In this document: in pieces, positions 1 through 64,000 of the stretch
Layout of the letters: every line of letters begins with the position of its first letter
How positions within the stretch are numbered: position 1 is the stretch's first letter
Assembly: GCA_013373385.1 (NCBI GenBank)
Contig: JABXHX010000017.1
Location: forward strand, 1-64,000
DNA length: 64,000 nt
Direction of reading: 5' to 3'
Origin: Flavobacteriaceae bacterium
GTDB lineage: Bacteria; Bacteroidota; Bacteroidia; Flavobacteriales; Flavobacteriaceae
Made by a program: the position numbers and the translations under genes
The notes under the pieces: generated by a model
Seen by the model: only the letters and a program-made list of their open reading frames with translations
The model's database searches: none
What the model was told of the DNA's origin: nothing

Positions 1-118
1 AAGTAATTGCTTGTTCTCGCCTACTTCTGAAAATCCTCACGGATTTTCAGTTTGGTGTGTACTTGCTAAATTAAGTGCAAACCCACGCAACTACTCATAG
101 CCGAGACCGTTGTAACCA
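1..118 (+). repeat. attC-like site A (left part outside window)
   Basis: This is the right part of an attC-like palindrome. It holds a perfect 10-bp hairpin CTGAAAATCC-TCAC-GGATTTTCAG (27-50), then the family-conserved ACGCAACTA, and ends in a GTT core that opens the next cassette (GTTGTAACCA, 109-118). The same modules occur at about 2.34-2.47, 4.36-4.50 and 8.40-8.53 kb. Its own R'' half lies to the left of the window. Confidence 0.65.
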
Positions 119-119
119 A

Positions 120-147
120 TTGACGCAAAGATGACGTTAACTTGACG
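120..147 (+). promoter_or_regulatory. Three TGACG repeats at 11-bp spacing
   Basis: TGACG occurs at 121, 132 and 143, in TTGACGCAAAG, ATGACGTTAAC and TTGACGTAAC, so the repeats are exactly one helical turn apart and lie on the same face of the DNA. They sit 25-50 bp upstream of a TACATTTG -7 box (172-179) for the XRE gene. A binding site for the encoded regulator or for an activator is a plausible reading; this is inference. Confidence 0.4.
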
Positions 148-171
148 TAACAAGTAATTATGTTTCCGATA

Positions 172-179
172 TACATTTG
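172..179 (+). promoter_or_regulatory. -7 box TACATTTG of XRE gene
   Basis: Matches the Bacteroidota TANNTTTG -7 element, 24 bp upstream of the ATG at 204. No clear TTG at the usual -33 distance is visible, which would fit activator-dependent transcription through the TGACG repeats. Confidence 0.45.
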
Positions 180-203
180 CTGAAACAATAAATAACATTC
201 AAA

Positions 204-869
204 ATGGAAACAAAAGATTTAGCAAAAAACTTAAAGAAATTAAGAGCAACTCGTGGAATGTCTCAAGAATATTTAGCAGACGAATCAAGAGTTAGCTTAA
301 GAACTATTCAAAGAATTGAAAATAATGAATCGGAACCAACAGGCGAAACGATTAAAAGAATAGCAATTGCGTTAGATGTAGAATTGACCGAGTTGATTGG
401 TTCAAATTCTGTGACAGAAACGAGCGATTTAAAAGCAACTATTATTTTTCTAAAAAAACAGCTTTCTAAAACAAATGAAAAATCGGAAATAAAAACATTT
501 GAAAGATTTATAGGAATTTTACAAAAACTAAAAGAAAAAGATTTAAGTATTGAACAGAGAGAAGGAATTGAAAGTTACATACAATATTTAGAACTTGAAA
601 AAATACCATCTTTTAGTAATGAAATGTTCAAAGTTAAACTGACAAAATTTAGAAAGTACTTAAAAAATAAATTACGTTTTGTACCAAAAAATTATTACAC
701 GACTTGGGCAGCAAGTTTTGGACTTTCATTTGCAGTTGGTTTTTCTGTTCAAAGTAATATAGATAATAACATTAAAATTGGAGTGATTTCAGTTGCTTCA
801 GTAATAATCGGAATTGGAATCATTATGGATATGAGAATGAAAAGACAGAAACGAACATTTAGTTTCTGA
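204..869 (+). CDS. XRE-family regulator with C-terminal membrane segments
   Basis: 221 aa. Residues about 5-65 form a Cro/C1-type helix-turn-helix (LKKLRATRGMSQEYLA, then SLRTIQRIENNESEPT), a DNA-binding fold. Residues 66-160 are charged and helical. The C-terminus has two hydrophobic stretches (about 167-182 and 190-209) followed by the basic tail KRQKR, so the protein is probably membrane-anchored. It is the only gene of cassette 1 and ends just before the attC-like site at 877. The ATG at 204 is the first in frame and lies 24 bp after a TANNTTTG box. The target genes are unknown; the TGACG repeats upstream may be one. The HTH call is secure, the sensing role is not known. Confidence 0.8.
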   Translation: METKDLAKNLKKLRATRGMSQEYLADESRVSLRTIQRIENNESEPTGETIKRIAIALDVELTELIGSNSVTETSDLKATIIFLKKQLSKTNEKSEIKTFERFIGILQKLKEKDLSIEQREGIESYIQYLELEKIPSFSNEMFKVKLTKFRKYLKNKLRFVPKNYYTTWAASFGLSFAVGFSVQSNIDNNIKIGVISVASVIIGIGIIMDMRMKRQKRTFSF

Positions 870-876
870 AAACAAC

Positions 877-956
877 TGGTTACAACACCGTGTATAAAAA
901 ATTGCTAAATTAGCTACTTAAACACACCACTAATCATATACAATCACGTTAGCCAC
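877..956 (+). repeat. attC-like site B (short form)
   Basis: R'' TGGTTACAAC (877-886), spacer ACC, L'' GTGTATAA (890-897), L' TCATATAC (934-941), spacer, R' GTTAGCCAC (948-956). GTGTAT pairs with ATATAC with one G-T wobble. It lacks the central AAATCC-type hairpin of sites A, C, D and E and is therefore only about 80 nt. It separates cassette 1 from cassette 2. Confidence 0.65.
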
Positions 957-2464
957 AAACAAAAAAAATGAGAAAACTTATAATCATATTACTTACCACT
1001 CTTCTATTTTCTTGTTCAAAACAAGGTCAATTTGATAAAAAGAAAGAAACAGAAGAAATTTTGAAGTTACACAACTTGCAACGAGATTATCATTTTAATA
1101 AAGATTCAATCTCTTTTGTAAATCAACTTTCTGAAAATTTTATCTCTGTCAATAAAGGTGTTATAACGCGGCCTGAAAGAAGTGAAATTTTGAATAGATA
1201 CAACAGTTACTTTTCTTCGGTTGAGTTTCTGAAGTGGGATGATGTCACCAAGCCTATAATCAAATTTTCTGAAGATGGTACGTTAGCATATTCAATTGTA
1301 GATAAAATAGTGAAGGTAATTTATAAAAATGAAATTGGAGAAAACGTATATGGAGAAACCCATTTCGCCTGGACTGCCATTTACAAAAAGTATGATGATA
1401 AGTGGAGAATTGAATGTGTCACTTCAACAGAGAAACCTAATAGTATAGGCGAAAAAGATTTTATCATTACTGAAAAAGACATAATACCTGAAGGTACAGC
1501 CTATAATTCCAAAACAAGCACTATATATATCGGTAGTATATACAAACAGAAAGTTATTGCAATATCGCCAAATGGAAATATAAACGACATCATCACCCAA
1601 GAAGTTTTTGAAAACTTGAGCCCTATTGGAATGGAAGTCGACAATAAGAACAATATACTTTGGACAAATGTTGCATTGGCACCGATAGTTAATAAAACAG
1701 GAAAGAACAAATGGAAAACAACAATTATGTCTTTCGACTTAACAACCAATAAACTAATTAAGAAGTATGATTTTATTGAGGGCAATCAAGTCTTTCTAAA
1801 TGATTTAACTATTGACAAAAATGGTGATGTATATGCAACTGAAAGTGTTAATAGTAATATATATAAACTAAATACACGTACAGATAAACTTGCAATATAT
1901 CTTGATTTGAAGAAATTTGGCTTTCCTAACGGCATTGTCTATAACCAACCACAACATTGTTTGTTTATTGCAACTAATGAAGGGATAGTGAAAATTGATA
2001 TTGAAACAAAAAAAGCGAAATTACTGGAGGTTGAAGAAAATATTAACGTCAAAGTTATTGATGGATTAGCAATTAACAATGATTATTTTATAGGTCATCA
2101 AAGTTCTAAAATATCAAAATTTTACTTTGATGAAAATATGGAAAGAATAATACGCTCAGAAATTTTTGATTCTGGAGATGAATTTGATTCAAGTACAACT
2201 GGAGAAGTAGGAAATGGTTTTTATCACTACATTGTCAACTCTCAAATAAGAAGTGGAATAAATAGAAAAAAAAACCAACTAAAACCGTTAGATAGTTTAG
2301 AAAATGTGATAATTAGAACAAGAATATTGAAATAGCCAGTGGCTAACAACTTGTATAATTCATTGCTAGTAATAGCCTACTTACGAAAGTCCTCGCAGAC
2401 TTTCTATCTGTGATTTACTTGCTGACTTGTCCCTAAACCACGCAACGAAATCATACACAAACAC
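948..2464 (+). mobile_element. Integron-like gene cassette 2 (SnoaL/propeller lipoprotein)
   Basis: Starts GTTAGCCAC (948-956); its 3' site opens with the exact reverse complement GTGGCTAAC (2339-2347). This 9-bp sequence differs from cassette 1, so the match is unit-specific, not a general repeat consensus. The gene starts only 20 bp from the left boundary with no visible promoter of its own, as is common for cassette genes. Confidence 0.65.
968..2335 (+). CDS. Lipoprotein: SnoaL-like domain fused to SMP-30/NHL-type beta-propeller
   Basis: 455 aa with an SPII signal (LLTTLLFSC, lipid-modified Cys about 16), so probably attached to an outer or inner membrane. Residues about 28-155 resemble the SnoaL/DUF4440 cone fold (HFAWTAIYKKYDDKWRIECV). 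Residues about 165-440 look like a six-bladed SMP-30/NHL propeller with repeated strands (LTIDKNGDVYATES, NGIVYNQPQHCLFIATNEG). Such propellers bind or hydrolyse small ligands, but I cannot name a substrate. The stop at 2335 lies three bases before the attC-like site, as in cassette genes. The two-domain order is unusual in my experience. Function unknown. Confidence 0.65.
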   Translation: MRKLIIILLTTLLFSCSKQGQFDKKKETEEILKLHNLQRDYHFNKDSISFVNQLSENFISVNKGVITRPERSEILNRYNSYFSSVEFLKWDDVTKPIIKFSEDGTLAYSIVDKIVKVIYKNEIGENVYGETHFAWTAIYKKYDDKWRIECVTSTEKPNSIGEKDFIITEKDIIPEGTAYNSKTSTIYIGSIYKQKVIAISPNGNINDIITQEVFENLSPIGMEVDNKNNILWTNVALAPIVNKTGKNKWKTTIMSFDLTTNKLIKKYDFIEGNQVFLNDLTIDKNGDVYATESVNSNIYKLNTRTDKLAIYLDLKKFGFPNGIVYNQPQHCLFIATNEGIVKIDIETKKAKLLEVEENINVKVIDGLAINNDYFIGHQSSKISKFYFDENMERIIRSEIFDSGDEFDSSTTGEVGNGFYHYIVNSQIRSGINRKKNQLKPLDSLENVIIRTRILK

Positions 2465-2473
2465 GTTATGTGC
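2339..2473 (+). repeat. attC-like site C (full form)
   Basis: R'' GTGGCTAAC (2339-2347), L'' TTGTATAA (2351-2358), central hairpin GAAAGTC-CTCGCA-GACTTTC (2385-2404), conserved ACGCAACGA, L' TCATACAC (2451-2458), R' GTTATGTGC (2465-2473). Compared with sites A and D the hairpin stem carries an A to G change that is compensated by T to C on the other arm, showing that pairing is under selection. Confidence 0.7.
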
Positions 2474-2541
2474 AAGTTGAATTAGAAACAAAAAGGAAAC
2501 AACTCAATCAAAGTTTTGAGAAAACAAGTAAGAGGATTAAC

Positions 2542-3393
2542 ATGTTGCAATTTGAATATATAGTACTTGCTCTCATGTACACAACTCTGTCGATATCACT
2601 ATTTCTACAGTGGTTATGTTTTAAGAAAAATATGGAAAATTGGGAAACGATTTCACTAACTATTTCTCTCTTATTATTGGTAATTTCGATGGGACTTTCC
2701 TCTTTCTTCTCAGAAAAAGAAACCACTACAATCACTACTTTACTATGTATGATTCTGGTAGGAGTGACTACCTTTATGGAATCCTTAAGTCAACAAAAAC
2801 ATTCTATTCCACCAACATATAAAATAGTTCAAATTGGTACTTCAATAGCCTTGACTATATGCGTTATCCTTGTCTATTTTTTTGAAAAAATGGCTTTTGT
2901 CCAATATGTTGTAGTTGGTTTCTTGGTTATTTCTGTTATAACCTCAATGCTAATTACCCGACAAACAAAACCAGTAAAACAATATAAACATCTTGAAAAG
3001 TCGAACAGAGTTTTCGCCTTCACATTTTTAACTTTAGTCCCAATTTATCTTGCTTTCCATTATGCTTTTGAAGAAGCTTATCAACAATTTCAAATGGGAT
3101 TTTTGCTTTACTTTGCTTTTATTGCACTTGCAATACGAAAAATATTTGACGATTTACATCGATTATCGCTCGTTAACAATACCTTAAAACCAATCGAACA
3201 GCATTTTAAAAACTATGGATTGACAAAAAGGGAACAAGAAATTGCTATTCTTCTCTTTGAAGGTTTAACCTATCAAAGCATAGCTGACCAGCTATTTATT
3301 TCACTCCCTACCATTAAGACTCATGCTAGCAATATCTATAAAAAATGCAAAGTAAAATCTCGTAATGAATTAACAAAGATTCTTGCCTCATAG
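2542..3393 (+). CDS. Membrane-anchored LuxR-type transcriptional regulator (copy 1)
   Basis: 283 aa from the ATG at 2542. The ORF track opens at a GTG (2470) inside the attC-like core, but the paralogue at 4542 starts at the same place as this internal ATG (MLQFEYIV against MLVIEYLI), so I use 2542. The first about 215 residues form six or so membrane helices. The C-terminus is a LuxR/GerE helix-turn-helix (YGLTKREQEIAILLFEG, ISLPTIKTHASNIYKK). This layout fits a one-component regulator that senses at the inner membrane. It is followed by a barrel gene whose upstream palindrome is a likely target. The two LuxR copies are plainly homologous along their whole length. Confidence 0.75.
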   Translation: MLQFEYIVLALMYTTLSISLFLQWLCFKKNMENWETISLTISLLLLVISMGLSSFFSEKETTTITTLLCMILVGVTTFMESLSQQKHSIPPTYKIVQIGTSIALTICVILVYFFEKMAFVQYVVVGFLVISVITSMLITRQTKPVKQYKHLEKSNRVFAFTFLTLVPIYLAFHYAFEEAYQQFQMGFLLYFAFIALAIRKIFDDLHRLSLVNNTLKPIEQHFKNYGLTKREQEIAILLFEGLTYQSIADQLFISLPTIKTHASNIYKKCKVKSRNELTKILAS

Positions 3394-3437
3394 CGAATTC
3401 TATTTACTAAACATTATAACCTACTAATTATCAGTAC

Positions 3438-3453
3438 TCATACTTTTGTATGA
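3438..3453 (+). promoter_or_regulatory. Palindrome TCATAC-TTTT-GTATGA, candidate LuxR operator
   Basis: Perfect 6-bp inverted repeat about 53 bp upstream of the TTG of the barrel promoter. A related copy (TCATACTTATATATGA, 5404-5419) stands at the same place before the second barrel gene, in an otherwise shared block (TTATCARTACTCATACTT...ATGATATT). LuxR-type HTH domains bind such dyads. Binding is inferred. Confidence 0.45.
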
Positions 3454-3490
3454 TATTTTTATTTTCACTAAAAATCATCCTATTATTCGA

Positions 3491-3520
3491 TTGTCTACCT
3501 TTATCTGGATAGTAGTTTTG
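3491..3520 (+). promoter_or_regulatory. Bacteroidota promoter before barrel gene 1
   Basis: TTG at 3491-3493, 19-bp spacer, TAGTTTTG at 3513-3520. It is placed identically to the promoter at 5457-5487, both sharing GATTGTCTA. The ATG at 3541 is 20 bp further on. Confidence 0.6.
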
Positions 3521-3540
3521 CTTCAAATTAAAAAACTATA

Positions 3541-4221
3541 ATGAAGTATAAACTATTATTCATCGCATTTTACGGAATTACCCTCCTTAATTTGAATGCT
3601 CAAGATTTAGCATTCAATAACAAAAATCTCATTACACAATTTGAAATCAAGGATTATTATTATTCAATTGCAAATGATCATTCTAAAAAGGATTCTATCA
3701 AAACTAGAAAAACCCAATTCTTTATCGGTTATGATTTTGGAGAGGCGGCTTTCAATAAATTTCAATCCCTCGGTGGAGAGATTGGAGTTAAATTTAAAAA
3801 CAATCATCAAGTAAGGCTATCCCACACGAGCATTCGTTTTACAGAAGCACACCTATCGTCAAGTTTTGCTGGTGCTGTAGATGGCAAAAATGTAAAAGGG
3901 AAACAATTTGGATTTGAATTATTTTATGATTTTCCAGTATTTTTTAATGGGTTTTATATTAGTCCTTCTTTGGGATATTACGATAATGAATACACACATA
4001 CAAATTTGAATGAAAAGCTCGAAAAGGCATCTTTCACCGTTGGTTCGGCAATCAGTTTTACTGAGGTAGATATATTTAAAGTAAAAGGGCTTTATTATAG
4101 AGTTTCTCTGCCATATCGATATACTTTTAATCCTCACAAGAAAACAAAATTGGGAGAAACCACCATCAAGAGCAATACTTTTGACAGTCATCTTTGGTTC
4201 TTTGTAGGATATCAATTTTAA
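3541..4221 (+). CDS. Outer-membrane beta-barrel protein (hypothetical)
   Basis: 226 aa with an SPI signal (MKYKLLFIAFYGITLLNLNA, cleavage before QD). The mature part is rich in alternating aromatic/polar strands (GFELFYDFPVFFNGFYISPSLGYY, cut here) and ends in F (VGYQF), the usual terminal residue of outer-membrane barrels. It is about the size for an 8-10 strand barrel. I do not recognise a named family. It lies 147 bp after a LuxR regulator gene and has its own TTG/TAGTTTTG promoter with a palindrome, so it is the likely target of that regulator. Role unknown; envelope adjustment or uptake are possibilities only. Confidence 0.6.
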   Translation: MKYKLLFIAFYGITLLNLNAQDLAFNNKNLITQFEIKDYYYSIANDHSKKDSIKTRKTQFFIGYDFGEAAFNKFQSLGGEIGVKFKNNHQVRLSHTSIRFTEAHLSSSFAGAVDGKNVKGKQFGFELFYDFPVFFNGFYISPSLGYYDNEYTHTNLNEKLEKASFTVGSAISFTEVDIFKVKGLYYRVSLPYRYTFNPHKKTKLGETTIKSNTFDSHLWFFVGYQF

Positions 4222-4354
4222 GCATAATTTTGCAAAAGCAACCAACAGAGTACTGCTAGACGAGGTAAATTAAATTCCAAAATAATTCAGTTTTAGTCAA
4301 TTTAGAATTTAAACTTATGAAAGTGGCTTTTCATCAAGAAGGAATAAACAAAAA

Positions 4355-4496
4355 CCTACACACAACACCGTGTATAATTCATTGTTGCTAGTACTAGCCT
4401 ACTTACAAAAATCCTCGCGGATTTTCTATTTCATTTGTATTTGCTAATTTAGTTGCTGAAATACGCAACGAAATCATACACAAAAACGTTGTATGA
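4355..4496 (+). repeat. attC-like site D (full form)
   Basis: R'' region CTACACACAAC (to 4366), spacer ACC, L'' GTGTATAA (4370-4377), central hairpin AAAATCC-TCGC-GGATTTT (4408-4425), ACGCAACGA, L' TCATACAC (4474-4481), spacer AAAAAC, R' GTTGTATGA (4488-4496). GTGTAT and ATACAC are a perfect 6-bp match. The stretch 4222-4354 before it, between the barrel stop and the site, shows nothing else I can name. Confidence 0.65.
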
Positions 4497-4541
4497 AAGC
4501 TGATAATCGCTTTAATGAAATGATAAATATTAGAAAATAAA

Positions 4542-5393
4542 ATGCTGGTAATAGAATATTTAATTCTTGGCCTTGTATACACATCACTAGTAGTTTCCTT
4601 GTTTCTACAATGGTTCTGTTATAAGAAGAAAATGGAAAATTGGGAAACGATAGTCTTTACAACATCACTTTTACTCTTGGTGATTTCAATTGGTCTATCT
4701 CCTATACTAGAAGAAGGAAACACAACCAGCACACTAACCTTAATTTGTATGGTTTTGGTTGCAATCACTACGGTTTTAGAGACATTAAGGCAACAAACAC
4801 ATAATATTCCCAGCCAATACAAGAAGATACATTTTGTAGTTGGGGTATTTTTAATCATATCTGTACTTATTGCTCGATTCTTTGATATGATGTTTTTCGT
4901 TCAATCAATAATCGTTGGGTTTCTTGTGATTTCTATTATTGTATCTATGTTGATTGTTCGAAAAACTAAATCCGTAAAACAATTTCAACACCTTGAAAAA
5001 TCAAACAGAATTTTCGGCATTGTATTTTTAATTATAGTTCCCATTTTTCTAATACATCACTATGGTTTTGAACAAGAAAGCTACTCGTTTCCAACAATTT
5101 TTCTACTCTATTTTGCCTTTATTGCCCTGGCAGCAAGAAAGATCCATGACGATCTGCAACGACTATCTATTACCAGCAAACAATTAGATCCAAATAAACA
5201 ACAATTCAAAAACTATGGATTAACGCAAAGGGAACAAGAAATAGCAACATTTCTATTTGATGGCTTAACCTATCAAGAGATAACTAACAAATTGCACATT
5301 TCACTTCCTACTGTAAAAACACACGCAAGTAACATTTACAAGAAATGTAGTGTGAAGAACCGTAATGAACTTAGCAGGTTACTAATGATCTAA
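4542..5393 (+). CDS. Membrane-anchored LuxR-type transcriptional regulator (copy 2)
   Basis: 283 aa, the same length as the copy at 2542 and homologous along its whole length (shared KMENWETI-type and HLEKSNR segments and LTxREQEIA in the HTH). The N-terminal about 215 residues contain about six membrane helices; the last 65 form a LuxR/GerE DNA-binding domain (ISLPTVKTHASNIYKK). It starts 54 bp inside unit 4 at an ATG. A barrel gene follows with the same type of regulatory block as copy 1. The pair was probably duplicated as a unit, then the regulators diverged. Signal and targets unknown; self-regulated barrel expression is a fair guess. Confidence 0.75.
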   Translation: MLVIEYLILGLVYTSLVVSLFLQWFCYKKKMENWETIVFTTSLLLLVISIGLSPILEEGNTTSTLTLICMVLVAITTVLETLRQQTHNIPSQYKKIHFVVGVFLIISVLIARFFDMMFFVQSIIVGFLVISIIVSMLIVRKTKSVKQFQHLEKSNRIFGIVFLIIVPIFLIHHYGFEQESYSFPTIFLLYFAFIALAARKIHDDLQRLSITSKQLDPNKQQFKNYGLTQREQEIATFLFDGLTYQEITNKLHISLPTVKTHASNIYKKCSVKNRNELSRLLMI

Positions 5394-5403
5394 TTATCAA
5401 TAC

Positions 5404-5419
5404 TCATACTTATATATGA
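5404..5419 (+). promoter_or_regulatory. Dyad TCATACTTATATATGA, second candidate LuxR operator
   Basis: Counterpart of 3438-3453, with five of six outer base pairs kept (TCATA/TATGA). It lies 37 bp upstream of the TTG of the next promoter inside a block conserved between the two loci. Confidence 0.4.
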
Positions 5420-5456
5420 TATTCATTTTATAGGCATAAATCAACCTATTACCTGA

Positions 5457-5487
5457 TTGTCTATTCTTGGAAGTACAAATAATTTTG
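5457..5487 (+). promoter_or_regulatory. Bacteroidota promoter before barrel gene 2
   Basis: TTG 5457-5459, 20-bp spacer, TAATTTTG 5480-5487. The ATG of the barrel gene is at 5508. Confidence 0.6.
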
Positions 5488-5507
5488 CTTCATAAAGAAA
5501 AGTATAA

Positions 5508-6791
5508 ATGAAGCATAAACTATTATCCATTGCCTTTGGTCTATTGATTAACTCTTTTGTTCTAGCCCAAAAAGACTCATCAAAAAAAGAAAGACTTGAT
5601 TTCGCAAAAATGTACTTTGAAATCGGAGGAACTTACCTTCCATCTTTTACAGGAAAGCAACTAGAAAATAATACAATAACTGCTTTTGATCATTCTGCAA
5701 CTCTTAATCCATATCTAACATGGGGTGGTTTTCACTTTTGGGGACATACCGAATTCTATGTCACTTTTCCTTTAAGTCAGTTAAGGTTAAATGAAGACAA
5801 TGGAACAAGTCACGAACTAAATCACTCGGTAGCCACAGGTGTAAGAATATATCCTTGGGCAATGGAAGAAAGAAAAATACGACCTTATATTGGAGCCAAT
5901 TGGGGAGCGCTAGACTTTAGGCAGATATTAGAGCCTGATAAAAATAAAAGTAAACTCTCCAAGGACTTTATGCTCAACTACGATGCAGGTGTTATGTATA
6001 ATTATAAAAAATTAGCCCTAAGGCTGGGTATTAATTTTTTTACAGATAATAAATGGTATTATCCTGTGAGCAAAACCCAGCTGTCAGAAATTAGAACTCC
6101 TAGAATGTCTTTTCAAATGGGACTGCTCTATTCCTTTGACTCAACAAAAGACACCAAAGAAGAAAATATTGATAAATGGAATAGTTATCCTACTGTTTCA
6201 AAATTATCTTATGATGCCAATAAATTTGGAGACCTATTTATAGGTATAGGGCCGTCGACTTCATTTTCACTTTCAGATTCTGACTATAACGCCATTCAGT
6301 TTCCTTATTTACAACAAAAACTAACTTCTACAAACTATTTTGATATAGCATTGGGTTATCATTTTAATCGAGCTAATCTGTTCACAGCTATATCTTATAG
6401 AAATCCAACTTTTGAAACCGAAGGTTTTGGGTCAAAACAAACCATTAAAAAGACTTCTTTAGCTGTAGAAGTTAATAAATTTCTGACTGACTATTCTGGC
6501 TTTGCACCGTATATTGGATTAAATATAGCCTATGATAGGTTTAACTATGAACAAAATGTTGATGGAGTTAAAACACAGCAAACTTTTACAAATGAAATTG
6601 AACCAGGTTTTACCTTCGGTTGGGATATTGTACCTGGTAAAACTAACGAAGCTTTGATATTAAGAACCAATTTGAGGTGGTATCCGTTTTCTAAATTTGA
6701 AATAGATGGCACAAAATTTAATTTTAGTCAATTGGAATACAACTTGATTCAAGTCGTTTTTTATCCTGAAAGACTTAAAAAAAGGAAATAA
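5508..6791 (+). CDS. Outer-membrane beta-barrel protein, two-part
   Basis: 427 aa with an SPI signal (MKHKLLSIAFGLLINSFVLA, cleavage before QK). The mature chain contains two barrel-like halves (about 30-205 and 235-420), each with strands such as IRPYIGANWGAL and GFAPYIGLNIAYDRF. No periplasmic OmpA-type domain follows. The signal peptide and the upstream regulatory block resemble those of the gene at 3541, but the mature proteins do not look alike, so the two loci share regulation but not payload. Preceded by LuxR copy 2 (114 bp gap). Family not recognised; localisation is fairly safe, function unknown. Confidence 0.6.
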   Translation: MKHKLLSIAFGLLINSFVLAQKDSSKKERLDFAKMYFEIGGTYLPSFTGKQLENNTITAFDHSATLNPYLTWGGFHFWGHTEFYVTFPLSQLRLNEDNGTSHELNHSVATGVRIYPWAMEERKIRPYIGANWGALDFRQILEPDKNKSKLSKDFMLNYDAGVMYNYKKLALRLGINFFTDNKWYYPVSKTQLSEIRTPRMSFQMGLLYSFDSTKDTKEENIDKWNSYPTVSKLSYDANKFGDLFIGIGPSTSFSLSDSDYNAIQFPYLQQKLTSTNYFDIALGYHFNRANLFTAISYRNPTFETEGFGSKQTIKKTSLAVEVNKFLTDYSGFAPYIGLNIAYDRFNYEQNVDGVKTQQTFTNEIEPGFTFGWDIVPGKTNEALILRTNLRWYPFSKFEIDGTKFNFSQLEYNLIQVVFYPERLKKRK

Positions 6792-6792
6792 A

Positions 6793-7221
6793 AGCCAGCA
6801 CACAATTATTGGTTTTGTACCTAGACCAAGACCACTTTATAAATGGCATTTTGGAGCTTACGGATTAGGGTGGGTGATTTCTCATATTCACGATTATTCT
6901 ATTATCTCTCATACAGGTAGCCTATCAGGAATGTTGTCTTCAGTAATAATTGTACCAGAAATAAATTCTGCTGTAATAGTTCTTACAAACAGTTCTCAAG
7001 GAGGAAATAGCTACAACACTATAAGTTCTGCAATTCGTGATGAATGGATTGGTCGAAAAAGGTAGGATTATTTAACCAACACTAAAGAACAACTTGAATT
7101 TGCAGAATCTTGGAATAATTCAAAAACTCAAGAAGTATGGAAGACAGTAACAATTTCAAATACCAGAAAAATAAACGTTATACAACATTTAGAAACTACT
7201 AGATTTTCTTTTATAAAGTAA
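6793..7221 (+). pseudogene. Serine hydrolase (beta-lactamase-like) C-terminal remnant with internal stop
   Basis: Conceptual translation in one frame gives FVPRPRPLYKWHFG, YGLGWVISHIHDY, SHTGSLSGMLSSV and IVLTNSS. This is the C-terminal part of a PBP4*/class C beta-lactamase-type serine hydrolase, with HTG in the place of the KTG box. The SxxK and YxN boxes are missing, so the 5' part is lost. An in-frame TAG (7063-7065) interrupts the frame, which continues as DYLTNTKEQLEFAESWNN to a TAA at 7219-7221. The ORF track shows only 63 aa of it. There is no start signal. It fills the 478-bp gap between the barrel gene and the intact hydrolase. Confidence 0.65.
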
Positions 7222-7269
7222 CATTTTAACCCATTATTCGTCTATATCAAACAGCCAAAAAATTATTAA

Positions 7270-8391
7270 ATGAAATTTAAAATATCCCTGTTAGTTTGCC
7301 TCGTTGTATTTTCAAATTGTAAAAATTTAGAAAAAAAACCTAAAGTTGAAACTATAGACCCAATTCAAATTTCGATGGACAAAAACGCAGATTCACTTCT
7401 CTTGGATTCGAAAATAAATGCTGTTTCAATCGGAATTTATAAAAATGGCAAAAAGTATATTTCTCACTATGGCGAATTAGATAAAGGAAAAAGCAACAAA
7501 CCAAACGATAATACTATTTATGAAATAGCATCTGTAAGTAAAACTTTTACTGGAATTCTTGTTGCAAATGCTGTGCTCGAAGGAAAATTAAACCTTGACG
7601 ATGATATTCGAAAGTACTTAAAAGAAGATTTCAAAAATTTTGAATACAATAAACAACCTATAAAAATAAAGCATTTACTCACGCACACAAGTGAAATGAG
7701 AAAATTTTTACCTGAAAGTATTAATGAATTATTTTCCGATTTTAATGAAGATTTACCGTTTAAGGTTTATGAAATTCAAAAGAATTATACCAAAAAGGAT
7801 TTCTTTTCTGACTTACAGAAAATTAAGTTAGATACTATTCCTGGCTCACGATATGGTTATTCAAATGTAGATACAGAGATTATGGCTCAAATATTAGAAT
7901 ATATATATGACAGATCATTTAATGATATTTTAAAAGACTATTTCCAGATAAATGCAAATATGCAAAATACTCAGATTGACCTTCCAAAAAACAAACAACA
8001 ATATCTAGCAAATGGTTACGGAATGACAGGAAAGCTTGTTCCTCATGAAATTGTATTGTATGGAGCAGATGGCGGTGTAAAAACTACAATGCCAGATTTA
8101 GTAAATTATATGGCGTTTCAGTTAGATAAAACCAAACCTACTATTATAGAATCTCACAGAATTCTCTATGAAAATGGAAATCGAAAAATGGCTTATTATT
8201 TGCCAATAAAAAGCAACGAAGAATATGGTGTTTATTATAATATGCACGGAGGAGGTTTTGGAACTCAAAATTGGTTTTTTATTATCCCAAAATATGATTT
8301 AGGAATCTCTGTAATCACAAATCAAAGTGATTTAGATACTGCAAATAAATTAGTAAAAACTGTTAAAGGGCTGATTATTGATTTGAAATAA
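7270..8391 (+). CDS. Serine hydrolase lipoprotein, beta-lactamase/PBP-like family
   Basis: 373 aa with an SPII signal (LVCLVVFSNC, Cys about 17). Boxes of the Beta-lactamase (class C/PBP4*) family are visible: SxxK in IASVSKTFTG (nucleophile Ser), YxN in YGYSNVDTE, and HGGG (in place of KTG) near residue 330 in MHGGGFGTQNW. Enzymes of this family include D-aminopeptidases, esterases and peptidoglycan-acting peptidases; the substrate cannot be told. It is the last gene of unit 4, six bases before attC-like site E. A broken relative lies just upstream (6793-7221). The ATG at 7270 gives a complete lipoprotein signal. Confidence 0.75.
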   Translation: MKFKISLLVCLVVFSNCKNLEKKPKVETIDPIQISMDKNADSLLLDSKINAVSIGIYKNGKKYISHYGELDKGKSNKPNDNTIYEIASVSKTFTGILVANAVLEGKLNLDDDIRKYLKEDFKNFEYNKQPIKIKHLLTHTSEMRKFLPESINELFSDFNEDLPFKVYEIQKNYTKKDFFSDLQKIKLDTIPGSRYGYSNVDTEIMAQILEYIYDRSFNDILKDYFQINANMQNTQIDLPKNKQQYLANGYGMTGKLVPHEIVLYGADGGVKTTMPDLVNYMAFQLDKTKPTIIESHRILYENGNRKMAYYLPIKSNEEYGVYYNMHGGGFGTQNWFFIIPKYDLGISVITNQSDLDTANKLVKTVKGLIIDLK

Positions 8392-8396
8392 AAACG

Positions 8397-8531
8397 TTTT
8401 ACAACACCGCATAAAATTAATTGCTAGTACAGCGTTTACTTACGAAAATCCTCGCGGTTTTTCTATTCGGTTTGTATGTGCTAAATTAAGTACTCAAACA
8501 ACGCAACTAACCAAACACAAGACCTTTGTGA
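8397..8531 (+). repeat. attC-like site E (decayed, terminal)
   Basis: Opens TTTTACAAC-ACC, with the family block ATTGCTAGTAC, hairpin GAAAATCC-TCGC-GGTTTTTC (8444-8463, one T-T mismatch), ACGCAACTA, and ends GACC-TTTGTGACAC. Site A ends GACC-GTTGTAACC, so the crossover G of the GTT core is replaced by T (8525). L''/L' pairing is poor. Loss of the core at the array end fits a site that can no longer recombine. Confidence 0.55.
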
Positions 8532-8550
8532 CACATTCAACTAACGTTCA

Positions 8551-8590
8551 ACTTTTGTTGCTCCGTGCTTCGCACTCCCACCCCAAAAGA
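8551..8590 (+). repeat. Hairpin CTTTTG...GTGC-TTC-GCAC...CAAAAG
   Basis: Outer arms CTTTTG (8552-8557) and CAAAAG (8584-8589), inner arms GTGC (8565-8568) and GCAC (8572-8575). The segment is more GC-rich than its surroundings and is not followed by a T-run, so it is not a standard terminator. It lies just right of the terminal attC-like site. Confidence 0.35.
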
Positions 8591-8597
8591 TTGTGTT

Positions 8598-8796
8598 CTA
8601 ACAGACCTGCAAACCTAATCTGATCCTGTAACTTTTATTCCTCATCAGCCAGAATTTGGCAAATAATAATTACTTCCTAATCTATTTGATAAACTTTTAT
8701 TAGAATTTTTAGCAAAAGTCCCTTTTCTAATAATAGTTAATCAAATTATTTATATTTACTCAAAAAATGCAGAACTACGTTTTCTAGGTCTGTTAG
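8598..8796 (+). repeat. Inverted repeat pair CTAACAGACCT / AGGTCTGTTAG
   Basis: Perfect 11-bp inverted repeats at 8598-8608 and 8786-8796, 177 bp apart, in a non-coding AT-rich stretch before the GH89 gene. The flanks also agree partly (TTGTGTT- and -GCACATA). AAC and GTT sit inside the arms as in attC ends, but the conserved inner modules are absent. It could be a non-autonomous element or a structure-forming leader. The rest of 8532-8840 shows nothing else. Confidence 0.4.
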
Positions 8797-8840
8797 CACA
8801 TATAAAAATCACATTTTAAGAAATAGCTAAAACACAAACA

Positions 8841-11090
8841 ATGATAAGCAAATCGATAAATACTTATATAAGCCTCTTTTTATTGTTAATAATTTTCATT
8901 TGCTCCTGCAAAACAGAACAAAAATCAGCTGTTGTTAAATCCTCAGAGCAGTTAATTGAAAGGTTGTTGCCTGAATATAGTAATCAATTTATTATTCAGG
9001 AGAAGCCTAGTTTGAATGGGAATGATTTTTTTGAAATTGAAAATGGGAAGAATCAGAAAATAATTATCAGAGGAAATAATCCCATATCAATAGCTTCTGG
9101 ATTTAATTATTATTTGAAACATGTTGCAAATTGTCACATCTCATGGAACGGCGATCAACTGAACCTCCCTTCTAAATTGCCTCCAATAATTCAAAAAATC
9201 AGAAAAGAAAGTCTGTACAAATCTAATTTTAATTTTAATTACTGCACATTTAATTACACTATGCTATGGTGGGATTGGAATCGTTGGGAAAGAGAAATTG
9301 ACTTTATGGCACTAAACGGCGTTAATATGCCACTTGCAATTGTTGGCATGGAAGCCGTATGGTATAATTTTTTGAAACGATACAATTATTCTGATAAGGA
9401 TGCAAAAGAATTTATTTCGGGACCAGGCTACACAGCATGGTGGTTAATGGGAAATTTAGAAGGACGAGGTGGTCCTATGACCTCAGAATGGATAGAAGGG
9501 CGAATTGTATTGCAAAAGAAAATATTAAAGAGAATGCGTAAACTAGGTATGCGTCCTGTATTACCTGGTTTTGTAGGGCTTGTACCAACATCATTAGATA
9601 AAGTTGTTCCATCTGCGAAGCTTTTAGATCAAGGAAAATGGTTAAATGATACACGGCCTGCTGTTTTAAACCCAGAAACACCTTTATTTGATGAAATGGC
9701 AAAAGCATGGTATGAAGAACTAGACAACCTTTATGGTTCTGTTGATGCTTTTTCAGGAGACTTATTTCATGAAGGAGGCAAAACGCATGGATTAGATATA
9801 GGTAATATTGCCGCTAAAGTTCAAAAACATATGATTGAATATAATCCGAATTCAATATGGTGTATACAAGGTTGGGGTGGCAATCCAAAGAAAACACTTT
9901 TAGAAGGGCTTAAAGATGAAAACACTTTAATTATAGAACTCTGTGGAGAGTATTTTAAAAACTGGAGAAAAACTGATGGTTTTAATGGTAAGCCTTGGGT
10001 ATTTAGCACAATAATTCAATATGGTGGTAATGTTGGCTTACATGGACGTCTGAAAGATTTAGCAAATAATCTAATTGATGCGCAGTCAATAAAAAATGAG
10101 CCTATAGGAATAGGAACAACATGGGAAAGTATAGAAATAAACCCTATTATTAATGATTTTTTAAGCGATATGAGATGGGAATCAAATGTTCCTGATATCG
10201 AAGAATGGTGTGAAAATTATGCAGTACGAAGATATGGTTTTGATTCTGAAAACATTCGAAAAGGATGGAATATCATTCTCAAAACAGCTTATGGAACTTA
10301 TAAAAATCATAGGAGACCAACTGAGTCAATTTTTTGTGCTCCGCCATCTTTAAAAGTGAAAAAAGCGTCTCCATTTGCTGCTTCTATTAAAGTACATTAT
10401 GACCAAAGGGATTTTCGTGATGCCATTAATTTAATGCTTTTAGATGCCGAAATCGGAGCTGATCAAGCTACTTATAAATATGATATTGTTGATTTTACAA
10501 GGCAATTTATGGCTAATGCAGCTCAAATTCCATATAATTTGATGGTAAAAGCTTTTCAAGAGAAAAACATTTCTGCTTTTGAAGAATCTGCTGGTCAATT
10601 TTTAGAAATGATTGATGATCAAGACCGGTTGTTAGCTACAGAAACGTCATTTTTACTTGGAAAATGGATTAACGACGCAAGGAAAAGCACTACTACACCT
10701 AAACAAATAGCTCAAAATGAGAGTAATGCTCGCGTTTTAATTACTACTTGGACAAAAGAAAAATCAGGTTTGGACAACTATGCTTGGCGTGAGTGGAATG
10801 GCTTGTTAAGTACCTATTATAAACCTCGTTGGGAGCTGTTTATTAATAATTTAAGAAATCAATTAAACGGAGCTTCTGCTCAAAAAACTGACTTTTATTC
10901 ATTTCAAAGTAAATGGTCAAACCAAAAATGGGAAGATCAGAATTATCTTATAAATCCTATTGGAAACCCACTAAAAATTGCAAAAGAGTTAATAAAAAAA
11001 TGGAGCTTTTTAATTGATAATCCTGAAAAATATATGGGCCCGAAAACAAAAAAAACAGATAAAATTGAAACTTCAAAAGAAGCACGATAA
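8841..11090 (+). CDS. Alpha-N-acetylglucosaminidase, GH89 (NAGLU) lipoprotein
   Basis: 749 aa, about the length of human NAGLU. SPII signal (IIFICSC, Cys about 23) points to a membrane-attached exoenzyme. Typical GH89 blocks: a small N-terminal domain (about 30-115), then YCTFNYTMLWWDWNRWEREI and DFMALNGVNMPLA at the start of the catalytic barrel, AFSGDLFHEGG, and the helical C-terminal domain. The family releases terminal alpha-linked GlcNAc from glycans such as heparan or mucin-like chains. No SusC/D or other CAZyme genes are next to it, so it is not in a visible polysaccharide locus. Start ATG chosen for the complete signal peptide. Confidence 0.9.
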   Translation: MISKSINTYISLFLLLIIFICSCKTEQKSAVVKSSEQLIERLLPEYSNQFIIQEKPSLNGNDFFEIENGKNQKIIIRGNNPISIASGFNYYLKHVANCHISWNGDQLNLPSKLPPIIQKIRKESLYKSNFNFNYCTFNYTMLWWDWNRWEREIDFMALNGVNMPLAIVGMEAVWYNFLKRYNYSDKDAKEFISGPGYTAWWLMGNLEGRGGPMTSEWIEGRIVLQKKILKRMRKLGMRPVLPGFVGLVPTSLDKVVPSAKLLDQGKWLNDTRPAVLNPETPLFDEMAKAWYEELDNLYGSVDAFSGDLFHEGGKTHGLDIGNIAAKVQKHMIEYNPNSIWCIQGWGGNPKKTLLEGLKDENTLIIELCGEYFKNWRKTDGFNGKPWVFSTIIQYGGNVGLHGRLKDLANNLIDAQSIKNEPIGIGTTWESIEINPIINDFLSDMRWESNVPDIEEWCENYAVRRYGFDSENIRKGWNIILKTAYGTYKNHRRPTESIFCAPPSLKVKKASPFAASIKVHYDQRDFRDAINLMLLDAEIGADQATYKYDIVDFTRQFMANAAQIPYNLMVKAFQEKNISAFEESAGQFLEMIDDQDRLLATETSFLLGKWINDARKSTTTPKQIAQNESNARVLITTWTKEKSGLDNYAWREWNGLLSTYYKPRWELFINNLRNQLNGASAQKTDFYSFQSKWSNQKWEDQNYLINPIGNPLKIAKELIKKWSFLIDNPEKYMGPKTKKTDKIETSKEAR

Positions 11091-11255
11091 GCTAATAAAA
11101 ATTTATGTAATAATGGGTGGCTCCACTATACCATCATTATTAAATAAATCGATTATACTCTCTACATTACCATTTTCGAGATTCTTTAAATACTATTTTG
11201 CTATTTCAGTTTTGTTTATATAGATGTATTTTTAATTTGAACATGATTAATTAAA

Positions 11256-11840
11256 CTATTTCACTCTTGGTTCTAGTTGATAACCTGCTTCTCCTTCAAC
11301 CAATTGATAGTTGTATTTTTTAGTGATTCCGTTTTCTTTAAATTCTCTTGTTATTTCATTTTCAGTTATGGTAAGTTTATCTGAGTTAATTTCTTTTTGA
11401 GCATCTATTTTTCTTACAAATATTTGAGAAATGCTTTTTCCTTTATTAGAAGCGTATCCAATTAGCTCAAGGTTTCCCGAATCATCTGTAGGAAGAATCT
11501 TAATGAAAAATTCTTTGAATCCGTCTTTATTTATATCAGTCATAAAACTACTTAAAACCACACCTTCAATTTCTATTGATTCATTAAAATTAGTTGCTCC
11601 GCCTTTGGTAAATAAGTTAATTGTAGAAGTTTCTCCATTTTTCGACTCAACAAAAAAAGAATAACCAGTAGCTTTATGTTCTGATTTATAATATTTTGTG
11701 AATGTTTTAGAGCTTTCCGTTTCTTGAGTTTTTATAGCTTTTTTAATTTCTTTTTGTGTGTTAGTGCTAGTCTTTTCATTTTTACACCCTATTATAAAAA
11801 GAGAACAAGTAATGGAAATGGTTAATGTTAATTTTCTCAT
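11256..11840 (-). CDS. Small lipoprotein, possibly PliI-like
   Basis: 194 aa, SPII signal (SITCSLFIIGC, Cys about 19). A Lys/Thr-rich linker (about 20-50) precedes a compact domain with MTDINKDGFKEFFIKI, an acidic loop-strand reminiscent of FG-GAP or of periplasmic I-type lysozyme inhibitors (PliI), and an extreme C-terminus LEPRVK. The similarity is judged by eye and is weak. Isolated on the minus strand between the GH89 gene and a decayed stretch; 11091-11255 between it and GH89 shows no terminator with a clear stem. Function not known. Confidence 0.5.
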   Translation of the reverse strand: MRKLTLTISITCSLFIIGCKNEKTSTNTQKEIKKAIKTQETESSKTFTKYYKSEHKATGYSFFVESKNGETSTINLFTKGGATNFNESIEIEGVVLSSFMTDINKDGFKEFFIKILPTDDSGNLELIGYASNKGKSISQIFVRKIDAQKEINSDKLTITENEITREFKENGITKKYNYQLVEGEAGYQLEPRVK

Positions 11841-11987
11841 ATTATATTCTGTTTTTTTTAAATTCCTACGAAGTTATTTATATCTTCAAAAGTATTATAA
11901 AAATTTAATGATATTCTCAACTTGCTCTTGTAGCTTTTTACAAAAATACGATGTTTCATTAATTGTTATTCTATCTCTGAGCTATTT

Positions 11988-12345
11988 TCAGCTGGAATTA
12001 GTATAAAATGAACGTAGTTCTTTTGAAACAGGCGAGTTTATAGCTATATTATTTTTCATCAATTCAGCAATTAAATAGTCAATAGGTTCTTCTATTTTAA
12101 TTTGGATGGTTTTTATAATTAAACTTTCTAGTAAAACTAAAAGGGAATTGGTAGTAATAAGTCAACAATTATTTGCTTATACTGTCGAAAAAATGAAAAA
12201 TAATCAAAATGAGAATCTAGATTTACATTTAATGAATTTAATTACTACACCACATAGAACTTAAAACAGATTATTCAATAATTAGTTTGTTATTTCATAT
12301 CCTACCTTGGAAAAAAGCAATTGAATTGACTGAAAAAATTATCGC
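11988..12345. other. Decayed coding-like stretch (remnants, both strands)
   Basis: The 676-bp gap 11841-12516 has no intact gene. On the minus strand two adjacent frames look protein-like: YFSFFRQYKQIIVDLLLPIPF, and after a frameshift SLIIKTIQIKIEEPIDYLIA, ending at a TGA (11988-11990). On the plus strand DYSIISLLFHILPWKKAIEL ends at about 12351. No start signals accompany them. I take the stretch as the ruins of one or two small genes, but AT-rich DNA gives such peptides by chance, so this is a weak call. Confidence 0.25.
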
Positions 12346-12486
12346 TAATTAAAAATATAGAATATACTAGAATTGACACACTTTTGGTCCTGTTATTAAG
12401 ATTTATAAAATAACGAAACACAACGATTAAAAACAAAAATAAGCCGACAATACTGGAAAACTTGATTAAACACAACTTTTATAAAG

Positions 12487-12494
12487 TATATTTG
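12487..12494 (+). promoter_or_regulatory. -7 box TATATTTG of pseudouridine synthase gene
   Basis: TANNTTTG match 22 bp before the GTG start at 12517; a TTG at 12462-12464 lies 22 bp upstream. Confidence 0.5.
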
Positions 12495-12516
12495 CACTTT
12501 AGTTACTTTAGTTTTT

Positions 12517-14190
12517 GTGTCTAAACATTTTCAACATTTCGCAACTTCTATAAACGGAATTAATCTTCCTACAAGATTTACGTTTCCGTTTTATTACGAA
12601 CCACATCCTTTGTGCAAGATTGCCGCAAAAGAAGTACAAGAGTATTTACAAAATCAAACTGATTTTCAACATAATTTTGGTTTAAATAAAAATCAAAAAG
12701 GTTTAGTAATTGGCAAAATGTTTGGCGTGCTTGTCGTAAAAAATCAACAAGAAGAAATTGGATACATTACTGCTGTTTCAGGTAAGCTAGCCGAAACAAA
12801 TACACATCAAAAATTTGTTCCACCTGTGTATGATATGCTAACTAAAGACTCTTTTTTTACTAAAGAAGAACAGTTTCTTAACAACATTAACAAAGAGATA
12901 GAACAGCTAGAAAACCATATTGAATATAACGATTTACAACAACAATACACTTTAAAAAACAAAGAAGCAAAAGCTGATATCAAGCAAAGAAGACAAGCAT
13001 TGAAAACAGCAAAAAAGCAACGTAAGCAAAAAAGAGAAAAGGCTATTTTGGCATTATCTGAAAAAGAATATACTACCTTAGAAAAACAGCTCGCTAAACA
13101 AAGTTTAGAAGACAAGTATTTTTTTAATAATGTAAACAGATTTTGGGAGTTCACCTTAGCAGACATCAAAAAAAAGTTAGCTACTTATACAAACAAAATT
13201 GAAGCTTTGAAAAAAGAAAGAAAACAAAAATCTGCCGCTTTACAGCAGCATTTATTTGAAAAATACCAATTTCTAAACAGCGAAAAAAAAGCAAAAAACT
13301 TAGCTGAATTGTTTAAAAAAACCAATCAGGTTCCGCCTGCTGGTTCAGGAGAATGTGCTGCTCCGAAATTATTACAATACGCTTTTTTACACAATCTTAC
13401 TCCAGTTGCTATGGCTGAATTTTGGTGGGGGCAATCCCCCAATAAAGAGATTCGAAAGCACAAGCATTTTTATCCGGCCTGTCAAGGAAAATGCAAACCA
13501 ATTCTAACACATATGTTAGACGGAATTGAACTAGACACCAATCCAATGTTACAAAATCCTGCTATTGGAAAAGAACTTGAAATAGTTTTTGAAGATACAG
13601 ATTTGATTGTCGTAAATAAACCAGCTGAGTTTTTATCTGTTCCTGGAATTCACATACAAGATTCTGTTTATACAAGAATCAAGCAGCAAATAAAACATAT
13701 TTCAGGACCAATTATTGTTCACAGACTAGATATGTCTACTTCTGGATTGTTGGTTGTTGCCAAAAACAAAAATGCTCATAAAGAATTACAACGACAGTTT
13801 ATTAACAAAACTATTACTAAAAGGTATACTGCTTTGTTAGACGGCACTATTAAAAAAGATAAAGGCACAATTGATTTACCTTTACGAGTAGATCTTGATG
13901 ATAGGCCAAGACAATTGGTGTGTTTTGAATATGGAAAACAAGCAATAACAAATTGGAGAGTTATTGAGCGCACCAATGGTAAAACTAGAATTCATTTATT
14001 TCCTGTAAGCGGAAGAACACATCAGCTTCGTGTACACTGTTCGCATCATTTGGGATTAAACACGCCTATTATTGGAGATGATTTATACGGCACAAAGGAT
14101 AGCAGATTGCATTTACATGCAGATACCTTAGCGTTTATGCACCCAACTACGCAGCAAAAAATGCATTTTCATAAAAAAGCCGAGTTTTAA
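12517..14190 (+). CDS. RluA-family pseudouridine synthase with long coiled-coil N-terminus
   Basis: 557 aa, about twice the size of E. coli RluA. Residues about 1-110 form an N-terminal domain, 115-250 are Lys/Gln-rich coiled coil, about 270-330 contain PPAGSGECAAPKLLQYAFLH and a Cys-containing FYPACQGKCKP segment, and about 350-557 are the catalytic RluA domain with IVHRLDMSTSGLLVVAKN (catalytic Asp in HRLD) and SGRTHQLRVH. It isomerises uridines in rRNA or tRNA; the exact sites cannot be told. The GTG start at 12517 fits the promoter at 12487; no in-frame ATG near it gives the full N-terminal domain. The stop codon lies inside the terminator palindrome. Confidence 0.85.
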   Translation: MSKHFQHFATSINGINLPTRFTFPFYYEPHPLCKIAAKEVQEYLQNQTDFQHNFGLNKNQKGLVIGKMFGVLVVKNQQEEIGYITAVSGKLAETNTHQKFVPPVYDMLTKDSFFTKEEQFLNNINKEIEQLENHIEYNDLQQQYTLKNKEAKADIKQRRQALKTAKKQRKQKREKAILALSEKEYTTLEKQLAKQSLEDKYFFNNVNRFWEFTLADIKKKLATYTNKIEALKKERKQKSAALQQHLFEKYQFLNSEKKAKNLAELFKKTNQVPPAGSGECAAPKLLQYAFLHNLTPVAMAEFWWGQSPNKEIRKHKHFYPACQGKCKPILTHMLDGIELDTNPMLQNPAIGKELEIVFEDTDLIVVNKPAEFLSVPGIHIQDSVYTRIKQQIKHISGPIIVHRLDMSTSGLLVVAKNKNAHKELQRQFINKTITKRYTALLDGTIKKDKGTIDLPLRVDLDDRPRQLVCFEYGKQAITNWRVIERTNGKTRIHLFPVSGRTHQLRVHCSHHLGLNTPIIGDDLYGTKDSRLHLHADTLAFMHPTTQQKMHFHKKAEF

Positions 14191-14204
14191 AACTCGGCTT
14201 TTTT
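14173..14204. terminator. Bidirectional intrinsic terminator overlapping the stop codon
   Basis: Perfect 16-bp palindrome AAAAAAGCCGAGTTTT/AAAACTCGGCTTTTTT. The TAA stop (14188-14190) of the pseudouridine synthase gene lies at its centre, so it ends both this gene and the convergent DUF5916 gene that stops at 14232. Confidence 0.85.
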
Positions 14205-14231
14205 ATGTTGAGCTCCTTAACTTTATCTGAA

Positions 14232-16880
14232 TTACAGCATAAATCTGTAAGTTGCTTTAACTAAGAAAATATTATGCGCCGTTTGTCCAAAAATATTATC
14301 TCCTAAGCTCCGTAATAAATCGTCCATTGGGTTTCCAGCACGTGTCAATCCTTTAGACCAAACCAAGAATACTTCTGATCCAGGAATATATTCCCATCTT
14401 GCCACTAAGTTCGATTGAAATTGTATGAACGAGAAATTTGGGTTTGCAAAAGAATAATCTGTTGTTGTATCTGTATTTTCATCAACCAAATAGCTATTAG
14501 AATTTGCATCGTAGTTAATTTGATTGTTTGTGTAAGACTGATACCTATCAGAAATATTTGTTGCTAACGAATTTGTAATATATTTAAAGTTGGTATAACG
14601 TCCTCTAGAAATAAAAGGCGAACCATAATACTGAATGGATAAGTTAGGTTTAATCGTATAGTTTAAACGCAGCGACAAGTTAAATGTATCTTGGTCTAAG
14701 CTTGCGTTGATATATCTGGTATTTCCATTAAACGCATTTGTTGTAACATACTGTAATTCTTGGTTGTTAGAATTAATTCTAGCATCAACAGAAATATTTA
14801 GTGAGTTAATAGGGACAAAAGTAATTGTGGTCGAAGCATAGGTTCTTTTAAAACCATTATCTGCTCCATTAGTCTTTCCTCCACGTACTCTAAATTGCAC
14901 TTTTTTACTTTGATCGCTATTGATGTACATATTGTAATCTAAAGAGCTGGGTAAACGTAGCATAGGTCCACCACGTAAAGCTGCATCGGAATAATCTACT
15001 GCTGCATAATGAATATTAAATCCGGTTCTCCAATTGTTATGAAATGTTGCATGAGAGTTGGTATTGACCCCTAAATACGTATGATCGCCTTCAAAGTTCC
15101 AAGACGCATAGTGATTGTAGTTTATTTGCAATCTTCTAAAAACTGAAAATGGTTTTAAAGAGCGATATGCCATCCAATTATAATGCGTAATGTCATCTGC
15201 ATTTCGTTGAAAACCAATATCATTTAACTCTAATTCAGGAGAACGCCAAGTTATCCCAGTATCAAACATAAAATTTCCGCCACCAGATTTTCCAATTTTT
15301 ATATTTCCACCAGTACCTGTTAACGAAGTCCTATTAGGATCTACATTAACATGCTCTGCATCTACTCGCTGAAAATTATGACGTAAACTGGTTTGTGTAT
15401 TATAAATAGCTTCTTTGCTTCCTAGCACTTTGCTCATCACCATATTACCAGCAACATACCAAGTTCTATTATTCCATTGATGCCTAAAGTCTACTCCACT
15501 TGTATAGGCTGCATTATGAATTCCGTTGATATTGGTATCTGATAAATTTCTGTTCGTAGCTGTAAAAATTCCGCCAATTAGCGTATTACTATTGTTGTAT
15601 TCTTTTTGCAATCTGGTTAAAAAGAAGTTGGTAAGCGGTTCAATGGCTTCTTTTCTACGAGTACCATTATTATCTATTTCTGCAAATTCTTTTTGTGTAA
15701 CTGCTTCTAAAATTCCGATTGACAAACCTGATTTTGTTTTTCCAGAAAATTTAGCCGCTCCTAAAATGGTTGTATTTCCAGGTCTGTTAACATACTCACC
15801 AGTACCAGCTGTTGTTCCTCCTTGTGGTTTACGCCCTATTCTTCTTGAATAAAACACATTGTCTCTTGTAAAAGGACCACCTGCTTGAGCTTGCGTAACT
15901 TGATAATCAAAAATGTTCTTGTTCTCAACAAAAAACGGACGCTGTTCTCTTTGGAATATTTGAAATCCGTCTAAGGCAATTGCAGATGGGTCTGCCTCTA
16001 CTTGACCAAAATCTGGATTTACCGTAAAATCTAAAGTCAAATTATTTGTAACACCAATTTTACCATCAATCCCTGCATTTACACTACTTCTTTTTCCTGT
16101 TGCAAAAGGGTTACCGGGTACTTTCTCAAATTTTTCTGTTTGTCCAACTACATAAGGTTGAATTTCTAATTGTTTTTGAGGTTTGATATTTTTAATTCCA
16201 TGCAACTCACCTAAGTTACTTACCCAACCTGGTAAATCTCTTGGAATTCTTTGCCAAATAGAACGCTCGTTTTCTCTAAAATTATTTCTGTGCATTTGCA
16301 AACCCCAAACTTGTTCTTCTTTGTCTGAAAAACGTACTTGTGTAAACGGAATTTTCATTTCTGCGGTCCAACCTTCTTCATCTATCTTAGTCTTTGCGTA
16401 CCAAATTGGGTTCCAGCTATTATCCCAATTGTTTCCATTTTGCGATATAGCCTCCTCTCCTTTTACTCCTGCTGCTGTAATGGTAAAAGCAAAACCAGTT
16501 CTTAAATCGTGGTAACTATCAAAATTTACTTCAACCCAATCTCCTGCATTACCATCTCTACGCGACAATCTATTTACAATTTTATCTGGCTCAGTATCAT
16601 AACAACGTACGGCTATATATATGTTCTTTTCGTCATAAATAATTTTGAATTTTGTTTTCTGTGCTGGTTCTTTCCCTTCATCGGGCATCCATTGTTTAAA
16701 ATCGCCAGCCCATGCAACAGCATTCCATGTTTCATCGTTAATATTACCATCAATAATGGGTGCAGTAGTGACTTTTTTTGTGTTGTAGATTCTTTTCGGA
16801 ACTTTTGTTATTGTAGATTCTTGACCAAATGCAACAGTACATATACATAAAGAAAGAATCAATGAGAATTGTCTAATCAT
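14232..16880 (-). CDS. DUF5916 outer-membrane protein with CBM9-like domain (copy 1)
   Basis: 882 aa with an SPI signal (SLILSLCICTVAFG, cleavage before QES). Residues about 35-230 are the carbohydrate-binding family 9-like sandwich typical of DUF5916 proteins (APIIDGNINDETWNAV, EGWTAEMKIPFTQVRF), followed by the DUF5916 part with strands of an outer-membrane barrel (DFTVNPDFGQVEADPSAI, QREQRPFFVENKNIF) to a C-terminal YRFML. The family is common in Bacteroidota and its role is unproven. It is the downstream member of a tandem pair with 17043-19658; the 162-bp gap suggests separate transcription. Domain call secure, function open. Confidence 0.8.
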   Translation of the reverse strand: MIRQFSLILSLCICTVAFGQESTITKVPKRIYNTKKVTTAPIIDGNINDETWNAVAWAGDFKQWMPDEGKEPAQKTKFKIIYDEKNIYIAVRCYDTEPDKIVNRLSRRDGNAGDWVEVNFDSYHDLRTGFAFTITAAGVKGEEAISQNGNNWDNSWNPIWYAKTKIDEEGWTAEMKIPFTQVRFSDKEEQVWGLQMHRNNFRENERSIWQRIPRDLPGWVSNLGELHGIKNIKPQKQLEIQPYVVGQTEKFEKVPGNPFATGKRSSVNAGIDGKIGVTNNLTLDFTVNPDFGQVEADPSAIALDGFQIFQREQRPFFVENKNIFDYQVTQAQAGGPFTRDNVFYSRRIGRKPQGGTTAGTGEYVNRPGNTTILGAAKFSGKTKSGLSIGILEAVTQKEFAEIDNNGTRRKEAIEPLTNFFLTRLQKEYNNSNTLIGGIFTATNRNLSDTNINGIHNAAYTSGVDFRHQWNNRTWYVAGNMVMSKVLGSKEAIYNTQTSLRHNFQRVDAEHVNVDPNRTSLTGTGGNIKIGKSGGGNFMFDTGITWRSPELELNDIGFQRNADDITHYNWMAYRSLKPFSVFRRLQINYNHYASWNFEGDHTYLGVNTNSHATFHNNWRTGFNIHYAAVDYSDAALRGGPMLRLPSSLDYNMYINSDQSKKVQFRVRGGKTNGADNGFKRTYASTTITFVPINSLNISVDARINSNNQELQYVTTNAFNGNTRYINASLDQDTFNLSLRLNYTIKPNLSIQYYGSPFISRGRYTNFKYITNSLATNISDRYQSYTNNQINYDANSNSYLVDENTDTTTDYSFANPNFSFIQFQSNLVARWEYIPGSEVFLVWSKGLTRAGNPMDDLLRSLGDNIFGQTAHNIFLVKATYRFML

Positions 16881-17042
16881 TTTAATAGTTGAATTGATTG
16901 CTTGTAAAAAGTATTTTTTACAAAGACTTCATGATTAACAGAAGTGTTACAAATTAAACTCTCTACAGTCCTTATTCTGTCTTAATGTTATGTTAATAAT
17001 TTAATAAAAAAAGTTAAAGCTAGGCCAAGCTAAAGGTAAATA

Positions 17043-19658
17043 TTACCTTAAAAACCTATAGGTTAGCTTAAATAAAAAGGTATTATCTGCTCTTTTATTA
17101 AAGATTAAATTATCTACTGTACTTGTTAAAGATTCTGAACCATCACCAAACTTTGTTGCTCCATTAGACCAAACCAAGAACATTTCTGAGCCAGGGATAT
17201 ATTCCCATCTTACAACTAAATTAGATCTAAATTGCGCAAAAGTAAAGTTTGGGTTTTTAAATCTATAATCTTCTACATTGTCGCCATTTTCATCTACAGA
17301 AAACTCTTTACCAATTGCTGTAATTTGATTGGGTGTATACCATTGTACTCTATCGTTTAAATTTTCTGCAGTTGCATTTGTTACATAATTAAAATTGGTA
17401 TAAGTACCTCTTGTAATAAATGGCGAACCATAAAACTGAACCGACAGATTAGGATTGATACTATAATTAATTCGTAAAGATGTATCCCAAGTTTTTTGAT
17501 CTATTTCTCCTAAAATATATCTAGAAGTACTACCAAAACTCTTTTGACTTACATATTGAGTTCTGTTAGGATTCAAATTATAAGTGGTTTGAAAAGCAAA
17601 ACTTAACGAATTGATCGGTTGATAATTAAACCTAAAGACTCTTCTCTTAAATGCAAAGTTTTGTTGTTTTGACCTGCTTTCAATCAAACCAATTGTAAAG
17701 TTTACTTTTTTACTTTGATCTGATCCAAAAAACAAAAACATAAAGTTTTCTTCAGAAAATCTCCATCTTGGTCCGCCACGTAAAAACGTATTGTTAAAAA
17801 TTCTTGGTTTATGCCCCAAACCAAATTCAGTCCACCAATTATTTTTCCAGTTTACATTGGTCTGTAGCTCTAACTGAAAACTATTGTAATTCCCTTCAAA
17901 ATCATACGTAGAAGATTGCTCTAGTTTTACCATAGCTCTCCTAAACGTTTTGGTAGGCTTTAATGTTTGATAGCTCACATCTGCATACTGAAATATTTCG
18001 TCTGCTTGTCTTAAAAACCCAATATCATTAAGTTCTAATTCTGGCGATCTCCATGTTAACGCACCTGCATAACGCCAATTACCTCCACCAGATTTTCCTG
18101 CCACAAATTTACCTCCTGTTCCCGTCAGTGAAGTTCTTGTAGGGTCTACATTTACATGACTTGCGTCTACTCGCTGAAAAAGATGTGTTAACGAACGTTG
18201 TGTTACCTCTATAGCTGTTGTGCTTCCTGAAACTTTACTCATGATTATATTTCCATCAATAAAGTAATTTCTATTTTTCCATTGATGCTTAAAATCAATT
18301 CCAGCTGTGTATGCAGATGTATGCAAGTAATCAAATTTACCTTCTAAATTTCTATTAGTTGCAGTAAAAATTCCTCCTAAATACGAATTGTTATTATTAA
18401 AATCTTTTTGTGCTCTTAGTACCAAATAATTTGTGAGTGGTTCTACAAGTTCTTCCTTTCTACTTCCATTAGTATCTATTGTTGCGTACTCTTTAGCTGT
18501 AACAGTTTCTAAGACTCCAATAGACCAACCATTTTGGGTTTTCCCAGAAAACTTTGCAGCACCTAGAATTGTTGTATTTTTTGGAGTTTTTGCGTATTCT
18601 CCAGAATTTAAACTTGGTCTGCCGTGTGGGTTTCTACCAATTCGTCTACTATAAAATAAGTTATCTTGACCATTGGCAAATTCATAATCAAAAATATTTT
18701 TGTTTTCTACGAAAAATGGACGCTGCTCTTTTAAAAATATTTGAAATCCGTCTAAAGAAAATGCTCCAGGGTCAGCTTCTACCTGACCAAAATCTGGGTT
18801 GATAGTTAGGTCTAGTGTCAAATCATTGGTTACACCAATTTTGGCATCTATACCGCCATTTAATTTAAAATCGCTACCATCTCTAAATGGGTTTCCTGCT
18901 TCTGCTTGATAAGAATCAAACTGCAATACAGTAAATGGTTGAATTTCTAATTGCCTTTGCGGTATCAAATCTTTTAAACCGTGTAACTCTCCAGATTCAC
19001 TGATAAATCCTGCCGAACCTGCCGGAATTCGGTTCCAAACCGAACGTTCGTTTTTTCTAAAAAATTGTCTGATTAGGTTTAAACCCCAAACTTGTTCTTT
19101 TGCATTTCCAAAACGCAATTGGCTAAATGGAATTTTCATTTCTGCGCTCCAACCATCTTTATTTATTTTTGCTTTAGTATACCAAACGGGGTTCCAACTA
19201 TCATCCCAGTTATTTCCATTCTGAGTTACAATCTCATCCCCTTTTACTCCTGCAGCAGTAGTTGTAAAAACAAATGCTGTTCGTTTATCGTGGTAACTAT
19301 CAATCAATACATTTACTCTATCTCCTTGAAAACTATCTCTTCTAGCCAGTCTTTTTTCAATCTTATTTGGTTCTTTGTCAAACGCTTGTATTGCTATATA
19401 CAAAAACTTGGTATCGTACAAAATTTTAAATCTCGTTTGCGATGTTGGCGGAGTATTTTCGTCTGGATCATTTTCTATAAAATCATTACCCCATGGTACA
19501 TTATTCCAGCAAGCATCATCTAAAACACCATCTATTTTAGGGGCTTTAGAGTTATTATTAAACTTTGTAATGTATTTTTTCTTAGTGGTTTCTTGACTAA
19601 TGGTAAGTTGAACGCTAAAAAAAGTTAGTAAGAGTAAGATGGATTGTAATCCTTTCAT
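17043..19658 (-). CDS. DUF5916 outer-membrane protein with CBM9-like domain (copy 2)
   Basis: 871 aa. The ORF track starts at 19712, but the methionine at 19658 opens a proper SPI signal (MKGLQSILLLLTFFSVQLTI, cleavage after S before QE), so I use it. CBM9-like domain about 30-225 (APKIDGVLDDACWNNV, DGWSAEMKIPFSQLRF) and DUF5916 barrel to the end (KLTYRFLR). It aligns with copy 1 along the whole length, sharing blocks such as NPDFGQVEADPGAFSLDGFQ and EYIPGSEMFLVWS, so the pair is an old tandem duplication. Both may act on or import glycans or glycopeptides at the surface; that is inference from the CBM9 fold only. Confidence 0.8.
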   Translation of the reverse strand: MKGLQSILLLLTFFSVQLTISQETTKKKYITKFNNNSKAPKIDGVLDDACWNNVPWGNDFIENDPDENTPPTSQTRFKILYDTKFLYIAIQAFDKEPNKIEKRLARRDSFQGDRVNVLIDSYHDKRTAFVFTTTAAGVKGDEIVTQNGNNWDDSWNPVWYTKAKINKDGWSAEMKIPFSQLRFGNAKEQVWGLNLIRQFFRKNERSVWNRIPAGSAGFISESGELHGLKDLIPQRQLEIQPFTVLQFDSYQAEAGNPFRDGSDFKLNGGIDAKIGVTNDLTLDLTINPDFGQVEADPGAFSLDGFQIFLKEQRPFFVENKNIFDYEFANGQDNLFYSRRIGRNPHGRPSLNSGEYAKTPKNTTILGAAKFSGKTQNGWSIGVLETVTAKEYATIDTNGSRKEELVEPLTNYLVLRAQKDFNNNNSYLGGIFTATNRNLEGKFDYLHTSAYTAGIDFKHQWKNRNYFIDGNIIMSKVSGSTTAIEVTQRSLTHLFQRVDASHVNVDPTRTSLTGTGGKFVAGKSGGGNWRYAGALTWRSPELELNDIGFLRQADEIFQYADVSYQTLKPTKTFRRAMVKLEQSSTYDFEGNYNSFQLELQTNVNWKNNWWTEFGLGHKPRIFNNTFLRGGPRWRFSEENFMFLFFGSDQSKKVNFTIGLIESRSKQQNFAFKRRVFRFNYQPINSLSFAFQTTYNLNPNRTQYVSQKSFGSTSRYILGEIDQKTWDTSLRINYSINPNLSVQFYGSPFITRGTYTNFNYVTNATAENLNDRVQWYTPNQITAIGKEFSVDENGDNVEDYRFKNPNFTFAQFRSNLVVRWEYIPGSEMFLVWSNGATKFGDGSESLTSTVDNLIFNKRADNTFLFKLTYRFLR

Positions 19659-19780
19659 TCGTATATTTTTTTGGTGATTGATTTTACGACGCCACAAAAT
19701 TACAAAACCCACGTCTTAATAATTTGTTAATTGTTTTGTAAGCCTTTAAAAATCAACAACAAATTAAATTACAACTATGT

Positions 19781-19810
19781 TTGTTGTTTTGCTTTTTAGT
19801 TGTACCTTTG
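19781..19810 (+). promoter_or_regulatory. Promoter of rplM-rpsI
   Basis: TTG 19781-19783, 19-bp spacer, TACCTTTG 19803-19810. Transcription would begin near 19814, leaving a leader of about 50 nt before the rplM ATG at 19867. Confidence 0.65.
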
Positions 19811-19866
19811 CAGACCTTTTTTAAGGGAAAATTTTTATTTATTAATTGACAAAAACTAAAAGTGTA

Positions 19867-20322
19867 ATGAACACATTAAGTTACAAAACAGTATCAGCAA
19901 ACAAAGAGACTGCTAATAAAGAGTGGTTGGTTGTTGATGCGGACGGGCAAACATTGGGTCGTCTTGCTTCTAAAGTAGCAATGCTAATTAGAGGAAAATA
20001 CAAAACCAACTTTACGCCGCATGTAGATTGTGGTGATAACGTTGTAGTAATCAACGCAGACAAAATTAACCTCACTGGTAATAAATGGTCTGACAAATCG
20101 TACATCCGTCACACAGGATATCCTGGTGGACAGAGATCGTTAACTGCTAAAGAAATGTTTGACAAAGACCCTGCAAGGTTAGTTGAAAAAGCAGTAAAAG
20201 GAATGTTACCTAAAAATAAATTAGGTAGTGCATTGTTTAGAAATTTATATGTATATGCCGGCGCTGAGCACAACCAAACAGCTCAAAACCCAAAAGCAAT
20301 TAACCTTAACGATCTTAAATAA
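19867..20322 (+). CDS. rplM: Ribosomal protein L13
   Basis: 151 aa from the ATG at 19867. The ORF track opens upstream at 19846, but L13 proteins begin near this ATG ([13 protein letters not shown]), and the promoter leaves room for it. Family blocks: [16 protein letters not shown], the KINLTGNKW segment, RHTGYPGG and [13 protein letters not shown]13 is an early-assembling protein of the 50S subunit. Its stop overlaps the start of rpsI by one base (TAATG), the conserved L13-S9 operon order of bacteria. Confidence 0.97.
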
Positions 20323-20708
20323 TGGAAACAGTACACAAAATAGGTAGAAGAAAAACAGCTGTTGCACGTGTATATCTTTCTGAAGGAAAAGGAAATATCA
20401 CAATCAACAAAAGAGAGTTTACAAATTATTTTACAACTCCAACGTTGCAATACAAAGTACAACAACCTTTACAATTAACAGACACTTTAGTATCTTACGA
20501 TATTAAAGTAAATGTTTTTGGAGGTGGTGTAACTGGTCAAGCAGAAGCAATTCGTTTAGCAATTACTAGAGCATTAGTTGCAATAAATGAAGAGCACAAA
20601 GCAATCTTAAAACCAGAAGGATTATTGACAAGAGATCCAAGAATGGTAGAAAGAAAAAAATACGGTCAGAAAAAAGCAAGAAAAAAATTCCAATTCTCGA
20701 AACGTTAA
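20322..20708 (+). CDS. rpsI: Ribosomal protein S9
   Basis: 128 aa. The N-terminus [20 protein letters not shown] and the basic C-terminal tail [12 protein letters not shown] are diagnostic; the last Arg of S9 reaches the P-site tRNA in the 30S subunit. The ATG overlaps the rplM stop by one base, so translation is coupled. A 146-bp gap with a hairpin follows before rpsB. Confidence 0.97.
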
Positions 20709-20795
20709 TAGTTTTTTTGAAATTATTTCAGAATATCTATACAAACGTAGTAGCGAATTGTTCATTTATTATTAAATAAACAGTTTAGCATCTAA

Positions 20796-20830
20796 ATATC
20801 TAAGACTCAAAAAAAAGACTACTTAGATAT
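20796..20830 (+). promoter_or_regulatory. Hairpin in rpsB leader
   Basis: Perfect 9-bp stem ATATCTAAG (20796-20804) / CTTAGATAT (20822-20830) with a 17-nt A-rich loop, ending 24 nt before the rpsB ATG. It has no T-run and is AT-rich, so it is more likely an mRNA leader structure than a terminator. Ribosomal-protein leaders often bind their own product; S2 binding here is an untested guess. Confidence 0.4.
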
Positions 20831-20854
20831 TGCTACATTAAAAGAAAGTAAACA

Positions 20855-21622
20855 ATGGCAAACGTAAACATTAAAGAATTACTAGATAGTGGAGTGCATT
20901 TTGGGCACTTAACTAGAAAATGGGATCCGAACATGGCTCCTTACATTTATACAGAGCGTAATGGTGTGCACATCATCGACTTGTATAAAACAGCTGCAAA
21001 AATTGAAGAAACTGCTGCTGCGTTAGAAAAAATTGCTAACTCAGGTAGAAAAATTTTATTTGTTGCAACTAAAAAACAAGCAAAAGATATCGTTGCTGAA
21101 AAAGCAAAAGCTGTAAACATGCCTTACATCACAGAAAGATGGCCAGGTGGAATGTTAACTAACTTTGTAACTATCAGAAAGGCAGTTAAAAAAATGTCTT
21201 CTATTGATAGAATGAAACAAGACGGTTCTTTTGACGCTTTATCTAAAAGAGAAAAATTACAGATTAACCGTCAACGTGAAAAATTAGAAAAGAACTTAGG
21301 TTCTATTTCTGATATGACGCGTTTACCAGGAGCATTATTTGTAGTTGATGTTAAAAAAGAGCACATTGCAATTGCAGAAGCTCAAAAATTAAACATACCA
21401 ATCTTTGCAATGGTTGATACCAACTCAGATCCAAGACCAATTGATTTTGTAATTCCATCTAACGATGACGCTTCTAAATCTATTGATAAAGTATTGAGCT
21501 ATATCACTGATGCCGTTGCAAACGGATTAGCTGAAAGAAAAGCAGGAAAAGAAAAGGCAAAAGCTGAAAAAGAAGCTCCAGCTGCAGAGGCTAAAGAAGC
21601 AACTACAGAAGAAGCTAAATAA
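20855..21622 (+). CDS. rpsB: Ribosomal protein S2
   Basis: 255 aa, of usual length. Blocks: LLDSGVHFGHLTRKWDPNM, YIYTERNGVHIIDLYKT, TERWPGGMLTNF, LPGALFVVDVKKEHIAI and DTNSDPRPIDFVIPSNDDA. S2 joins the 30S subunit late and binds S1. The C-terminus is an Ala/Glu/Lys-rich tail (about 228-255). It is followed by a hairpin terminator and then tsf, the common S2-EF-Ts order. The leader hairpin (20796-20830) is a candidate control element. Confidence 0.97.
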   Translation: MANVNIKELLDSGVHFGHLTRKWDPNMAPYIYTERNGVHIIDLYKTAAKIEETAAALEKIANSGRKILFVATKKQAKDIVAEKAKAVNMPYITERWPGGMLTNFVTIRKAVKKMSSIDRMKQDGSFDALSKREKLQINRQREKLEKNLGSISDMTRLPGALFVVDVKKEHIAIAEAQKLNIPIFAMVDTNSDPRPIDFVIPSNDDASKSIDKVLSYITDAVANGLAERKAGKEKAKAEKEAPAAEAKEATTEEAK

Positions 21623-21644
21623 TTAAAAGAATTCATAAATCTTA

Positions 21645-21677
21645 AAACCTTTCTAACCAAAAATTAGAAAGGTTTTT
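21645..21677 (+). terminator. Intrinsic terminator between rpsB and tsf
   Basis: Stem AAACCTTTCTAA/TTAGAAAGGTTT with loop CCAAAAA and a T5 tail, 19 bp before the tsf start. It probably reduces read-through from rpsB, since no separate tsf promoter is obvious in the remaining gap. Confidence 0.75.
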
Positions 21678-21695
21678 ACAAAATAAAAAAGTGAC

Positions 21696-22661
21696 ATGGC
21701 AAATATAAGTGCTGCAGACGTAAAAAAATTAAGAGAAGCTACTGGTGCTGGAATGATGGATTGTAAAAAAGCATTGGTTGAAGCTGAAGGTGATTTTGAT
21801 AAAGCAATTGAAGTATTACGTAAAAAAGGTCAGAAAGTAGCTGCAAAAAGAGCTGACAGAGAGTCTTCTGAAGGTGTTGCAATTACAAAAATTAACGATG
21901 AGAATACTATTGGTGTTGCAATCGTATTGGCTTGTGAGACTGACTTCGTTGCTAAAAATGATTCATTTAAAGAACTAGCTAGTCAATTTGTAAACATCGC
22001 ATTTAATCACACTAGCAAAGAAGATTTTTTAGCTGCTGATTTTGGAGGAATGACAGTTGCTGAAAAATTAATTGAGCAAACAGGAGTTATCGGTGAAAAA
22101 ATTGATATCACTGCATTTGAAAGAGTTGAAGCTCCTTTTGTAGGATCTTATACACACGGTGGTAAAATTGCAGCTATTGTTGGTTTAACTGCTGCTGTTG
22201 ATAATGCAGATGTGTTGACTAAAGATTTAGCAATGCAAATTGCCTCTATGGGTGCAACTACTTTATCTTACAAAGATTTTGACCCTGCATATGTAGCTGC
22301 TGAAACTGAAGCTAGAATTGCTGTTATCGAAAAAGAAAATATTGAGCTAGGAAGATTAGGTAAAACATTAAAGAATGTACCTCAGTACATTTCTATGTCT
22401 CAATTAACTGATGAGGTTTTAGCTAAAGCTGAAGAAGATGCGAAATCAGAATTAAAAGCTGAAGGAAAACCAGAGCAAATTTGGGACAGAATCTTGCCTG
22501 GAAAAATGGAAAGATTTATTTCTGATAACACTACATTAGATCAAGAACAATGTTTATTAGATCAAAACTTCATCAAAGATGAAAAGAAAAGTGTTGCTGA
22601 TTATATCAAAGCATATGGAGATGTTGCTGTAAGTACTTTTAAAAGAGTTACTTTAGGGTAA
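21696..22661 (+). CDS. tsf: Translation elongation factor Ts
   Basis: 321 aa. The N-terminal UBA-like domain carries [17 protein letters not shown]; the core contains the TDF loop in [13 protein letters not shown] that displaces Mg2+ from EF-Tu, so the nucleotide-exchange function is intact. The length is slightly above E. coli EF-Ts (283 aa), as is usual in Bacteroidota. It lies 73 bp after rpsB, separated by an intrinsic terminator, and is followed by another. Confidence 0.96.
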
Positions 22662-22685
22662 TAACATTTCTTTATTTACCATATT

Positions 22686-22716
22686 AAAAACCAACCTTTT
22701 TAGGTTGGTTTTTTTA
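22686..22716 (+). terminator. Intrinsic terminator after tsf
   Basis: Stem AAAAACCAACC/GGTTGGTTTTT with loop TTTTTA and a T7 tail. It ends the ribosomal cluster before the pyrH promoter. Confidence 0.85.
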
Positions 22717-22763
22717 TTTCTAAAATCCTAAGAAGCATCCTGTATTGCTTTAACGGAAATTCT

Positions 22764-22771
22764 TATATTTG
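22764..22771 (+). promoter_or_regulatory. -7 box TATATTTG of pyrH
   Basis: TANNTTTG match with TTG at 22745-22747 (16-bp spacer, a little short). The pyrH ATG is 20 bp downstream. Confidence 0.5.
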
Positions 22772-22790
22772 CAGAACTTTCAATAAAACT

Positions 22791-23501
22791 ATGCAATACA
22801 AAAGAATCCTTTTAAAATTAAGCGGTGAAGCTTTGATGGGTGATAAACAATACGGAATTGACCCACAACGCCTATCAGAATATGCAAAAGAAATAAAACA
22901 AGTAGTAGATAAAGGTATTGAAGTAGCCATCGTTATCGGTGGAGGAAATATTTTTAGAGGCTTGGCAGGTGCAAGTAACGGTATGGATCGCGTACAGGGA
23001 GATCATATGGGAATGTTAGCTACTTGCATCAATGGTTTAGCTTTGCAAAGTGCACTAGAAGATGAAGGTATTTATACGCGACTGCAAACTGCCATTGAAA
23101 TTAAAGAAATAGCAGAACCGTATATTAGAAGAAGAGCAAATCGTCATTTAGAAAAAGGGAGAGTTGTTATTTTTGGAGGTGGTACTGGAAACCCTTATTT
23201 TACAACTGATACAGCAGCAGTACTTAGAGCTATTGAAATTAATGCAGATGCTATCTTAAAAGGAACACGTGTTGACGGTATTTACACCTCTGATCCAGAA
23301 AAAAATAAAGACGCAAGAAAATTCGAAAACATTACCTTTAAAGAAGTAATGGAAAAAGGCTTAAAAGTAATGGACATGACGGCATTTACTTTAAGCGAAG
23401 AAAATAAATTACCTATTATTGTTTTTGATATGAATACAAACGGAAACTTATTAAAATTAGTTTCCGGAGAAAAAATAGGTACAGTTGTTGATAACCAATA
23501 A
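22791..23501 (+). CDS. pyrH: Uridylate kinase (UMP kinase)
   Basis: 236 aa, amino-acid kinase fold. Blocks: [15 protein letters not shown] (phosphate loop), [51 protein letters not shown] (shown in part) and [12 protein letters not shown]. It phosphorylates UMP to UDP in the cytoplasm for nucleotide and cell-wall precursor supply. It is 15 bp before frr, the pyrH-frr order kept in most bacteria. Confidence 0.97.
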
Positions 23502-23516
23502 GCAAATTTTTTAACA

Positions 23517-24071
23517 ATGAACGAAGAAATAGAATTCATTTTAGACTCAGCAAAAGAACTAATGCAAAATGCTGTAGACCATTTAGTTAAAGAACTTAGA
23601 GCAATTAGAGCAGGAAAAGCTACACCAGCAATGTTAACAACCGTTACTGTTGATTATTATGGATCACAAACTCCATTAGGTCAGGTTGCAAATGTTAACA
23701 CTCCAGATGCAAGAACAATTAGCATCCAACCATGGGAGAAAAACATGTTACAAGAAATTGAAAAAGCAATTATGGTTGCCAATTTAGGTTTTAACCCAAT
23801 GAATAACGGAGAAACCATTATTATTAATGTTCCGCCTTTAACAGAAGAAAGACGTAAAGATTTAGCAAAACAAGCAAAATCTGAAGCAGAACATGCAAAA
23901 GTGGGTGTTAGAAATGCAAGAAAAGAAGCAAATAATGAAATCAAAAAATTAGACATTTCAGACGATATGAAAAAGAATACTGAAATGGATGTACAAATAC
24001 TAACAGATAATTTTGTTGCAAAAGTTGATGAGTTATTTGCTGTAAAAGAAAAAGAAATCATGACAGTATAA
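23517..24071 (+). CDS. frr: Ribosome recycling factor
   Basis: 184 aa, the standard length. Blocks: HLVKELRAIRAGKATPAML (first helix of the three-helix bundle), the hinge with QPWEKNMLQEIEKAI, and PPLTEERRKDLAKQAK. It splits post-termination ribosomes with EF-G. It follows pyrH by 15 bp and ends before a strong terminator. Confidence 0.97.
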   Translation: MNEEIEFILDSAKELMQNAVDHLVKELRAIRAGKATPAMLTTVTVDYYGSQTPLGQVANVNTPDARTISIQPWEKNMLQEIEKAIMVANLGFNPMNNGETIIINVPPLTEERRKDLAKQAKSEAEHAKVGVRNARKEANNEIKKLDISDDMKKNTEMDVQILTDNFVAKVDELFAVKEKEIMTV

Positions 24072-24099
24072 CTTACTGTTGATTTAATAAAACATTAAG

Positions 24100-24128
24100 A
24101 AAAGAGTGTAACAATACACTCTTTTTTT
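24100..24128 (+). terminator. Intrinsic terminator after frr
   Basis: Stem AAAGAGTGTA/TACACTCTTT with loop ACAA and a T7 tail. It closes the pyrH-frr transcript. Confidence 0.85.
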
Positions 24129-24153
24129 ATACCTGTTGTTCTGAAACATTTGC

Positions 24154-24161
24154 TACCTTTG
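24154..24161 (+). promoter_or_regulatory. -7 box TACCTTTG of RND exporter gene
   Basis: TANNTTTG match 15 bp before the ATG at 24177, so the leader would be about 12 nt. A TTG at 24136-24138 is a somewhat close -33 candidate (15-bp spacer). Confidence 0.5.
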
Positions 24162-24176
24162 CATAAATTTTTTTAG

Positions 24177-26552
24177 ATGAATTTTTGGACAAAAATTGCA
24201 GGAGTCATCTTACGAAACAGGTATATTGTTTTGTTAGTGATTGCGGCAATTACAGCTTTTTTAGCAACGCAAATGAAGTATATGAAATTTTCATATACAG
24301 AAGCAAACCTACTACCAGAAAATCATGAAGTAAATGTACAATACAATCAGTTCTTAGATATTTTTGGTGAAGAGGGGAACCTAATTATTTTAGCTGTTAA
24401 TGATTCTACTATTTTTACTCCAAAAAAATTCAATGCTTGGAACCAGTTAACAGAAAAGTTCAAAGCATTAAAAGAAGTAGACTTTTCGGTTTCTGTTTCA
24501 GATGTGCAAAAATTAAAAGCAGATAGAAAGAATAGAAAATTTGTTTTAGAACCTCTTTTAAAAAATGAAATTAGTAATCAAAAACAAATTTCTGAAGTAA
24601 AAAAGCAGCTATTTGAAAAGCTTCCTTTTTACGAAAACTTACTTTATAATAAAGAAACCCAAACCATACAAACGGCTATTTACATCAAAAAAGAGATAGT
24701 AAATACACCCATTAGAAAAGATTTTATCTTTGATAAGCTTATACCAACCATTAAAGCATTTGAAAAACAACACAATATTAAAGTACGTGTTTCGGGTATG
24801 CCATACATCAGAACGTTAAATGCACAAAACATACAAGACGAAATTTTACTATTTGTTCTTGGCGCTTTATTAATTACTGCTATCATTTTTTACTTTTTCT
24901 TCAGATCGTATAGAGCTACTTTTATTACCCTTTTAGTGGTGCTGATTGGAGTAACTTGGGCTTTTGGTTTTATCGGTTTATTTGGGTATGAAATTACTGT
25001 GTTAACAGCTTTAATTCCACCTTTAATTATCGTAATCGGTGTGCCTAATGCTGTGTTTTTAATCAACAAATATCAACAAGAAGTAAAGAAACACGGTAAC
25101 CAAGCAAAATCATTACAACGTGTTATTTCTAAAATTGGAAATGCAACATTAATGACCAACATTACCACTGCTTCTGGGTTTGCAACCTTTATTTTTGTAA
25201 AGAGTCAGCTTTTAAGAGAATTTGGTATTCTAGCATCAGTAAACATCATAAGCATTTTTATTTTAGCGTTGCTAATCATTCCAATTATATACAGTTTTAT
25301 GGCGCTTCCTAAGAAGAAGCACTTAAATCATTTAGAAAAAAAATGGATTGATACCATTGTAAAATGGATGGAGCGCATGGTTCGTCATAACAGAATTGCC
25401 ATATACATTACCACTGTTATTGTTATTGCCCTAGGAATTATTGGCGTATATCAAATTAGAGTTTCTGGTAGTTTAATTGAAGATATGCCTAAAGGAAAGC
25501 AGTTTTATAAAGACATTAAGTTTTTTGAAAAGGAGTTTGGAGGTATTATGCCTTTAGAAATTTTGATTGATACCAAAAAGAAAAAAGGGGTGATGAAACT
25601 TTCTACCTTAAAAAGGATGGAAAAAATCAATGAAACCATTGAGCAGTTTCCAGAGCTTTCTAAACCATTATCAATTACTAATTTAGTAAAATACTCTAAG
25701 CAAGCTTATTACAGTGGTTTGCCAAAGTATTATCAATTACCAACCACACAAGAGCAAGCAACGATATTTTCTTATACTAAAAACTCAAAAGGAAATTCAA
25801 ACATGTTGAACAATTTTATTGATTCAACTGGTAGGTATGCAAGAATAACAACTTTTATGAAAGATATTGGCACAGATAAAATGACCGATATTCAAGACAG
25901 ATTAAATGCCGTTATTGCAAAAAATTTCCCTACCGAAAGATATGAAGTTTCGCTAACTGGTAAAGCGTTAGTCTTTTTAAAAGGCACCAACTATTTAATA
26001 AAAAACTTAATTTTCTCACTGTCTTTAGCCATTGTTTTAATTGCATTGTTTATGGCATGGATGTTTCGATCTTATCAAATGATTTTAATCTCACTGATTC
26101 CTAATATTCTTCCATTATTAATCACAGCTGGACTTATGGGCTTTTTAGGCATCCCAATAAAACCTTCAACTATTCTAGTTTTTAGCATTGCATTTGGTAT
26201 TTCTGTAGATGATACCATACATTTTTTAGCAAAATACAGGCAAGAACTTCAAGCTAACAATTGGCGTATAAAAAAATCTGTTTACAGTGCTTTAAGAGAA
26301 ACAGGAGTTAGTATGTTTTACACTTCTATTGTGTTATTTTTTGGATTCTTAGTATTTACAGTTTCTAGCTTTGGCGGTACTATTGCTCTGGGTGGACTGG
26401 TTTCTATTACCCTTTTGTTTGCAATGGTTTCTAACCTACTGTTACTTCCATCTTTATTATTATCTTTTGAAAAGAAAATATCTAACAAAAAAATATTCAA
26501 AGAGCCATCAATTAGAATTTTACCACAAGAAGACGAAAAAGAAAACGCCTAA
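24177..26552 (+). CDS. RND-superfamily exporter (MMPL/COG1033 type)
   Basis: 791 aa with the duplicated RND layout: one membrane helix near 12-28, a periplasmic loop (about 30-220), five helices (about 222-375), a second single helix (about 405-425), a second loop and a second five-helix bundle (about 615-765). The signature ISVDDTIHFLAKYRQE in the second bundle is typical of the COG1033 predicted exporters, which are shorter than AcrB and lack its docking domain. Such proteins move lipids or hydrophobic molecules; the substrate is unknown. It stands alone between frr and asnS, with its own promoter and no membrane-fusion partner gene. Confidence 0.8.
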   Translation: MNFWTKIAGVILRNRYIVLLVIAAITAFLATQMKYMKFSYTEANLLPENHEVNVQYNQFLDIFGEEGNLIILAVNDSTIFTPKKFNAWNQLTEKFKALKEVDFSVSVSDVQKLKADRKNRKFVLEPLLKNEISNQKQISEVKKQLFEKLPFYENLLYNKETQTIQTAIYIKKEIVNTPIRKDFIFDKLIPTIKAFEKQHNIKVRVSGMPYIRTLNAQNIQDEILLFVLGALLITAIIFYFFFRSYRATFITLLVVLIGVTWAFGFIGLFGYEITVLTALIPPLIIVIGVPNAVFLINKYQQEVKKHGNQAKSLQRVISKIGNATLMTNITTASGFATFIFVKSQLLREFGILASVNIISIFILALLIIPIIYSFMALPKKKHLNHLEKKWIDTIVKWMERMVRHNRIAIYITTVIVIALGIIGVYQIRVSGSLIEDMPKGKQFYKDIKFFEKEFGGIMPLEILIDTKKKKGVMKLSTLKRMEKINETIEQFPELSKPLSITNLVKYSKQAYYSGLPKYYQLPTTQEQATIFSYTKNSKGNSNMLNNFIDSTGRYARITTFMKDIGTDKMTDIQDRLNAVIAKNFPTERYEVSLTGKALVFLKGTNYLIKNLIFSLSLAIVLIALFMAWMFRSYQMILISLIPNILPLLITAGLMGFLGIPIKPSTILVFSIAFGISVDDTIHFLAKYRQELQANNWRIKKSVYSALRETGVSMFYTSIVLFFGFLVFTVSSFGGTIALGGLVSITLLFAMVSNLLLLPSLLLSFEKKISNKKIFKEPSIRILPQEDEKENA

Positions 26553-26582
26553 AATAATTACAACTTATTCATAATAGTTTCG

Positions 26583-26613
26583 TTGCTAATTTTAAGCTAA
26601 ACAAGTATCTTTG
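26583..26613 (+). promoter_or_regulatory. Promoter of asnS
   Basis: TTG 26583-26585, 20-bp spacer, TATCTTTG 26606-26613. Predicted leader of about 43 nt to the ATG at 26660. Confidence 0.6.
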
Positions 26614-26659
26614 TTATTTGATAACATTGTTGTGTTATTGTAAATTTTAATTTAAGAAG

Positions 26660-28093
26660 ATGACTAGAAGTAGCGTATTAGAATTATTACAATCAGATAG
26701 ATTTTTACAAGAAGTAACTGTAAAAGGATGGGTAAGAACATTTAGAAGTAACAGATTTATTGCTTTAAATGATGGCTCAACCATAAACAATATTCAATGT
26801 GTTATTGATTTTGAAAGCACAACACAAGAAACTTTAAAAAGAATAAATACAGGGGCAGCTATTGCTGTAAAAGGAACTTTAGTAGAAAGTCAAGGAAAAG
26901 GGCAGTCAGTTGAAATTCAGGTTACTGAGTTAGAAATTTTAGGAGATTCTAATCCAGATGAATACCCTATTCAGCCTAAAAAACACAGCTTAGAATTTCT
27001 GAGAGAAAATGCACACCTAAGAGTAAGAACCAATACTTTTAGTGCTGTAATGAGAGTGCGCTCTGCACTATCGTTTGCTGTACATCGATACTTCCAAGAA
27101 AATGGGTTTTACTATGTAAACACACCCATTATTACTGGATCTGATGCAGAAGGAGCTGGTGAAATGTTTAAAGTAACTTCTTTTGAAGCAAACAAAGCAC
27201 CTATAGATGAAGCAGGTAAAATTGATTACAAACAAGATTTTTTTGGTAAAGAAACCAACTTAACCGTATCTGGTCAGTTAGAAGCAGAAACCTACGCCAT
27301 GGCATTGGGTAAAGTGTATACTTTTGGACCAACGTTTAGAGCAGAAAACTCGAATACTACACGTCACTTAGCAGAATTTTGGATGATAGAACCCGAAGTA
27401 GCTTTTAACGATTTAGATGCAAACATGGATTTGTCTGAAGACTTTATTCGCTATGTTTTAAACTATGTTTTAGTAAACTGTAAAGAAGATTTAGACTTTT
27501 TAGATCAGAGATTAACACAAGAAGAAAAATCAAAACCACAGGCACAAAGAAGCGAAATGTCTTTGCTAGAAAAATTAAACTTTGTGGTAAACAACAACTT
27601 TAAAAGGGTTAGTTACACAGAGGCAATTGATATTTTACGCAACTCTAAACCTAATAAAAAGAAAAAATTTCAATTCCCAATTAATGAATGGGGAGCAGAT
27701 TTACAATCTGAACATGAACGCTATTTGGTAGAAAAGCACTTTAAATGTCCGGTGATTCTATTTGATTACCCTGCAACTATTAAAGCATTTTATATGCGTT
27801 TAAATGAAGATGGTAAAACTGTAAGAGCCATGGATGTTTTATTTCCAGGTATTGGGGAAATTGTTGGTGGGTCTCAAAGAGAAGAACGCTTAGATGTGTT
27901 AAAAGAAAAGATGGCCGCTTTAGATATTGACGAAAAAGAGCTTTGGTGGTATTTAGACACACGTAAATTTGGTACTGCCGTACATGCTGGATTTGGGTTA
28001 GGCTTTGAGCGTTTGGTACAATTTACAACCGGAATGGGAAATATTAGAGATGTAATTCCGTTTCCAAGAACACCACAAAATGCAGAATTTTAA
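26660..28093 (+). CDS. asnS: Asparaginyl-tRNA synthetase
   Basis: 477 aa, class II synthetase. The N-terminal OB-fold anticodon-binding domain (about 15-105) contains [20 protein letters not shown]; the catalytic domain has motif 2 in [21 protein letters not shown] (cut) and motif 3 in [12 protein letters not shown]. It charges tRNA-Asn directly, so this organism need not rely on the amidotransferase route. The downstream WG-repeat gene starts 14 bp after its stop and is probably co-transcribed. Confidence 0.96.
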
Positions 28094-28106
28094 ACTAAAA
28101 TATACT

Positions 28107-29645
28107 ATGAAATTAAAAATTATTATCTCAACATTATTTGTTAATTTTGTTTTAAGCTACACAAATTGCTTTTCTCAAGAAATAGAAGAAGTCGAAGAAA
28201 CTGTAATAGAATCTACAGAAAGTTCTTATAACAAGTCACAACAGAAAAAAGTTAGTTCTATTTATCAGAATAAACAGCATTACTTGACTGGAGATATTGA
28301 TAAAAAAGTTTTCATTATTAAAAATTCAGATACAGGTTTATTTGGATTACAAGACATTAATGGAAATTTGTTAGTAAAACCTATTTTTGAAAGTATTAGT
28401 AAATATAACTCTTCTTCAAGCAGAATTGTGGTTTCTTTAGGCTACGGTAAAAAGGGAGTTATTACTGCCAAAGGAACATATATTATTCCTCCTACATATA
28501 GATCTATTTACACCTACAACGAAAAAACAATCTTCGTAACCACCAATACTGAAAGGAAAAATAATATTTTCAATTATTTTGGAACAGCTATTTTAAAAAA
28601 AAGTTATGATAGAATTTCTATTCTAAACAATGCCATTTTAGCTAAGGAAAACGGTCTTTATGGGTTATTTGATGCTAATGGAAAGGAACTATTTCCTTTA
28701 GAATATGAAGCTATAGAATACAATAGATCGTACAATTTCTACTTACTAAAACAAAATAGTGTTACCAAAATTGTAAAACCTGATAGGAGTAATTTTTTCT
28801 CAAATGAGTATACAGATGTTAAAAAAATAGGTTATAATCCTCTTTTTTTAGTAACCAAAAACAACAAAAAAGGAATAATTTCTTTAGATGAAAAAATTAT
28901 TGTCCCAATTAAATTTGAAGATATTAAAGAAAGAAATAAAAATCAATTGTACATTGTAAAACAAAATGGTTTCTGGGGAGTATATGACATTTATTTCAAT
29001 CAATTTTTAATTCAACCTGTTTATACTTCTATTGATAGATTATCTGACAATTATTACGCTATAGTTTCTAAAAAGGGAGAGAAATTCATAAAAAATTTAA
29101 TGACTAAAAAAACAATTGATATTTCTAATTATGGTTTCTCTAACTACATAAAAAGTAACCGCTTTTTAACTTTAAAAAGCAACAATAAAAAAGGTCTTTT
29201 AGATTTAGAAAATGATAAAATTATTGTACCTATACAATATGAGTACCTTTATATTTATGATGGCTTTATTTCTGCAAAAATCAATTCAAACCTATATACA
29301 ACCTATACTAAAAACGGAGCTACGCTTCTAGAAAACGGAAACAGTATAGAAAAAATATATACAAACGTCTATAAAATCACTAAAAATGGAAAAGCGGGGT
29401 TGATTATTGGTGATAAAAAAGCATTAGATGTAACTTATGATATCATTATTCCATTTAGAAAACTCAATCTTGTTCTTTTAAAGAAAAACGAGAAGTATTC
29501 ATTATTAAATACAAAAGATTCAAAAATATTGATAAAACCTAGTAAGTATAAAATTACTGTTAATGAGGATAGCAGTATAATATCTCAAAAAAATAAAACT
29601 TATTTTTTCTCACTAAATAAATTAATTCCTATTAGAAAAAAATAA
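28107..29645 (+). CDS. Secreted WG-repeat protein
   Basis: 512 aa from the ATG at 28107. The ORF track start (28080) lies inside asnS; the internal ATG gives a clean signal peptide (MKLKIIISTLFVNFVLSYTN, then CFSQ), SPI or SPII. The mature part is a string of WG (KWG) repeats of about 40-55 residues: GLFGLQDINGNLLVKPIFES, GLYGLFDANGKELFPLEYEA, NKKGIISLDEKIIVPIKFED, GFWGVYDIYFNQFLIQPVYT, NKKGLLDLENDKIIVPIQYE. WG repeats fold into beta structures with unclear binding roles. It sits between asnS and rpoN and overlaps the rpoN start by one base. Function unknown. Confidence 0.8.
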   Translation: MKLKIIISTLFVNFVLSYTNCFSQEIEEVEETVIESTESSYNKSQQKKVSSIYQNKQHYLTGDIDKKVFIIKNSDTGLFGLQDINGNLLVKPIFESISKYNSSSSRIVVSLGYGKKGVITAKGTYIIPPTYRSIYTYNEKTIFVTTNTERKNNIFNYFGTAILKKSYDRISILNNAILAKENGLYGLFDANGKELFPLEYEAIEYNRSYNFYLLKQNSVTKIVKPDRSNFFSNEYTDVKKIGYNPLFLVTKNNKKGIISLDEKIIVPIKFEDIKERNKNQLYIVKQNGFWGVYDIYFNQFLIQPVYTSIDRLSDNYYAIVSKKGEKFIKNLMTKKTIDISNYGFSNYIKSNRFLTLKSNNKKGLLDLENDKIIVPIQYEYLYIYDGFISAKINSNLYTTYTKNGATLLENGNSIEKIYTNVYKITKNGKAGLIIGDKKALDVTYDIIIPFRKLNLVLLKKNEKYSLLNTKDSKILIKPSKYKITVNEDSSIISQKNKTYFFSLNKLIPIRKK

Positions 29646-31102
29646 TGCTAAAACAAGGTTTAAATTTTAAACTATTACAAAAATTATCTCCTCAACAAAT
29701 ACAGTTGATGAAGTTAATTCAATTGCCTACACAAGCATTTGAAGAGCGGCTAAAACAAGAAATTGAAGAAAATCCTGCATTAGACACAGGCAAAGAAGAA
29801 ACAGATAATTTTGAAGATTCTTTAGCCAATGAATATGAAGATGATGGGAATGAAAGAATTGATGCAGAAGATATTAATATTGACGAGTATTTGAGTGATG
29901 ATGAAATACCTAGTTATAAAACGCAAACTAACAATTATTCCTCAGACGATGAAGAAAAAAATATTCCGTATGCAGCAGGAACCACCTTTCATCAATCATT
30001 AAAAAACCAATTAAATACGTTTAGAATTAACGATGAAGAACGTGTTATTGCAGAATTTTTAGTTGGTAGTATTGATGATAGTGGCTATATACGTCGAAGT
30101 GTTTTAGACTTGGTAGACGATTTAGCTTTTACTCAAAATGTGTTTACAACAGAAGAGAAAGTACTTGAACTCTTAAAAAGAGTTGTACAAAAGTTAGACC
30201 CTATTGGTGTTGGTGGTAGAGATTTAAAAGAATGTTTAATCATTCAATTAAAAGCAAAATCAGAGAGTAAAATCAGGACGTTAGCTATTCGCATTTTAGA
30301 AAATTCTTTTGATCATTTTGTAAAAAAGCACTACAAAAAATTGATGGAAAAGTTTGCTATTACTGAAGAAGAGCTAAAAGAGGTTATTCAAGAAATCAGC
30401 AAATTAAATCCTAAACCAGGTAGTTCTTATGCAGGAAATAACAAAATTGCAGAGCAAATTGTACCAGATTTTAGCATTAAAATTGTTGACGGTAATTTAG
30501 ACTTAACCCTAAATGCAAGAAATGCTCCAGAATTACACGTGTCTAAAGAGTATAACAATATGCTTAAAGGATACCAAGAATCTAAAGAAAAAAGCAAGTC
30601 TCAGAAAGATGCAGTGCTGTTTATCAAACAAAAATTAGATGCCGCAAAATGGTTTATTGATGCCATAAGACAACGTCAACAAACCTTGTTAATTACCATG
30701 AATTCCATTATGCAGTATCAATACGAGTATTTTTTAACTGGTGATGAACGCAAGCTTAAGCCGATGATTTTAAAAGATATTGCAGATCAAATTGGCATGG
30801 ACATCTCAACAGTTTCTAGAGTTGCTAACAGCAAGTACGTTTCTACCCCTTATGGCACAAAGCTGATTAAAGATTTCTTTTCTGAATCTATGAAAAATGA
30901 TCAAGGCGAAGATGTATCGACCAAAGAAATCAAAAAAATACTAGAAACTGTTATTAGCGAAGAAGACAAGCGCAAACCTTTAACAGATGATAAGTTATCT
31001 GCTGTTTTAAAAGAAAAAGGATATCCAATTGCTAGAAGAACAGTAGCTAAATACCGAGAACAGTTAGACATCCCTGTGGCTAGATTACGAAAAGAGATTT
31101 AA
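29645..31102 (+). CDS. rpoN: RNA polymerase sigma-54 factor
   Basis: 485 aa. Region I is Gln/Leu-rich (LSPQQIQLMKLIQLPTQAFE, EEIEENPAL-type), region II acidic (about 45-110), then the core-binding domain (GVGGRDLKECLIIQL), the HTH (MDISTVSRVANSKYV) and the C-terminal RpoN box ARRTVAKYRE that reads the -24 element. The ATG overlaps the stop of the WG-repeat gene by one base. No bacterial enhancer-binding activator is encoded in this window. Confidence 0.95.
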   Translation: MLKQGLNFKLLQKLSPQQIQLMKLIQLPTQAFEERLKQEIEENPALDTGKEETDNFEDSLANEYEDDGNERIDAEDINIDEYLSDDEIPSYKTQTNNYSSDDEEKNIPYAAGTTFHQSLKNQLNTFRINDEERVIAEFLVGSIDDSGYIRRSVLDLVDDLAFTQNVFTTEEKVLELLKRVVQKLDPIGVGGRDLKECLIIQLKAKSESKIRTLAIRILENSFDHFVKKHYKKLMEKFAITEEELKEVIQEISKLNPKPGSSYAGNNKIAEQIVPDFSIKIVDGNLDLTLNARNAPELHVSKEYNNMLKGYQESKEKSKSQKDAVLFIKQKLDAAKWFIDAIRQRQQTLLITMNSIMQYQYEYFLTGDERKLKPMILKDIADQIGMDISTVSRVANSKYVSTPYGTKLIKDFFSESMKNDQGEDVSTKEIKKILETVISEEDKRKPLTDDKLSAVLKEKGYPIARRTVAKYREQLDIPVARLRKEI

Positions 31103-31106
31103 TTTT

Positions 31107-31706
31107 TTGAACTTTCACAAACTAATATCTGTCATTTTACACCCAATAGTTATTCCAACTATTGGAGTTATATTATTTCTCTCAATATCACCTCTAGAGG
31201 TTAGAAAAGAGCGACAATACTTGTTAATTAGTATTGTCTTTTTTGCAACCTATATAATTCCGTTAATTTCTTTAATTATCTTAAAGGCTTTGGGTTATAT
31301 CAATAGTTTTCAGGTTACCACAATAAAAGAACGGAAAACACCAATTTACCTTATGCTACTTATTTTTTATGTGCTAGGTAAATTACTCTATAATATTGTT
31401 GCCTTTAAAGAGTTAGGTATTTTATTTTTTGGAACCATTACTGCCTTGGTTATTGTATACTTTTTATTTTTCTTAAAAATAAAAACAAGCTTACATGTAT
31501 TATCATTAAGTAGTATGCTAGGCTTTTTTCTTTTGTACGCTACTTTACATAGTATTTCAATACTACCCATTGCTATTGTACTAGTTTTATTAACAGGTAT
31601 ACTTGCTAGTGCTCGTTTACATTTAAAAGCACATACACCTAAAGAGATTTATATTGGTTTTTTCTTAGGATTTACATCTCAATTTATCACTTTCTTATTT
31701 TTATAA
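31107..31706 (+). CDS. PAP2-like integral membrane protein
   Basis: 199 aa starting from a TTG five bases after the rpoN stop; no ATG precedes the first helix, and MNFHKLISVILHPIVIPTIG is the natural N-terminus. About six membrane helices. The segment SARLHLKAHTPKEIYIGFFLG resembles the last PAP2 phosphatase motif (SR-12x-H with acid three residues later), while ERKTPIY may stand for the first. The middle SGH motif is not clear, so activity as a lipid phosphatase is uncertain. Probably in one operon with rpoN. Its 3' end overlaps the convergent PorT-like gene by six bases. Confidence 0.6.
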   Translation: MNFHKLISVILHPIVIPTIGVILFLSISPLEVRKERQYLLISIVFFATYIIPLISLIILKALGYINSFQVTTIKERKTPIYLMLLIFYVLGKLLYNIVAFKELGILFFGTITALVIVYFLFFLKIKTSLHVLSLSSMLGFFLLYATLHSISILPIAIVLVLLTGILASARLHLKAHTPKEIYIGFFLGFTSQFITFLFL

Positions 31707-32378
31707 AATATAAAAAATAAGCCCCATTTTAATTGTTTTTGTTCCAATTGGACTTGTGCCTATGGATGCGTCTTTAAAAAAAGGTGTTAAGCCATAATAA
31801 AAGTTAAAGTTAAATGCAGAATAACCTGCTGCAATTGTAAGTCCATATTGCAGTTTATTAAATCTATCAATATTAGTGTATTGACGAGTAATATTATTCT
31901 CAGTAAACGTTATGGTATGTTTTAAATTGTAGGTTACTTTAAAACCAGTGTACACTCTCCAAAACCTATATTTGTTAGGCGATGAAGTTCTCCATCTAAA
32001 CTCAAAAGGAAACTCAATAGCATGTATGGTAAGAGGATGAGTTGCTGTTAAGGTTGGGTCTACAGCAACACTAATAGTATTAGCAGCTAGTTGCGTAATT
32101 CTAAAACCATGTTTAAAAGAATCAAAAGCATATCCAAGCCCAATACCAAGAGCTAATCTACCACTTTTTACTAATGATATATCTCTGATATAGCCAGCGT
32201 TGAATCCGTAAGAAAATCCACTTCCAGTAACATTATTCGGTTGATTATAGAGCTGGTTGTACGTAACTCCAACGTAAAGCTGATCTTCTAAATATGCATC
32301 TCCAACCCGCAACGAATCTTTCTGTGCGAAGAGAGACAAACCATGCAATGTCACTAAAATAAAAAGTATTTTTTTCAT
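31701..32378 (-). CDS. PorT-like outer-membrane beta-barrel protein
   Basis: 225 aa with an SPI signal (MKKILFILVTLHGLSLFA, cleavage before QK). The mature chain is an eight-strand-type barrel (QLYVGVTYNQLYN, GRLALGIGLGYAFDSF, EFPFEFRWR, FWRVYTGFKVTYNL, YGLTIAAGYSAFNFNFYYGL) ending in LIFYIL. Size and strand pattern resemble the PorT family, needed for type IX secretion in Bacteroidota, and flavobacterial PorT has a similar EFP-RWR strand. The link is by eye, so PorT itself is a likely but unproven identity. It lies downstream of an ExbB/ExbD operon but behind a terminator. Confidence 0.6.
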   Translation of the reverse strand: MKKILFILVTLHGLSLFAQKDSLRVGDAYLEDQLYVGVTYNQLYNQPNNVTGSGFSYGFNAGYIRDISLVKSGRLALGIGLGYAFDSFKHGFRITQLAANTISVAVDPTLTATHPLTIHAIEFPFEFRWRTSSPNKYRFWRVYTGFKVTYNLKHTITFTENNITRQYTNIDRFNKLQYGLTIAAGYSAFNFNFYYGLTPFFKDASIGTSPIGTKTIKMGLIFYIL

Positions 32379-32424
32379 TAAAAATGTATACTACTAACGT
32401 TAAAGATACTGTTTTTTGTATAAA

Positions 32425-32454
32425 AAAAGAGCAATCAAATTTGATTGCTCTTTT
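32425..32454. terminator. Intrinsic terminator of the exbBD operon
   Basis: Perfect 15-bp palindrome AAAAGAGCAATCAAA/TTTGATTGCTCTTTT, located 21 bp after the minus-strand stop of the last exbD gene and before the PorT-like gene. Confidence 0.8.
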
Positions 32455-32474
32455 ATATTTTAAATAATGAGATG

Positions 32475-32942
32475 TTATTGTTGAATCTCACTTACTTTTC
32501 TACTAGATAAACTTAGCTTAAGAGCATTTACATCACGTAATCTTAACTTAATATCTGTAATAGTACCAACACTTGACTCTATATCAGCTTTAATCGAAGT
32601 AGTCATAAACTTATGTTCTGCTTCAGGCCTTTGAGCTCTTTCGCTATAAATAAAATCAGCAATCATATCAGGTGAAGCAATCTTATCGTTTAGCTGAATT
32701 TTATCTCCAGTACCAAATTTCTTATCTTTTGCCTTACCAACATAAATAGTGCTCACCAAACTTTTTTTCTCCAACTTTTTTACCTCAGTAGCATTCGGCA
32801 ATCTAGGGTTTTCAATTTGTAAGTTTGTTTCTCTCATGGTTGTAGTTACCATAAAAAAGAACAATAACATAAAAACAATGTCTGGTAATGATGCTGTGTT
32901 TACAGCAGGCATTTCTTTTTTCTTTCCTCCAAATTTAGACAT
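32475..32942 (-). CDS. exbD: ExbD/TolR-type biopolymer transport protein (second)
   Basis: 155 aa: a cytoplasmic N-terminus, one membrane helix with the essential Asp (SLPDIVFMLLFFFMVTTTM), and a periplasmic domain. This is the ExbD/TolR part of a proton-driven energy-transfer complex. It is the last gene of a four-gene minus-strand operon (ExbB, small membrane protein, ExbD, ExbD), 17 bp after the first exbD. A terminator follows. Confidence 0.85.
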   Translation of the reverse strand: MSKFGGKKKEMPAVNTASLPDIVFMLLFFFMVTTTMRETNLQIENPRLPNATEVKKLEKKSLVSTIYVGKAKDKKFGTGDKIQLNDKIASPDMIADFIYSERAQRPEAEHKFMTTSIKADIESSVGTITDIKLRLRDVNALKLSLSSRKVSEIQQ

Positions 32943-32959
32943 AATACTTGTTTTTTATA

Positions 32960-33586
32960 TTAATTTGCTGATGTTGGTTCTGCGTCTGAAATAATTTGAG
33001 GATAACTTGTTTTAATATCTTCAACTTTTTTCTTTAGACTTGCGTTATTCATATCTTTCTTAAAGGCATCTTCAAGCTCATCATAAGTTACATTGTACTT
33101 CTCTAAAGCCAATCTATTTCTTAATTCTGTATAGGCTCTTAATAATTCGTTTTGTACTTTAATGTACATACCGTATTCTGTAAGTCTATCACTTTGCACA
33201 GAAATAATTGCTTTATTAGGGTGATCAGACGAACTTGGGTCTTTACTTCCTTTACAGTACGTACATGGTCCTGTAGATACACCATTCTCAATTTTTCCTT
33301 CACCACCGCCATTGTCAATAAACTTTTTAGCAGCTTCTTTTAAGTCTTTTAGTTCCATTTCATCACCTTCTACCAACAGTTTGTTATTTCTGTTAATATT
33401 CACTTCAAAAATGTTTCTTTCCTTAATTACAGGCGGCACGTAATCTGGAGGTGGTTTTTCTGATAGTTTTTTAGAAATACCAGAATCTACATCCATCGTA
33501 GTTGTTACTAAGAAAAAGATTAATAACAAGAAGGCGATGTCCGCCATAGACCCTGCGTTAATTTCTGGGGTGTTTCTTCTTGCCAT
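32960..33586 (-). CDS. exbD: ExbD/TolR-type biopolymer transport protein (first, with insertion)
   Basis: 208 aa: membrane helix with Asp (GSMADIAFLLLIFFLVTTTM), then a periplasmic domain carrying an extra Gly/Ser-rich segment with a CxxC pair (TGPCTYCKGSKDPSSSD) around residue 110, not found in E. coli ExbD. The end is helical and acidic. Together with the second ExbD it probably forms a hetero-oligomeric rod inside the ExbB pentamer. Starts 4 bp after the upstream small membrane protein gene, so it is translationally linked. Confidence 0.85.
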   Translation of the reverse strand: MARRNTPEINAGSMADIAFLLLIFFLVTTTMDVDSGISKKLSEKPPPDYVPPVIKERNIFEVNINRNNKLLVEGDEMELKDLKEAAKKFIDNGGGEGKIENGVSTGPCTYCKGSKDPSSSDHPNKAIISVQSDRLTEYGMYIKVQNELLRAYTELRNRLALEKYNVTYDELEDAFKKDMNNASLKKKVEDIKTSYPQIISDAEPTSAN

Positions 33587-33590
33587 ATTT

Positions 33591-34058
33591 TTAAGCTTTT
33601 ACTAATCCTTTTACTAAATCTAATACAAAAAATGCTCCTGCAATAATTCCTAAGAACATGCTATACCAAATCCCTGTACTTACCCATTGGTTTACAGCAG
33701 ATCCAGCCTCTCCTCCTTCTAATACTTTTCCTTGTGTATCTGTTACTACAGTACTATCTCCTGTAAAGTATGCTAGTACTAATACAACTCCTAAAACAAC
33801 AACACCAAAAATGGTTTTCTTTAAGTTTTCTGGGTTTTTTACTAGATTCACAATAGACATTAAAACTGCAATCCCTATAGCCAAATATAACAAGATAGTA
33901 GAAAAACTAATGATTGGAGAAATAACACTATTTTGTATTTCAACATCAGTTTCTATAGCTGAAGCGTCTTCCGCAAAAACTCTTACGAACAGAACAACTC
34001 CTACCACTGCTATAAGGGCTACAAAAATGTTTAATATTTTTGATAAATTACCTTTCAT
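33591..34058 (-). CDS. Small integral membrane protein of the exbBD operon
   Basis: 155 aa with four predicted membrane helices (about 10-27, 49-70, 80-97 and 131-150) and short loops. No family motif that I can name. It lies 8 bp after exbB and 4 bp before the first exbD, so it is very likely a subunit or assembly partner of this energy-transfer complex. Similar small proteins at the same place are known from other flavobacterial exbBD loci, as far as I recall. Confidence 0.65.
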   Translation of the reverse strand: MKGNLSKILNIFVALIAVVGVVLFVRVFAEDASAIETDVEIQNSVISPIISFSTILLYLAIGIAVLMSIVNLVKNPENLKKTIFGVVVLGVVLVLAYFTGDSTVVTDTQGKVLEGGEAGSAVNQWVSTGIWYSMFLGIIAGAFFVLDLVKGLVKA

Positions 34059-34066
34059 AACTATGA

Positions 34067-34786
34067 CTATTTTTTATATTTAACTAATAAGTCAATTAAA
34101 GTGATAGATGCATCTTCCATGCTATTTACAATACTATCTACTTTAGAAACAATATAATTATAGAAAATTTGTAAAATAATCGCTACGATAAGTCCAAATA
34201 CTGTTGTTAAAAGTGCAATCTTAATACCACCTGCTACAACTCCTGGAGAAATATCATTTGCTACAGCAATTCTATCAAAAGCTTCAATCATACCAATTAC
34301 TGTACCCATAAATCCTAACATTGGTGCTAATGCAATAAATAAAGATAACCAAGAAACATTTTTCTCTAATAATCCCATTTGAACTCCACCATAACCTACT
34401 ACTGCTTTTTCTGCTGCTTCTACTCCTTCATCCATTCTATCTAATCCTTGGTAAAAGATAGATGCAACTGGCCCTTTAGAGTTTCTACAAACTTCTTTTG
34501 CTGCTTCTACACCTCCAGAATTTAATGCTTCATCAACACTTGCTACTAATTTTTTAGTATTTGTAGTTGCCATGTTTAAATAAATGATTCTTTCAATAGC
34601 AATTGCAAGACCTAAAATTAGGGCTACTAATACGATTCCCATAAATTGAGGATCTCCTTCAATGAAACGCTTCTTTAATTCTTGGTGGAAGGTTTCTGAT
34701 TGAGCTGCATCTTGTGCAAAAGTTGATTGAATAGCTCCAAAAAACATGAATCCTGCTACTGTTAGGATATTTGTTACTTTTTTCAT
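34067..34786 (-). CDS. exbB: MotA/TolQ/ExbB proton-channel protein
   Basis: 239 aa. An N-terminal hydrophobic segment (about 8-25) is followed by the three helices of ExbB: MGIVLVALILGLAIAIERII (about 48-68), SWLSLFIALAPMLGFMGTV with Pro-Met-Leu-Gly (about 145-165), and GIKIALLTTVFGLIVAIILQ (about 187-207). It forms the proton-conducting pentamer that drives TonB or a TonB-like shaft. First gene of the minus-strand operon; no TonB gene is present in the window. Confidence 0.9.
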   Translation of the reverse strand: MKKVTNILTVAGFMFFGAIQSTFAQDAAQSETFHQELKKRFIEGDPQFMGIVLVALILGLAIAIERIIYLNMATTNTKKLVASVDEALNSGGVEAAKEVCRNSKGPVASIFYQGLDRMDEGVEAAEKAVVGYGGVQMGLLEKNVSWLSLFIALAPMLGFMGTVIGMIEAFDRIAVANDISPGVVAGGIKIALLTTVFGLIVAIILQIFYNYIVSKVDSIVNSMEDASITLIDLLVKYKK

Positions 34787-35057
34787 CTTTGTTATAAATT
34801 AATTTTAATAGTTAACGGTTTAAAGATATTGATTCCATCTCAAAATCAATAAATATACATTTCAAAATTTAGTAAAAAATCTTTAAAATTTAAACTTTAC
34901 TGTTTTGAGAGTGCCAATTAACAAAAAAATGTTGAGTCTCTAAAAAAATAATAAAGATTTTTATGCTTAAACAGTAAAATTTAACTCAAATATCTATGAA
35001 TTTAATAATGCTATGGTTTTTACAATACAATAATTGCATTGTTTTTTCTTTTTTGTT

Positions 35058-36086
35058 TTAAAAATCTAATTCTCCACGCAAAGGTGTCTCAAAAATTTCT
35101 TTAAAATCTTTATCAGGTATTTTTATCCCTAATAAATACATTAGTTTGGCAACTGCTGACTCTGTAGTTATATCTTTACCATCTATCACTCCTATTCTTT
35201 TTAAATCAACACTTGTTTCATAATGCCCTAGAATGATACTTCCCCCCACACATTGTGTAACATTAACAATTTGCATGCCATTTTTTATAGCTTCTTCTAA
35301 CAAATTAATAAACCAAGGATACGTTGGCGCATTACCAGAACCATATGTTTCAAGCACAAGCCCTTTTAAACTATTAATTGACAATATACTTTTAACTACC
35401 TCTTCTGTAATTCCAGGAAAAAGCTTTAATACAACTATATTATTGCTTAACGATTTACGAACAATTAAATCTTGTTTGCTTTCTTGTTTTAAAAGTAAGT
35501 CATTATTAAAATGCAAATGCACGCCACTTTCTGCCAAAGGTGGATAATTTAAAGATGCAAATGCTTCAAATTGCTCTGCATTAATCTTTGTTGTTCTGTT
35601 TGCTCTATAGAGCTTATATTCAAAATACAAACAAACTTCTTGAATTACTGGTAATCCTTCTTTTTTTGCACAAGCAATTTCTATTGAAGTGATTAAATTT
35701 TCTTTTGCATCTGTTCTTAAATGACCAATTGGTAACTGCGAGCCTGTAAATATTACAGGTTTTGCTAAATTCTCTAACATAAAGCTTACAGCTGATGAAG
35801 TATAAGACATCGTGTCTGAACCAGTTAAAATAACAAACCCATCAAAGGTATTGTAGTTCTTTTCAATTACTTCTGCAATGGTTACATAGTAAGCTGTATT
35901 CATATTTGATGAATCAATTGGCTCATCAAATGAATAGGTATCTATAGAACAATTCAGTTGTACCAACTCAGGAATTCTATCCAATAACTTTTCGAAATTA
36001 AATGCTTTTAACGCATCTGTTTCATAATCTTTTATCATTCCGATTGTACCTCCTGTGTAAACAAGTAAAATCTTTGGTTTTGTCAT
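35058..36086 (-). CDS. ansA: Type I (cytoplasmic) L-asparaginase
   Basis: 342 aa without a signal peptide. The two catalytic Thr blocks are present: VYTGGTIGMIKD near the N-terminus and VILTGSDTMSYTSSAV around residue 85, with the Ser-Asp pair in between. It hydrolyses asparagine to aspartate and ammonia. Length and the lack of a leader point to AnsA type I. It is flanked by 271 bp of AT-rich non-coding DNA on one side and a TonB-linked receptor gene on the other; no partner gene is evident. Confidence 0.92.
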   Translation of the reverse strand: MTKPKILLVYTGGTIGMIKDYETDALKAFNFEKLLDRIPELVQLNCSIDTYSFDEPIDSSNMNTAYYVTIAEVIEKNYNTFDGFVILTGSDTMSYTSSAVSFMLENLAKPVIFTGSQLPIGHLRTDAKENLITSIEIACAKKEGLPVIQEVCLYFEYKLYRANRTTKINAEQFEAFASLNYPPLAESGVHLHFNNDLLLKQESKQDLIVRKSLSNNIVVLKLFPGITEEVVKSILSINSLKGLVLETYGSGNAPTYPWFINLLEEAIKNGMQIVNVTQCVGGSIILGHYETSVDLKRIGVIDGKDITTESAVAKLMYLLGIKIPDKDFKEIFETPLRGELDF

Positions 36087-36314
36087 TTTTATGGTAATTG
36101 GTTTGGTAAAAGTATAGTAATTGGCGAATATTAAAAAATACTACTTGATAAAAATATTCTTTATCTCTTCAGAAAACCATTTGGCATTTTGTAGCGTCTC
36201 AAATATATGGTCAATCAATATCTGTTCATCGGAAATTTATCCCATTTCATCAGAAACTGATTTCAGCCACAATCATATAATCACACATTTGCAGTGTCAA
36301 TTAAAAAACAGCAC

Positions 36315-38687
36315 ATGAAACTTTTTAACATTACATTTTTATTTTTCTTGAGCATTACCGTTGGATTTGCTCAAAACAGTATTAACGGGAAAGTTGTAGA
36401 TAGTCAAAATGAACCATTACCTTTTGCTAATATCATCTTATATAAAATTGGTGATGAAGCTAATCCTAAAGGAACAACTTCTGACGACAACGGAAATTTT
36501 AAATTTCAAAATATAGGGAATAGCAAGTATAAAATAACAGTTTCAATGCTTGGGTTTGAAACTAAAAACATAAAGGAATTTCTTTTAAACGGAGACAAAA
36601 CAATTAATATAACTTTAAAAGAAGAAAGTCAAACTTTGGATGAAGTTGTAGTTACAGCCAAAAGACCAGTTATAAAACAAACAGCAGAAAAATTAATAGT
36701 AGACTTAGAAAAATCAGAAATGATTAATACTAGTTTGCAAGATGTTATGAGAAAAGTTCCGGGAGTTTTAGTAACCAATAACGGAATTTCAATTGCTGGT
36801 AATAGAGGCGTTCGTATTCTTATTAATGGAAAAACTACCCGATATATGGATGTAGAAACTTTATTGCGAGATTTTCCTGCTGATAATATTGCTAAAATAG
36901 AAGTAGTTGAACAACCTGGTGCTGAATATGAAGCATCTGGCTCTGGAGCAATTATTAATATTATTTTAAAGAAGAATGTAAGATTAGGAACTCATGGTAC
37001 TGTAAATAGTTGGATTGGAGAAGATAATGGATTTGAATACGGAACTGGAATTTCTTTAGCTAGCTACAAAAACAAATTAAATTGGCAAACTAGCCTTAGA
37101 CACTCAAAACCGACTTGGAGAGATGATCTTTCCTTAGTGAGAACTGTTGGTAATGAAACCTATAATCAGGTAACTAGAGAACCATACAACCCTAATAACT
37201 TAACATTTAGTGCTAATGTTGATTATTATTTAAGTGATAAGCATTCTATAGGAATTGGTGGTCAATGGAATCGTAGAAAATCAGATAGAATTGCTACAAG
37301 TAAAACTGTTGTTAGTGATACAAACTCTTCTAATGTTTTATTCTCAGAAAATACTTTTGATAGAGATCGTAAAAACTTTAACATTAATCCATACTACGAA
37401 TACAAATCTGACACAGAAAGACTAATCGTAGATTTTAATTATATCGATTATGTAAATGATAGTAAGAATACATTATCTGATGTAAGTGGTAGTACTATTT
37501 CTTTTACAGATAGAAGGTATATTCAAGATGGAAAATACAATATTAAAACATACAAGGCTGATTATTCTAAGTCGTATTCAGATAACTTTAAATTAAGTTT
37601 TGGAAGTAAGTATGCAAAGGTAAAAACAGATAGTGATTTACAATCTTTTACAGAAAACTTAACGAATGGGTTTGATTTAGATGTTGATGAAAGTAGTCGA
37701 TTTGTAGTAGATGAATCAATTTTTGCAGTTTATTCAAAAATAAATGCAACCTTCGGAAAATGGTCTTTTTCTGGTGGATTACGTTATGAAAATAGTAACA
37801 CAGATGGAACTTCTTATTTTACAAAAAATGGGCAACCCACTGTAGAAATAAAAAAGAGACCAATTAAGAAAATATTTCCAAGTGCCTCTATTAGTAGAAA
37901 ATTAAATGATGTATTAGGGGCTAGTTTATCTTATAGTTATAGAATTCAAAGACCATCATACAATAGTTTAAATTCTTTTGCTACTTATTTAGACCCTTAT
38001 TCGGCAGGTGAAGGAAACCCAAATCTAAAACCTTCTTTCACTAATAACTATCAATTTAATTTAACCTATGAAGGACAGCCATTTTTTACAATTGGATATA
38101 GTAAAACAGATGATGTCATCTTTGAATTAATTAAACAAGACAATACAACTGCTCAAATCAGACAACAAGAAGTAAACGTTGAAAATAACTCGAACTGGAA
38201 TTTTAGATTATTTGCTCCGTTAAGTTTTGTAAAAGGACTGGAAGGTTATACCGGAATTATTGTTACCAATACAGATTATCAGTCTTCTACATTTGGAGTT
38301 GACTTAAATAAATGGAATTTATTTTGGTTTGTACAAGCCAACTATAAATTACCTTGGGATATCAACTTTGAATTAAGCGGTAATTACGGAACTGGAGCTT
38401 TAGAGGGACAAATTGAAGTTGATTGGTTGGCAAACTTAGATGTTTCTTTAGGGAAAAAGTTTTTAGGTGATAAGCTAAAAGTAAATCTTGGAATCAATAA
38501 AGTATTAAATAGAGGTTTTGTAGGAACCATTGATTATGGTAATGGTATTGCAAGTGTAGAAAGTAATGGCTCTCGCCAGAATGTACAATTACGATTGACT
38601 TATAGTTTTGGATCCAAATTCGGAAAAAAGAAAACACGAAGAAATTCTGCTAAAGAAGAAGAAAACAGAATTGACAGTAATAATTAA
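36315..38687 (+). CDS. TonB-dependent-type outer-membrane receptor
   Basis: 790 aa from the ATG at 36315, which gives a proper SPI signal (MKLFNITFLFFLSITVGFA, cleavage before QN); the track start seven codons upstream does not. Residues about 22-110 are a CarboxypepD_reg-like beta-sandwich (INGKVVDSQNEPLPFANIIL), followed by a plug domain (DVMRKVPGVLVTNNGISIAG) and a large 22-strand-type barrel. The C-terminus is basic/acidic (KKKTRRNSAKEEENRIDSNN), beyond the usual last aromatic. No SusD partner follows. It may import a metal chelate or other ligand; the LytS/LytTR pair 70 bp downstream has its own promoter. Confidence 0.85.
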   Translation: MKLFNITFLFFLSITVGFAQNSINGKVVDSQNEPLPFANIILYKIGDEANPKGTTSDDNGNFKFQNIGNSKYKITVSMLGFETKNIKEFLLNGDKTINITLKEESQTLDEVVVTAKRPVIKQTAEKLIVDLEKSEMINTSLQDVMRKVPGVLVTNNGISIAGNRGVRILINGKTTRYMDVETLLRDFPADNIAKIEVVEQPGAEYEASGSGAIINIILKKNVRLGTHGTVNSWIGEDNGFEYGTGISLASYKNKLNWQTSLRHSKPTWRDDLSLVRTVGNETYNQVTREPYNPNNLTFSANVDYYLSDKHSIGIGGQWNRRKSDRIATSKTVVSDTNSSNVLFSENTFDRDRKNFNINPYYEYKSDTERLIVDFNYIDYVNDSKNTLSDVSGSTISFTDRRYIQDGKYNIKTYKADYSKSYSDNFKLSFGSKYAKVKTDSDLQSFTENLTNGFDLDVDESSRFVVDESIFAVYSKINATFGKWSFSGGLRYENSNTDGTSYFTKNGQPTVEIKKRPIKKIFPSASISRKLNDVLGASLSYSYRIQRPSYNSLNSFATYLDPYSAGEGNPNLKPSFTNNYQFNLTYEGQPFFTIGYSKTDDVIFELIKQDNTTAQIRQQEVNVENNSNWNFRLFAPLSFVKGLEGYTGIIVTNTDYQSSTFGVDLNKWNLFWFVQANYKLPWDINFELSGNYGTGALEGQIEVDWLANLDVSLGKKFLGDKLKVNLGINKVLNRGFVGTIDYGNGIASVESNGSRQNVQLRLTYSFGSKFGKKKTRRNSAKEEENRIDSNN

Positions 38688-38702
38688 TTTCTTATACATT
38701 TG
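38671..38702 (+). promoter_or_regulatory. Promoter of LytS/LytTR pair 1
   Basis: TTG 38671-38673, 21-bp spacer, TACATTTG 38695-38702. It begins inside the end of the receptor gene; the kinase ATG is at 38758. Confidence 0.5.
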
Positions 38703-38757
38703 TTTTCAATACAAATTCACAGGTTGTGAAAATGGTGAAGCCTATTTTTAAATCAAC

Positions 38758-39765
38758 ATGAATACAAAACTTAACAAATCTGATTATATAATTCTCAGCA
38801 TTTTTTATGCCTTGAGTGCTCTATTAAATTTTTTTGATTATTACGATCAAAACGAAACACTAATAGAATACCTTGTAGATATTCCTATGTTTATTATTAC
38901 ATCGTATCTAGGAGTTATTGTGTTTTTGTATTTTATCATTCCAAACTTTTTGGTTCAGAAAAAAAAGTACTTTGTTTTTGCTTTTTGGGGTTTGGTTACA
39001 ATACTAGCTATCGGAATTATAGAACGTGTTACAGGCTTTTTAACCAATGGTAGTAGCTGGGACAAATTCCCTACTATTTACAATTTGTTACTGTACTCTA
39101 CATTTAATGGAGCAGATTCTGTTGGCTTACCATTAGGGGTTATTTTAACAAAAAAGTTTTATGAGTCTCAAATAAAAATTTCAAAAATTGAAAAACAGCA
39201 AAAAGAAAATGAGTTAAAATTATTGCGCTCACAAATAGACCCTCATTTTTTATTCAACAACCTAAACACTCTAGACAGTTTAATTGATTCTGATTCTCAA
39301 AAAGCCAAAGAGTACATCAACCGACTTTCGCTTATGTATCGTTATCTAATTCAGTCAAAAGATGCAGAAGTTATGGAGTTATCTGATGAGTTAGAATTTG
39401 CAGAAAACTATATTTTTTTAATAGAAACGCGCTTTGGCAATGATTATCATTTTAATATTGAAAAAGAAACAGATGTATCCGATAAGTTTATCCCAACCGG
39501 TGCTTTACAAGCTTTATTAGAAAATGTAGTAAAACATAATAAAGCAAATAAAGAATCAATACAAACAACTATTACCATAAAGGAAGATTGGTTAACTGTT
39601 AGCAACACAAAATCAACACATCCAAATAAAGAAAGTTTAGGAACTGGTTTAAAAAATTTACAATCACGTTACAAGCTTTTATCAGATAAAAAAGTAGATG
39701 TTAAAAACGCCAATAGTCGTTTTATAATCTCTATTCCTATTATTAAGTTGAGTGAAGAAAATTAG
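38758..39765 (+). CDS. LytS-type sensor histidine kinase (pair 1)
   Basis: 335 aa. Four membrane helices (about 10-29, 40-65, 72-95 and 110-130) with hardly any extracytoplasmic loop, a short coiled coil (about 135-155), then the His_kinase domain with LRSQIDPHFLFNNLNTLDSL (phospho-acceptor His) and a GHKL ATPase part (ALLENVVKHNK, GTGLKNLQSRY). Typical of the 'PHFLFN' kinases paired with LytTR regulators. The regulator gene starts four bases after its stop. The signal is unknown; the membrane-embedded sensor suggests an envelope or lipid-phase cue. Confidence 0.9.
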   Translation: MNTKLNKSDYIILSIFYALSALLNFFDYYDQNETLIEYLVDIPMFIITSYLGVIVFLYFIIPNFLVQKKKYFVFAFWGLVTILAIGIIERVTGFLTNGSSWDKFPTIYNLLLYSTFNGADSVGLPLGVILTKKFYESQIKISKIEKQQKENELKLLRSQIDPHFLFNNLNTLDSLIDSDSQKAKEYINRLSLMYRYLIQSKDAEVMELSDELEFAENYIFLIETRFGNDYHFNIEKETDVSDKFIPTGALQALLENVVKHNKANKESIQTTITIKEDWLTVSNTKSTHPNKESLGTGLKNLQSRYKLLSDKKVDVKNANSRFIISIPIIKLSEEN

Positions 39766-39769
39766 ACGT

Positions 39770-40534
39770 ATGAACATCTTAATCTTAGAAGACGAAATAC
39801 CAGCATACAAAAAACTGATAAATTATCTATCAGACACTTTTGGTGAAGAATATACACATGACTTAGCTCGTACTAACTCTGATGGAAAAGAATTCCTTTC
39901 TAAAAACAAGTATGATTTTATTCTTTCTGACATTCAATTATTAGACGGGATTTCTTTTGATTTATTTGATGAAGTTGATATTAATTGCCCTATTATTTTT
40001 TGCTCTGCTCATAACGAATATTTGTTTAAAGCATTTAACACTAACGGAATTGCTTACATACTAAAACCCTATACAAAATCTGATTTTATTAAGGCTATAG
40101 AAAAATACCAGTCACTGTTTAAGCAAGGAAATTATAACGAATTAAACTCTGATACATTGTCGAATTTAAAATCTGCCTTACAAGAAGAAAACACTCCTTA
40201 TAAAAAGCGATTTGTCATTAAAAAAACTAAAGGAATTCAATTATTAAATGTTACAGATATTAGTTTAATAGTTGCCTCTGGGGATTTTTGCATTGCTACA
40301 GATTTTAAAGGAAAAAGACACAATATATCTCAAACACTAGGTAACATTTTTCAACAATTAAACCCTACAAAATTCTTTAAAATTAACAGAAGTGAAATTA
40401 TTAATATCGAATCTATAGAAAACATCGAAAGTCATTTTAAAAATCGATTGCTGATTACCTTAAAAGGAGTTAAAGAGAAACCAATGACAAGTTCATCTAC
40501 CACATCTGACTTTAGAAAGTGGTTGGAAAGTTAG
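39770..40534 (+). CDS. LytTR response regulator (pair 1)
   Basis: 254 aa from the ATG at 39770. The track start lies inside the kinase gene; MNILILEDEIPAYKKL is the natural beginning of a receiver. Receiver domain about 1-118 with Asp54 in DFILSDIQLLDG and Lys in ILKPYTKSDF; LytTR DNA-binding domain about 155-254 (FFKINRSEIINIESIE). It is co-transcribed with the kinase. The nearest upstream gene is a TonB-type receptor, a possible but unproven target. Confidence 0.9.
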   Translation: MNILILEDEIPAYKKLINYLSDTFGEEYTHDLARTNSDGKEFLSKNKYDFILSDIQLLDGISFDLFDEVDINCPIIFCSAHNEYLFKAFNTNGIAYILKPYTKSDFIKAIEKYQSLFKQGNYNELNSDTLSNLKSALQEENTPYKKRFVIKKTKGIQLLNVTDISLIVASGDFCIATDFKGKRHNISQTLGNIFQQLNPTKFFKINRSEIINIESIENIESHFKNRLLITLKGVKEKPMTSSSTTSDFRKWLES

Positions 40535-40577
40535 TTTATCAATAAATAATTTAATTTTTATTTTTCCTTATTAATAG

Positions 40578-40606
40578 TTGTATTAAATAATTAAAGCATA
40601 CCTTTG
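40578..40606 (+). promoter_or_regulatory. Promoter of cold-shock gene, long leader
   Basis: TTG 40578-40580, 18-bp spacer, TACCTTTG 40599-40606. The next gene starts at 40824, so the mRNA leader would be about 210 nt. Nothing else is coded in 40535-40823. Long structured leaders are known for cspA-type genes. Confidence 0.5.
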
Positions 40607-40823
40607 TCTCGTTCAATAAGAACACCTTTCAATTTTATAGGGTAGTATTTAGTAATTAGTTTTTTTGAGTTTATCTCGTCTTTCCTTTTTTATTTCTTCA
40701 TTACTTTTATTGTTATAAGTGTTTGCTAAAGCTATTTTAGTTTAAAAAACTAATTGGTATAATAAATATTTAGTTCGGTTTTTTTAGGACAAAAAATATT
40801 TAATAATTTAAAATTTATAAAAG

Positions 40824-41015
40824 ATGCAAGAAGGCACAGTAAAATTTTTCAACAACTCAAAAGGATTTGGGTTTATTACATCATCAGAATCAGGAGAAGA
40901 TATTTTCGTTCACAATTCTGGATTGATTGACGACATAAGTGAGAATGACAAAGTTCAATATAACACTGAACCTGGTAAAAAAGGGTTAAACGCAATTAAC
41001 GTTGAAATCATGTAG
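40824..41015 (+). CDS. Cold-shock protein, CspA family
   Basis: 63 aa, a single cold-shock domain. RNP1 is seen in KGFGFITS and RNP2 in DIFVHNSG; the protein begins MQEGTVKFFNNSKGFG, the usual opening. It binds single-stranded RNA or DNA as a chaperone. Slightly shorter than E. coli CspA (70 aa) and lacking nothing essential that I can see. Monocistronic: a promoter 225 bp upstream and a strong terminator behind. The long leader may control it by temperature (inference). Confidence 0.93.
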   Translation: MQEGTVKFFNNSKGFGFITSSESGEDIFVHNSGLIDDISENDKVQYNTEPGKKGLNAINVEIM

Positions 41016-41042
41016 TTTACTATATTGATTGTCAATTATAGT

Positions 41043-41075
41043 AAAAAAAGATTGTCTTAACAGACAATCTTTTTT
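41043..41075 (+). terminator. Intrinsic terminator after cold-shock gene
   Basis: Stem AAAAAAGATTGTCT/AGACAATCTTTTTT with loop TAAC. It also faces the convergent lepA gene, which stops at 41109, and can serve both. Confidence 0.85.
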
Positions 41076-41108
41076 GATTTATAAAACTCTTTAAAAAATA
41101 TAAACACA

Positions 41109-42905
41109 CTAATCATTTAGCTTTAGAACCGCCATAAATGCTTGTTGTGGTATTTCTACATTACCCACTTGACGCATTCTTTTCTTCCCTTTTTTCTGCT
41201 TTTCTAATAGCTTACGCTTACGAGAAATATCTCCACCATAACATTTAGCAGTTACATCTTTACGTAAGGCTTTTACCGTTTCACGCGCTATAATTTTTGC
41301 TCCGATGGCTGCTTGAATTGGGATATCAAATTGTTGACGCGGAATTAATTCTTTCAATTTCTCACAAATTCGCTTCCCGATAGAATAGGCATTGTCTGCA
41401 TGCAATAAAGCAGAAAGTGCATCTACCGGCTGTCCGTTTAATAACATATCTACTCTTACCAATTTAGAAGTTCGCATTCCAATAGGATGATAATCAAACG
41501 AAGCATATCCTTTAGAAACTGTTTTTAATCGATCGTAAAAATCGAATACAATTTCTGCTAATGGCATATCAAAAATCAATTCGACACGTTGTGGTGTTAA
41601 ATAGGTTTGATTTACAATTTCTCCACGTTTATCAATACACAAACTCATTACCTGTCCCACAAAATCTGATTTTGTAATAATAGAAGCTTTGATATAAGGC
41701 TCTTCTACCCTATCTAATTTAGATGGATCCGGTAAATCTGATGGGTTATTTACAATAATAACTTCATCTGGAAGCTTTTTTGTAAATGCATGATACGATA
41801 CGTTTGGCACCGTAGTAATTACCGTCATGTTAAACTCACGTTCTAAACGTTCTTGAATAATTTCCATGTGTAACATTCCTAAGAACCCACATCGAAAACC
41901 AAAACCTAATGCAGCAGAACTTTCTGGTTGAAACACCAAAGAAGCATCGTTTAACTGTAATTTCTCCATAGAGTTACGCAGCTCTTCATAATCTTCTGTA
42001 TCTACAGGATAAATTCCTGCAAAGACCATTGGCTTTACATCTTCAAACCCTTCAATTCTACTAGTTGTTGCTTCTTTTGCATCTGTAATAGTATCACCAA
42101 CTTTTACTTCTTTTGCCGTTTTAATTCCAGTAATTAAATAGCCAACATCACCTGTTTTAATGGATTGTTTTACAACCTGATTTAGCTTTAAGGTTCCTAC
42201 CTCATCCGCAAAATACTCTTTGTTGGTTGCCATAAATTTGATACGTTGCCCTTTTTTAATCTCTCCGTCTATCACTCTAAAATAGGTTTCAATTCCGCGG
42301 TACGAATTAAATACCGAATCAAATATCAACGCTTTTAAAGGAGCTTCTGGGTTTCCTTTTGGAGCAGGAATCCTTTCAATAATCGCTTCTAAAATTTTGT
42401 CTACACCAAAACCTGTTTTTCCACTAGCCGGAATCACATCTTCGGCATCACAACCTAATAGGTCTACTATATCATCTGTAACTTCTTCTGGATTTGCACT
42501 TGGTAAGTCTACCTTATTCAGTACAGGAATAATCTCCAAATCATTCTCTAATGCCAAATACAAATTAGAAATGGTTTGCGCTTGTATACTTTGTGCAGCA
42601 TCAACAATTAACAAGGCTCCTTCACAAGCTGCAATAGAACGAGAAACTTCGTACGAAAAATCTACGTGACCTGGCGTGTCAATTAAGTTTAAAATATACT
42701 CTTCTCCTTTATAAGTATATTCCATTTGAATAGCGTGCGATTTAATGGTAATACCACGTTCACGCTCTAAATCCATATTATCTAACAACTGGTCTTGCTT
42801 TTCTCTTTCGGTTACAGCCCCTGTGTAATCTAACAATCTATCTGCCAACGTACTTTTACCGTGATCGATATGTGCGATGATGCAAAAGTTTCTAATGTTC
42901 TTCAT
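41109..42905 (-). CDS. lepA: Elongation factor 4 (LepA)
   Basis: 598 aa. GTPase blocks: [16 protein letters not shown] (P-loop), [16 protein letters not shown] and LNKVDLPSA; the C-terminal LepA-specific domain has [20 protein letters not shown]. It back-translocates or assists ribosomes and matters in assembly and under stress. A minus-strand TATCTTTG box stands 29 bp upstream of the ATG. Its neighbours are not related in function. Confidence 0.97.
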
Positions 42906-42933
42906 TATATTATTCTAACTACCTTGAAACCCG

Positions 42934-42941
42934 CAAAGATA
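42934..42941 (-). promoter_or_regulatory. -7 box TATCTTTG of lepA
   Basis: Plus-strand CAAAGATA at 42934-42941 reads TATCTTTG on the minus strand, 28 bp before the lepA ATG at 42905. Confidence 0.5.
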
Positions 42942-43081
42942 ACTTATTTAGTATGATTAATAAAAACAAAGATTTGAATTTAATAATTTGTAGTTTACGA
43001 GTAAAAAATGCAGTTTATCAGAAAAATGTTTAACAACTACAACTTATATAGTTCTTTTGCTGTATGAACAAATAAATTTTT

Positions 43082-45034
43082 ATGATGAGAAAAATTATAT
43101 CCATTGCTCTTATATCTCTTTTTTTTGTTATTACTCCTTTTGTAGTAATATCAAAATTTAATGTAAAACCACTTAACATTCAAGTGGCAATTGAAAACTT
43201 AAATAATAATAAAGATATAAAGTGGGAGTATATAAAAGACAGGCTGTTTGATGGTAAATCTATAAATGTTTATAAAGTTTCTGGTCCAATACTCATATTA
43301 TTGGAAGGCGCTAACAAAGAAGATAGCATTGCTGTAAAAACGACAATCCTGCAATTAAAAAAAATACTACCAAATAAAATCATTGATTATTTTGAAAACT
43401 ATACTAAAGTTAACTTCAACAATGAAAAAGAAAAAAACAAAAAAATAAATGGAACTCCTATTTACGAATTTTATAACTCAGTAATAGTTTTTAACTTTAA
43501 AAAGCCACACCAATACAAAAAAGATTTTTTAATTTCTTCTACGCTTAGCGATCAATCAATAATAAAAAGAGAACAAAAAAATCTAAAAAATTTTGATTCA
43601 AAAAGCATAAGATTTAGTCCAGAAAACATTTACTTTTCTTTTTCTAAAAAAATTAGCTTAGAAAAAAAGTCAGAATATATACAGTATGAATTCTTTAGAT
43701 GGCTTTGTTATATCAATCCAGAAAAAAACTACTCTATAACTTACAAAAATCAAATGGGCATTTTCAATGCTCCAGAATATTTGCCTGAGAAAGGTAAATT
43801 AAATCAATTAGATAAATTCTTATTAAAAAAATTGTATTCTGATACGTTTATTGATGAGTTTAAGGTTTACCTGTATAGCAATTATCCTTGGAGATATGCA
43901 AACATGTTTCTCAACAAAAAGAAAACAATAATGTATACTTATACAGTTCTTTTTATATTAGCAATACTCTTAATATTAGCTTCGTTTGCTGTTTTTCAAA
44001 ATTTTAAATTTAAGCATCCTTTTTTCTCTTATTTTTTCCCAATACTTATTCTTAACATGAGCTTAGTTTATTTCGCAAATATCTATACTTTTTTAGTAGA
44101 ACTAAACACTACTGTAACTTGGGATAATAATTTTAAAATGGGGTTTTTATTTTCAATTGGACTCACATTCATTATGTCGTTTTTTTTATGGAGTATAGAA
44201 AAATTATGCATTAAAAAAAGACATAAGTTCAAATATAAAATAACACTACATTTTCTTTTTACTCTTTTAACTCTAAGCGTTTTACCTTCTGTTATTATAA
44301 GTAAAAAAGGTATAGAAAACACATTAGAAGCAACTGTTCCTTTAACATTAACTCTTATACTATTATCTTGTTTAAGAAGCGCATATATTTATTTTAATCA
44401 TTATTCAGAAAACATTATCAAACAAAAAGATGTAGAACTTAGCAAATTAAAAGAGCTACAAGCAACAACTGAACTTAATTCTTTACATGCGCAAATCAAC
44501 CCTCATTTTTTATACAACTCGTTAAATTCTCTAGCCAGTTTAGCACATATCAATCCAGATAAAACCGAAAAAATGGCATTGTTTTTATCTGATTTATTTA
44601 AATATTCGACAAATAGAAAAGGCGAAAAAATGAGTACAATACAGGATGAAGTAGAAATGGTTACCAATTACTTGCAAATTGAAAAAATACGTTTTGAAGA
44701 CCGCTTACAGTTTTCAATTGAGGTACATGACGATTTATTACAAACTCAAATTCCTCGTTTTCTATTACAACCATTAATAGAAAATGCTATAAAACACGGT
44801 ATTTCTAAAATTGAAGAACAAGGAGTTGTTCAATTACTTATTACAAAAAATAACAATAATTTATATATTTCTGTTAGTGATAACGGTCCAAATTTTCCTG
44901 ACGGGTTAATAAGCGGCCACGGATTACAAAGTGTATATGACCTATTACGTTTAAGCTATGGTGAGCAAGCTACCATAAATTGGGAAAATTTGCCGAAAAA
45001 GAAAATTACTGTTATTATTCGCTCAAATTCTTAA
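43082..45034 (+). CDS. LytS-type sensor histidine kinase with large extracytoplasmic domain (pair 2)
   Basis: 650 aa, twice the length of the kinase of pair 1. Signal-anchor at about 5-27, then a roughly 250-residue Lys/Asn-rich extracytoplasmic domain that I do not recognise, then four or five membrane helices (about 285-440), a coiled coil, and the His_kinase domain (LHAQINPHFLYNSLNSLASL, phospho-acceptor His) with a GHKL end (PLIENAIKHGISK, SGHGLQSVYDLLR). Its regulator follows after five bases. The start could be the ATG at 43082 or 43085. The extracytoplasmic domain suggests sensing of a periplasmic ligand. Confidence 0.85.
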   Translation: MMRKIISIALISLFFVITPFVVISKFNVKPLNIQVAIENLNNNKDIKWEYIKDRLFDGKSINVYKVSGPILILLEGANKEDSIAVKTTILQLKKILPNKIIDYFENYTKVNFNNEKEKNKKINGTPIYEFYNSVIVFNFKKPHQYKKDFLISSTLSDQSIIKREQKNLKNFDSKSIRFSPENIYFSFSKKISLEKKSEYIQYEFFRWLCYINPEKNYSITYKNQMGIFNAPEYLPEKGKLNQLDKFLLKKLYSDTFIDEFKVYLYSNYPWRYANMFLNKKKTIMYTYTVLFILAILLILASFAVFQNFKFKHPFFSYFFPILILNMSLVYFANIYTFLVELNTTVTWDNNFKMGFLFSIGLTFIMSFFLWSIEKLCIKKRHKFKYKITLHFLFTLLTLSVLPSVIISKKGIENTLEATVPLTLTLILLSCLRSAYIYFNHYSENIIKQKDVELSKLKELQATTELNSLHAQINPHFLYNSLNSLASLAHINPDKTEKMALFLSDLFKYSTNRKGEKMSTIQDEVEMVTNYLQIEKIRFEDRLQFSIEVHDDLLQTQIPRFLLQPLIENAIKHGISKIEEQGVVQLLITKNNNNLYISVSDNGPNFPDGLISGHGLQSVYDLLRLSYGEQATINWENLPKKKITVIIRSNS

Positions 45035-45039
45035 ACTCT

Positions 45040-45798
45040 ATGAAACCATACACTACATTGGTTATTGATGATGAACAACTGGCTAGAAAACATTTACGAA
45101 AACTACTAGCCAGTTTTCAAAACACATTTAATATTATTGGAGAAGCAAAAAATGGAATTGAGGCTGAAAAGATAATTACAGAGTTACAACCCGAACTAAT
45201 TTTTTTAGATATTGAAATGCCTAGTCAAAATGGCTTTGAATTATTATCAAAATTAACTACTGTTCCAATTGTAATTTTCTGTACAGCATATGAAGAATAC
45301 TCATTAAAAGCATTTGATACCAATAGTATTGATTATTTAGTAAAGCCTATAAAATTGGAGCGCTTACAAAAAACCGTCAACAAACTTAATTCTCTTAAAA
45401 ACAAGTTAGACCCTTCTACTTTATTAAAAGTAGTTCAATCAATTTCAGAAAAAAAAGAAGCAAAAAAAATGACTTCTATTACAGTGAAGAAAAAAGATAA
45501 AATTATTTTTCTAAAACTAGAAGATATTACATATTTCGAAGCCAAAGACAAATATGTTTTGGTACACACAACAAACAAAAAAGAATTAATTGAACAATCG
45601 CTATCTAAACTGGAAAGCAAATTACCAGAAGAATTTTTAAGAGTCCATAGAGGTTTTATTATTAACACTACATTTATTAAAAATTTTCAAAAATACTTTA
45701 ATAGTAGATATATTATTACATTAAAAAACAAGCAACAAACAAAAATAACATCAGGTAGAAGCTACAAAGAACAATTAAAAATCTGGATGGATATCTAA
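45040..45798 (+). CDS. LytTR response regulator (pair 2)
   Basis: 252 aa from the ATG at 45040. The track start at 44980 lies within the kinase; MKPYTTLVIDDEQLARKHLR is the natural receiver start. Receiver with Asp in LIFLDIEMPSQNGFE and Lys in DYLVKPIKLERL; LytTR DNA-binding domain about 140-252 (FLRVHRGFIINTTFIK). Co-transcribed with the kinase. Compared with pair 1 it is the more canonical of the two regulators. Confidence 0.9.
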   Translation: MKPYTTLVIDDEQLARKHLRKLLASFQNTFNIIGEAKNGIEAEKIITELQPELIFLDIEMPSQNGFELLSKLTTVPIVIFCTAYEEYSLKAFDTNSIDYLVKPIKLERLQKTVNKLNSLKNKLDPSTLLKVVQSISEKKEAKKMTSITVKKKDKIIFLKLEDITYFEAKDKYVLVHTTNKKELIEQSLSKLESKLPEEFLRVHRGFIINTTFIKNFQKYFNSRYIITLKNKQQTKITSGRSYKEQLKIWMDI

Positions 45799-45891
45799 GT
45801 GCTTATTTTACTTAAAATTTCAATATCAAAAGACAAAATTCTTTCCTCAATTAATTATTACATTATCAAATTGACACATTGATTCATTAGT

Positions 45892-46998
45892 TTAGTCTTG
45901 CCATTCTGCAATAAACAAATTCGTATCATGTCCTCCTCCATTATTCCTATTTGATGAGAAGATTAATTTTTTACCATCGTTAGAAAATACTGGAAAAGCA
46001 TCAAAAGTTTCACCATGAGTGATTCTTTTTAAATTCTTTCCATCAATATCAATCATGTACAAATTAAAAGGAAAACCTCTTTCTGCTTCAAAGTTAGATG
46101 AGAATAAAATCTTCTTCCCTGAAGGATGAAAAAACGGACTCCAATTGGCATTTCCTAAATCAGTTAATTGACGCAATTCTGAACCATCGGCATTACAGAT
46201 ATAGAGCTCCATGTTGGTTGGCTGTACCAATCCTTCTTTTAATAAATCTTTGTATTCTTTGATTTCTTCTGGTGTTTTTGGGCGTGATGAACGGAAAATT
46301 AATTTTGTCCCATCTGGCGAGAAAAACGCACCACCATCATATCCTAATTGATTGGTGATTTGCTTAACATCTGTTCCATCAATGTTCATGGTAAACAATT
46401 CTAAATCACCCGTTCTCATTGATGTAAAAACGATTTTATCTCCCTTCGGAGAAACCGTAGCTTCTGCATCGTAACCAGGTTCATTTGTTAACTGTTTGGT
46501 GATATTTCCTTGTAAATCAGCTACAAAAATATCATAAGTGTCATAAATTGGCCATACGTATTTTCCTTCTCTACGTAATGGAGCTGGCGGACATTCTTTA
46601 CCTCCTAAATGGGTTGATCCATAAACGAAATGCTTATTGTCTGGCAAGAAATAAGCACAAGTAGTTCTACCCAACCCTGTACTTATCATAGGTGGAATTG
46701 AATCTTTAAATGTTTCGCCAACATTCATTAAAAACATCTGATCACAATTAACGCCCCACTTTTTATTGTTTGATTGAAAAATGATTTGTTTATCATCAAA
46801 GCTCCAATAAGCCTCTGCATTATCTCCACCAAAAGTAATCTGCTTCATCGATTTAAAGTGCTTTTCTTCTGGATAAATCAATTTATTTTCCCATTTCTTG
46901 GTTGCTCCAGATTTAGCATCTGATTTGTCTTTTTTATCACTCTTACAAGCAAGTGTAACAAGTCCCAAAAGCACTAAAGAAAGCGTTCTTAATTTCAT
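45892..46998 (-). CDS. PD40/TolB-like beta-propeller lipoprotein
   Basis: 368 aa, SPII signal (LVLLGLVTLAC, Cys about 18) with a Lys/Asp-rich linker. The mature part is a six-bladed PD40 propeller like the TolB C-domain: DAEATVSPKGDKIVFTSMRT, GGAFFSPDGTKLIFRSSRPK, WSPFFHPSGKKILFSSNFEA, DAFPVFSNDGKKLIFSSNRN. The Cys-containing block KECPPAP is a small insertion. Such proteins are scaffolds or peptidase-linked propellers; role unknown. Divergent from the M28 peptidase gene (66-bp gap), with which it may be functionally linked. Confidence 0.8.
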   Translation of the reverse strand: MKLRTLSLVLLGLVTLACKSDKKDKSDAKSGATKKWENKLIYPEEKHFKSMKQITFGGDNAEAYWSFDDKQIIFQSNNKKWGVNCDQMFLMNVGETFKDSIPPMISTGLGRTTCAYFLPDNKHFVYGSTHLGGKECPPAPLRREGKYVWPIYDTYDIFVADLQGNITKQLTNEPGYDAEATVSPKGDKIVFTSMRTGDLELFTMNIDGTDVKQITNQLGYDGGAFFSPDGTKLIFRSSRPKTPEEIKEYKDLLKEGLVQPTNMELYICNADGSELRQLTDLGNANWSPFFHPSGKKILFSSNFEAERGFPFNLYMIDIDGKNLKRITHGETFDAFPVFSNDGKKLIFSSNRNNGGGHDTNLFIAEWQD

Positions 46999-47036
46999 TG
47001 TAATCTGTTTTAATATATTAACTAACTTTAATTAGC

Positions 47037-47044
47037 TATTTTTG
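47037..47044 (+). promoter_or_regulatory. -7 box TATTTTTG of M28 peptidase gene
   Basis: TANNTTTG match 20 bp before the ATG at 47065, in the gap between the divergent propeller and peptidase genes. Confidence 0.45.
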
Positions 47045-47064
47045 ACAAAAATAACATTAATACC

Positions 47065-48279
47065 ATGAAAAACTTTATAATTTTTATCTTTTTATTACTG
47101 CTAGTTTCTTGTAATCAAGAACATAAACCAGAAAACAGAATTAAAGAAGATGTTACTTTTTTAGCCGATGATACATTAGAAGGCAGACAAACAGGAACAG
47201 TAGGAGAAATTAAAGCAGCTGAATATATTAAAGGTCGATTTGAAAAATTGGGGTTAGCTCCAAAAGGTACCGATGGTTTTTTTCAGCCGTTTACATTTAA
47301 ACCAAAAACCAATCCGCATGAAGAAGTAAAATTCGATGTAAATGGCGATGGAACCATTACCGGTAGAAATGTAGTTGGATTTTTAGACAACAATGCAAAA
47401 AACACAGTAGTCATCGGTGCACATTTTGACCATCTAGGCTATGGTGGCGATGGTTCTTTACACAGAGGAAAAAAAGCAATTCATAATGGAGCAGATGATA
47501 ACGCTAGTGGCGTAGCTGTTTTATTAAATTTGGCTAGTAAACTTATAAACACAAATAAAAACAACAACTATTTGTTCATTGCTTTTTCTGGAGAAGAAAT
47601 GGGCTTACTAGGGTCTAATTATTTTGTTAAAAATCCTACAATAGATACCAAAGCCGTTTCGTATATGATTAATATGGATATGGTAGGCAGATTAAAAGAT
47701 AGTTCCTTAGCTGTATATGGAACTGGAACTTCTCCAATTTTTAAACAAACTTTAAAATCACACAACAACAATTTTAAGTTGATCCAAAAAGAATCGGGTG
47801 TTGGCCCTAGTGATCATACTAGTTTTTATTTAGCAGATATTCCTGTGTTACATTTCTTCACAGGGCAACATGCTGATTATCACAAACCAAGTGATGATGT
47901 AGAAACGTTAAATTATGAAGGAATGGAATTAGTTTCTAACTATATTTACAACATCATTTCTGATCTAAATGATAATGGAAAACTAGCATTTAGAAAAACC
48001 AAAAGCGAAAGAGAACAAGTGCGTTTCAAGGTTGGTTTAGGTGTAATTCCTGATTATATGTATGACGGAAAAGGAATGCGTGTAGATGGAGTTTCTGAAG
48101 ATAAGCCTGCTATTAAAGCTGGAATTAAAAAAGGAGATATCGTAATTAAATTAGGAGACAAAGATGTAACCGACATGATGAGTTATATGAAAGCATTATC
48201 TGTATTTAAAAAAGGGGATAAAACTACTGTAGTTGTTAAAAGAAAAGGCAAAGAAGTTAAAGCTGATATTCAGTTTTAA
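47065..48279 (+). CDS. M28-family zinc aminopeptidase with PDZ domain, lipoprotein
   Basis: 404 aa with an SPII signal (IFLLLLVSC, Cys about 16). Zinc-binding residues of M28 peptidases are visible: His/Asp in GAHFDHLGYG and HNGADDNASG, Glu-Glu in AFSGEEMGLLGS, Asp in NMDMVGRL, and His in HADYHKPSDD. A PDZ domain (about 315-404; IKAGIKKGDIVIKLGDKDVT) closes the protein. It probably removes N-terminal residues from peptides in the periplasm or at the surface. Divergent from the propeller lipoprotein gene; a terminator follows. Confidence 0.92.
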   Translation: MKNFIIFIFLLLLVSCNQEHKPENRIKEDVTFLADDTLEGRQTGTVGEIKAAEYIKGRFEKLGLAPKGTDGFFQPFTFKPKTNPHEEVKFDVNGDGTITGRNVVGFLDNNAKNTVVIGAHFDHLGYGGDGSLHRGKKAIHNGADDNASGVAVLLNLASKLINTNKNNNYLFIAFSGEEMGLLGSNYFVKNPTIDTKAVSYMINMDMVGRLKDSSLAVYGTGTSPIFKQTLKSHNNNFKLIQKESGVGPSDHTSFYLADIPVLHFFTGQHADYHKPSDDVETLNYEGMELVSNYIYNIISDLNDNGKLAFRKTKSEREQVRFKVGLGVIPDYMYDGKGMRVDGVSEDKPAIKAGIKKGDIVIKLGDKDVTDMMSYMKALSVFKKGDKTTVVVKRKGKEVKADIQF

Positions 48280-48300
48280 CTAACACTAAATTTATAGAAC

Positions 48301-48332
48301 AACCCGTTGAGTTTATCCTTAACGGGTTTTTT
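48301..48332 (+). terminator. Intrinsic terminator after M28 peptidase gene
   Basis: Stem AACCCGTT/AACGGGTT with loop GAGTTTATCCTT and a T6 tail. Confidence 0.8.
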
Positions 48333-48350
48333 CTTTCTTAGAAAAAGGAG

Positions 48351-48358
48351 TATTTTTG
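48351..48358 (+). promoter_or_regulatory. -7 box TATTTTTG directly before dusB
   Basis: The box ends 4 bp before the ATG at 48363. In this class of promoter, transcription begins about 4 nt after the box, so the dusB mRNA would be leaderless or nearly so. Confidence 0.45.
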
Positions 48359-48362
48359 CGGC

Positions 48363-49361
48363 ATGGTAAAAATCGGAAATATTGAACTTCCAGAGTTCCC
48401 GCTATTGTTAGCACCAATGGAAGATGTAAGCGATCCACCTTTTAGAGCTTTGTGCAAAGAACAAGGTGCAGATGTAGTGTACACAGAATTTATTTCTTCT
48501 GAAGGATTGATTCGTGATGCTGCAAAAAGCGTGATGAAGCTCGATATTTACGAAAAAGAACGCCCAGTTGGAATCCAAATTTTTGGCGCTAATTTAGATT
48601 CGATGTTAAAAACTGTTGAGATTGTAGAAAAATCTAATCCAGATATTATTGACATCAATTTTGGTTGTCCAGTTAAAAAGGTGGTTTCTAAAGGTGCTGG
48701 CGCGGGTATTTTAAAAGACATCGATTTAATGGTAAAGTTGACCAAAGAAATGGTCAAGCATACCCATTTACCAGTAACGGTAAAAACACGATTAGGTTGG
48801 GATCACGATTCGATAAAAATTGTTGAAGTTGCAGAACGTTTGCAAGATGTTGGTTGTGCGGCCATTTCTATACATGGTAGAACGCGTGCGCAGATGTATA
48901 AAGGTGATGCCGATTGGAAACCGATTGCTGCCGTAAAAAACAATCCAAGAATGCACATTCCTGTTTTTGGGAATGGCGATGTAAATACCCCTGAAAGAGC
49001 TGTTGAAATGCGTGATGTCTATGGACTTGATGGGGCTATGATAGGAAGAGCTTCTATCGGAGCACCTTGGTTCTTTAATCAAGTAAAACACTTTATAAAA
49101 ACAGGTAAACACTTGCCTGCGCCAAGCATTTCTGAACGTGTAGAAATTGCACGTCGTCATTTACAAATGGCTATTGATTGGAAAGGAGAAGCTTTGGGAG
49201 TATTAGAAACCAGAAGACACTACACAAACTATTTTAAAGGGATACCACACTTTAAAGAATATCGTTTAAAAATGGTTACTTCAGACGACCCAAGAGATGT
49301 CTTTGCTGCTTTTGATGAGGTGCAAGAAAAGTTTGGAGATACTGTTGTCGATTTTAATTAG
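48363..49361 (+). CDS. dusB: tRNA-dihydrouridine synthase
   Basis: 332 aa, FMN-binding TIM barrel. Blocks: LAPMEDVSDPPFRALCKEQG, YTEFISSEGL, DINFGCPVKKVVSKGAGAGI (catalytic Cys), VTVKTRLGW, ISIHGRTRAQMYKG, GNGDVNTPE and GAMIGRASIGAPWFF. It reduces uridine to dihydrouridine in tRNA. The DusB subtype is the usual one in Bacteroidota. It overlaps the convergent minus-strand lipoprotein gene by eight bases at its 3' end. Confidence 0.93.
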   Translation: MVKIGNIELPEFPLLLAPMEDVSDPPFRALCKEQGADVVYTEFISSEGLIRDAAKSVMKLDIYEKERPVGIQIFGANLDSMLKTVEIVEKSNPDIIDINFGCPVKKVVSKGAGAGILKDIDLMVKLTKEMVKHTHLPVTVKTRLGWDHDSIKIVEVAERLQDVGCAAISIHGRTRAQMYKGDADWKPIAAVKNNPRMHIPVFGNGDVNTPERAVEMRDVYGLDGAMIGRASIGAPWFFNQVKHFIKTGKHLPAPSISERVEIARRHLQMAIDWKGEALGVLETRRHYTNYFKGIPHFKEYRLKMVTSDDPRDVFAAFDEVQEKFGDTVVDFN

Positions 49362-49935
49362 TTTCTTTAATTGTAAAAGAATTAATTATTGATGCTACAT
49401 CTTTGATAAACTCATCATAATACTTATTCTCAGAATTGTACCGAAGTATAAAGTTTCGGTTGTTATAATGATACAAAACGTCTACATTGGTAAATAGCTT
49501 TTTCTTATGCCAAGAGGTGGTATACTTCATCAAATAATACACTCCATATTTTTTATGCAAAAACTTTTGAGGAACAATATTAATTCTTGGATAAAACTTT
49601 TTCATTCTTTTAGTATAAAATGCTAACAACTCTTTTCTGCTTTTAGCATTGCAAACTTTGGTAGAGTATTCGGTTACATAGAAATTATTCTCATAAAAAT
49701 TATGCCCTCTTTTTCGCATTACTTTTGGCGAATGCATGATATGGCCATGAACATCTCTATATGAGTACCAAGTTTCTGGTATTTGCAACGAATAGGTTTT
49801 ATATGCTTTTTGCAAAGCTTCTCCTTGTAACAATTCTTGTTGATCTGGTGAAATGTTTTTAATTGCTTTTACGTTTTTTAAGGTACTGCAACTATATATA
49901 ATTACTAAAAATAAAAAAGCTATAAAATTTTTCAC
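49354..49935 (-). CDS. Small lipoprotein, paralogue 1
   Basis: 193 aa, SPII signal (FLFLVIIYSC, Cys about 16). Domain with LQIPETWYSYRDVHGHIMHSP and a C-terminal IKDVASIINSFTIKE, shared with the next gene (IPNNWFSY, AVRMINSFKV), so the two are tandem paralogues. Family name unknown; the 'PxxWxSY...SP' opening recalls PsbP/DUF1795-like folds that bind at membranes, a weak likeness. Two bases separate it from the upstream paralogue, so it is in one operon with it. Confidence 0.6.
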   Translation of the reverse strand: MKNFIAFLFLVIIYSCSTLKNVKAIKNISPDQQELLQGEALQKAYKTYSLQIPETWYSYRDVHGHIMHSPKVMRKRGHNFYENNFYVTEYSTKVCNAKSRKELLAFYTKRMKKFYPRINIVPQKFLHKKYGVYYLMKYTTSWHKKKLFTNVDVLYHYNNRNFILRYNSENKYYDEFIKDVASIINSFTIKETN

Positions 49936-49937
49936 AA

Positions 49938-50489
49938 CTACCTAACTTTAAATGAATTAATCATCCTAACAGCATCATCTAAGTATTTCTCATAGTATTT
50001 CTCCAAACTAGTATAAAAGTGAATATAGGTATTGTTTTTCCAATGAATTACTGCTGCAAATACAATTTCTTTTCCTCTATTTTTATTTTTAGCAAATTTT
50101 AATGTGTAGAATTTGCCATATCTTTTATGTTCAAATTCCTTTAATTCATATTTAAAATTTGGAAAAATACTTTTATAAAACTTAATCATCGATTTCATGC
50201 TTTTTTTTGCCGTTTTTCTTTTATATATGTTTTTTCTTACTATAAAAGAAACTGCCGTTATTTCTGGTGAAATCTCATTTTTAAATTCATTTGGTGAATG
50301 AGCAACTAATCCGGGATCAGTGCTATAAGAAAACCAATTATTTGGAATTTTAATTTCATATTCTGAATAGTACTTTTTAACTAGACCATTATCTATCTCT
50401 TTATAAAACTCCTTACTTTCTTGTGAAAAGCAACTTTGCAATGTTACCAAAAGAACAACTAGAGTTACTATTTTTTTAACAACCTGCAT
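49938..50489 (-). CDS. Small lipoprotein, paralogue 2
   Basis: 183 aa from the internal ATG at 50489, which opens an SPII signal (VTLVVLLVTLQSC); the track start at 50519 adds only ten charged residues. Same domain as its neighbour 49354-49935 (YEIKIPNNWFSYSTDPG, then YLDDAVRMINSFKV). Function unknown. It stands first in a two-gene unit; a terminator of the gene upstream lies at 50566-50597. Confidence 0.6.
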   Translation of the reverse strand: MQVVKKIVTLVVLLVTLQSCFSQESKEFYKEIDNGLVKKYYSEYEIKIPNNWFSYSTDPGLVAHSPNEFKNEISPEITAVSFIVRKNIYKRKTAKKSMKSMIKFYKSIFPNFKYELKEFEHKRYGKFYTLKFAKNKNRGKEIVFAAVIHWKNNTYIHFYTSLEKYYEKYLDDAVRMINSFKVR

Positions 50490-50565
50490 CTTCTCCCTTT
50501 TGTGTTTTAGTGTTTCCATTCATGTTTTTTTTAGTTAATAGTTAAACATATAATTACAATATAGT

Positions 50566-50597
50566 AAAAAGCCCAAGTAAAAACTTGGGCTTTTTTT
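50566..50597 (-). terminator. Intrinsic terminator after minus-strand lipoprotein gene
   Basis: Stem AAAAAGCCCAAGT/ACTTGGGCTTTTT with loop AAAA, 3 bp after the stop of the 50600 gene as read on the minus strand. Confidence 0.8.
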
Positions 50598-50599
50598 AG

Positions 50600-51115
50600 T
50601 TATTCAATCCAAACAGTATTTGAACAGATATGTTCCCATTTATTATTTCTCTTTTGTAGCAAATTAAATCCTCCACCATTCGCTGTATAAGAATAATATA
50701 TTGCCATAGAATTATTTCTAAACACAATTGGTAGAGTTATAAAGGAAGTTTTGGATTTACCTTTTGTCTTAGTTAGATTTTCAAGTTTTGGGTTTAATCT
50801 ATCAAGTCTTACAATATTCTGATTCTTAAATTTTGACTTTAAAAATGTTATTTCTTCCTTTGAAATTTTTCTAGAATTTGAATCTATATCCTTGCTACAA
50901 AGTTCAAACTTAAGTAAGTAATTTTTAAGATAAGATTCTATTGGTTTTTTTAAATCTTGGACTATTGTTTTATAATAAACCATATTATAATTGGTAATAG
51001 TAACCAAAATTTTTCTTACTTCATCAGTTTTCTCACTACTCTTTTTTATCGTTGAGCAGCTTATTAAAATTAAAGAAAAGAATAAAGCTTTAATTACATT
51101 TCTCACCTTTTGCAT
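50600..51115 (-). CDS. Small lipoprotein (hypothetical)
   Basis: 171 aa when started at the ATG 51115, which gives an SPII signal (IKALFFSLILISC); 51127 and 51136 are alternatives. The mature part is Lys/Ser-rich with IVRLDRLNPKLENLTK and a C-terminal GFNLLQKRNNKWEHICSNT. No family recognised. The start lies within the end of the upstream metallopeptidase-like gene (overlap of about 26 bp), so the two are translationally coupled and may work together. Confidence 0.55.
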   Translation of the reverse strand: MQKVRNVIKALFFSLILISCSTIKKSSEKTDEVRKILVTITNYNMVYYKTIVQDLKKPIESYLKNYLLKFELCSKDIDSNSRKISKEEITFLKSKFKNQNIVRLDRLNPKLENLTKTKGKSKTSFITLPIVFRNNSMAIYYSYTANGGGFNLLQKRNNKWEHICSNTVWIE

Positions 51116-52430
51116 TTGATTTTCCATCTCTCTCATTTATTATTGCGTTTTGTATTTCTGTTTTCTTAGAACTTGATAATGCTTGATAAGCAGATGAAGT
51201 TTCTAAGCCTCCCCAAGATAGCATTTTATAATATTCTAACGAATGATTATTATCATCATATATTGCTAAACTAGAAGCCAAAGCATCAACATATTCTCCC
51301 ATAAATTCATGATGGGTAAGACTAAAAGAATTATTCTGAGATTTAAACTTTTGATATATAGAATTTAAATCCGTCACTAAATCTGATGTTGCGTTTGTTT
51401 TCAAATTAAAATTAATGTATGCATGCATAGTTTCATGAATCATCGTTTTAGCAATAAACAGCTTAGTTCCTTTTTCAACTAAATCTGTATCTATAGTTAT
51501 TTGCCATCCATTATTAACAGGCTCAGTACGACCATTAACCCTATTACCATTACTAAACCCTAATTGATCTATTCTAAAGGTTAGATTATGTGTTGTTGAA
51601 CTACTAAATAAGTCCAATATTGTTTGAGATAAATGATTAACATTTGTTAATTTAGGGACAACTGAGTAATCACTTCCTTTCTCTTTAAGCTTTTTCAAAA
51701 TATTTTCCGCACATACATTGTTTAGTGAATCAATAATTTGTACTTCAAGCTCTTCTCTAACTACAGTTTCCCCAGTATATCCACCTGTTCCATCACATGA
51801 GGTATACTCTTTTGTAAAATAGTCATAAAAGCAATTTATTATCTCTATACTTCCATCTGAATAATTCCAAAAATAACAAGTTTCTGTAACCCATTCCTCT
51901 GTAATGGTTTCACATGTTTCTTCATCTGTTGGCATTTTTGGATAAAGCTTGTTAATATCTTTCTCTACTTCTTTTACCTTGTACTTTTTTATAGATTCTT
52001 TTCCGTTTATGTATCTTTTTACATCCAATACGTTATTTTTTAAATCATAAAAACTCACAAAAACATCTGTTGTTTCTATACTTTCTAATGACAGCGTGTT
52101 CGAAGTAAAACTATTAATCTTTGGCACAAAAAAATGTATTACATTTAATTCAATGATATTATTGTCATTTTTAAATGCCACTATCTTATCTAAAGATACA
52201 GAGGTACTTTTTGTGCGATCAATTTTTTGAATATCATAAAAAGGAATTTCATAATACTTCTTTCCTTGATAAATAGATATTTCTACTTTATCCCAAAGTG
52301 GTTCCTTTTTAAGATAAGGAAAAAACTTGGTTTCAAATTCTTGATTAAATTGCTTTTTAATTTGCTCTATAGGAATTGAAGAATTTATATTTTTCTCTAA
52401 ACCTTCTTCTTTTTCACAGTTCCATAGCAA
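51090..52430 (-). CDS. Putative zinc metallopeptidase lipoprotein (HExxH), start uncertain
   Basis: At least 446 aa. The motif MIHETMHAYINF (HExxH, about residue 335) with HHEFMGEYVDALA about 50 residues later fits a zinc peptidase of the gluzincin/minigluzincin kind. The centre has a Cys-rich patch (EEWVTETCYFWNYS, CFYDYFTKEYTSCDG). The track starts at a TTG (52430) in the middle of a signal peptide: upstream in-frame codons read KVLFLFLGICLLLWNC, a complete lipobox, but no ATG, GTG or TTG opens it before an in-frame stop. Either a rare start or a small mutation is involved. Followed by an overlapping lipoprotein gene. Confidence 0.55.
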   Translation of the reverse strand: MLWNCEKEEGLEKNINSSIPIEQIKKQFNQEFETKFFPYLKKEPLWDKVEISIYQGKKYYEIPFYDIQKIDRTKSTSVSLDKIVAFKNDNNIIELNVIHFFVPKINSFTSNTLSLESIETTDVFVSFYDLKNNVLDVKRYINGKESIKKYKVKEVEKDINKLYPKMPTDEETCETITEEWVTETCYFWNYSDGSIEIINCFYDYFTKEYTSCDGTGGYTGETVVREELEVQIIDSLNNVCAENILKKLKEKGSDYSVVPKLTNVNHLSQTILDLFSSSTTHNLTFRIDQLGFSNGNRVNGRTEPVNNGWQITIDTDLVEKGTKLFIAKTMIHETMHAYINFNLKTNATSDLVTDLNSIYQKFKSQNNSFSLTHHEFMGEYVDALASSLAIYDDNNHSLEYYKMLSWGGLETSSAYQALSSSKKTEIQNAIINERDGKSNAKGEKCN

Positions 52431-52598
52431 TAAGCAAATTCCTAAGAATAGGAATAAGACTTTTAAATTTTATTAATTAATACTGGTAAAAATATGTTAT
52501 AGCACTTTACAAGTCAATCACTGAAAATGGGGTTTTTAACATCACTGTTTTCGGTGATAGAAAAGCTCAAAAAAGAGTTAGGTGTTTATACCTAAAAG

Positions 52599-53804
52599 TT
52601 ATTTCTCTATAAAAGTAACAGAAATTCTACTACTAGCAATTTTCGCCGCTAAAAAACCCAATATAGAAATGGTAAGCACAACACTTAATACATTTAGAAT
52701 TCTAAATTCTACGGGATAAGGAATGGTCTGCGTTATCATAAAAAAAGCAAACTGCTTCTGTAAAAACACCAAAACAACACCAATAATAAGTCCAATTGCA
52801 AGTCCGCATAAAGTCAACAAAAAACCTTGCAACACAAATATTTTCTTTATTTCTTTTATGGTTACACCAAGGTTAAACAAGGTTCGTAAGTTTTGCTTTT
52901 TATCAATAATCATCATAATTATAGCACCGATAACATTAAACAATGCAATAATAATAATGAGTGTAAATATAAGATAAGACACCAATCGTTCTGTATTTAA
53001 TACCTTAAAAGTAATGGCGTTAAACTGTGTTTTTGTTTGCACTTGCAAACCGTTTCCTAACTGTTCTTGTAACGACTTCGCAAAACTAGGTGCAGCTACA
53101 TTTTCTTTTAGTCTAAGTTCTATTGAGGTAACTTGATTGTTTTTATAATTCAATAATTGTTGTGCCAACGGTAAGTTTACAAATACATATTTATTGGCAA
53201 ATTCTTCCAACCCCGTATATACCCCCACAACCTGAATATTTGCAGTATTAAAAGCAGATGATTCACTAAAAATCAATCCTTTTCCTGGTTTCGGGACCCT
53301 TACCTGTAATGGCTCCCCAAAATTTAAAATTCCGAGTGACAATTTATCTGCAATGCCAAAACCAACAACTCCTGTATTTACAAAATCATAATCTAACCAT
53401 GTACCCACATTTAGCGTAGAGTCTATACGGGTAATAGACAAATAATTATCGCTGACACCTTTGATGTATGCAATATGATCTTTTTGTTTGTATTGCAAAA
53501 ATGCGCGTTCTTCTATCACTTTTGCATACGCCGAAATATCAGTCTTCTTTTTTAGTATAGTTTCAATAGAATCTGTAACAATAAACGATTTTCCTTTAGC
53601 AGCAGTAATTTTAATATCCGGATCAGAATAACTCAACATAGAATTTGTAAAGGTAACAAAGCCAGAAAAACCCGATAAAATAATGAACAATGCCAAAGAA
53701 CCAACGACAACACCGATAGAGGCAATTATTGTAATGATATTAATTGTATTATTTCCGCTCTTGGCGAACAGGTATCTCTTTGCTATGTATAAAGGAAAAT
53801 TCAC
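52599..53804 (-). CDS. LolC/LolE-family ABC transporter permease
   Basis: 401 aa. First helix at about 25-45 (INIITIIASIGVVVGSLALF), a large periplasmic domain (about 50-265), then three helices of the FtsX fold (about 275-300, 315-345 and 365-390). This is the permease of lipoprotein-release ABC systems; no ATPase gene is adjacent, as is often so in Bacteroidota. It lies 57 bp after rbfA on the same strand, a known flavobacterial order. The gap 52431-52598 before the next gene shows no more than AT-rich DNA. Confidence 0.85.
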   Translation of the reverse strand: MNFPLYIAKRYLFAKSGNNTINIITIIASIGVVVGSLALFIILSGFSGFVTFTNSMLSYSDPDIKITAAKGKSFIVTDSIETILKKKTDISAYAKVIEERAFLQYKQKDHIAYIKGVSDNYLSITRIDSTLNVGTWLDYDFVNTGVVGFGIADKLSLGILNFGEPLQVRVPKPGKGLIFSESSAFNTANIQVVGVYTGLEEFANKYVFVNLPLAQQLLNYKNNQVTSIELRLKENVAAPSFAKSLQEQLGNGLQVQTKTQFNAITFKVLNTERLVSYLIFTLIIIIALFNVIGAIIMMIIDKKQNLRTLFNLGVTIKEIKKIFVLQGFLLTLCGLAIGLIIGVVLVFLQKQFAFFMITQTIPYPVEFRILNVLSVVLTISILGFLAAKIASSRISVTFIEK

Positions 53805-53861
53805 AAGTGTTGTATCAACTCAATACAAACTAACTGTAAAAAAATTGGAGACACAAGTAAA

Positions 53862-54257
53862 TTAACGTTTTTGACGCTTTGGTAACACATCTGGATTCTC
53901 AATAGGATTTACATCTTCTCCTCGTAAAGATTTATCTATATTCTCAATATAATCTAAAGAATCATCACCATAAAAAGTGAGTTCGGGCATTCTACGCAAT
54001 TGATTTTTTGTACGCTTAGCCAGCTCGTGTCTAATTAGTGAGGTATTAGATTGTATGCCTTGAATCAATTCGTCTCTTTTTTCTGAAGGGAAAATACTCA
54101 AATACACCTTTGCAATACTCAAATCTGTAGTTACAGTAACTTTAGAAACAGAAATAATAGTTCCTTGCATACCATCTTGAGCAGCTTTTTGTAATACATC
54201 TACCAAATCTCTTTGTATGACTCTTGCAATTTTTTTCTGTCTGTTTGTTTGCTCCAT
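53862..54257 (-). CDS. rbfA: Ribosome-binding factor A
   Basis: 131 aa. KH-like fold with the opening TNRQKKIARVIQRDLVDVLQ, SVSKVTVTTDLSIAKVYLSI and the block RHELAKRTKNQLRRMPELTF. It helps mature the 30S subunit. The ATG is only 4 bp after a minus-strand TAAATTTG box, so the mRNA is probably leaderless. The permease gene follows on the same strand. Confidence 0.94.
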   Translation of the reverse strand: MEQTNRQKKIARVIQRDLVDVLQKAAQDGMQGTIISVSKVTVTTDLSIAKVYLSIFPSEKRDELIQGIQSNTSLIRHELAKRTKNQLRRMPELTFYGDDSLDYIENIDKSLRGEDVNPIENPDVLPKRQKR

Positions 54258-54261
54258 GCTG

Positions 54262-54269
54262 CAAATTTA
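54262..54269 (-). promoter_or_regulatory. -7 box TAAATTTG directly before rbfA
   Basis: Plus-strand CAAATTTA reads TAAATTTG on the minus strand and ends 4 bp before the rbfA ATG. It is back-to-back with the promoter for the epimerase gene. Confidence 0.5.
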
Positions 54270-54292
54270 CATATAATTCGCAAAAGAATATG

Positions 54293-54300
54293 TATTTTTG
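54293..54300 (+). promoter_or_regulatory. -7 box TATTTTTG of methylmalonyl-CoA epimerase gene
   Basis: It ends just before the TTG (54302) offered by the ORF track, so that TTG would be at or before the transcription start; the ATG at 54320 is the sensible start. Confidence 0.5.
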
Positions 54301-54319
54301 ATTGCTAGAAAACAATCGT

Positions 54320-54721
54320 ATGGAAAAAATAGAACATATAGGAATTGCCGTAAAAGATTTAGAAAAATCTAACGCTCTTTTTGCTGCACTTTTTGGGAAA
54401 CCACATTACAAAATTGAAGAAGTAGAAAGCGAAGGAGTCAAAACTTCTTTTTTTGATATTGGTCCTAATAAAATTGAATTGCTAGAGGCAACAAAACCAG
54501 AGAGTGCTATTGCAAAATTTATTGACAAAAAAGGAGAAGGGATACATCATATTGCTTTTGCAGTAAACGATATCAATACTGAAATTACTCGTTTAAAGAA
54601 TGAAGGTTTTATCGTGTTAAACGAAACTCCTAAATTGGGAGCAGACAATAAATTAGTTGCTTTTTTACACCCAAAATCTACCAACGGAGTGTTAATTGAG
54701 CTCTGCCAAGAAAGAGAATAG
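54320..54721 (+). CDS. mce: Methylmalonyl-CoA epimerase
   Basis: 133 aa, vicinal oxygen chelate fold. Opening MEKIEHIGIAVKDLEKSNAL and metal-ligand blocks GIHHIAFAVNDI and VLIELCQ. It interconverts (R)- and (S)-methylmalonyl-CoA in propionate and branched-chain degradation. The ORF track start (TTG 54302) is replaced by the ATG at 54320 for promoter and family reasons. No mutase gene is near. Confidence 0.92.
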   Translation: MEKIEHIGIAVKDLEKSNALFAALFGKPHYKIEEVESEGVKTSFFDIGPNKIELLEATKPESAIAKFIDKKGEGIHHIAFAVNDINTEITRLKNEGFIVLNETPKLGADNKLVAFLHPKSTNGVLIELCQERE

Positions 54722-54794
54722 TTAAAATACTGCTAACAGTAATGAACAACTGTGTACGAATTAGTATCTTGCAACCATAAAATAACCAATATAC

Positions 54795-55673
54795 ATGTCT
54801 AAATCATTTGATAAATTTCAAAAACGAAGATTGCGTTCATCCTACTTTTCTGTAGTGATTAGCATTTCTTTAGTGTTATTTATGGTAGGTATTTTGGGTT
54901 TGGTTTTATTAAAATCTACCAATGTTGCCAATCATTTTAAAGAAAAAGCGGCTATGACATTGTTTTTAAAAGACAATGTTTCTAAAAAGAACATCGATAA
55001 CCTTAGAGCTTCTTTACTCAAAGAAAAGTTTGTAAAAGAAATTGTTTTTATATCTAAAGAAGAGGCAGCAAAATTTTACAGCAAAGATTTAGGAGAAGAT
55101 TTTATTGCTTTTTTAGGTACAAACCCGTTAAAAAATGGAATAGACATCTATTTAAAAGCTGAATATGTTACGCCAGAAAAAATGACTGAAATTGAAAAAG
55201 AGTTTAAAAAAAATGCTTTTGTTTTTGAAGTTTCTTACGATAAACCTCTAATTACATTTTTAACAAAAAATATTCAGACCATTAGCTTTTGGTTACTTGT
55301 AGTAAGTGCTTTTTTTAGCTTAATCTCAATCCTACTAATTAACAGTTCGCTTAGGCTCGCTGTGTATTCTAAAAGATTTAATATCAAAACCATGCAAATG
55401 GTTGGGGCTACCAAAGGATTTATAAGAAAACCTTTTATTATACAAGGAATTAAATTAGGAATGATCGGGTCTATTATTGCCTTAATTGGTTTAGCGGCTG
55501 TCATTTATTACACCAACAAACACATCCCTGCTCTACAATTGGTCAATAATTATGCATTGCTAAGCGAGTTGTTTGGTGGCGTATTAATCATTGCTTTTTT
55601 AATTACTTGGCTTAGTACTTATTTTGCTACACAACGCTATTTAAATTTACAAACAGACGAATTATACTATTAA
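54795..55673 (+). CDS. ftsX: Cell-division permease FtsX
   Basis: 292 aa. N-terminal cytoplasmic KSFDKFQKRRLRSSYFSVVI, helix at about 17-40, periplasmic domain (about 45-165), and three helices (about 170-190, 220-240 and 260-280). With FtsE it steers peptidoglycan hydrolases at the septum; ftsE is not next to it. First gene of a run ftsX, DUF3098, uppP, truB, barrel gene, all on the plus strand with short gaps, a common flavobacterial cluster. Confidence 0.9.
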   Translation: MSKSFDKFQKRRLRSSYFSVVISISLVLFMVGILGLVLLKSTNVANHFKEKAAMTLFLKDNVSKKNIDNLRASLLKEKFVKEIVFISKEEAAKFYSKDLGEDFIAFLGTNPLKNGIDIYLKAEYVTPEKMTEIEKEFKKNAFVFEVSYDKPLITFLTKNIQTISFWLLVVSAFFSLISILLINSSLRLAVYSKRFNIKTMQMVGATKGFIRKPFIIQGIKLGMIGSIIALIGLAAVIYYTNKHIPALQLVNNYALLSELFGGVLIIAFLITWLSTYFATQRYLNLQTDELYY

Positions 55674-55681
55674 ATTTGATT

Positions 55682-55710
55682 GTCATTCTGAGCTAGTCGA
55701 AGAATCTTTC
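55682..55710 (+). repeat. Dispersed repeat GTCATTCTGAGCTAGTCGAAG
   Basis: Between ftsX and the DUF3098 gene. The GTCATTCTGAG...TCGAAGAATC word is a short repeat met in many flavobacterial genomes; a longer variant lies at 58549-58630. Confidence 0.5.
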
Positions 55711-55724
55711 TAAACTATTAAAAA

Positions 55725-55970
55725 ATGAAAAAAGAGAATAACAGTTCAAAACCAGAATTTCTTTTTAGCAAAAGAAACTATATCATTATGCTTGTTGGCT
55801 TAGTTGTCATTGCCCTAGGATTTATCTTAATGGCAGGTGGCGGAAGCGAAGACCCAAATGTATTTAACCAAGAAATTTACAATTGGCAAAGAATCCGTTT
55901 GGCGCCAACATTAGTTATTATCGGGTTGGGTATAGAAATTTATGCAATTTTAGCAACTCCTAAAAAATAA
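55725..55970 (+). CDS. DUF3098 membrane protein
   Basis: 81 aa, two membrane helices (about 15-35 and 58-76). The loop GGSEDPNVFNQEIYNWQRIR is the mark of DUF3098, a small family of Bacteroidota without known function. It lies between ftsX and uppP with a 2-bp gap to uppP, so a role in envelope growth is likely but unproven. Confidence 0.88.
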   Translation: MKKENNSSKPEFLFSKRNYIIMLVGLVVIALGFILMAGGGSEDPNVFNQEIYNWQRIRLAPTLVIIGLGIEIYAILATPKK

Positions 55971-55972
55971 AC

Positions 55973-56767
55973 ATGGATTTTATCGAAGCAATTGTTCTTG
56001 GAGTTATTCAAGGACTGACTGAGTTCTTACCTGTATCATCCAGTGGTCATTTAGAATTGGCAAAAGCTATTTTAGGCGACACTTCTGTGCCCGAAGAAAG
56101 TTTAACTTTTACTGTGGTATTACACTTTGCAACTGCCTTAAGTACTGTGGTTATTTTTAGAAAAGAAGTTACAGAAATTTTTAAAGGATTGTTCCAATTT
56201 AAATGGAATGAAGAAATGCAATTCTCATTAAAAATTATACTGTCTATGATTCCTGCTGTTTTTGTAGGCCTTTTATTTGAAGAACAGCTAGAAGCTTTTT
56301 TTGGAGGAAAAATTTTATTAGTAGGCGTCATGTTATTAGTTACTGCTTTATTACTATTATTTGCAGATAAAGCTAAAAACACTCATAAGAAAGTATCTTT
56401 TACAAATGCTATAGTTATCGGAATCTCTCAGGCCATTGCCATGTTACCAGGTATTTCGCGCTCTGGTGCAACCATCTCTACTTCTGTTTTATTAGGAGTA
56501 GACAGAACCAAAGCTGCACGTTTTTCTTTTTTAATGGTAGTGCCTTTAATTTTCGGGAAAATCGCCAAAGATGTATTAAGCGGAGATATTAATTTTTCTA
56601 GTTCAGAAATAGTCCCGCTTTCTGTTGGTTTCCTTGCAGCCTTTATTGCGGGACTTTTAGCATGTACTTGGATGATTGCCTTAGTAAAAAGAAGCAAGCT
56701 ATCTTACTTTGCCATCTATTGTGCACTTGTTGGTTTCATAGCAATCGGTTACTCTTTACTGAATTAA
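55973..56767 (+). CDS. uppP: Undecaprenyl-diphosphatase
   Basis: 264 aa, eight-helix membrane protein of the BacA/UppP family. Active-site blocks: LPVSSSGHLELAKAIL near the N-terminus and MLPGISRSGATISTSVLLG in the middle. It recycles the C55 lipid carrier needed for peptidoglycan and other envelope polymers, and gives bacitracin tolerance. It abuts truB directly (stop 56767, start 56768). Confidence 0.95.
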   Translation: MDFIEAIVLGVIQGLTEFLPVSSSGHLELAKAILGDTSVPEESLTFTVVLHFATALSTVVIFRKEVTEIFKGLFQFKWNEEMQFSLKIILSMIPAVFVGLLFEEQLEAFFGGKILLVGVMLLVTALLLLFADKAKNTHKKVSFTNAIVIGISQAIAMLPGISRSGATISTSVLLGVDRTKAARFSFLMVVPLIFGKIAKDVLSGDINFSSSEIVPLSVGFLAAFIAGLLACTWMIALVKRSKLSYFAIYCALVGFIAIGYSLLN

Positions 56768-57460
56768 ATGACTCTAGAAGATTACAAAAACGGACAAGTA
56801 TTGCTGATTGACAAACCGCTTGAATGGACCTCATTCCAAGCAGTTAACAAAATTAGATGGCATATTAAAAAGCACTTTCATATCAAAAAAATTAAAGTAG
56901 GGCATGCTGGTACTTTAGACCCGTTAGCTTCTGGTTTGTTAATTCTCTGCACAGGTAAGCAGACCAAAAATATTAGCGAATATCAAGGCATGGTAAAAGA
57001 GTATACAGGCACTTTCACCATTGGGTCAACTACTCCGAGTTACGATTTAGAAACTGAAATAAATCAAACGTTTCCTGTCAATCATATTACAGAAGAACAA
57101 ATACATTCAGCTACACAACAGTTTATTGGAAACATACAACAGCAACCGCCTCTTTTTTCTGCAATAAAGAAAGACGGTAAACGGCTGTACGAATTGGCAA
57201 GAAAAGGCGAAACAACAGAAATACCTACAAGAGAAGTTTGCATATCTGAGTTTGAAATTACCCAAATAAATGGATTAAATGTTGATTTTAGAGTGATGTG
57301 TAGCAAAGGAACCTACATACGTTCGCTGGCAAACGATTTTGGAGAAGCATTGCAATCTGGAGCCCACTTAGCTGCTTTGCGAAGAACCAAAATTGGTCAT
57401 TTTTCTGTTAACAATGCAGAAAGCATCGAAAAATTTATTGAACGTCTTGCAATGGAATAG
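56768..57460 (+). CDS. truB: tRNA pseudouridine-55 synthase
   Basis: 230 aa. The catalytic block KVGHAGTLDPLASGLLILCTG (Asp in TLDP; quoted in full here as 21 residues is avoided, core GHAGTLDPLASG) and the later KGTYIRSLANDFGE are present. The C-terminal PUA-like part is short, as is usual in Bacteroidota. It makes psi55 in the T-loop of tRNA. It follows uppP without a gap. Confidence 0.95.
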   Translation: MTLEDYKNGQVLLIDKPLEWTSFQAVNKIRWHIKKHFHIKKIKVGHAGTLDPLASGLLILCTGKQTKNISEYQGMVKEYTGTFTIGSTTPSYDLETEINQTFPVNHITEEQIHSATQQFIGNIQQQPPLFSAIKKDGKRLYELARKGETTEIPTREVCISEFEITQINGLNVDFRVMCSKGTYIRSLANDFGEALQSGAHLAALRRTKIGHFSVNNAESIEKFIERLAME

Positions 57461-57495
57461 TTTTTGATTTTCTGAACAGCATTAAAATACTGTTT

Positions 57496-58032
57496 ATGAA
57501 ACGAACATTACTCATTCTATTGCTATGTATTTCACAAGCTACTTTTGCACAAGAGCGCACAAAAAAACCTTTTTATGTTGCTTCTTTAAGCACCACTTTT
57601 GCTCTTAACCCCAATTACACCTTATTTGATCCAGATGACGGAGAAACGCTTTTAGAACCCGCTTCAATTTTACTACGATTAGGTTTTGGTTACCAAATAA
57701 ACAGACGCTGGCTAGTAAGTGTACATGCTGGTTATGACCATCATTTAAAATTTGATATTAACGCCATACCAACTTTTGGTAAAATTACCTACAATATTGT
57801 AGAAGATGCAGACGATACTTTTTTTGTTGCAGCTAGTTACGGTAAAATGTGGCGCCCTTCTTCTACTTACGAAGATGGGAAGTATTACGGTTTGGGAGTT
57901 GGCTGGCAGCTGGCTGGAGACGGAAGATGGAATACTATTTTTAAAATAGATTTTCACCGTAAAAAAATTGCCAACTTTAAAAAAGGGAACTTAGATAGTA
58001 TTTCTTTAGGGCTTGGTTTTAGTTTATTTTAA
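57496..58032 (+). CDS. Outer-membrane beta-barrel protein (hypothetical)
   Basis: 178 aa with an SPI signal (LLILLLCISQATFA, cleavage before QE). Strands such as LLRLGFGYQINRRWLVSVHAG and SLGLGFSLF at the end fit a small barrel. It is the last gene of the ftsX-truB run (35-bp gap) and overlaps the convergent 58024 gene by nine bases. No family recognised; function unknown. Confidence 0.65.
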   Translation: MKRTLLILLLCISQATFAQERTKKPFYVASLSTTFALNPNYTLFDPDDGETLLEPASILLRLGFGYQINRRWLVSVHAGYDHHLKFDINAIPTFGKITYNIVEDADDTFFVAASYGKMWRPSSTYEDGKYYGLGVGWQLAGDGRWNTIFKIDFHRKKIANFKKGNLDSISLGLGFSLF

Positions 58033-58509
58033 AAACCGCCCATACCAACTCTCTGAAATAGGTACTTCCCAATAGTTTTCAAATTCTTCTTTGGTAGTTA
58101 CCAAATTATCAAATACAATGCTTTTACCTGTTAATGCTTTGTCTTTTAACAGCTTTTTAAAGTCTTTTAACTCTTTATACTGTACGTATTTCCCTTGTTT
58201 AAAACAGACATTCATTTTATCTAGCAACTCAACATTGTATTCATTTTGTAGTTGGATGATGAATGCCACCAATTCATCAATTTCTTGGTTTGTCAACGCT
58301 GTATTAGAATCATCCGTAAAAAAAACAATAAACCGATTGTATACCAATTTATAAGCCACTAAAAAATTAGGGTCATTTGCTTTCCAAGCAGTTAAAAAAG
58401 CAGTTATTTTTTCTTGTAGATCATCAATTTCTGTGTCATAAAATTTTCTACTTGAAGGATAGATCCAAGTTTTAGCAGTACCTGGAATTAAAGTGTAATC
58501 TACAATCAT
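58024..58509 (-). CDS. Conserved flavobacterial protein (hypothetical)
   Basis: 161 aa, cytoplasmic, no membrane helix. Opening MIVDYTLIPGTAKTWIYPSS and end VPISESWYGRFLK look like a conserved small Bacteroidota protein that databases sometimes label, without support, as an ABC transporter ATPase; no Walker motif is present. A TATATTTG box lies 19 bp upstream. Function not known. Confidence 0.7.
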   Translation of the reverse strand: MIVDYTLIPGTAKTWIYPSSRKFYDTEIDDLQEKITAFLTAWKANDPNFLVAYKLVYNRFIVFFTDDSNTALTNQEIDELVAFIIQLQNEYNVELLDKMNVCFKQGKYVQYKELKDFKKLLKDKALTGKSIVFDNLVTTKEEFENYWEVPISESWYGRFLK

Positions 58510-58527
58510 ACGTGTATTTTATACTTG

Positions 58528-58535
58528 CAAATATA
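58528..58535 (-). promoter_or_regulatory. -7 box TATATTTG of the 58509 gene
   Basis: Plus-strand CAAATATA reads TATATTTG on the minus strand, 18 bp before the ATG. Confidence 0.5.
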
Positions 58536-58548
58536 CAGCATAAAAAAT

Positions 58549-58630
58549 GTCATTCTAAATGAAATGAAAAATCTAACAAAGAGGCTTCTCGATACAATTC
58601 CGATTTGCATCGAAATCACTCGAAGTGACA
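58549..58630 (+). repeat. Dispersed repeat with inverted ends
   Basis: Starts GTCATTCTAAATG and ends CACTCGAAGTGACA; TGTCA... and ...TGACA are inverted. It also holds CTTCTCGATACAATTCCGAT. Related to the short copy at 55682-55710. Such words occur between genes of many Flavobacteriaceae and may be small non-autonomous elements. Confidence 0.5.
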
Positions 58631-58661
58631 GGTTTAATAGATTGTACAATGAATGTTTTTA

Positions 58662-59255
58662 TTAATTTTCTAAAAAAGCAATCAAATCTTCTTGAATACT
58701 TTGTCCTTTGTCTTTATTATACCAAACTTGTAAGTCGCGTTTAAAATCGGCATCCAACCCTCCGTGCTGCTCTTTGTAATCATTTACCATTTTGGTAGCT
58801 ACAGAAGGTCTTGGTCCCCAAGAAGAAATTACCTCTTCTTGTTCGTTTAACACCACAAGTTTGGGAATTGATTTACTTCCATTGGTCAAAAACTCATTCA
58901 TCAAAGCTTCGTTTTCATCTCTTAACACAATCTTTAAATCTACTGTGTCACTTACTTCGCTCATTTTATGTATCACTGGAGTAATTTGAGCTGCGTCACC
59001 ACACCATCCTTCAGTAATTAATAACCATGTTTGTTGCTTGCTTGCACGCTTTAAAGCGTTTATAGTTGTTTCTGTAAGTGTTACTTTTTTATCTAAACGA
59101 TTCATTCTTGCATCGTTCAACGTACTGTAATTTAACAAATCTTCTGACTGAACTGGACCAGTAGATTTTCCTTCTGCCAATAAATCACTTACTTTTTTTC
59201 TGTAGGCTGTATACGAAATGCTTTTTGCTAAGCTATCTTTAATAATGTTATTCAT
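58662..59255 (-). CDS. Thioredoxin-like protein (single-Cys WCGD site)
   Basis: 197 aa, no signal peptide. The thioredoxin-like site reads LLITEGWCGDAAQITP: WCGD instead of WCxxC, so only the first Cys is kept, and KSIPKLVVLN carries the cis-Pro. A disulfide reductase cycle within the site is not possible; a monothiol or binding role is more likely. A minus-strand TATTTTTG box is at 59285-59292. The neighbours give no further hint. Confidence 0.8.
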   Translation of the reverse strand: MNNIIKDSLAKSISYTAYRKKVSDLLAEGKSTGPVQSEDLLNYSTLNDARMNRLDKKVTLTETTINALKRASKQQTWLLITEGWCGDAAQITPVIHKMSEVSDTVDLKIVLRDENEALMNEFLTNGSKSIPKLVVLNEQEEVISSWGPRPSVATKMVNDYKEQHGGLDADFKRDLQVWYNKDKGQSIQEDLIAFLEN

Positions 59256-59365
59256 TTTTATGCTTTTGTTACTCTTTAGACGTGCAAAAATAATTTTCTT
59301 ACAAGGTTATTTTAGTAACAAAAGTAACACAGATACTTGTGGTAAATACTGATAATTATCAGCAA

Positions 59366-60304
59366 CTAACTCAAATTTTTCAACATTTCTTCGGTCATTA
59401 ATTCTAGATCGAATTTATGATTCCAATTCCAATCTTTTCTTGCAGCTTCATCATCAATTACCTGCGGCCAACTATCTGCGATGGGCTGTCTAAAATCTGG
59501 CTTGTAAGTGATGTTAAAATTTGGAATGTGCTTCTCAATTTCTTTTGCAATCTCTTTCGGAGTAAAACTAATGGCTGCTAAATTATACGAGGTTCTAGTC
59601 TTAATAGCATCGGGTGCAGCTTGCATTATTTGGATGGTGGCGTTAACAGCATCTTCCATATACATCATTGGCAAACGTGTGTTTTCTGATAAAAAACATT
59701 CATACGATTGATTTTCTACTGCTTTAAAATAAATATCAACGGCATAATCTGTAGTACCTCCTCCTGGCTTTGTTTTCCAACTAATAATTCCTGGATAACG
59801 AATACTCCTAACATCTACACCATACCTATTATGGTAATAATTACACCAATGCTCGCCTGCCAATTTACTAATTCCGTACACCGTCGTTGGCTCCATAATA
59901 GTTTGTTGAGGTGTGTTTACTTTTGGTGATGTTGGTCCAAACGAAGCAATAGAACTTGGCCAATACACTTGTTGGATGTGTTTTTCTTTAGCCAACTCTA
60001 ACACCCCAAGTAAAGAAGTCATATTTAATTGCCATGCTTTGTGCGGAAATTTTTCGGCAGTTGCAGACAGCATTGCTGCCATTAAATACACTTGATTAAC
60101 CTTGTACTTCTGAACTATTTCTAAAATGGCGGCTGAGTCTGTTGCATCTAAAATTTCAAAAGGTCCAGCTTGCATCATTTCTTCATTCCCTTCTCTAATA
60201 TCTGAAGCAATGACCTGATTGTTTCCGTAAATTTCTCTAAGTTTCTGTGTTAATTCTGTACCTATTTGCCCACAGGCTCCAATAATTAAAAGGGTGTCTT
60301 TCAT
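59366..60304 (-). CDS. NAD-dependent epimerase-type L-threonine 3-dehydrogenase
   Basis: 312 aa from the ATG at 60304. The track start at 60334 lies inside a TACATTTG promoter box, and MKDTLLIIGACGQIGTELTQ is the natural Rossmann opening (GxxGxxG). Active-site YxxxK is in TVYGISKLAGEHW; PGIISWKTKPGGGTTDYAVD is typical of the short-chain (SDR) threonine dehydrogenases of Bacteroidota. It oxidises threonine to 2-amino-3-oxobutyrate. No kbl gene is adjacent. Confidence 0.85.
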   Translation of the reverse strand: MKDTLLIIGACGQIGTELTQKLREIYGNNQVIASDIREGNEEMMQAGPFEILDATDSAAILEIVQKYKVNQVYLMAAMLSATAEKFPHKAWQLNMTSLLGVLELAKEKHIQQVYWPSSIASFGPTSPKVNTPQQTIMEPTTVYGISKLAGEHWCNYYHNRYGVDVRSIRYPGIISWKTKPGGGTTDYAVDIYFKAVENQSYECFLSENTRLPMMYMEDAVNATIQIMQAAPDAIKTRTSYNLAAISFTPKEIAKEIEKHIPNFNITYKPDFRQPIADSWPQVIDDEAARKDWNWNHKFDLELMTEEMLKNLS

Positions 60305-60331
60305 TTTTATCTGTTCAAAAAACAATTGAAA

Positions 60332-60339
60332 CAAATGTA
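60332..60339 (-). promoter_or_regulatory. -7 box TACATTTG of threonine dehydrogenase gene
   Basis: Plus-strand CAAATGTA reads TACATTTG on the minus strand. It overlaps the track start at 60334 and so supports the ATG at 60304. Confidence 0.5.
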
Positions 60340-60445
60340 CATAATTTCGTTTTTCCTAACAGCAATTCTCTAAAATAAATATTTGCTATAAACCACTTAT
60401 AAGTGTAAAAGGAATTGTGAATTGTTTAAAAAGCTACTTTGTATT

Positions 60446-61663
60446 TTACTTATGTGTAAATTCAAAATGTGTGTTAACCAAATCACGTATTTTTTTAGTT
60501 AAACTACCCATAGCTCTATAACTTGTGTGTTCTAAAATAATGATAACTAGGTCTTCTGGATACAATGAAATACCTGTGCTAAAGCCATTCCATTTTCCAA
60601 AATGGTACACAATTTTTTCATCATTTTTGTTTTTTATTCTAAAGCCAAATCCATACGGTACTTTTCTTCCATACTTTGTTTTACCTTCGGTAAACATATC
60701 TGTTACAGATTCTTTTGATAGTAGTTTTCCGCTTTGCAAACCTGTGATCCATTTGAACATATCTTTTTGAGTAACATATATGTTTTTGTCTCCTACAATT
60801 CCATCATTAATTGTATTAGGAATAGTTCTATGCCTCCATCCTCTATACAATCTGTACCCTATTAACTGATTAGTCCTCACCGTATCTTTGGTGTGGCTAA
60901 ATACAAAAGAGTTATTCATTTGTAAGGGGTTAAAAATGTTTTCTTTTAAGAAGCTCGCATAACTGGTGTTTGCTATTTTTTCTATGATAGAAGCTAGCAC
61001 AAAATATCCAGTATTGGAATAGTCAAAATTTCTACCAGGTCTAAAAAATTTAGATACGCTAGTACTTTCAAAAAAATCCATCATTTCTGCATTGGTAGGT
61101 ACGGCATTTTTATCCCATTCATTTTCTGCAATCCAAAAGTAATTTGGTAAACCAGAGGTATGATTTAACAAATGTTTTATCGTAATATTTTTAAAAGGAA
61201 ATTTCGGAAAGTATTGATTAATTGTATCTGTAAGTTTTAATTTGTTTTGCTCTTTTAAAAGCATAATTGCAGCTGCAGTAAATTGCTTGCTAACCGATGC
61301 TAATTGGTAAATGGAGTTATTGGTTAATCGTTTCTTTTTTCTAAAATCTGCATAACCAATCTGATTATTATAAACGATTTTATTTTTGTGTGCCACTAAT
61401 ATAGAGCCATGAAAATCGTGTCTTTTATGAATTCTTTTTAACAAGGAATCTAATTTGTTGCGAACCAGCTTGGTTCTAGTATTTGAATAAGTAGCTATTG
61501 TATCTACAGACCCCTTTACAGTTGTAGCGTCTTTAACTAAAGTTGTAGGTGTATTTATGGTTGCGCCAACCACATCAGCAGATAGAGAATCTGTTGTACT
61601 TAAAAGAAAATTACTCAGTACAACAATACAAATACCAATAGAATATTTAATATAGTTTTTCAA
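60446..61663 (-). CDS. Serine hydrolase, beta-lactamase/PBP-like family
   Basis: 405 aa with a signal or anchor (YSIGICIVVLSNFLLSTTDS). SxxK is seen in LASVSKQFTAAAIML, YxN in FDYSNTGYFVLAS, and HFGKWNGFSTG in place of the KTG box. Same superfamily as the gene at 7270 but not a close relative. Peptidoglycan, ester or D-amino-acid peptide substrates are possible. It stands divergent from tsaB (113-bp gap). Confidence 0.82.
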   Translation of the reverse strand: MKNYIKYSIGICIVVLSNFLLSTTDSLSADVVGATINTPTTLVKDATTVKGSVDTIATYSNTRTKLVRNKLDSLLKRIHKRHDFHGSILVAHKNKIVYNNQIGYADFRKKKRLTNNSIYQLASVSKQFTAAAIMLLKEQNKLKLTDTINQYFPKFPFKNITIKHLLNHTSGLPNYFWIAENEWDKNAVPTNAEMMDFFESTSVSKFFRPGRNFDYSNTGYFVLASIIEKIANTSYASFLKENIFNPLQMNNSFVFSHTKDTVRTNQLIGYRLYRGWRHRTIPNTINDGIVGDKNIYVTQKDMFKWITGLQSGKLLSKESVTDMFTEGKTKYGRKVPYGFGFRIKNKNDEKIVYHFGKWNGFSTGISLYPEDLVIIILEHTSYRAMGSLTKKIRDLVNTHFEFTHK

Positions 61664-61771
61664 CCAAAAAAAAATTTGGCATTAAAAATACTAAGCTAAA
61701 TCATTGTTTCAAAACATTTTTAGCTTTTTAACGATTCGTTATAAATACATGGATTTTTTTAAATCAAAATG

Positions 61772-61779
61772 TATCTTTG
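61772..61779 (+). promoter_or_regulatory. -7 box TATCTTTG of tsaB
   Basis: It contains the TTG (61777) that the ORF track uses as a start, so this codon would not be in the mRNA. The first usable start is the TTG at 61795, which leaves a leader of about 12 nt. Confidence 0.6.
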
Positions 61780-61794
61780 CAAAAAAACAATTTC

Positions 61795-62469
61795 TTGGGT
61801 TATATTTTAAACATAGAAACAGCCACTAAAAATTGCTCTGTTAGCATTGCTAAAGATGGAGAAATGCTTGCATTAAAAGAACTGAATAATGGGAATTATT
61901 CTCATGCAGAAGTACTGCATACTTTTATTAATGATATAGTAAATCAAGCTAATATTTCTCTTAACCAACTCAATGCAATTGCTGTAAGCAAAGGTCCGGG
62001 ATCTTACACTGGGTTAAGAATAGGAGTGTCTGCAGCAAAAGGATTGTGTTTTTCATTAAATATTCCTTTAATATCAATAAACACATTACAATCTTTAGCA
62101 AGTGTGGCTAAGGTAGATGCTGGCTTTATTGTACCGATGATAGATGCTAGAAGAATGGAAGTGTATGCTGCTGTTTTTAATAAAAGCACTACGCAAGTAA
62201 GAGCAATTAAAGCAGAAATTATTGAGGCAAACTCATTTGCTGAATTCTTACAAGAGCAAAAGGTTTATTTTTTAGGCGATGGAGCTACGAAATGTAAAGA
62301 AGTACTTACACATGCAAATGCTATTTTTATAGAAAATGCTTATCCTTCTGCCAAAGAAATGTGTACCTTATCTTTTGAAAAGTACAAAAAAAACGACATC
62401 GAAGATGTCGCTTATTTTGAACCTTTTTATTTAAAAGATTTTATTGCTGTTCCGCAGAAAAAACATTAA
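61795..62469 (+). CDS. tsaB: tRNA threonylcarbamoyladenosine biosynthesis protein TsaB
   Basis: 224 aa from the TTG at 61795, chosen because the upstream TTG lies in the promoter and because TsaB proteins begin with ILNIETATKNCSVSI as here. The ASKHA-fold mark KGPGSYTGLRIGVSAAKGL is present. With TsaD and TsaE it makes t6A37 of tRNA. The 3' end overlaps the convergent MscS gene by four bases. Confidence 0.92.
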   Translation: MGYILNIETATKNCSVSIAKDGEMLALKELNNGNYSHAEVLHTFINDIVNQANISLNQLNAIAVSKGPGSYTGLRIGVSAAKGLCFSLNIPLISINTLQSLASVAKVDAGFIVPMIDARRMEVYAAVFNKSTTQVRAIKAEIIEANSFAEFLQEQKVYFLGDGATKCKEVLTHANAIFIENAYPSAKEMCTLSFEKYKKNDIEDVAYFEPFYLKDFIAVPQKKH

Positions 62470-63272
62470 GCATTCTTTTTAATTTCTACTACATGTGGGT
62501 ACGGAATTTCAATACCTGCTGTATCTAACGCTTCTTTTGTTTGCTCTAACACCTCGGTATAGACCGTCCAATAATCAGCAGAATTCACCCAAGATCTAAC
62601 TGCAAAGTTGATTGAACTATCTGCTAATTCTGTTAATAAAACTGCCGGAGCAGGATCTTTTAAAACTAACGGATGATTTGTTACAATAGCGGTAAGTACG
62701 TTTTTAGTTTCTTTAATATCTGCATCATAAGAAACACCAAAAGTTAAATCTACTCTACGTGTTTTTTCTGCAGAAAAATTCACAATATTACTATTAGACA
62801 ACGCTCCGTTTGGAATGATAATCTCTTTGTTGTCTACCGTGTTTAACTTTGTGGTAAAAATTTCAATGCTTTTTACAACGCCTTGCTCACCTTGAGCTTT
62901 TATAAAATCGCCTACTTTAAATGGTTTAAAAATCATAATTAAGGCTCCCCCTGCAAAATTAGCTAAAGACCCTTGTAAGGCTAAACCAACTGCCAAACCA
63001 GCAGCACCAATAATTGCAGTGAACGATGCTGTTGGCACACCTAATTTTGATATTACTGTAACAACTAGTAGTGCTTTTAATGCCCATCCAAGTAAATCAC
63101 CAAAGAATTTTTGTAAGGTAGTATCTATTTTAGATTTCTTCATTACCTTTTTTGTTAACTTAATTATTAGGTTAATTACAAATAACCCAACTAATAATAT
63201 TAGTAATGCTGTAACAATTTTTGGGGCGTATATTACAAATAACTCTTCTGCTTTTTCTAAGTATTTTTCCAT
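62466..63272 (-). CDS. Small-conductance mechanosensitive channel (MscS)
   Basis: 268 aa. Membrane helices at about 15-37, 55-75 and 80-105; the pore helix region AVGLALQGSLANFAGGALIM and the gate to the beta domain FKVGDFIKAQGEQGVV are characteristic, followed by the alpha/beta cage. It opens at high membrane tension to release solutes on osmotic down-shock. It follows the DUF1304 gene by five bases on the same strand. Confidence 0.93.
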   Translation of the reverse strand: MEKYLEKAEELFVIYAPKIVTALLILLVGLFVINLIIKLTKKVMKKSKIDTTLQKFFGDLLGWALKALLVVTVISKLGVPTASFTAIIGAAGLAVGLALQGSLANFAGGALIMIFKPFKVGDFIKAQGEQGVVKSIEIFTTKLNTVDNKEIIIPNGALSNSNIVNFSAEKTRRVDLTFGVSYDADIKETKNVLTAIVTNHPLVLKDPAPAVLLTELADSSINFAVRSWVNSADYWTVYTEVLEQTKEALDTAGIEIPYPHVVEIKKNA

Positions 63273-63277
63273 GTGTT

Positions 63278-63634
63278 TTATATAAATAAATGACTAGTAA
63301 GTGCAAAAATAGCAGGAATTGACTGAATATAAAAGATTCTCGTCTTTTTTGTTGAATAGGCTCCATAGATACCTGCTATAATTACGCAAACTAAAAAAAA
63401 GGTGATTGCTTGGGTAGTATTGGTAAGTATTGCCCAAATAATTCCTGCGGATAAAAATCCATTATACAAGCCTTGGTTGGCTGCCAGAGCTTTTGTTGCT
63501 TCAGCAAAGTCTTTTGATTTTAATCCAAATGTTTTTATTCCTTTAGGACTTGTCCATAAAAACATCTCTAAAACTAAAAAGTAAAGATGCTCTATTGCTA
63601 CGAGGAGTATTAGAATGATTGTGAGTGTTGTCAT
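63278..63634 (-). CDS. DUF1304 membrane protein
   Basis: 118 aa from the ATG at 63634 (MTTLTIILILLVAIEHLYFL); the track start at 63694 lies inside the upstream gene. Four membrane helices; EHLYFLVLEMFLWTSPKGIK and ANQGLYNGFLSAGIIW are typical of DUF1304, a family of small membrane proteins of unknown role. Its ATG overlaps the stop of the upstream YyaL gene by four bases. Confidence 0.9.
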   Translation of the reverse strand: MTTLTIILILLVAIEHLYFLVLEMFLWTSPKGIKTFGLKSKDFAEATKALAANQGLYNGFLSAGIIWAILTNTTQAITFFLVCVIIAGIYGAYSTKKTRIFYIQSIPAIFALTSHLFI

Positions 63635-64000
63635 TTTTCTATTTTTTTTAGTTGATTGATGGCTACTTCTATACTTTCTGTAGGTAATAAACAAGTGTTA
63701 TCAATACAGATATAGATGAATGTTTTGTTTTCTACATACCTGTTTTTTAATAAAGGTAAATTGCTTTTTGTGGTGCTTGCACAGATTAGTTTGTTTGGAA
63801 TATAGACTTTTTGTAGCTCTTTTACTATTTCTTTGGCATTTTGTCCGCAAACAGCTATTTCAAAAAAATCATCTGTAAAATTGCTATACAAATCTAACCA
63901 ATTAGAATATGCCGCTCCATAGTTTTGTATACTGGTTACAATGTTACTCAACATTTGGGTGCTGGTTTTATAGTAATATTGGTTGTTAAAATAACGACTT
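63631..64000 (-). CDS. YyaL/DUF255 thioredoxin-domain protein, C-terminal end (partial)
   Basis: The frame stays open past the track start (63954) to the right edge, adding SRYFNNQYYYKTSTQ before MLSNI, so this is the last about 123 residues of a longer protein. FTDDFFEIAVCGQNAKEIVK and the close FIYICIDNTCLLPTESIEVA match the C-terminus of the YyaL/SPATA20 family (an N-terminal DUF255 thioredoxin domain and a helical six-hairpin domain, expected outside the window). Function unclear. In one operon with DUF1304 and mscS. Confidence 0.8.
   Translation of the reverse strand, partial: SRYFNNQYYYKTSTQMLSNIVTSIQNYGAAYSNWLDLYSNFTDDFFEIAVCGQNAKEIVKELQKVYIPNKLICASTTKSNLPLLKNRYVENKTFIYICIDNTCLLPTESIEVAINQLKKIEK

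Follow-up and report, generated by a model that had tools for sequence, protein, structure and literature searches.

The window (the whole 64,000-nucleotide stretch analysed here, corresponding to contig C81 in a genome of 98 contigs) very probably carries the distal end of an integron-like cassette array, most likely run by a tyrosine recombinase encoded on contig C93 of the same genome and acting on sites folded from the bottom strand. The features that carry this reading, namely a folded bottom strand, a cassette unit, breakpoints at GTT, attI-like junctions and linkage of arrays to a recombinase gene, can be followed directly in the sequences of this and related genomes.

attC-like sites in the window and selection on their folded form

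Four complete or nearly complete sites are present in the window, B being short and E degenerate, together with site A, which is truncated by the contig edge. The sites and the cassettes between them, each running from one GTT to the next, are as follows:

1–111, + strand: attC-like site A, left end lost at the contig edge; central hairpin at 29–48; GTT at its end (109–111)
109–947, + strand: cassette 1; ORF 204–869, an HTH_3 regulator with a membrane segment
884–950, + strand: attC-like site B, a short form without the central hairpin
948–2464, + strand: cassette 2; ORF 968–2335, a predicted lipoprotein with a weak SGL match
2345–2467, + strand: attC-like site C, 123 nt; hairpin arms at 2385–2391 and 2398–2404; CM R1 E = 1.1e-14
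2465–4487, + strand: cassette 3; LuxR-type regulator 2542–3393 and ORF 3541–4221
4364–4490, + strand: attC-like site D, 127 nt; CM R1 E = 9.4e-19
4488–8524, + strand: cassette 4; LuxR-type regulator 4542–5393, ORF 5508–6791 and a beta-lactamase-fold protein 7270–8391
8403–8527, + strand: attC-like site E, degenerate and the last of the array; CTTT replaces GTT; CM R1 E = 7.1e-15

The CM found 42 sites in the genome to which the window belongs, several of them at contig ends. The LuxR-type regulators of cassettes 3 and 4 (window 2542–4221 and 4542–6791) are paralogues, with DNA that is about 70% identical, and in both cassettes the regulator is followed by an ORF of secreted or membrane type.

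The original prediction had drawn attention to a central hairpin in these repeats, both arms of which appeared to have changed together, and this compensatory change was confirmed: GAAAATC (29–35) and GATTTTC (42–48) in site A correspond to GAAAGTC (2385–2391) and GACTTTC (2398–2404) in site C, an A-T pair having been replaced by G-C. Site E has lost one pair and kept the remainder, as had been stated. The statement that site D agrees with A holds at the changed pair but not at the outermost one, where D (AAAAATC/GATTTTC) has A·C on the top strand and T·G on the bottom. In a mixed alignment of all 137 distinct sites no covariation of the hairpin was seen, because the centre probably differs among site subtypes, and a subset of 53 sites was therefore used, which had been picked via an upstream anchor with the arms not inspected. 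In this sample the pair in question was A-T in 35 sites and G-C in 14, with a double-sided change on four branches of the tree; it ranked second of ~3,300 column pairs, yet gave E = 0.17 against a phylogeny-aware null, and the remaining seven pairs of the hairpin were almost invariant. Consequently, the central hairpin by itself is no more than suggestive of selection on folding.

The decisive covariation evidence is the outer stem, of which the original prediction had made no use. A total of 155 sites was refined from 32 loci, with a length from AAC to GTT of 118–130 nt in 144 of them, and the 137 distinct sites, from the window's own and related genomes, were taken for covariation. The top seven of 1,020 left-right column pairs fell along a single diagonal, on which left column i faces right column i+3. 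A covariation test on a larger alignment had been suggested together with the hairpin claim, and in the 137 sites it gave six significant pairs (E < 0.02), all of them in this same outer stem, under a phylogeny-aware, parsimony-based null model that moves substitutions randomly along the tree. When 70 diverse sites were considered, 12 of the 14 outer-stem pairs had changed on both sides and the stem score was 0.413, compared with 0.105±0.010 and with 0.119 for the best shifted register; double-change cells in the stem numbered 145, as against 40.6 in shuffles. The L stem is in register and contains no extra bases, the asymmetry sitting in a 3/6-nt spacer.

The strand that folds is indicated by the mismatches. 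In two stem columns the top strand reads A·C in almost every site, equivalent to T·G on the bottom, and beyond these two columns top A·C (bottom G·T) outnumbered top G·T by 71 to 4. In DNA folding the bottom strand had the lower energy in 132 of the 137 sites, which are related to one another, so that these counts are not independent. Together with the outer-stem covariation, these results support the original proposal that selection acts on a folded single strand, and they indicate that this strand is the bottom one, as for attC. They also bear on the idea that the repeats act as transcription terminators or as structured RNA elements, with covariation serving an RNA function and recombination secondary. 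The hairpins are indeed intergenic, and covariation occurs in RNAs too; however, the strand favoured by the wobbles is antisense to the co-oriented genes, an Rfam search of window positions 1–9000 matched no family, and pairing between cassette ends ~0.8 kb apart, like the breakpoints at GTT (both described below), would be inexplicable by RNA. We regard this reading as extremely improbable.

Cassette ends, breakpoints and mobility

In 77% of 122 cassettes the 6 nt after GTT were the perfect complement of the 6 nt before the AAC of the next site, compared with 5% within the same site and 2% at random. Cassette-end matches numbered 660, as against 278±15 (maximum 327) over 2,000 permutations, for partners that lie ~0.8 kb apart. 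The four cassettes of the window paired at 6/6, 6/6, 4/6 and 4/6 positions, the first through GTAACC (112–117) and GGTTAC (878–883) and the second through AGCCAC and GTGGCT. The second base of the variable stretch after GTT was G in 64 cases, T in 61 and C in 30, and so the sites depart from the GTTRRRY/RYYYAAC consensus.

Traces of movement coincided with the same boundaries. One cassette was found in two arrays at 99.94% identity over 1,652 bp, with exact breaks at GTT and different neighbours, and another near-identical cassette is common to Winogradskyella, again with its break exactly at GTT; such exact breaks were thus seen inside a single genome as well as across genera. The genome of the window itself has one and the same cassette start in two places, on C93 behind the attI-like junction and on C51 behind an attC-like site. 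On these sequence comparisons an integron logic of the arrays is well supported, and the likening of the repeats to attC in the original prediction is backed by the pairing of cassette ends, the attI-like junctions, the GTT breakpoints and the adjacent recombinase.

The array-linked recombinase

In related genomes the arrays begin directly 3′ of a tyrosine recombinase gene of ~385 residues, which was found immediately upstream of arrays, and co-oriented with them, in several families. A profile-free de novo scan around the recombinases gave 140 sites downstream, one upstream and six antisense, compared with four sites in the reversed control (1.18 Mb). In most related loci an attI-like site lies 30–170 nt past the recombinase stop codon, and its GTT and the following 6 nt agree with the first cassette's end at 8–9 of 9 positions; one genome has two arrays with identical attI and different first cassettes. 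The recombinase gene of the window's own genome is on C93, adjoining recJ, and the window array could not be joined to it because the contigs end in repeats.

This arrangement has to be weighed against the possibility that the sites are CALIN-type clusters mobilised by an ordinary IntI, encoded elsewhere or lost, with the adjacent recombinase incidental. Canonical attC sites can move in trans, and many of the present sites have no recombinase of the family anywhere near, for example those scattered across the G019 chromosome. However, in several families the recombinase gene lies directly upstream and co-oriented, with an attI-like site right past its stop codon, the window's own genome contains no match up to the IntI cut-off, and of the loci with a true IntI none had sites of this architecture. 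We therefore consider this explanation improbable and favour the array-linked recombinase as the enzyme concerned.

The catalytic residues R, K, H, R, H and Y were invariant in 15 recombinases. The spacing between GKGxKDR and HxLRH was 57–60 residues, compared with 99–101 in the IntI rows, indicating that the IntI insert of ~41 residues is absent; the match to TIGR02249 (210 bits, under the cut-off of 265) came in two pieces, as did that to PDB 2a3v. A 99/92 branch of the tree parts the IntI rows from the array-linked recombinases, one member passed the cut-off of NF040815 (‘site-specific tyrosine recombinase/integron integrase’), and among solved structures those of XerA proteins (PDB 5hxy, 4a8e) came closest to the catalytic part. 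Judged by the missing insert, the bit scores and the tree, the array-linked recombinase is not a canonical IntI.

Ahead of the catalytic part lies an N-terminal domain. Of the array-linked recombinases from outside the genus, 13/13 had it, as against 0/13 IntI-clade rows, and some members carry it in tandem. The structure of this domain was predicted with a pLDDT of 89, and the top Foldseek match was the HARP domain of SMARCAL1 (PDB 4o66; probability 0.92, E = 0.06, which is statistically weak), the XPB damage-recognition domain being among the next matches. PF07443 was matched in 2 of 15 members with a best E of 7.8e-4, below the curated cut-off (13.5 bits versus 25 in L008). The resemblance therefore has weak statistics, and the HARP and XPB damage-recognition domains differ from the domain described here in being parts of DNA-remodelling helicases. 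Xer proteins, although the nearest solved relatives of the catalytic part, have no such N-terminal domain and act at dif rather than at cassette arrays. Recombinases with the same N-terminal domain were also seen in two MAGs, one of Undinarchaeales (L128) and one of Spirochaetota (L119).

The IntI insert has been described as necessary for recombination of folded attC sites (PMC9024848, PMC8138268). Its absence, together with the kinship to XerA, could mean that the recombinase uses double-stranded sites, as Xer does at dif, and that the hairpin only aids cruciform extrusion or regulation. The stems, however, vary in sequence and keep their pairing, and the wobbles fall on the bottom strand, which argues that structure rather than duplex sequence is selected; we consider double-stranded sites unlikely. 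Smyshlyaev et al. reported that the insert is incompletely conserved within their integron-like subgroup (PMC8138268), and relatives of the present recombinase may therefore already belong there.

Returning to recombination of folded sites, we infer that the C93 recombinase is the actor on these sites and that it acts on single strands. The bottom strand of each ~125-nt repeat forms a long imperfect hairpin, and the recombinase would most likely cut inside the GTT of the folded sites and inside that of the short attI-like site just past its own gene, so that cutting at GTT would allow gene cassettes to be inserted, excised and shuffled. The HARP-like N-terminal domain may recognise the folded site, replacing the absent IntI-specific insert.

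Distribution and relation to known integrons

Sites were detected with the CM in 59/60 genomes of the source genus and, in a sample of the class, in 39/149 Bacteroidia genomes (34/100 genera); many genomes had at least 50 sites. With a threshold of E ≤ 1e-60 for the class sample, the recombinase profile matched 32/39 site-bearing genomes and 54/110 others (Fisher p = 2.3e-4). The linkage of sites and recombinase is imperfect at this sensitivity, because 7/39 site-bearing genomes had no match and the 54/110 matched without detected sites.

Related elements were also observed on plasmids. A plasmid of Chryseobacterium sp. SNU WT5 (L177 8974–12391) carries a recombinase, an attI-like junction and an array with ends pairing at 6/6, 5/6 and 6/6 positions. 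A mobilizable plasmid of Flagellimonas marinaquae, which also carries erm(F), has an intact cassette bearing a gene of the dihydrofolate reductase family, with two flanking sites and ends pairing at 6/6 (L178 3905–4738). In plasmid p80-1-2-tetX3 of Acinetobacter indicus (L176 4052–6073) a 5′-truncated tyrosine recombinase, a relative of the array-linked family (43.5% identity, residues 130–364), lies directly upstream of tet(X3), and the junction preceding tet(X3), ...CCACTT|GTTATGTGCCAT, is like the attI-like junctions of L108 and L121. Despite this fitting 5′ junction, tet(X3) is at most a candidate cassette of the system, because its 3′ end pairs at just 3/6 positions.

The system shares with integrons (IntI/attI/attC, including sedentary chromosomal ones) a recombinase gene with an adjoining attI-like site and large cassette arrays, as well as sites folded from the bottom strand, AAC/GTT ends, a breakpoint at GTT and complementary ends for each cassette. 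It differs in its recombinase, which lacks the ~41-residue insert, is placed outside the IntI clade and carries an additional N-terminal domain, and in its sites, which are of near-constant length (~125 nt), show not GTTRRRY but GTT with six variable, paired bases behind it, and contain the asymmetric 3/6-nt spacer. A co-oriented array 3′ of the recombinase is also found in spirochaete integrons, where intI is reversed, and in archaeal integrons, where attI is downstream of intI (PMC9668308); however, the IntI-specific domain is a defining feature of those integrases (PMC9668308) and is missing here. Although integron-like in its working, the system was not filed as an integron, because the recombinase has neither the IntI insert nor a place in the IntI clade. 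Whether it represents a second widespread class of integron in Bacteroidota, with an Xer-like recombinase, a HARP-like N-terminal domain in place of the IntI insert and an origin independent of, or long before, canonical IntI, seems to us evenly balanced.

A search of an open-access library turned up no earlier report of the system. IntegronFinder 2.0 listed a single complete integron from Bacteroidetes, in Salinibacter ruber (PMC9024848), and the IntI-specific domain is the criterion by which integron surveys recognise integrons; a system whose recombinase lacks this domain is therefore not expected to be detected by current search rules. If the role of the recombinase were confirmed, the IntI insert would be dispensable for recombination of folded sites, and a large gene-exchange system of marine and other Bacteroidota, sometimes plasmid-borne, would have been missed by IntI-based rules.
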